NCBI GenBank assembly: GCA_049969715.1
Contig: JBMFOH010000008.1
Location: forward strand, 54,056-74,723
Direction: 5' to 3'
Source of the DNA: JBMFOH01 sp049969715 [NCBI: bacterium]
GTDB lineage: Bacteria > DUMJ01
DNA length: 20,668 nt
In this document: piece by piece, positions 1 to 20,668 of the stretch
How positions within the stretch are numbered: the first letter of the stretch is position 1
Layout of the letters: every line of letters starts with the position of its first letter
The notes under the pieces: model-generated
What the model was told of the DNA's origin: nothing
Database searches by the model: none
The model's input: only the letters and a program-made list of their open reading frames with translations
Program-made: the position numbers and the translations under genes

Positions 1-564
1 GGAGGAAGTAGTCTTAATTGGCTTAAAGATATATTTTCAATTGAGTCCTTTAACGATATGATGGAAGAGGGTAAAAAAAGTAAAGATAAGTTTAATAAGC
101 TATTCTTTTTTCCTCATCTTGCTGGTGCTACATCACCTTACTGGAAGGAAGAACTACCTGGGACGTTTTATGGAATTACTCTTTCAACTACTAAATCTGA
201 TATCATCTGGTCAGTAATTGAGGGATTAGCTTTTCAGGTAAAGAAAAATATAGAGGTGATAGAGGAATTATCTGGGGAGGTAGAAGATTTAGTCCTATTT
301 GGTGGAGGTGCGAAGGGGAAACTTATAAGAGAAATCTTTGTTAACGTGCTAGCAAAACCTTTATTTGTGTTTCCCTATCCTGATATGCCTCTTATAGGGG
401 TTTCTTTATTAGCAGGAATAGTTACGGGGATATTTAGAGACTATAAGGAAATTATTCCTTTAATAAGAAAGAAAGCATCTCTTATAGAACCTGAAATTAG
501 GAAGATAGAGATCTACGGTGAACTCTATATGGAATATCTAGAGATCCAAAGCAAACTTTTATAG
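1..564 (+). CDS. FGGY-family carbohydrate kinase, C-terminal part (5' end outside window)
   Basis: The frame is open from base 1, so this is the 3' end of a gene that starts upstream; the ATG at 58 is internal. The 187 visible residues are the FGGY C-terminal domain (actin-like ATPase fold). They begin with a GGSSLNWLKD segment, followed by PHLAGATSPYWKEELPGTFYG and the ATP-site motif LFGGGAKGKLIREIFVNVL, then a helix-rich tail. The family phosphorylates sugars or polyols such as xylulose, gluconate, glycerol, ribulose or fuculose. The visible part resembles xylulokinase-like members, but substrate specificity lies mainly in the missing N-terminal half, so I give no symbol. It ends 11 bases before a creatininase-family gene on the same strand, so the two are probably co-transcribed. 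The family call is secure; the substrate is unknown. Confidence 0.9.
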   Translation, partial: GGSSLNWLKDIFSIESFNDMMEEGKKSKDKFNKLFFFPHLAGATSPYWKEELPGTFYGITLSTTKSDIIWSVIEGLAFQVKKNIEVIEELSGEVEDLVLFGGGAKGKLIREIFVNVLAKPLFVFPYPDMPLIGVSLLAGIVTGIFRDYKEIIPLIRKKASLIEPEIRKIEIYGELYMEYLEIQSKLL

Positions 565-575
565 GAGGAGGAACT

Positions 576-1361
576 ATGTCCATATATTTTGCCGAGAAAA
601 GTTGGATTGAGTTGCAAAAGGCTATAGAAGATAATACTTTAGTTTTAATTCCTGTTGGTACTATTGAAGAACATGGGAAACATCTTCCTGTTAATACGGA
701 TTGTATAATAGCAGAGGAAGTGACTAAGAGAGTAGCAGAAGTAATAAGGAATGAAATTCCTATTCTTGTTATGCCTACAGTATGGACGGGATATTCAGAA
801 AAGAAGATGATGAAATGGCCAGGAACATGTAGGATTTCTATAGATACCTTTATGAACTTGTGTTTTGACCTTTGTGGTTCACTTATTGAGATGGGTTTCA
901 GAAAAATTGTAATCATAAATGGACATGGGCACAATGCAGAAGCCCTAAGAGTAGTAGCAAGGAAGATTGCTGACTCATATGATGTATTTATTGCTATAAC
1001 CGATGTAGGTGTTATGGCTTCAGAAGTTGTTCCAAAAGTAAGGAAATCTATTCAGGGGGGGTCTATTCATGGCGGAGAATACGAAACTAGCCTTATGCTC
1101 TATCTAAAACCGGAATTAGTTCATATGGAACTAGCTACTAATGAAGACATTATGAGATATCACTCTAAATTTTATCCAGGAGATAACTTCGTAGGAGGTA
1201 TGAAAGTCTTCTGGTCTACATGGGGAATTCAGGAAAGTAAGACAGGTATTTATGGGGATCCAACTGTTGCTTCGAAAGAGACAGGAGAAGAGATTATGAA
1301 AAATATTATAAAAAATTATGTGGGATTTCTAAAAGAATTCTATAATCATACGGGTAGCTAG
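576..1361 (+). CDS. Creatininase-family metal-dependent amidohydrolase
   Basis: This 261-residue protein has full length for the family. The N-terminal metal motif GTIEEHGKHLPVNTD supplies E31, H33 and D42 at the spacing of the known ligands. NGHGHN (residues 115-120, usually NGHGGN) and the GGEYETS segment with E168 provide the other conserved active-site positions. The family hydrolyses cyclic or linear amides: creatininase, the FAPy deformylase ArfB and the mycofactocin peptidase MftE all belong to it. Nothing here indicates creatinine, riboflavin or mycofactocin metabolism, so the substrate is unknown. The start is well supported by AGGAGGAGGA just upstream of ATG 576. It follows a sugar kinase by 11 bases, which suggests a role in a carbohydrate or amino-sugar pathway. 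Its TAG stop shares the CTAG at 1358-1361 with the stop of the convergent transporter gene. Confidence 0.88.
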   Translation: MSIYFAEKSWIELQKAIEDNTLVLIPVGTIEEHGKHLPVNTDCIIAEEVTKRVAEVIRNEIPILVMPTVWTGYSEKKMMKWPGTCRISIDTFMNLCFDLCGSLIEMGFRKIVIINGHGHNAEALRVVARKIADSYDVFIAITDVGVMASEVVPKVRKSIQGGSIHGGEYETSLMLYLKPELVHMELATNEDIMRYHSKFYPGDNFVGGMKVFWSTWGIQESKTGIYGDPTVASKETGEEIMKNIIKNYVGFLKEFYNHTGS

Positions 1362-2191
1362 CTTTTACTTTTTCTTAGTGGTATTGTATATCTTAGAGTT
1401 ACAGATACTAGTATTATACTCCCACCTATCAGGGCATACCTCCCTGGGGTCTCTCCTATTGCAAGAAACACCCATATCGGATTAAGGACAGGCTCTATTA
1501 CAGGGATAAGAATCGCTTCAAGTGCCGTTACCTCTTTTATGGCTATGGAGTAGAGGATATATGATAGACCTAGTTGGACTGTCCCTAGCAGAATTAATCC
1601 TATCAAGCTTAACCTATTCGGCATAGATCTAAACATAAATGGTAGTCCAATCAGGGCAGTTAGTATATTGCCCAAAAGAACCGATTCTATAGGAGAGCCA
1701 TCCTTCTGTTTTCTCATAAAGATAATGAAAAGGGCAAATGCTATTCCACTTAAAATAGCTATAATATTGCCAAGAAGATTCCCAGGTTTGAGCTTATCGA
1801 AAAAGAAGATCCCCATACCTAATAATACTATGAATATTGTTATCCAATCAGCCTTTGCTGTTTTCTCTCCTAAAATAGGTGCACTTAGGATAGCTACATA
1901 TACTGGAGCTCCATACTGTAAAAGTATAGCATTAGCTGCAGTTGTAAGTTTATTGGCTGTTACAAAGAGTATAACTGTAGCTGAATAGAATATTGCTCCC
2001 AAGATCTGATTAGAGCTCCAAGATATCTTAGGATGCCTAATATACATAAATATCAGTAGAGAAGCTATAGCACTTCTTCCCCCGGCAATTGCTATTGGAT
2101 TCCAGTCTACAAGTTTTATCAACATCCCCCCTAAACTCCACAGGATTGCAGTAAGGATTAGAAATAATACCGCTCTTGACCTTTTACTCAA
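1358..2191 (-). CDS. EamA/DMT-superfamily membrane transporter
   Basis: This is an inner-membrane permease of the drug/metabolite transporter superfamily. It has two EamA repeats and about ten hydrophobic segments, and the second repeat carries the typical LEAILIPVIEPVLNPIWVF signature. The family exports or imports small metabolites, amino acids or nucleosides; the substrate cannot be predicted here. The frame could start at GTG 2227 (289 residues), but I prefer TTG 2191 (277 residues, beginning SKRSRAVLF after the initiator). A GGGGAG site lies about 6 bases upstream of it, and this start overlaps the methyltransferase stop by only 8 bases instead of 44. That arrangement implies translational coupling with the methyltransferase upstream. 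The 3' end overlaps the creatininase stop in a shared CTAG. Confidence 0.87.
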   Translation of the reverse strand: MSKRSRAVLFLILTAILWSLGGMLIKLVDWNPIAIAGGRSAIASLLIFMYIRHPKISWSSNQILGAIFYSATVILFVTANKLTTAANAILLQYGAPVYVAILSAPILGEKTAKADWITIFIVLLGMGIFFFDKLKPGNLLGNIIAILSGIAFALFIIFMRKQKDGSPIESVLLGNILTALIGLPFMFRSMPNRLSLIGLILLGTVQLGLSYILYSIAIKEVTALEAILIPVIEPVLNPIWVFLAIGETPGRYALIGGSIILVSVTLRYTIPLRKSKS

Positions 2192-2909
2192 TCCTTTCTC
2201 CCCATACCAGAGAAAATCTAGATACACATTGGATTGGTCCTTTTTTTAAATCTTCTTCCATACGATTAATCCCTCTTTGAAAAGCCTCTTCACTTATTAG
2301 ATTTAGAGAAGAGAATACCTTATTTTTGTATGCCTGGATATCTTCTAACTTATAGTAGTATTCAACCATATCTTCATTTATATTTTTAAATCCTATTGTA
2401 GTCATAATCTCCTTGAGCTCTTCTATCTTAGGATATCTCTTTAGGTCTACTTCTAGCGTCTCTGGAAAATATAATGTGAGAGGCCGACGGTTTCGGAGTA
2501 TCCACTCTGAATCTGTAGCTGTACATATCTTGCCGTTATTTTTCAATACTCTGTATGCTTCTTTAAAATATTCTGCCCTTTTAGTTATATGGTGGATAAC
2601 ATTTACAGAGAATACAAGGTCAAAGAATTTTCCCGGGAATTCAAGCTCTTCCCCTTTTCCAAGGAGAAAATTTACTCCTTTATTCTGTTCTTTAGCTTTT
2701 TCTAGCATCTCCTTTGAGATATCGATCCCCCAGCATTTACAACCAATGATAGACTCTATAGAGATTATATAGTTACCCGTACCGCAGCCAATCTCTAGGA
2801 CCCTTGAATTGCTATTGATCCCACTATTTAAGAGTTTCTCTAGCACTCCTGGATGTACCGTTCTATACTTGGCATACTGTGAAGCAATCCTACCAAAGTC
2901 AAAGCTCAT
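2184..2909 (-). CDS. Class I SAM-dependent methyltransferase
   Basis: This 241-residue soluble protein has a Rossmann-type methyltransferase domain. Motif I is VLEIGCGTGNY near residues 37-47, an acidic motif II lies in GIDISKEMLEKAKE, and FDLVFSVNVIHHI near residue 100 matches the motif IV region of UbiE/Methyltransf_11-type enzymes. The C-terminal ~100 residues are less conserved and probably form the substrate-binding cap. Substrates in this family range from small metabolites to quinones and arsenic; none can be assigned. A GAAGGAA site precedes ATG 2909. It is the first gene of a two-gene unit with the EamA transporter and is divergent from nfnA. Coupling with an exporter-like permease could mean that the methylated product is moved across the membrane, but that is speculative. 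Confidence 0.85.
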   Translation of the reverse strand: MSFDFGRIASQYAKYRTVHPGVLEKLLNSGINSNSRVLEIGCGTGNYIISIESIIGCKCWGIDISKEMLEKAKEQNKGVNFLLGKGEELEFPGKFFDLVFSVNVIHHITKRAEYFKEAYRVLKNNGKICTATDSEWILRNRRPLTLYFPETLEVDLKRYPKIEELKEIMTTIGFKNINEDMVEYYYKLEDIQAYKNKVFSSLNLISEEAFQRGINRMEEDLKKGPIQCVSRFSLVWGERIE

Positions 2910-2940
2910 AGTTTTTATTCCTTCTAGGTTATTTTTGTGA

Positions 2941-2969
2941 TATTATATATCATAATATTTATGTGGAAA
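2941..2969 (-). promoter_or_regulatory. Candidate promoter for the methyltransferase-transporter pair
   Basis: On the minus strand a perfect TATAAT (2946-2941) lies 17 bp downstream of TTTCCA (2969-2964, 4 of 6 to the -35 consensus). Transcription would start about 25 bases before ATG 2909. The -10 overlaps an inverted repeat, ATATTAT-5-ATAATAT (2940-2958). The -35 overlaps the ribosome binding site of divergent nfnA, so the two genes share a very short control region. The call rests on consensus match only, and the region is AT-rich. Confidence 0.35.
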
Positions 2970-2980
2970 GGAGTAGATAG

Positions 2981-3817
2981 ATGTATCAGATAGTAGATAA
3001 GATAAGGTTGGCTTCTAATGTCGTAAAAATGACGTTTGATGCTCCTTTGGTTGCCCGAGCTATAAAACCTGGGCAGTTTATAATAATAATGGTCCATGAA
3101 AAAGGGGAGAGGATTCCTCTTACTGTAGTGGAAGCTGAACCAGAGAAGGGTTATATAACTGTAGTATTTCAGGAGGTAGGTAAGACTACGAGACTTCTTG
3201 GTAAAAAGGAAATAGGAGATTCTGCATTTGCTATAATGGGTCCAAACGGGAGACCTTTTCCTGTTCAGTACTATGGAAATGTAGTCCTTGTTGCTGGAGG
3301 AGTAGGAGTTGCTGAGGTTGTTCCTATAGCCAAGGGATTGAAAGAAGCTAATAACATTATAACTACTATAATAGGGGCAAGGACTAAAGAACTATTATTC
3401 TTTACCGATATCTTAGCTTCTGTAAGCAAAAAGCTTTATATAACTACTGATGATGGTTCTTTTGGAATAAAAGGTTTAGTTACAGTACCACTTGCAGAAA
3501 TATTAAACTCTAAGCATATAGATATGGTAATGGCTGTTGGACCTACCATTATGATGAAGGCGGTCTCTAATCTTACTGAGAGCTATAATGTAAAGACATA
3601 TGTGAGTTTGAATCCTATAATGGTTGATGGGACAGGTATGTGTGGCGGATGCAGGGTTACAGTCGGCGGAGAGACAAAGTTTGTCTGTGTTGATGGTCCT
3701 GAATTCGATGGACACAAGGTCAATTTTGATGAACTTATGATGCGCCAAAGATTCTATACTCAAGAAGAAAAACTCTCTTGTAAGCTTATGGAGGAAGGAT
3801 ATGCCAGTAAGACCTAG
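2981..3817 (+). CDS. nfnA: NfnA-type flavoprotein: ferredoxin-NADP reductase small subunit (SudB/PyrK-like)
   Basis: This 278-residue protein is the FAD/NAD-binding small subunit of the electron-bifurcating NADH-dependent reduced ferredoxin:NADP oxidoreductase, also annotated as sulfide dehydrogenase beta subunit. An N-terminal FAD-binding barrel contains RIPLTVVEA (44-52). The NAD-binding domain has VAGGVGVAEVVPIA (104-117), with Glu112 where many relatives have Pro. The C-terminus carries a [2Fe-2S] motif with C221, C224 and C236. D216 sits just before it; NfnA proteins are reported to use an Asp as the fourth ligand, so D216 is a candidate. AAAGGAG precedes ATG 2981. It overlaps the large-subunit gene by 17 bases, as expected for a tightly coupled heterodimer. 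PyrK-type subunits are similar, but the partner gene settles the assignment. Confidence 0.88.
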   Translation: MYQIVDKIRLASNVVKMTFDAPLVARAIKPGQFIIIMVHEKGERIPLTVVEAEPEKGYITVVFQEVGKTTRLLGKKEIGDSAFAIMGPNGRPFPVQYYGNVVLVAGGVGVAEVVPIAKGLKEANNIITTIIGARTKELLFFTDILASVSKKLYITTDDGSFGIKGLVTVPLAEILNSKHIDMVMAVGPTIMMKAVSNLTESYNVKTYVSLNPIMVDGTGMCGGCRVTVGGETKFVCVDGPEFDGHKVNFDELMMRQRFYTQEEKLSCKLMEEGYASKT

Positions 3818-5180
3818 AGTCCCTATGAGAGAAAGAGATGTAAATGAAAGGGTGACTAACTTTGAAGAGGTTGCTCTTGGTTATAGTGAAGAGGAAGCTT
3901 TGATTGAAGCAAGACGATGTTTACAGTGCACAAAGCCTACCTGTATAGAGGGATGTCCTGTAGGTATAGATATACCTGCCTTTATTGCCCTTATAAAGGA
4001 GAAGAAATACTCTGAGGCGAATAGAAAGATAAAGGAGAAGAATAGTCTTCCAGCCATTACTGGAAGAGTGTGCCCTCAAGAGGATCAATGTGAGGCAAAG
4101 TGTGTCTTGGCTAAAATAGGTGAGCCTATAGCGATAGGAAGACTAGAGAGATTTGTAGCTGATTATTCTCTCTATGAACCTCAGGATTTGAATAAGCAAC
4201 CGCCTACAGGTAAACGTATAGCTGTCGTCGGTTCAGGTCCTGCTGGACTTACAATAAGTGCAGAGTTAGCAAAACTTGGACATTCTGTCACTCTATTTGA
4301 AGCATTACACCTTCCAGGGGGGGTTTTAGCCTATGGGATTCCGGATTTTAGACTTCCCAAAAATATCTTAAAGAGAGAGGTAGAGTATGTAAGTCAATTG
4401 GGGGTTGAGTTTATTCCCAATGTAGTTATAGGAAAGACCCTTCTTATAGATGAGTTGTTAAGAGATTTTTATGCTGTCTTTCTTGGATCAGGTGCAGGTG
4501 CTCCAATATTACTTAATATTCCTGGGGAAAACCTCCTTGGCGTATACTCAGCAAATGAATTTTTGGCAAGGATAAATCTTATGCGTGCTCATCATTTTCC
4601 TGAGTATGATACCCCTGTTAAGATAGGAAAGAATGTGGCTGTAATAGGTGGAGGGAATGTGGCTATGGATTCAGCAAGAGTGGCAAGGCGACTTGGCGCA
4701 GAAGTTACTATTCTATATAGGAGGTCAAAAGAGGAGCTACCTGCTAGATTAGAGGAGATAAAACGTGCTGAAGAAGAAGGGATCAAGTTCATATTCCTCT
4801 CAGCTCCAGTAGAATTTCATGGAAAAGATGGGTGGATAGATAGTATAGAGTGCCAGGAGATGGAATTGGGAGAACCGGATGCCTCTGGGCGTAGGAGTCC
4901 TGTTCCTAAGAAGGGATCATTCTTTTCTCTGAAGGTGGGTTCAGCAATTGTGGCTATAGGTAATAGGCCTAATCCTATCATTTCTCTTTCTACCCCTGGA
5001 TTAAAGGTGGGAAGATATGGAGAGATAATCGTAGATCCAGAGACTGGCAAGACCTCAAAGGTAGGGGTATTTGCTGGGGGAGACATTGTAAGTGGCTCAG
5101 CCACAGTAATAGAGGCTATGGGTGCAGCTAAGAAGTCAGCTATCTCTATAGATAGATATCTGTATGAGAAATTATGGTAA
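3801..5180 (+). CDS. nfnB: NfnB-type large subunit (GltD-like FAD, Fe-S oxidoreductase)
   Basis: This 459-residue homologue of the glutamate synthase small subunit is the expected size for NfnB. The N-terminal iron-sulfur domain has C40, C43, C48 and C52, followed by C91, C97 and C101. That is enough for two [4Fe-4S] clusters if one ligand is not cysteine, as reported for NfnB. The FAD site is VVGSGPAGL (142-150), the NADP site is VIGGGNVAMDSARVARRLGA (281-300), and the C-terminal FAD motif is GVFAGGDIVSG (422-432). With NfnA it would couple NADPH oxidation or formation to ferredoxin and NAD in the cytoplasm of an anaerobe. Automated annotation may call it NADPH-dependent glutamate synthase gltA, but the adjacent small subunit favours Nfn. 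GGAGG lies 6 bases before ATG 3801, inside the 3' end of nfnA. Confidence 0.88.
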   Translation: MPVRPRVPMRERDVNERVTNFEEVALGYSEEEALIEARRCLQCTKPTCIEGCPVGIDIPAFIALIKEKKYSEANRKIKEKNSLPAITGRVCPQEDQCEAKCVLAKIGEPIAIGRLERFVADYSLYEPQDLNKQPPTGKRIAVVGSGPAGLTISAELAKLGHSVTLFEALHLPGGVLAYGIPDFRLPKNILKREVEYVSQLGVEFIPNVVIGKTLLIDELLRDFYAVFLGSGAGAPILLNIPGENLLGVYSANEFLARINLMRAHHFPEYDTPVKIGKNVAVIGGGNVAMDSARVARRLGAEVTILYRRSKEELPARLEEIKRAEEEGIKFIFLSAPVEFHGKDGWIDSIECQEMELGEPDASGRRSPVPKKGSFFSLKVGSAIVAIGNRPNPIISLSTPGLKVGRYGEIIVDPETGKTSKVGVFAGGDIVSGSATVIEAMGAAKKSAISIDRYLYEKLW

Positions 5181-5223
5181 AATATTATCTAAGGATATTA
5201 AGAAAGGGTGGAGGTGATACTAT

Positions 5224-5454
5224 ATGCCCTTTTATGTATATAGATGCGAAGGTTGTGGAAAAGAGTTTGAAGTATATCAAGGGATAAACGAGAGACCTCT
5301 TTCACGATGTAGTGAATGTGGTGGAGCGCTTAAAAGAGTTATCTATCCACCCACAGTAATCTTTAAGGGGACGGGTTTCTATTCTACTGATTACAGGAAA
5401 CCCTTACCTAAGGAGAAGGATGAAGGTGGCGGAAAAGATACTAGTAGTAGATGA
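5224..5454 (+). CDS. FmdB-family zinc-ribbon protein
   Basis: This small 76-residue protein has the FmdB regulatory-protein signature: MPFYVYRCEGCGKEFE, then CSECGG. The paired cysteines C8/C11 and C29/C32 form a zinc ribbon, followed by a conserved VIFKGTGFYSTDYR segment and a charged, Gly-rich tail. FmdB proteins were first described beside the formamidase/amide operon, but the family is broad and its biochemical role is unsettled. A strong GGTGGAGGTGAT site precedes ATG 5224. It lies 43 bases after nfnB, and its last 35 bases overlap the response-regulator gene, so it is probably part of one long transcript with both. Fold and family are clear; the function is unknown. Confidence 0.83.
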   Translation: MPFYVYRCEGCGKEFEVYQGINERPLSRCSECGGALKRVIYPPTVIFKGTGFYSTDYRKPLPKEKDEGGGKDTSSR

Positions 5455-6112
5455 TGAGAAGCCGATAGTGGATTCTATAAAGATCACTCTTCATAAAGAG
5501 GGTTTTGATGTAATAACCTCTTATGATGGTGAGGATGCTTTGGAAAAGGCAAAGAAGGAGAATCCTGACCTTATCATCCTGGATATTATGCTCCCTAAAC
5601 TGAGTGGTCTAGAGGTTTGCCGTATAATACGGCGAACCTCTAATGTCCCCATTATAATGCTTACAGCCAAAGGGGAGGATATGGATAGGGTTGTTGGCTT
5701 AGAATTAGGTGCTGACGATTATATCTCAAAACCATTTAGTATGAGGGAGCTTGTAGCCAGGATAAAGGCGGTTTTGAGACGGGCCAAGATTTCAGTAACC
5801 CCAAAAGCGATAGAAAGGATAGAATTTGGAGATATAGTAGTAGATATAAAGGGAAGAATTGTTACTAAAAATGGTATTCCTATAGAACTTTCACCCAAGG
5901 AGTTTGACCTCCTAGTTACTCTAGCAGAGAATGAAGGAAGGGTAATGAGTAGGGAATACCTATTGAGTCACGTTTGGGGCGATGATTATTATGGAGATGA
6001 GAGGACGGTTGATGTCCATATAAGGTGGCTTAGGGAAAAGTTAGAGGGTGATTCTAGTAATCCCAAATATATTCAAACGGTAAGGGGGATAGGGTATATC
6101 TTAAGGACTTGA
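5420..6112 (+). CDS. OmpR/PhoB-family response regulator
   Basis: This 230-residue DNA-binding response regulator has a receiver domain at residues 5-120. The acidic pocket is D11/D12, the phospho-acceptor is D55 in [10 protein letters not shown], and T82 and K104 are the switch residues. The C-terminal winged helix (about 132-229) carries the OmpR-type ending in which [13 protein letters not shown] is followed by [11 protein letters not shown]. It is of the PhoB/PhoP/WalR type. ATG 5420 is preceded by AGGAGAAGG and lies inside the fmdB-like gene; GTG 5426 is a possible alternative start. The stop overlaps the kinase start in TTGA (6109-6112), so the pair is translationally coupled. The target regulon is not visible. 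Similarity to phosphate regulators alone does not prove a phosphate role, because no pst or pho genes are present. Confidence 0.92.
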
Positions 6113-7446
6113 AAAGACTTGGTCTATCTTTTCTATTGCCAGCTTTAATATTATATATACTCTTCTTTCTGATTATAACTTCTAGTATTCCATATAAGTA
6201 TTTTATAGGAATAGGTATATTAACTTTTATAATCCTCTCTTATTATTATATACTAAAGAAGATACAAAACCTTTTATCTAGAATTTTATTTAATATAAAA
6301 GAACTCTCTTCCTCGAGTCAGCTCTCTCCTGTTGGGATAAGGGAGATAGATGATAGTATCAACCAGATCAATGTATATATAAATAGATTTAAGGATGAGA
6401 ACAAGTTATTTAATAGGGTATTTCAGAGTATGCAGGAAGGAGTAATAGTAGTAGATAAGGACAATAATATTATCAGAATAAATCCTTCCGGAGCAAGACT
6501 CTTAGGAATAGAATCTACTAATAATTTAGAGGGGAGGCCTCTTATAGAGGTAATCCCCAACTATACGTTAGATGATATTATGAGAAGGAGTATTCTTACT
6601 GAAAAGGTTATTGCCAAGGAGATTACACTCCAACATCTAAATAATAAGGTGCTTGATGTGATGGTCTCTCCCCTTTTCAATGAGAGACAGCAGATAAGAG
6701 GTGCTATTAGTGTGTTCTATGATATCTCTGAGAGGAAGAGACTTGAAAGGGTAAGACAAGACTTTATTGGTAACATATCTCATGAGCTTAAGACACCTCT
6801 TGCATCTATGAAGGCTATGGTAGAGGTTCTGATAGAAGGGGGAGCAGATGATATTAATATTAGAAGGGAATTTTTGGATAGTATAAATCAGGAGATAGAT
6901 AGGTTAAATAGGCTAGTAAGTGATTTACTTTTGCTATCGAGACTTGAATCAGATAAGGAGTTTTTAAATCCTGTCCCCACCGATTTTGTAGATATCGTTA
7001 CAGGGATAGTCTCAAGGTTCCATCCTAGGGCTATGAAAGAAGGTCTAAACCTTAATCTTCATATAGAAGGAGATATCCCTAAGTTGAATATAGATGTAAA
7101 CTATATGGACCAGGTGATAAGTAATCTTATAGATAATGCTATAAAGTATACCCCTTCTGGCGGGAGGATAGACGTTAAGGTGGAGGATATGGGAAGATTT
7201 GTAAAGGTATCTGTCTCAGATACAGGGATAGGAATTCCTAGAGAAGACCTGCCAAGGATATTTGAAAGGTTCTATAGAGGGGATAAATCTAGAAACCCAA
7301 GCCTTGGAGGAGTAGGCTTGGGTTTGTCTATAGTAAAACATATAGTAGAGGCACACGGTGGCAAGGTTGGTGTAGAGAGTGAACTAGGGAAGGGAAGCAC
7401 TTTTTACTTTACTCTTCCCAAGGAAGGTTATCAAAAAGCTTCCTGA
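6109..7446 (+). CDS. PhoR-like membrane sensor histidine kinase
   Basis: This 445-residue partner kinase of the preceding regulator starts at TTG 6109, overlapping that gene's TGA by 4 bases. Two adjacent transmembrane helices (about 5-25 and 31-50) leave only a tiny extracellular loop, so sensing is probably intramembrane or cytoplasmic, as in minimal PhoR types. A linker leads to a PAS domain (about 99-205). Next come the HisKA domain with the phospho-accepting H225 in NISHELKTP, and the HATPase_c domain. The latter has the N-box [14 protein letters not shown] (339-352), the G1 box DTGIGIP, the F-box IFERFYR and the G2 box [19 protein letters not shown]. The 3' end overlaps the convergent rdgB-like gene by 38 bases. 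The stimulus is unknown. Placement behind nfnAB leaves redox or energy state as a possible input, which is inference. Confidence 0.92.
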
Positions 7447-7987
7447 GAGCCCTTCCCCTATGGCTTACTTTATCTTTTACTTCAGAATTAATCTCTCCAA
7501 ATGTCTTCTCTAACTCAGGGTAGTAGAATATAGGGTCATATCCAAATCCATTGTCGCCCCTTATCTCCTTTATAATGTATCCTTCACAGCTCTCCTGAGC
7601 TATATGGAGGATTCCATTCTTATCTATAAGACAGACGGCACAGACGAATCTGGCAGTAAACCTCTCTTCTGGAAACGCATATATCTGCTTCAGGACCTTT
7701 TTTATATTGTCCATATAGTCCCCTTCAGAGAATCTTGCCGAGAATATTCCAGGGGCTTTCCCTAGGATGTCTACCTCTAAGCCAGAGTCATCAGAAAGGG
7801 TGGGAAGAGAGAATTCTTTATAGTAAGCTCTAGCCTTTAGGATGGCATTCTCTATAAAGTCTCTTCCTGTTTCTACAACCTTTATACTATATGGAGCAGG
7901 CTCTATTTTTATACCATATTTATCCAATATCCTCTGAAACTCTCTTACTTTATCCTTGTTAGCTGTTGCCAAGATTATTCTTGTCAT
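7409..7987 (-). CDS. rdgB: XTP/dITP diphosphatase (RdgB/HAM1 family)
   Basis: This 192-residue Ham1/RdgB nucleotide-sanitising pyrophosphatase hydrolyses dITP, XTP and ITP to monophosphates and keeps deaminated purines out of DNA and RNA. The family motifs appear in order: [11 protein letters not shown] (7-17, nucleotide binding), [20 protein letters not shown] (64-83, metal and substrate site), [11 protein letters not shown] (144-154) and SHRGRAL (175-181). The length is normal and no key residue is missing. ATG 7987 overlaps the stop of the acetyltransferase in ATGA, so it is translated by coupling as the second gene of a pair. Its 3' end runs 38 bases into the convergent histidine kinase gene. 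Confidence 0.93.
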
Positions 7988-9099
7988 GTATAGTTTAGTC
8001 CGTAATCTACCAATGGGATTGGGAATATTGAATCTATAATTCTTTTTATCTTATTAAGTTTTTCTGGTATCTCTATCTTCTTTTCTACAGAACCGAATAT
8101 GAGAATAGGGGCATCATCCTTAGGGATATCCAATGTCTCTTCGTCATATGTCAAAGATAAAGAGGGCTCAAATTTTATAGTAAGCTTTCTGTATTCTCCT
8201 CCTAAAAGACTTATAAAGTATGGCTCTAATTTCTTGAAAAGCCCTTTTAGATTTAATATCTTTACTGTACCTTGGAATCCTCTTCCATCTGGTTTTATAC
8301 CTCTTTTCTCCATAATATATTTGATGGCTTCATCATTTGATAAGGCATCTATAAGTATGAAATCCATCTGATGTGCATCTAAAGTAGGTAATAGGGCATC
8401 TACTATTGCCTCTCTAGAGCCTCCTATTTCTTTTATATGGATAGATTTTCCGAATCTGGACTGTATCTGAATGGCAAAGTAAGAGATAATTGTGTCCTTC
8501 CTTTCTACAACTAACACTTCTCCTGGTTCATTCACTACCATCCTTGTACTTATGAGTTTTTTGAGCTCATCATATGACCTTTCAAATCTTACTGGTTCAA
8601 GAGCCATAAGATAAAGGACCTTTGGTATATCCTCTTCTCTTATTCTTCTTACAGTTAGATCACTATAAGAAAGCTTTGCCTTTGGAATGAAGAATGTCTG
8701 GTAGAGACCTGCTTGTACTGCTCCTAATCTTCTGTAGAGTCCTCTGCCTCCGGATATAAGCATCAAGTCTACACCTTCTTGTAGAGACCTTACTATACTA
8801 TCCTGCATAAGGGTAGTAGCAAATCCTTTCCCCCTGTAATCTGGATCGGTAGCAACCGACCCTATTAGACTTGCCTTTATTCTATTCCCAAGAATAACTA
8901 GGTCAGTAAAGAGTATCCCAACTAGAGAAACTACCTTTCCATCCTCTTTTATAATCCTTAGATTTTCACAATTTTCAGGGGAAAAGAGTAGAGGAAACTC
9001 TTTTTTCATATCTCCAGTTACTTCTGTTCTAAAGACCCTATTAGAAAGGTCGATAATCTCAGAGAGTTCTTCTCTTCTTGCCCCTCTCGGTCCTTCCAT
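7984..9099 (-). CDS. GNAT-family N-acetyltransferase with a long C-terminal extension
   Basis: This protein has 371 residues, about twice the size of a single GNAT domain. The N-terminal domain has the acetyl-CoA loop in SVATDPDYRGKGFATTLM (81-98), followed by LISGGRGLYRRLG (114-126), equivalent to the usual YxxxGF strand. Residues from about 140 look like a second, degenerate GNAT-like fold, and the tail (about 290-371) could be an SCP2-like domain. That architecture resembles Eis-type acetyltransferases, but I assign it by layout and not by clear motifs. The substrate is unknown. An AGAGGTGA site precedes ATG 9099. It is the first gene of a coupled pair with rdgB and appears to have its own extended -10 promoter in the gap after the SIS-isomerase gene. 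Confidence 0.82.
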   Translation of the reverse strand: MEGPRGARREELSEIIDLSNRVFRTEVTGDMKKEFPLLFSPENCENLRIIKEDGKVVSLVGILFTDLVILGNRIKASLIGSVATDPDYRGKGFATTLMQDSIVRSLQEGVDLMLISGGRGLYRRLGAVQAGLYQTFFIPKAKLSYSDLTVRRIREEDIPKVLYLMALEPVRFERSYDELKKLISTRMVVNEPGEVLVVERKDTIISYFAIQIQSRFGKSIHIKEIGGSREAIVDALLPTLDAHQMDFILIDALSNDEAIKYIMEKRGIKPDGRGFQGTVKILNLKGLFKKLEPYFISLLGGEYRKLTIKFEPSLSLTYDEETLDIPKDDAPILIFGSVEKKIEIPEKLNKIKRIIDSIFPIPLVDYGLNYT

Positions 9100-9137
9100 A
9101 TGTCACCTCTAAAATTCTATTGTCAAATCCTTATTAA

Positions 9138-9146
9138 ATTATACCA
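9138..9146 (-). promoter_or_regulatory. Extended -10 promoter for the acetyltransferase-rdgB pair
   Basis: On the minus strand this reads TGGTATAAT: a perfect -10 hexamer (9143-9138) with the TGn extension. The predicted start is about 30 bases before ATG 9099. There is no good -35 at 16-18 bp (best is a weak TGAGTA), which extended -10 promoters tolerate. It sits in the 52-base gap after the SIS-isomerase stop, so this pair need not depend on the mannoside operon upstream. Confidence 0.5.
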
Positions 9147-9151
9147 TACTA

Positions 9152-9721
9152 TCACTCTTTACTCATCTCTTCTTCTATTATCTCACATATACTATGGATT
9201 ATCACCTCATGTATCTCTTGGACCCTTGGGGTTTTAGATAGGGGAACTATTATAGGAATATCTACAAGCTTGCCAAGTTTTCCTCCATCATTCCCAAGAA
9301 GTCCAATCGTCTTAATAGAAAGTTTTTTTGCTACTTCAACCGCTTCTATAAGATTTTTGGCATTTCCACTAGTAGAGATTGCTATAAATACATCACCTTT
9401 TATTCCTATGGCTTCTACCTGCCTAGAGAATATCTTTTCAAAGGAATAATCGTTGCCTATAGCGGTGAGGATCGACGTATTAGTAGAGAGAGCTATCGCA
9501 GGTAGAGCTCTTCTCTCCTTTAGAAATCTTCCAACCAGCTCTCCTGTAAGGTGTTGAGCATCACTGGCTGAACCTCCATTTCCAGCTACTAATACCTTGT
9601 TACCAGTCTTTAAAGAACTTACTATAACCTCTATAGCGTTCTCTATATCCCTATTTAATCTCTCATCTAAGAGTACATCCCTAGCATCTATAGCTTCTTT
9701 GAATATCTCCTTTAATTTCAT
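9152..9721 (-). CDS. gmhA: SIS-domain sugar-phosphate isomerase, GmhA-like
   Basis: This 189-residue protein closely matches sedoheptulose-7-phosphate isomerase. It has VLVAGNGGSASDAQHLTGEL (43-62), TAIGNDYSFE (86-95), the phosphate-binding loop ISTSGNAKN (115-123) and VQEIHEVIIH (167-176). H57, E61, Q168 and H176 occur at the spacing of the E. coli GmhA zinc and active-site ligands, so catalysis looks intact. The classical product is D-glycero-D-manno-heptose 7-phosphate for LPS or S-layer glycans. No other heptose genes are visible here, and the start codon abuts the stop of the alpha-mannosidase (TAA then ATG). It may therefore have been recruited to isomerise a sugar phosphate made from mannoside breakdown. 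AGAGGTG at the end of the mannosidase gene serves as its ribosome binding site. The fold is secure; the role is uncertain. Confidence 0.85.
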   Translation of the reverse strand: MKLKEIFKEAIDARDVLLDERLNRDIENAIEVIVSSLKTGNKVLVAGNGGSASDAQHLTGELVGRFLKERRALPAIALSTNTSILTAIGNDYSFEKIFSRQVEAIGIKGDVFIAISTSGNAKNLIEAVEVAKKLSIKTIGLLGNDGGKLGKLVDIPIIVPLSKTPRVQEIHEVIIHSICEIIEEEMSKE

Positions 9722-12127
9722 TTACTCTTTCACCTCTTCTAATAGATTTACCTCCTTAATTGGTAAGGAGCTGTTTTTTGGAATGAGAAAGGTCTTTATC
9801 TCATAGGGGGAAAAGGATACCTTCCAATTCCTATTAAATAATATAAAACTTGCCTGTGTAGAGTTTCCTCTAGTCTCATATGCCCTAACTATAATGTCTT
9901 CGCTATCTTCTGCCTCCTTTATAGTGCTGACTATAATGTTCTCTTTATCTACCTCTATGAATTTCTTTTCTGACGGTAGTGTACCTTTGTGGTTATATTC
10001 CACAAACGCTGTGGGTGGATTATTTAAATATTCTGCTAAGGCTATTATATCACTCTCTCTCCAATCCCCTTTATGTGGTAGAAGTATGTATGTGAATCCT
10101 TGCTCTCCCTGATCTATATATCTATAATCTTCATTGGGGTCTAGTTCTCTTGGTATGTGGTGGGCATATACAGGACTTCTCAATACAGTAAGGGAGAGGA
10201 CATTATCTTCTACATCATAACTGTACTTGGCGTTATTAATAAGACTTAGACCGTAATTATCATCACCTACATCTATCCATTCTCCTCCTGGTTCCTCTTC
10301 TCCATTACAGGGTCTAGTGATAAAGCCATATGGAATCTGATAAGTAGCAGTTGGATTATTTATATTAACTGGAAACTTTAGCTTTAACATCTTAAGATGT
10401 TCATGCCAATCTACTTTTACTCGAACCTCAATAAATTTTAAATCTCTGTAGATGATGAAATCTTGAGTTAGGGTAGAATTATTGAACTTACTTTTTACTC
10501 TCAAGACCCCTCTTACAGGTCCTTTCTCTAAAACTTTTATTTCTGCCTCTGTGAACTTATCTATTTCATTCTTAAATCTAAATACATTGTGACTCCAGGT
10601 ATCGCTTGGGTCATCTATAACTGTAGGAACAGCTGAATCCTTTGTGAAAACCTCCTTCTTATTCTCCTTATCGTAGAGCCTCTTTATATATCCTGTTTCT
10701 CTATCTATCTCTAAATATAGCCAGTCGTTCTCTAGAGTATTTTCTCCTACAGTTAGAGAGTGAGAAAAGTTTATATTATATTTTTCTGGCACTGCCCTGT
10801 AGACTTTGTATCCATACGGAGGAAGCTTGGCAATGAATATAGCATTAATCCTTCCGCCAGTTGTTGTGGCAGATGGCTTGGAGCATTGGGTAGCTATCGG
10901 AGTATTATCTTCTAAGATGCTTAAGTTTTCTTCTCTCCAAGGGATTTCAATCTCTACAGGAACTTTTCTCTCAAATGATGTTGTATTAAATATCACTATT
11001 GGTTCTCCTTTCCCTTGGGTGTCAATGTCGCTGGCTATCAGTTGGGTACTATACACTATTATCTTATTTACAGTGTCTTCTATAGCTCCATGCATAGCCT
11101 TTATCTCCTCGTATGCTTCAGGTATACTTGTTCCTGCTAATATATCGTGGAATTGGGTAAAGAGTAGATTTTGCCAGCTTGATGTGAATTCTTCTTTAGG
11201 ATATGGGGTATTTTCTATATAGTTAGCTAAAGTTGCAATCTTCTCTCCATCTAATAAGAGGTGCTCTAGTTTTCTGTTACTCTTTTTTATCCAAGATAAT
11301 ACTGAATAACAGCCACTTGCATGGTGCTGCAAATCATCTTTGACTACAGGAAGGTCTATGTTTTTGTTAGATATCTCTTCGAAGAATTTATTAGGTGAAC
11401 TAAAGATAAGCATTGGTATATCTTCTCTTGTATTTAGCTCTTTTATGTTTTCTATATTCTCTTTCGTTGGCCCTCCTCCGTGGTCTCCTATACCATAGAA
11501 GCACATAAGAGAATTAATTGTTTCATTGAGCTTTTCTGCTACTCTCCTTACTTGGGTTTCTACCTCTTTACCCCAAGTGGCATAAGAGAATGGAATCCTA
11601 TAGGTAAGTACCTTAGAGCCATCTGGACTTTCCCAATAAAATATATCTCCTGGTAACTCCTTTTCGTGAGGTCCTGGTCGCATAAATACATAGTAATCTA
11701 TTCCCATCTTCTTTAAAACTTGAGGAATCATCCAGTTATGACCAAAAGAATCAGGGTTATAACCAACCTTTGCCTTTACACCAAACTTTTCTAAAAAATA
11801 TTTCTGCCCATAAAGTCCTTGTCTTACTAGGGCTTCTCCTCCGGGAATATTACAGTCAGGCTCTATCCACCATCCACCTACAATGCACCAACGTCCCTCT
11901 TTTACTTTTTCCTTGATTTTTTCAAATAATTCTGGATCAGTTTCTTCTATCCATTGATAAAGACAGGCGCTAGATGCAGTAAAGACAAATTCGGGATACT
12001 CTTCTATCCTATCAATAGCAGACTTAAATGTTGCTCTTGTAGTTTCTAATCCTTCTTTCCATGTCCATAACCACACAGGATCAATATGTGCATTACCAAT
12101 CATATGAAGCTTATAAGACTTCTTCAT
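9722..12127 (-). CDS. GH38 alpha-mannosidase
   Basis: This 801-residue cytoplasmic enzyme has no signal peptide. It begins with the GH38 signature GNAHIDPVWLWTWKEG, where H14 and D16 bind zinc. D126 in VGYNPDSFGHN (121-131) is the expected nucleophile. YYVFMRPGPHEK and the QHHASGCYSVLSWIKKSNR segment near residue 265 (third zinc-ligand region and start of the helical bundle) follow, and then the beta-sandwich C-terminal half. The family is a retaining exo-alpha-mannosidase that releases mannose from alpha-mannosides, including those of N-glycan type. Its start overlaps the ROK gene stop in ATGA. With the beta-mannosidase upstream it could dismantle a branched mannoside inside the cell, so short oligosaccharides must be imported. 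No transporter is visible in this cluster. Confidence 0.94.
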   Translation of the reverse strand: MKKSYKLHMIGNAHIDPVWLWTWKEGLETTRATFKSAIDRIEEYPEFVFTASSACLYQWIEETDPELFEKIKEKVKEGRWCIVGGWWIEPDCNIPGGEALVRQGLYGQKYFLEKFGVKAKVGYNPDSFGHNWMIPQVLKKMGIDYYVFMRPGPHEKELPGDIFYWESPDGSKVLTYRIPFSYATWGKEVETQVRRVAEKLNETINSLMCFYGIGDHGGGPTKENIENIKELNTREDIPMLIFSSPNKFFEEISNKNIDLPVVKDDLQHHASGCYSVLSWIKKSNRKLEHLLLDGEKIATLANYIENTPYPKEEFTSSWQNLLFTQFHDILAGTSIPEAYEEIKAMHGAIEDTVNKIIVYSTQLIASDIDTQGKGEPIVIFNTTSFERKVPVEIEIPWREENLSILEDNTPIATQCSKPSATTTGGRINAIFIAKLPPYGYKVYRAVPEKYNINFSHSLTVGENTLENDWLYLEIDRETGYIKRLYDKENKKEVFTKDSAVPTVIDDPSDTWSHNVFRFKNEIDKFTEAEIKVLEKGPVRGVLRVKSKFNNSTLTQDFIIYRDLKFIEVRVKVDWHEHLKMLKLKFPVNINNPTATYQIPYGFITRPCNGEEEPGGEWIDVGDDNYGLSLINNAKYSYDVEDNVLSLTVLRSPVYAHHIPRELDPNEDYRYIDQGEQGFTYILLPHKGDWRESDIIALAEYLNNPPTAFVEYNHKGTLPSEKKFIEVDKENIIVSTIKEAEDSEDIIVRAYETRGNSTQASFILFNRNWKVSFSPYEIKTFLIPKNSSLPIKEVNLLEEVKE

Positions 12128-13350
12128 TGTGCATTTGCCTCCTTCTTTATTATCTTGTATGGGTCCTTATAGAACTCCCAAAGGGCAATTGTAGCTGCTC
12201 CTATAATACCTGTATTCTGCCCTATACTTGAAGTCAATATTTTTGTTTGCTGAGAAGCTATAGAAAAACTTCTCTCTCTTACTATCTTCTCTACCCTAGG
12301 GATAATAAGGTCCGATCCATTTATAAGTGCCTCTCTACCTAATACGATAGCTGCAGGGCTGAAGATGTTTATTGCATTTACCACCCCTACCCCAAGCCAG
12401 AAGCAATACTCATTAAGAATCTCTACCGCCCTGATATCCCCCTCTCTTGCGGTTCTGTAAAAAAGAGACAGGGTTTCTAAGGGGTCCTCTTTTAATAAGT
12501 TAGGCAACTTCTCTTCAATTCTTCTTATAAGAGAACCTACTGATGTATAAAGTTCAAGGCACCCGTAATTTCCACAACTACATTGAGGTCCACCTACATT
12601 TACAGTAGTATGCCCTAGTTCCCCTGCCAGTTCTCCAGCACCTCTATATATTTCTCCATTGATAATTATCCCTGCTCCAACCCCTGTACCTACAGCGAGA
12701 TAGACGAAGTTATCTATATCTCTGCAACATCCAAACCATTTCTCTCCTAAGGCACAGGCTTTGGCATCATTCTCTATAAAGGTAGGAATCTTAAATTCTT
12801 CTTCTATAATATCCTTTAATGGGATGTCCTTCCACCCTATAAAATTTGGAGGAGAGATGATAATCCCTTTACTTGAACTTAAAGGTCCTGGTGAACCTAT
12901 CCCTATGGCAATAATCTTTTCTTTTATTTGAGGATCAATCTCTTCTAAGAGGGAATATATGGTGTCTTTCAGAGTATTTAAAGTTATAGGAAAATGTTGA
13001 GTTAAATCAGAAATTACTCTCTTTGTAATCAGTAAATTCCCAACAAGGTCCACTATACCACAGGATATAGATGTTCTTGCTAAGTCTATCCCTAAAACAT
13101 AGTAGGCTCCGCTATTTATACTGAGTAATGTTCTACTCCGTCCTATCTCTCCTTTTACATTCCCTACCTCTTTGACAAGTCCTCTTTTTATAAATTCATC
13201 TACTAGATTAGTGATAGTAGTAGGGGTTAGAGATGTAAGCTCAGTTAATTCTATCCGAGAAATAGGGCTATATGCTCGTATAGTCTGTAAGACCAAACTT
13301 CTATTAAATTCCCTTACATAGGGAAGATTTCTGCCACGTTTTTTCCTCAC
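12124..13350 (-). CDS. ROK-family transcriptional regulator (NagC/XylR type)
   Basis: An N-terminal winged helix-turn-helix (SRIELTELTSLTPTTITNLV) is fused to a ROK sugar-kinase-like domain. The latter has a GIDLARTSISCGIVDL phosphate loop, the catalytic-type ENDAK, VGTGVGAG, and the zinc motif GGPQCSCGNYGCLE with a preceding GH. The kinase residues look intact, so it may bind or phosphorylate the inducing sugar. The start is uncertain. The longest frame begins at GTG 13392 with AAGGA directly abutting it, which is not usable spacing, and it would overlap the hidden beta-mannosidase C-terminus by 40 bases. AGAGGTG fits an ATA at 13356 (8-base spacer, ATAA overlap with that hidden stop) better than GTG 13350 (14-base spacer). 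I list 13350 as the nearest conventional codon. It is the likely regulator of the cluster. Confidence 0.88.
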   Translation of the reverse strand: MRKKRGRNLPYVREFNRSLVLQTIRAYSPISRIELTELTSLTPTTITNLVDEFIKRGLVKEVGNVKGEIGRSRTLLSINSGAYYVLGIDLARTSISCGIVDLVGNLLITKRVISDLTQHFPITLNTLKDTIYSLLEEIDPQIKEKIIAIGIGSPGPLSSSKGIIISPPNFIGWKDIPLKDIIEEEFKIPTFIENDAKACALGEKWFGCCRDIDNFVYLAVGTGVGAGIIINGEIYRGAGELAGELGHTTVNVGGPQCSCGNYGCLELYTSVGSLIRRIEEKLPNLLKEDPLETLSLFYRTAREGDIRAVEILNEYCFWLGVGVVNAINIFSPAAIVLGREALINGSDLIIPRVEKIVRERSFSIASQQTKILTSSIGQNTGIIGAATIALWEFYKDPYKIIKKEANAQ

Positions 13351-13352
13351 TT

Positions 13353-13634
13353 TTATATTGAATTCACCTCTTTTACTATCGTCTTCAGCCACTCCTTATA
13401 TTTTACTAGATTAAATGGTGGATTTCCTAGTAGATAATGATTAAAAAACTTCTTGCCATCTACCTCCCACTCTATAATAAATAGTTTCTGTTCTCCTCTA
13501 CTTACCCTAATTTTATCTAAGACCTTTTTGCTAAAAGGAGAAACTGAAAATTCTCTAGAGCTAGATTCTTCTTTAGTATCAGCATCATATACTCTGTAGG
13601 TTCCTTTCTTTTCTGTAGGAGTATCATTTACTCC
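13353..13634 (-). pseudogene. C-terminal 93 codons of the beta-mannosidase, displaced to the +1 frame
   Basis: This stretch would be blank if only complete frames were read. After the GGG at 13635-13633 (minus strand), the +1 frame reads on for 93 sense codons to a TAA at 13355-13353. It begins GVNDTPTEKKGTYRVYDADT and later contains KKFFNHYLLGNPPFNLVKY, the kind of beta-sandwich C-terminus expected after the WYVKIV stretch of GH2 beta-mannosidases. Codon use matches the neighbours. Removing one G from the GGG run joins it to the upstream frame as one 756-residue protein. It contains the ribosome binding site for the ROK gene at its end. Either the gene is truly frameshifted or the assembly has a one-base indel. 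Confidence 0.85.
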
Positions 13635-15624
13635 CTACTATCTTCACGTACCATGCCTCTGGTTCTGTTATCATTATGCAGAATGGTTCCTGGACTCTCT
13701 TTATATAATAATAGGCAAGTTTCTTACTAAAATAGTAATCTACTATAGCATCAGAAATTTGAGGCCAGCAATCTATCACGTTCCACCATATGATCCCCCA
13801 GATATTATCTGAGAGTCTTGCCCTTTCTATAAAAAACTTTTTCGCCTCAGCCTGAGTGATTTGACTTGCCAAGATAAAATCTTCTATTCTTTCTGGAATA
13901 ATTCCAAATAATTCTTTTATCTGGTTAGCCATAAGTTCATTCCTATTATAGCCTCTTTTCCTTGTCTTCCAATGTTCTACAGAATGAGCCCTCCAATAAT
14001 CATTATCCCATGGCCACAGATACTCCTTGGGGATAAACTTCTTCAGGCTTTCTAGATTTGGACATCCATGATAACCTATCTCGCTTATAAAAGATGCCTT
14101 ATTCTCTGTATAGAATCTACTCTTATAGTAGTCTCTTGGTCCCCAGAGATGTTGTTCAGGTGGAGAAAGCTTCCCTTTTGATTTTACAACTTTATCAGAA
14201 AGATAAGGGGAAGAAGGTAGATATGGTCTATAAGGGTCTAGTTGTTTACATACTGATGGTAGGACCTTCCTAGTAAGGATATTATCTGATGGGAGGAGAT
14301 TCTCTAGATTATATGCATAGTCACATTCATTATCTCCTGCCCATAATATTAAGCTCGGATGGTTCCTCAATCTCTTTATGACCTTTTTAGCTTCCTCCTC
14401 TATCTCTTTTTGAAAATCTTTATCTTGAGGATATCTTGCACAGGCAAGAGCAAAGTCTTGCCAGACCGTTATCCCATGTGTATCACAGAAGTCAAAGAAT
14501 TCGCTAGATTCGTAGACTCCTCCACCCCAACATCTAATAATATTGCAACCTAGGTCATCAAATAATTCAAGAACAGGTATTGTTCGTTCTTTATCCCTTG
14601 AGTGTAACGCATCTAATGGCACCCAATTAGAACCTCTTAATCTTACCGGAATGCCATTTATTATAAATCTAAAGATACCATCCTCTTCAGCGGTTTCTGT
14701 TCTTTCTAAGTGAACGGTTCTTATACCGATTTTATCTCTCTTTTCATCTAGGACCTCTTTATTATAGATGAGCTCACATTTTACATCATAGAGATTTGGG
14801 TCACCATATCCTTTAGGCCACCAGAGTAGGGGACTATCTAATTTTATTGAAAGATGACCAGTGATAAATTCTACAGGAAACTCAAAGACCTGCTTATTAT
14901 CATTCTTGTCAGTGAAGGTAAATCTTAAGAGGAATTCTTCAAAGTATTTAAGATTGGTCCTAAATTTAAAAAAGACATCTAGGTATGCAAGATTATCTTC
15001 TATCTTAGAGGTAGCATAATAGAGTTCTTCTATCTCTGTGTCTTTAATCTCGCTTAATTCTACGTCCTTCCATATTCCAGATGAGACTATCCTAGGTGCT
15101 ATATCCCACCCAAAGGAGTGTTGAGCCTTTCTAAGCCACAGGGCTTCATCTCTTCCTTCCCAAGAGATATTAATAGCCTCATAATTTTTCTCTTTTGCCC
15201 AAAGTATAGGAGAATCTATCTTTACTACAAGAGTATTATTCTCTTTTAGAAGCTCTGTTACATCAAAAGAATGCTCGACAAACATATTATTCGTTTCGCC
15301 GAGGAACTTACCATTAAGCCAGATAGTACTAATAGTATCTATGCCGTAGAAGACGAGCTTGAACTTCTTACAAAGAAGCTCTTTTGGAATAGTAAACTCC
15401 TTTTCATACCACCACTGGTAAAATTCAAACTTTCTTAGGGCTAGATAGTTCCTTCCAAAGAATGGGTCCTCTATAAGCCCTGCCTTTAATAGGTCAAGAT
15501 AGACATCACCTGGAACAGTAGCGGAAATACACTGAAACTTCTCCTTAGCCTCATCTATACTCTTTGCCTCCCCTTGCGGTCCAAAATAAAGAGTCCAAGT
15601 GCCTCTTAAACTTAATTTTGGCAT
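13624..15624 (-). CDS. GH2 beta-mannosidase, truncated by an apparent 1-base frameshift
   Basis: This 666-residue intact frame is a GH2 beta-mannosidase: jelly-roll sugar-binding domain (about 1-190), immunoglobulin-like domain (about 195-305) and a TIM barrel. The catalytic acid/base is E433 in LWAGDNECDY and the nucleophile is E515 in FISEIGYHG. Further markers are RGSNWVPLD, IIRCWGGGVYES and IIWWNVIDCWPQISDAIVDY. The enzyme removes terminal beta-mannose from manno-oligosaccharides or the Man-beta-GlcNAc core. It ends early at TGA 13626, and the missing C-terminal domain follows in the next frame. The barrel is complete, so activity may persist, but loss of the C-terminal sandwich could destabilise it. 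AGGAGG lies 9 bases before ATG 15624 and overlaps the stop of the UroD-like gene 13 bases upstream. No signal peptide is present. Confidence 0.93.
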   Translation of the reverse strand: MPKLSLRGTWTLYFGPQGEAKSIDEAKEKFQCISATVPGDVYLDLLKAGLIEDPFFGRNYLALRKFEFYQWWYEKEFTIPKELLCKKFKLVFYGIDTISTIWLNGKFLGETNNMFVEHSFDVTELLKENNTLVVKIDSPILWAKEKNYEAINISWEGRDEALWLRKAQHSFGWDIAPRIVSSGIWKDVELSEIKDTEIEELYYATSKIEDNLAYLDVFFKFRTNLKYFEEFLLRFTFTDKNDNKQVFEFPVEFITGHLSIKLDSPLLWWPKGYGDPNLYDVKCELIYNKEVLDEKRDKIGIRTVHLERTETAEEDGIFRFIINGIPVRLRGSNWVPLDALHSRDKERTIPVLELFDDLGCNIIRCWGGGVYESSEFFDFCDTHGITVWQDFALACARYPQDKDFQKEIEEEAKKVIKRLRNHPSLILWAGDNECDYAYNLENLLPSDNILTRKVLPSVCKQLDPYRPYLPSSPYLSDKVVKSKGKLSPPEQHLWGPRDYYKSRFYTENKASFISEIGYHGCPNLESLKKFIPKEYLWPWDNDYWRAHSVEHWKTRKRGYNRNELMANQIKELFGIIPERIEDFILASQITQAEAKKFFIERARLSDNIWGIIWWNVIDCWPQISDAIVDYYFSKKLAYYYIKRVQEPFCIMITEPEAWYVKIVGSK

Positions 15625-15637
15625 AGAAATTCGCCTC

Positions 15638-16660
15638 CTAAAATATTTCTTCTAAGGGTTTATTCCACTCTTCAAATACAGCTTCGATGTTTTCTTTTGG
15701 ATCCTTTACACCCCATTCACACTGGGCTATCACTCCACCTCTACCTGTGTCGAGAGCCTTTCTTATCCTTCTTACTGCTGATCTTACCTCTTCTACTGTT
15801 CCAAAGGGAAGTATATATTGTCTGTCTATCTCTCCCCAAAAGGTAATCTTACCTTTATATTTTCTACCTAATTCTTCTATGTTCATACAGAATAGTTGAG
15901 AATTTATAGCATCTATTCCAATCTCTATAAGGTCAGGGTATATTGCCTCTATGTGCCCATCTGAATGGAAGAATATAAACTTGTTATGGGAGTGCAATAT
16001 GTCACAGTAATCTTTATACAGAGGCTTAAAGAATTCTCTCCAAAGTTTAGGGGAGATAAGAAGTGAGTTTTGAGCACCCCAGTCGTCCATAAATGAAACT
16101 CCATCTACATCTGTTTTTGCCCACATCTCTATCTCTTTAATAAAAAATTCATGTAGCATATCCCTTAATATAAATACTTCTTTTACACTATAGGCAAGGT
16201 CTAAAAAGAGATTTTCACTACCTCTTAGGAACTGCATCCTTTCAAAAGGACGTGTTTCTGTTCCTACCTTAACAAATTTATCTGTTTCCGCGCAACTCTT
16301 ATTTACTTCAGAAAGGTCCGCCTCTTCTAATAATTCCCATGGTAACTTGTAACTTTTTAATGAGGACCAATCCGCTAAAGGCGGATCTTTCACTTCACCT
16401 ACAACTCCTGGTTCTGCAACCTTCCATACACATCCCCAAGCATCAATGTATTCTCCTACCGTATAAGGAATCCCTCTTGCTCTTCTACTAACTCCATATC
16501 TATATCTTGGTGCTGTAAAGTCAGGTGGATATTTCTTTAAGACTTCTTCTAACTCGTTTTTCCTAAACATTTCTACCCCCGGCAGATACCACAAGTCTCT
16601 AGGAACTCTATCAGGATTTTCAAATCTTAATGTTCTTATAACTCTTTCTCTTGAAGTCAT
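15638..16660 (-). CDS. UroD-family protein (MtaA-like fold), divergent zinc site
   Basis: This member of the uroporphyrinogen decarboxylase/cobalamin-methyltransferase superfamily has 340 residues from ATG 16660. That start is chosen because GGAGG lies 6 bases upstream; a longer frame from TTG 16687 adds nine residues without a better site. It opens with the family's MTSRERVIRTLRFENPDRVP, then RPFERMQFLRGSENL and DVDGVSFMDDWGAQNSLLI. At the position of the usual HSCG zinc motif it has HSDGH (H232, D234), and C314 lies near the end in VIAQCEWG. The superfamily contains heme-pathway decarboxylases and zinc-dependent methyl transferases such as MtaA. No heme genes are nearby, so a methyl-transfer role is likelier. 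It leads the mannosidase operon. The substrate is unknown. Confidence 0.85.
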   Translation of the reverse strand: MTSRERVIRTLRFENPDRVPRDLWYLPGVEMFRKNELEEVLKKYPPDFTAPRYRYGVSRRARGIPYTVGEYIDAWGCVWKVAEPGVVGEVKDPPLADWSSLKSYKLPWELLEEADLSEVNKSCAETDKFVKVGTETRPFERMQFLRGSENLFLDLAYSVKEVFILRDMLHEFFIKEIEMWAKTDVDGVSFMDDWGAQNSLLISPKLWREFFKPLYKDYCDILHSHNKFIFFHSDGHIEAIYPDLIEIGIDAINSQLFCMNIEELGRKYKGKITFWGEIDRQYILPFGTVEEVRSAVRRIRKALDTGRGGVIAQCEWGVKDPKENIEAVFEEWNKPLEEIF

Positions 16661-17062
16661 CTTTAGCCTCCAACTATTGCGTTCCAATCTTTTATTAGGA
16701 ATTTAGCTCTCATTTTTCTAATTCCTCTATTAAAAATTTTTCCTTTTTACCTATTCTATCTCCTGGAAAGCTTTTCTTTAGAGGCAGAATAGAGCCTCCA
16801 AGGACCAGAGAAACATAAATGATACTCCTTTCTAAAATTTTTTAACTTCCTCCCTTTTGAGGGTTACTGAGCTGAGATTTCTTAAAATGTTAACTTATCT
16901 TAATCTACTCTCATATACATTACCTCTCCAATTAGGTTTAATATATTAACCCCTAAATACCTGGATTTGACTGCTATATTATTTACCTTCTCTAAAAGTC
17001 TTCTCATTTAACCTTCCTCTATTTATTTTTATATAAAAATTATATACCAAATAATTTAAACT
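16661..17062 (-). other. Long 5' leader of the mannoside operon with small ORFs
   Basis: The promoter at 17098-17070 would start transcription near 17063, leaving about 400 untranslated bases before the first UroD-like gene. The minus strand here is purine-rich, like a sense strand. It holds a 35-codon ORF (17007-16900) with a strong Shine-Dalgarno, a 12-codon ORF (16816-16778) with AAAGGAG 8 bases upstream, and a 16-codon ORF (16713-16663). The last ends 2 bases before the UroD-like ATG. Short hairpins are GAGGC-8-GCCTC (16781-16798) and CCCT-4-AGGG (16853-16864). I recognise no known riboswitch. It could be an attenuator, a set of upstream ORFs, or the remains of a decayed gene. Confidence 0.4.
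16900..17007 (-). CDS. Small ORF of 35 codons in the operon leader, hypothetical
   Basis: It begins MRRLLEKVNNIAVKSRYLG and ends at TAA 16900. GAGGAAGG lies just upstream of ATG 17007, at usable spacing, and codon use (AGA/AGG, ATA, GTA) matches the neighbours. It is the first translatable frame after the predicted start of the minus-strand transcript. I see no recognised domain, membrane helix or cysteine motif. Stops appear in all three frames shortly after it, then further open segments in other frames, which would also fit an eroded gene. The evidence is the ribosome binding site and position only. Confidence 0.3.
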   Translation of the reverse strand: MRRLLEKVNNIAVKSRYLGVNILNLIGEVMYMRVD

Positions 17063-17100
17063 TGGCAAGATTATATACCAGTATAATTTCAATGTCAAGA
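17040..17100. repeat. Imperfect tandem repeat of about 31 bp in the divergent control region
   Basis: Two adjacent copies (17040-17070 and 17071-17100) share TTATATACCA, then a TAATTT core, then a CAAGA end. A third partial copy follows as GTATATTGACA. The shared TATATAC/TATATTG element recurs at about 17041, 17072 and 17102, spaced 30-31 bp, close to three helical turns. This suggests phased protein binding sites on one face of the DNA. Confidence 0.5.
17070..17098 (-). promoter_or_regulatory. Consensus promoter for the mannoside operon
   Basis: On the minus strand a perfect TTGACA (17098-17093) and a perfect TATAAT (17075-17070) are separated by exactly 17 bp. This is a full match to the vegetative sigma-factor consensus, so it would be strong unless repressed. 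Its -35 is one arm of the inverted repeat at 17091-17113. The first coding sequence with a recognised product starts about 400 bases downstream at 16660. Confidence 0.75.
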
Positions 17101-17113
17101 GTATATTGACATT
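17091..17113. promoter_or_regulatory. Perfect 8-bp inverted repeat (operator candidate) between divergent promoters
   Basis: AATGTCAA (17091-17098) and its exact complement TTGACATT (17106-17113) flank a 7-bp spacer. Each arm contains the -35 hexamer of one of the two divergent promoters. A dimeric regulator bound here would block or control both. The ROK protein of the cluster is the obvious candidate because ROK repressors bind palindromes, but this pairing is inference. Confidence 0.65.
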
Positions 17114-17134
17114 ATAAAGTATTTGTTTTTTAAT
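17106..17134 (+). promoter_or_regulatory. Promoter for the two plus-strand UroD-family genes
   Basis: TTGACA (17106-17111, perfect) lies 17 bp before TTTAAT (17129-17134, 5 of 6). Transcription would start near 17141 and give a leader of about 30 bases before ATG 17172. The -35 is the right arm of the inverted repeat shared with the opposite promoter. Confidence 0.65.
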
Positions 17135-17171
17135 TAATAATAAAGATTTATTAACTCAGGAGGAATAAATT

Positions 17172-18176
17172 ATGACGAGTAAGGAGAGGGTTAAGAGAGC
17201 TATACACTTTCAAGGTCCAGACAGGATACCTCTAAGGTATGCCTTCGATCCAGAGAAGTCTGATATTGTAGGTGTAGGTTATAGATCAGCTAATTATTGG
17301 CAACCTAAAAAAGAAGGGGAAGACGAGTGGGGTTGTATTTGGGATAAACTAGGAGGAAGAGTAGTTTCATCCTTTGGGCAGGTAAAGGAGCATCCTATAA
17401 AAACATTAAAGGATTACAAGACTTATGAATTCCCAAACCCTTATGCCTCGGGGAGATTTGATCATATCCAAGAAGAAATAGAAAGGTATAGGGATAAATA
17501 TATTGCTGGTGGTATGGGATTCCATGACTTTAACAGATTGATGTTCCTTAGAGGTATGGAAGACCTATTTGAAGATCTGATTTTTAATAAAGACATTGTG
17601 ATCGAATTCCTTAGAAAGTTAGTAGACTGGCAGATAGAGATAATAAAGCAGTACCTAAGGTTTGATATTGATGGTATATGGTTTGGTGATGATTGGGGGA
17701 TGCAGAGAAGTTTAATGATAGCACCTTCACTCTGGAAAGAGATCTTTAAGCCTGAATATAAGAGACAGTTTGATTTTATCCATTCCTACGGTAAAGATGT
17801 AATATTCCATTCTTGTGGTTATGTGTGGGATATTATCATTGACTTTATAGAGATAGGCGTGGATGCTTTTAATTTTAATCAGCCTCTCATCTTTGGTAAA
17901 GATGAGGAATCAGGTATAGATAGACTAAGTAGGGATTTTGGAGGCAAGGCTTGCTTTATATGTCCACTAGATATGCAACGTACTCTTATACAGGGGACTT
18001 ATGAGGAGATGTTAAATGAGGCTAAACATTTAATTAATGCATTAGGCAAGTTTAATGGAGGATTTATAGCGTGTTGTGACGAAGGGATAGACCATGGTTA
18101 TATTCCCATAGAGAGGATAGAATTAATGGGAGAGATTTTTGAAAAGTTAGTAGGAGGAAGATATGTGGACGCATAG
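17172..18176 (+). CDS. UroD-family protein (MtaA-like), second copy
   Basis: This 334-residue protein starts MTSKERVKRAIHFQGPDRIP like the copy across the divergent promoter, and the two share LMFLRGMEDLF/MQFLRGSENLF and DIDGIWFGDDWGMQRSLMIA segments. It is therefore a diverged paralogue. It has the zinc-type HSCG (H213, C215) and a C-terminal pair C301/C302 in GGFIACCDEGIDHG, so a His-Cys-Cys site is possible. By family it is either a decarboxylase-fold orphan or a methyltransferase acting on a corrinoid, thiol or other acceptor. No corrinoid protein is encoded in this window. AGGAGG lies 8 bases before ATG 17172. It overlaps the next gene by 14 bases, indicating coupled translation and perhaps a shared complex or sequential steps. 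Confidence 0.87.
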   Translation: MTSKERVKRAIHFQGPDRIPLRYAFDPEKSDIVGVGYRSANYWQPKKEGEDEWGCIWDKLGGRVVSSFGQVKEHPIKTLKDYKTYEFPNPYASGRFDHIQEEIERYRDKYIAGGMGFHDFNRLMFLRGMEDLFEDLIFNKDIVIEFLRKLVDWQIEIIKQYLRFDIDGIWFGDDWGMQRSLMIAPSLWKEIFKPEYKRQFDFIHSYGKDVIFHSCGYVWDIIIDFIEIGVDAFNFNQPLIFGKDEESGIDRLSRDFGGKACFICPLDMQRTLIQGTYEEMLNEAKHLINALGKFNGGFIACCDEGIDHGYIPIERIELMGEIFEKLVGGRYVDA

Positions 18177-19251
18177 GGATAGGATATTAGCATTAGTTAA
18201 CCATGAAGAGCCTGATAGGATTGGGATAGGTTATTCAGCCGCCCCTGAGGTGCATAGGGCTCTTAAGGAGTTTCTTGGCATAAAAGATGATGAAGATTTG
18301 CTTGAATATCTTGGAGTAGACTTACGGTATGTATCCCCTAAAATCAAATATAAGGCTTTAGATATTTGTTATGCCGATCCTACAATAGAGGTTACTCCCG
18401 AAGGAATTCTCAAAGATATATGGGGTGTTGGATTTATAGAAAAGAGGACACAGATAGGAACTTATATTCAGTTGACTTATCACCCCCTTTACTCTATAAA
18501 GAGTGTCGAAGATTTAGAATCATACCCTTGGCCTCAAGCTGATATTTGGGATTACAGTGATATCCCTAATCAGATAGAAAGGTTAGAGGGTTACCCAATA
18601 TTTGCCCATAGTAGAGGATTTTTCGAGATCAGTTGGTTTATGCGAGGGATGGATAATTTTATGGTGGACCTTTCCTTAAATCCCGAATTGGCATGTATAC
18701 TTATGGGTAAAGTGAAAGATTATTTAGTAGCTAAGTTAATAAATATCCTAGAGGCTGGAAAAGGAAAGATAGACTTTGTAGAACTAAATGATGATGTGGG
18801 AGGACAGAATGGGCTATTGATAAGTCCAGATATGTGGAGAGAATATATAAAACCTCGTATGAAAGAGATGATTGATGTAGCTCACAGTTATGGAGCAAGG
18901 ATTATGTATCATTCCTGTGGCTCAGTAAGGGCAATAATACCAGACCTTATAGAAATAGGAGTAGAGATATTAAATCCTGTCCAGCCTAAGGCGGCTGGAA
19001 TGGAACCAAGAGGGTTGAAAAAAGATTTCGGAGATAAGCTCACTTTTTATGGAACAATAGATGAACAGGAGACCCTTCCTTATGGAAAACCTGAGGATGT
19101 AAAGGCTGAAGTCTTAGAACGTATTTCCTATATGGCTCCTGGTGGAGGATTTATTATTTCTCCTTGCCATTCTATCCAGCCCGATACATCAGTAGAAAAC
19201 ATTTTGACCTTATACAAGACTGCGTTAGAGTATGGAGTATATGGTAAATAA
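18163..19251 (+). CDS. UroD-family protein (MtaA-like), third copy, complete zinc motif
   Basis: This 362-residue protein has the clearest methyltransferase-like features of the three. YHSCG supplies H250 and C252, and GGGFIISPCHSIQPD supplies C335: the His-x-Cys...Cys zinc arrangement known from MtaA/MtbA-type enzymes. Other markers are MWTHRDRILALVNHEEPDRI at the start, FMRGMDNFMVDL, and FVELNDDVGGQNGLLISPDM. It is more distant from the other two copies than they are from each other. AGGAGG lies about 5 bases before ATG 18163, inside the end of the preceding gene. It is the last gene of the divergent transcript, with no clear terminator after it. A zinc-dependent methyl transfer with an unknown donor is my best guess. 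Confidence 0.88.
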   Translation: MWTHRDRILALVNHEEPDRIGIGYSAAPEVHRALKEFLGIKDDEDLLEYLGVDLRYVSPKIKYKALDICYADPTIEVTPEGILKDIWGVGFIEKRTQIGTYIQLTYHPLYSIKSVEDLESYPWPQADIWDYSDIPNQIERLEGYPIFAHSRGFFEISWFMRGMDNFMVDLSLNPELACILMGKVKDYLVAKLINILEAGKGKIDFVELNDDVGGQNGLLISPDMWREYIKPRMKEMIDVAHSYGARIMYHSCGSVRAIIPDLIEIGVEILNPVQPKAAGMEPRGLKKDFGDKLTFYGTIDEQETLPYGKPEDVKAEVLERISYMAPGGGFIISPCHSIQPDTSVENILTLYKTALEYGVYGK

Positions 19252-19291
19252 ACTGCAGCAGTTACAAAAGCTTAAATGACTCTGTCCGTCT

Positions 19292-19319
19292 TTAACTTGC
19301 TATCTATCTTTGATATAAT
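19292..19319 (+). promoter_or_regulatory. Promoter for the DUF4258/YgiT pair
   Basis: A perfect TATAAT (19314-19319) with a TGA extension (TGn) is preceded at 16 bp by TTAACT (19292-19297, 4 of 6). It leaves fewer than 10 bases between the likely transcription start and ATG 19334, so the message may be nearly leaderless. The pair is thus transcribed independently of the UroD-family genes. Confidence 0.6.
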
Positions 19320-19333
19320 TAAAAAGAGTTAGC

Positions 19334-19666
19334 ATGATGGAGAAAGGATCAAAATTTTTAGATATAGCTACAATAAGGCAATTAATAAGAGAAGAAAAGA
19401 TTCAGTGGCCTGGACATATCCTCATAAGGATGCATCAAAGGGGGATAAAGATAAAAGATGTGGTAACTTCTATCATGAGTGGAGAGATAATAGAATATTA
19501 CGAAGAAGATTATCCATTCCCTAGTTGTCTGATATTAGGTTTTATTGAAGAGAATAAAGGTCTTCATACCGTATGTGCCCTAGGACAAGGATATGTGTGG
19601 ATGATAACAGCCTATTATCCATCTTTAGACGAATGGTGTGAAGATCTAAAAATGAGGAGGAAATAG
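19334..19666 (+). CDS. DUF4258 protein, candidate toxin of a toxin-antitoxin-like pair
   Basis: This 110-residue protein has the DUF4258 pattern. A helical start leads to GHILIRMHQRGIKIKDVVTSI and SGEIIEYYEEDYPFPSCLIL, then a beta-rich end LHTVCALGQGYVWMITAYYP. DUF4258 is structurally grouped with RelE/MqsR-like (BECR-fold) ribonucleases. The conserved H and R in the HxLIRMHQRG stretch and the late Tyr residues could form the active site, which is inference. It is followed 5 bases later by a YgiT-type zinc-finger gene, a recurring two-gene arrangement. ATG 19334 and ATG 19337 are alternative starts; neither has a good Shine-Dalgarno site, which fits the near-leaderless message. Confidence 0.78.
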   Translation: MMEKGSKFLDIATIRQLIREEKIQWPGHILIRMHQRGIKIKDVVTSIMSGEIIEYYEEDYPFPSCLILGFIEENKGLHTVCALGQGYVWMITAYYPSLDEWCEDLKMRRK

Positions 19667-19671
19667 CACCT

Positions 19672-19902
19672 ATGGAATGCATCTTTTGTAGATCTAACTT
19701 AGTACCAGGGAGGGTGAATCATATAGTAGATCTGGAAGGACATATTATTATAATTAAAGAAGTTCCAGCGAATATCTGTAAGCAATGTGGGGAGTACTTT
19801 CTAGAAAATGATATAGCCCTAAGATTAGAAAAAGTAATAGAAGAGCTAAAAAAGAATAAGGCAGAAGTCTTAATTATAAACTTCCAAGAAATAGCAGCAT
19901 AA
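19672..19902 (+). CDS. YgiT-type (MqsA N-terminal-like) zinc-finger protein, candidate antitoxin
   Basis: This 76-residue protein has C3-x2-C6 (MECIFCRSNL) and C36-x2-C39 (ANICKQCGEYF), the YgiT-type zinc finger found at the N-terminus of the MqsA antitoxin. An alpha-helical tail, RLEKVIEELKKNKAE, follows. The C-terminal Xre-type helix-turn-helix of full MqsA is absent, which is common in the short DUF4258-linked form. It would be expected to bind and neutralise the upstream protein. Autoregulation is less certain without a DNA-binding domain. GAGGAGG lies 11 bases before ATG 19672, overlapping the end of the preceding gene. Confidence 0.8.
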   Translation: MECIFCRSNLVPGRVNHIVDLEGHIIIIKEVPANICKQCGEYFLENDIALRLEKVIEELKKNKAEVLIINFQEIAA

Positions 19903-20047
19903 GCTATTTTGGTATCAGTGCCCTAAAGATGGCAGTCTCTACTCTTCTTTCCTACCAATTCTTGGAGACCTAGACAAATGCATCTTTTGAGAAAGGGCAA
20001 GAAATTCTATCTGATGTTTTATAGGAAATTAAGGAGAGAATACTACA

Positions 20048-20668
20048 ATGTCTAAATTGAATACTTTAGAGGAATGTCCTATATGTAAATTAGCTATCCA
20101 GGGGGTTCTTAGTGAACATATTGAAAAAGTTCACGGTAAGGAAGATCTCAAGAGGGCTATCTTAAAGATGAAAGAAGATGGGGCCCCTGATTCAGAGATA
20201 GGCGAAATATTTGGAATAACTTTCAAGAAATTGGAACGGATAATAACAGAAGCATATGGTATGAATATTTCTATACTTAAGAAAGCTAAGAAGATTAAAT
20301 ATTGGATGCCTAAAGATTTCAAGGAAGAGACTACGACAGTGTGGAGTTTCAAACAGAGAGGGGATTGGACAACGCATGATGGAAGATATAGGGGGAATTG
20401 GTCCCCGTATATTCCTCGAAATGTAATATTAAAATACTCCAAGCCCGGAGATGTAGTTTTAGATTACTTTGTCGGAGGAGGTACAACAGCAGTAGAAGCA
20501 AAGTTGTTGGCACGTAGATGTATTGCAAGAGATATCAATCCTGCTTGTATAGGTTTAACCAGGGAGAATTTAAACTTTAAGCCGCCTGTAACGCTCTTTG
20601 AGGAATACTCTTTCTCAGAGCCAGAAGTATCTGTAGGTGACGCACGGAATTTGTCAGATATACAGAAT
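20048..20668 (+). CDS. Zinc-finger site-specific DNA methyltransferase, N-terminal part (cut by window end)
   Basis: The frame is open from ATG 20048 to the last base (207 residues). A C2H2-like finger, C10-x2-C13-x10-H24-x4-H29, starts the protein. A helix-turn-helix-like stretch (about 45-65) follows. Next comes the conserved THDGRYRGNWSPYIPRNVIL segment and SAM motif I, DYFVGGGTTAVEAKLL (from D139), then ARDINPACIGL and the start of a GDARNL motif. Motif order suggests that the catalytic D/HPPY lies beyond the window. It belongs to the N6-adenine/N4-cytosine methyltransferase group. AAGGAG lies 11 bases upstream. Whether a restriction gene follows cannot be seen. Frames on the opposite strand here are shadows. 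Confidence 0.85.
   Translation, partial: MSKLNTLEECPICKLAIQGVLSEHIEKVHGKEDLKRAILKMKEDGAPDSEIGEIFGITFKKLERIITEAYGMNISILKKAKKIKYWMPKDFKEETTTVWSFKQRGDWTTHDGRYRGNWSPYIPRNVILKYSKPGDVVLDYFVGGGTTAVEAKLLARRCIARDINPACIGLTRENLNFKPPVTLFEEYSFSEPEVSVGDARNLSDIQN

What the first reader, a model, noticed from the sequence alone, without database searches (positions are those of the whole stretch)
9152..19251. Mannoside regulon with three UroD-family proteins: candidate pathway for modified mannosides
Alpha- and beta-mannosidase, a ROK regulator and a sugar-phosphate isomerase are co-regulated with three MtaA-like proteins, and there are no heme or corrinoid genes. A coherent hypothesis is breakdown of O-methylated or otherwise methyl-bearing mannans or N-glycan-like oligosaccharides. 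The UroD-like proteins would take the methyl group to an acceptor encoded elsewhere. I know of no described pathway of exactly this form.
Basis: inference. Interest (0 to 1): 0.65.

Follow-up and report, generated by a model that had tools for sequence, protein, structure and literature searches.

The report
Glycosidase operon with three UroD-fold methyltransferases
A bacterial gene set for breaking down mannose-type sugar chains also carries three enzymes related to vitamin-B12-linked methyltransferases, and the same pairing recurs in other bacteria, which points to an undescribed way of removing methyl groups from sugars without oxygen.

Summary
9152-19251 encodes GmhA-like SIS isomerase, GH38, ROK regulator, GH2 and UroD1 on the minus strand, and UroD2-UroD3 divergently. 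GH2 as bait hit 2 of 398 genomes of one phylum, both with UroD genes in the locus. UroD2 as bait hit 3; in 2 of them GH38 is next to it or one gene on. A gut plasmid carries GH2-UroD-UroD-ROK-UroD. The window has no corrinoid gene, but relatives carry the machinery elsewhere: a small corrinoid protein in 46 of 50 UroD1 genomes, a RACE activase in 16 of 16 tested against 1 of 14 controls. One relative has 25 URO-D matches and one corrinoid gene. In two relatives the corrinoid gene sits with UroDs among sugar transport or kinase genes. UroD1 models at pLDDT 96, top match MtaA, with an invariant Asp at one MtaA cysteine position. Best reading: methyltransferases that demethylate sugars or glycosides through one shared corrinoid hub. 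No substrate, methyl transfer or metal was shown. Nine topical searches of an open-access library found no description.

The parts
9152..9721 (-). GmhA-like SIS sugar-phosphate isomerase, last gene of the minus operon, abuts GH38
   Evidence: PF13580 96.8 bits; TIGR00441 211.3 vs cut-off 209.45
9722..12127 (-). GH38 alpha-mannosidase-family protein; relatives 76-77% in L001/L002, 52% in G533, 51% in G497
   Evidence: PF01074 238 bits
12124..13392 (-). ROK-family regulator, overlaps GH38 by 4 bases
   Evidence: PF00480 229 bits; MarR-type HTH 21.3 bits, below its 24.6 cut-off
13624..15624 (-). GH2 beta-mannosidase-like protein, 666 aa as read; frameshift near 13633/13634, homology continues to about 13365
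   Evidence: PF22666 167 bits; best PDB 9nfe 554 bits, beta-mannosidase 5n6u 357 bits; frameshift
15638..16687 (-). UroD1, UroD-fold protein; probable true start at 16660
   Evidence: PF01208 55.8 bits; 79 loci with relatives at 54-88%; H241 and D243 in 81 of 81 rows; model pLDDT 96.4
16978..17098 (-). Tandem sigma-70-type promoters for the minus operon: 17098-17070 (12/12) and 17068-17039 (11/12), plus a weaker one at 17007-16978 (9/12)
   Evidence: consensus matches only
17172..18176 (+). UroD2, UroD-fold protein with H-x-C motif; orthologues near GH38 in G533 (one gene between) and G497 (adjacent)
   Evidence: PF01208 49.2 bits
18163..19251 (+). UroD3, UroD-fold protein with H-x-C motif; overlaps UroD2 by 14 bases; two clade members lie in corrinoid-gene loci of other genomes
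   Evidence: PF01208 81.4 bits; MtaA 4ay7 E 4.6e-9

Best explanation
This is a glycoside-catabolic gene set (GH38 and GH2 exo-glycosidases, ROK regulator, sugar-phosphate isomerase) with three UroD-fold proteins that act as substrate-specific methyltransferase I enzymes. Glycosidases release sugars or oligosaccharides from a mannose-type glycan. UroD1, whose predicted metal site has one carboxylate in place of a cysteine, would take the methyl group from an ether oxygen of an O-methylated sugar or glycoside. UroD2 and UroD3, with an MtaA-like His-x-Cys, would handle further positions or a second transfer. The acceptor is a corrinoid protein encoded elsewhere and shared by many UroDs of the same cell, kept active by a RACE activase; from it the methyl goes on to tetrahydrofolate or homocysteine. 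Shown here: gene content, recurrence of the neighbourhood, the fold of UroD1 as a predicted model, conserved metal-type residues, presence of the corrinoid protein and activase in relatives, and corrinoid genes lying with UroDs among sugar genes in two relatives. Inferred: methyl transfer, the O-methyl sugar substrate, sharing of the corrinoid protein, the role of each UroD, and presence of the hub in the window's own genome.
For: Neighbourhood: GH2 bait hit 2 of 398 genomes, both with UroDs in the locus; G533 reads a partial frame 65% to GH2 by BLAST (no Pfam match), UroD2 63%, UroD3 50%, GH38 52%, GH2 52%, ROK. UroD2 bait hit 3 of 398, among them both GH2 genomes (Fisher p 3.8e-5); G497 has UroD2-GH38 with ROK genes. 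Subdoligranulum plasmid: GH2 47%, three UroDs, ROK, GH78; this GH2 ranks first of 210 plasmid records, the other 19 listed rows being 33.6% or less. Corrinoid machinery: PF02607 in 47 of 50 UroD1 genomes, 46 with a match in a frame of at most 305 aa; 19 of 20 chosen loci carry an orthologue at 55-63% to the G003 protein; RACE in 16 of 16 tested. G001: 25 URO-D matches, 1 corrinoid gene, in a locus with sugar-ABC genes, LacI, FGGY kinase and two UroDs. G010: corrinoid gene in a same-strand run with GH4, GFO/IDH, GHMP kinase, FGGY kinase, AP_endonuc_2 and two UroDs, one in the UroD3 clade. In 161 genomes of the phylum of G007, all 7 with 12 or more URO-D candidates have the corrinoid family, against 39 of 154 others (p 1.1e-4; threshold chosen after seeing the table). 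Fold: MtaA Z 25.5, UROD Z 24.4, MetE-type Z 14.8. H241, D243, C323 align with MtaA H, C, C; carboxylates in place of Cys are described for O-methyltransferases of this superfamily (PMC10418091, passages seen).
Against: No corrinoid, RACE or methyl-THF gene was recognised among the window proteins scanned, and its own genome is not held. The corrinoid family also occurs in 42 of 157 genomes of the phylum of G007 without a UroD1-like match, so it is not a private partner; of the 4 UroD1-like genomes there only 2 are clear orthologues (67%, 53%), the others 38-39%. In 10 of 20 chosen corrinoid loci no UroD was recognised. In G001 the only match to the G003 pterin-binding methyltransferase is 33%, within a 571-aa protein that looks like the first two modules of MetH, so the corrinoid protein could be a methionine-synthase module; G007 has no match at E up to 1e-20. 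The third metal position is not stable: in UroD1 C323 in 73 of 78 rows and E324 in 78 of 78; several UroD3-like proteins (G249, L080, L120) lack the Cys. SBP_bac_5 enrichment beside G001 UroDs is not significant (8/81 vs 3/80, p 0.11). UroD1 mostly lies outside mannosidase loci: 7 of 79 have a GH38 relative nearby.
Confidence: 0.48

Rival explanations
1. Same enzymes, different methyl group: the UroDs demethylate the non-sugar part (methoxylated aromatic or other aglycone) of plant or microbial glycosides after the glycosidases have removed the sugars.
For: Known UroD-superfamily MT-I enzymes (OdmB, VdmB, MtvB, MtoB) demethylate methoxylated aromatics (PMC13222342, passages). UroD loci of relatives also hold rhamnosidases (GH78, GH106-like) and fucosidases, sugars common in plant glycosides.
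Against: Corrinoid plus UroD loci contain sugar kinases and isomerase-like genes (FGGY, GHMP, AP_endonuc_2), and no aromatic-degradation family is among the 25 families printed for each neighbour set (capped lists). Window UroDs match MtaA-type models; whether the NCBIfam library holds a dedicated aromatic O-demethylase model was not checked.
Confidence: 0.15
2. The UroDs are not methyltransferases: a metal-dependent TIM-barrel branch has been recruited for another step on sugars (isomerisation, epimerisation, lyase or decarboxylation).
For: UroD1 has many invariant acidic and basic residues (D56, D82, E98, R155, D201, D202, E324) and an altered metal triad; 25 URO-D matches share one corrinoid gene in G001, so most there have no corrinoid gene beside them; GFO/IDH/MocA oxidoreductases recur beside UroD1 (6 of 79 scanned neighbours).
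Against: Every UroD1 genome tested for it has a RACE activase (16 of 16) and most a small corrinoid protein (46 of 50); UroD3-clade members lie in corrinoid-gene loci; fold and aligned metal positions are those of MtaA.
Confidence: 0.25
3. The corrinoid protein and RACE in these genomes serve only a split methionine synthase; their co-occurrence with UroDs reflects anaerobic lifestyle, and the UroDs work with no corrinoid partner.
For: G001 has a MetH-like two-module 571-aa protein (module assignment recalled from its start sequence and the pterin-domain match) and one corrinoid gene in the genome; in G003 the corrinoid gene lies with RACE, a Met_synt_B12-like protein and a pterin-binding methyltransferase, with no UroD recognised.
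Against: In G001, G002, G010, G039 and G533 the corrinoid gene adjoins UroDs; 10 of 20 chosen corrinoid loci have a UroD in the stretch; the 7 UroD-rich genomes in the phylum of G007 all have it.
Confidence: 0.1
4. Chance neighbours: UroD genes are so numerous in such genomes that some fall beside glycosidases.
For: Relatives carry 22-25 URO-D matches in about 2.1 Mb.
Against: Orthologous UroD2, UroD3, GH38, GH2 and ROK recur together in other genomes, and GH2 and UroD2 hits coincide in 398 genomes (p 3.8e-5, uncorrected for relatedness).
Confidence: 0.02

Closest known systems
Corrinoid-dependent MT-I/CP/MT-II/activase systems of acetogens (OdmB, VdmB, MtvB, CdmBCA)
   Same: UroD-fold methyltransferase I; small corrinoid protein with B12-binding domains; RACE activase; pterin-binding methyltransferase or folate enzyme beside the hub in some relatives.
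   Different: In the Cdm system the UroD gene is clustered with its corrinoid protein and MT-II (PMC13222342, passages). Here the two nearest relatives have 22-25 URO-D matches but one or two corrinoid matches, and UroDs lie in glycosidase and sugar-transport loci.
MtaA/MtbA/CmuA soluble methyltransferases and MtaA-like proteins of type 1 mlp clusters
   Same: Nearest curated models and best PDB match (4ay7/4ay8); UroD3 and UroD2 keep His-x-Cys.
   Different: Scores are 14-23% of the TIGR01463 cut-off; UroD1 has His-x-Asp; sugar rather than methyl-sulfur or selenium context (mlp context from PMC10418091, passages).
Aerobic P450 demethylation of 6-O-methyl-D-galactose in porphyran degraders
   Same: Removal of an O-methyl group from a sugar within a polysaccharide-degradation pathway.
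   Different: A cytochrome P450 monooxygenase that yields formaldehyde (PMC10033563, start of abstract seen in the listing); the proposal here is anaerobic and keeps the methyl group.
HemE uroporphyrinogen decarboxylase
   Same: Fold (Z 24.4) and Pfam family.
   Different: No HemE model matched; the best URO-D matches of G001 and G002 (E 1.7e-70, 3.8e-78) are far weaker than the group of top matches in the phylum of G007 (1e-104 to 1e-138, taken as HemE).

Membership tests
URO-D superfamily (PF01208) | Score over Pfam gathering cut-off | tested here: met
   UroD1 55.8, UroD2 49.2, UroD3 81.4 bits vs 23.9
URO-D superfamily (PF01208) | UroD/MtaA TIM-barrel fold | tested here: met
   UroD1 only: model pLDDT 96.4, pTM 0.92; 4ay8 Z 25.5 over 304 residues at rmsd 3.6, UROD Z 24.4; UroD2 and UroD3 not modelled
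MtaA/CmuA methyltransferases (TIGR01463) | Score over curated cut-off 235.4 bits | tested here: not met
   45.5, 33.3 and 54.9 bits
MtaA/CmuA methyltransferases (TIGR01463) | His-Cys-Cys zinc triad | tested here: not met
   UroD1 has H241, D243 (81 of 81) and C323 (73 of 78). UroD2 and UroD3 have H-x-C; their third position is uncertain
HemE uroporphyrinogen decarboxylase | Match to a HemE equivalog model | tested here: not met
   Only MtaA, MtbA and CmuA-type models matched the three UroDs at E up to 1e-3
Corrinoid-dependent MT-I O-demethylases | Gene cluster or genome with corrinoid protein and activase | tested here: inconclusive
   Not recognised in the window; present in relatives: small corrinoid protein 46 of 50, RACE 16 of 16; own genome not held
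Corrinoid-dependent MT-I O-demethylases | Methyl transfer from an O-methyl substrate to Co(I) corrinoid protein | not testable with these tools
   Needs enzyme assay
GH38 | Pfam GH38 domains over cut-off | tested here: met
   PF01074 238 bits, PF07748 144 bits, PF09261 67 bits
GH2 beta-mannosidase | GH2 domains over cut-off | tested here: met
   PF22666 167 bits, PF00703 47.9 bits
GH2 beta-mannosidase | Beta-mannosidase specificity | not testable with these tools
   Closest solved relative is 9nfe, named only 'Glycoside hydrolase family 2'; the first sequence named beta-mannosidase is 5n6u at 357 bits
GmhA (TIGR00441) | Score over curated cut-off | tested here: met
   211.3 vs 209.45 bits, narrowly
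ROK transcriptional regulators | ROK domain plus N-terminal DNA-binding HTH | tested here: inconclusive
   PF00480 229 bits met; MarR HTH 21.3 vs 24.6 cut-off

The most novel reading that the evidence does not exclude
A widespread anaerobic system for demethylating O-methylated sugars: in bacteria of many phyla a single corrinoid protein with its activase serves as a shared methyl hub for dozens of substrate-specific UroD-fold methyltransferases lodged in glycosidase and sugar-transport loci, of which the window's mannosidase operon is one example.
Probability: 0.38. Interest if true: 0.85.

Novelty: new variant of a known kind. Interest (0 to 1): 0.63.

Why it matters
O-methylated sugars occur in plant, algal and microbial glycans (recalled); the one removal route that my searches turned up uses a P450 monooxygenase (PMC10033563, start of abstract). 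An oxygen-free route would offer a testable role for large UroD families in anaerobes whose Pfam name suggests heme synthesis, and would add a source of C1 units to polysaccharide degradation in sediments and guts. The one-hub, many-methyltransferase layout would be an unusual design for corrinoid methyl transfer.

Tried and rejected
Heme biosynthesis: rejected, no HemE model match among the scanned window proteins. Chance neighbourhood: rejected by orthologous recurrence. A riboswitch in the 484-bp intergenic region: none at gathering threshold, none up to E 1. A shared operator from the repeated TTATATACCA element: the two copies overlap the -10 regions of the tandem minus-strand promoters; the pattern with up to one mismatch occurs 8 times in the window, reached by 4 of 100 shuffles, and no like pair was seen upstream of the relatives' UroD genes that I looked at, so no operator is claimed. 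Viral contigs: 65 stretches matched the patterns, none encoded a relative. Window FGGY kinase fragment as part of a hub: only 23-27% to kinases in corrinoid loci, not pursued. Identity of PDB entry 9nfe: not found in the paper library. Enrichment of SBP_bac_5 beside G001 UroDs: not significant. UroD2/UroD3 orthologues in the nearest relatives: none in the stretches fetched from G001; best there 34% and 41%; G002 was not searched for them. Structure of UroD3: not obtained.

Literature: ten searches of an open-access library, nine on the topic and one for a PDB entry. In the listings I saw no paper describing UroD proteins with glycosidases or corrinoid-dependent sugar demethylation; the listings are capped and most subscription papers are not in that library. 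From PMC10418091 and PMC13222342 I saw passages only; from PMC10033563 the start of the abstract in a listing; other papers only as listing rows with the start of the abstract.
Full report
What is there. The window holds two divergent units. On the minus strand run UroD1, GH2, ROK, GH38 and a GmhA-like SIS isomerase; genes overlap at ROK/GH38 (4 bases), abut at GH38/GmhA, and lie 13 bases apart at UroD1/GH2. On the plus strand run UroD2 and UroD3, overlapping by 14 bases. Pfam places every gene over a cut-off of its family. The three UroDs are 28-33% identical to one another by BLAST. NCBIfam gives MtaA/CmuA models as nearest, far below cut-off, and no HemE model. Two tandem sigma-70-like promoters face the minus operon. 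GH2 as read ends early: homology to the 751- and 754-residue relatives continues for about 90 residues in the next frame from 13634.

Recurrence of the neighbourhood. The single scan of 84,980 genomes with the three UroDs as an alignment found 220 relatives, of which the best 80 were kept as 79 loci; UroD1 relatives at 54-88% identity come from at least 14 phylum-level names in the record titles. The two closest, L001 and L002, carry UroD1, GH2, ROK and GH38 in one direction, L001 with ABC-transporter genes (a SBP_bac_1 protein first) between UroD1 and GH2, and both with a further UroD-like gene after GH38 (88% identical between the two). Across the 79 loci UroD1 is not tied to mannosidases: GH38 relatives occur in 7 (L001, L002, L003, L007, L037, L056, L075); stretches differ in length, so this is a lower bound. 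In the scanned operon neighbours the most frequent families are other URO-D genes (16 of 141) and GFO/IDH/MocA oxidoreductases (6 of 79 in the first batch; not among the 25 families printed for the second).

Baits independent of UroD1 give the clearer test. Full-length GH2 of L002 matched 2 of 398 genomes of the phylum of G006 at E up to 1e-120. G533 has, in one direction, a partial frame 65% to GH2 by BLAST but without a Pfam match, then UroD2 (63%), UroD3 (50%), GH38 (52%), GH2 (52%) and ROK; G249 has UroD, three glycosidase-like genes, UroD, ROK, GH2 and a second GH2. UroD2 matched 3 of the same 398 genomes at E up to 1e-70: both GH2 genomes and G497, where UroD2 (51%) precedes GH38 (51%) with ROK genes around. 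The coincidence of GH2 and UroD2 in 398 genomes has Fisher p 3.8e-5 without correction for relatedness. In G249 the UroD2 relative lies on another contig, with no window-type glycosidase recognised around it; its neighbours were not scanned against Pfam. G533 also has a UroD1 orthologue at 81% on another contig. On a plasmid record of Subdoligranulum variabile, GH2 (47%) is followed by UroD, UroD, ROK, UroD and a GH78 rhamnosidase, with a PocR-type regulator further on. This locus was first met through UroD1; searched with GH2, it ranks first of 210 plasmid records, the other 19 listed rows being at most 33.6% identical.

A corrinoid hub elsewhere. Of 50 UroD1 genomes searched (50 of the 79 loci), 47 match PF02607; 46 have a match in an open frame of at most 305 residues, the size of a stand-alone corrinoid protein, and G004, G009, G023 and G040 do not. 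PF02607 also rings in 9 of 14 control genomes, whose frame lengths are not printed. All 16 genomes tested have a RACE activase domain, usually one; 1 of 14 control genomes has it. The corrinoid protein is one conserved family: in 20 loci that I picked from the list, identity to the G003 protein is 55-63% in 19 and 43% in one, and it is 65% and 70% in G533 and G249; the plasmid record has none. In G003 it lies with RACE, a Met_synt_B12-like protein and a pterin-binding methyltransferase; in G249 with RACE and FolD.

Link between hub and UroDs. G001 has 25 URO-D matches and one corrinoid match, G002 22 (one below the family cut-off) and two, one of these in the same frame as a UroD. In G001 the corrinoid gene adjoins two UroDs in a locus with ABC-transport genes, LacI and, on the other strand, an FGGY kinase. 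In G010 it lies in a same-strand run with GH4, GFO/IDH, GHMP kinase, UroD, AP_endonuc_2, FGGY kinase and a UroD of the UroD3 clade. In 10 of 20 chosen corrinoid loci a UroD lies in the fetched stretch, in 10 none was recognised. Among 161 genomes of the phylum of G007, UroD1-like matches at E up to 1e-60 occur in 4 (two at 67% and 53%, two at 38-39%), the corrinoid family at E up to 1e-40 in 46; all 4 are among the 46 (p 0.006), and so are all 7 genomes with 12 or more URO-D candidates in the first look (p 1.1e-4). The threshold of 12 was chosen after seeing the table, and these p values ignore phylogeny.

Sugar context of UroDs in one genome. Genes within two positions of 25 UroD-like genes recognised in the G001 stretches (nearly but not exactly the 25 matches) include SBP_bac_5 in 8 of 81, alpha-L-fucosidase in 3, GH42 in 2, GH4 in 2, GHL6 in 2, FGGY in 2 and GFO/IDH in 4. 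Of 80 control genes from other G001 contigs, SBP_bac_5 is in 3, and no glycosidase family is among the 25 printed, whose lowest count is 2. As only 25 families are printed, the glycosidase counts of the two sets cannot be compared in full; the transporter difference (p 0.11) and a GFO/IDH difference of 4 against at most 2 are not significant (one search took 1 for the control).

Structure and metal site. UroD1 is modelled with mean pLDDT 96.4 and pTM 0.92 from 53 sequences. Best matches are MtaA (Z 25.5, 304 residues, rmsd 3.6, 15% identity), then UROD (Z 24.4) and MetE-type synthases (Z 14.8). In a profile alignment the MtaA motif H-x-C and its later Cys fall on H241, D243 and C323. Across 81 UroD1 rows (window plus 80 proteins at over 50% identity) H241 and D243 never vary; C323 is Cys in 73 of 78 and the next residue E324 is Glu in 78 of 78, so the third ligand is open. 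UroD2 and UroD3 keep H-x-C. PMC10418091 states that His-Cys-Cys marks S-methyltransferases of this superfamily while carboxylate or non-coordinating substitution occurs in O-methyltransferases (passage); PMC13222342 describes UroD-fold enzymes without zinc (passages). The metal argument is thus suggestive only.

Tree. In a maximum-likelihood tree of 46 UroDs the window's three fall in one supported clade of 18 (95/94): UroD1 with UroD2 and one Subdoligranulum protein, UroD3 with the other two Subdoligranulum proteins and two corrinoid-neighbour UroDs. Long branches elsewhere in the tree make deeper joins unsure.

How it most likely works. Inferred scheme: import and exo-hydrolysis of a mannose-type glycan; methyl transfer from O-methyl positions by UroD-fold methyltransferase I enzymes to one shared corrinoid protein; reactivation by RACE; exit of the methyl to folate or homocysteine. 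The exit enzyme is the least certain step: of 10 genomes searched with the G003 methyltransferase, G007 has no match and G001 and G002 only a 33% match, in G001 within a MetH-like two-module protein. The chief rival is another sugar reaction by a repurposed UroD fold; the second is demethylation of an aglycone.

Verdict. The O-methyl-mannoside substrate remains a hypothesis.

Noticed in passing
window 19334-19902 (+): A DUF4258 protein followed by a small CxxC-type protein, arranged like a toxin-antitoxin pair directly after UroD3 (antitoxin type recalled from the sequence, not scanned).
   Followed up: no
window 13365-13634 (-): GH2 frameshift: about 90 residues homologous to the relatives continue in the next frame; damaged gene or assembly indel.
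   Followed up: partly
window 1-1361 (+): C-terminal part of an FGGY kinase followed by a creatininase-family protein; the kinase is only 23-27% identical to kinases in corrinoid loci of relatives.
   Followed up: partly
L107:16669-17817 (+) and L002:16964-18112 (+): A divergent 382-aa UroD-like protein downstream of GH38 in the two closest relatives, in the place of the window's GmhA-like gene.
   Followed up: partly
genome G179, phylum of G007: 85 URO-D candidates in the first look of one 4.2-Mb genome (12 scored), with two corrinoid-protein matches.
   Followed up: no
L181:2567-4282 (-), genome G001: 571-aa protein with a MetH-like start and a pterin-methyltransferase match, in a genome with a single corrinoid match: possible split methionine synthase (module names recalled).
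   Followed up: partly
L120 (G001:C11:102000-116000): Gene run with a ROK relative, SBP_bac_5-type protein, BNR-repeat protein and a UroD3-clade UroD, then SDR-like and GFO/IDH-like genes (recalled from their start sequences): another candidate sugar-UroD locus.
   Followed up: no
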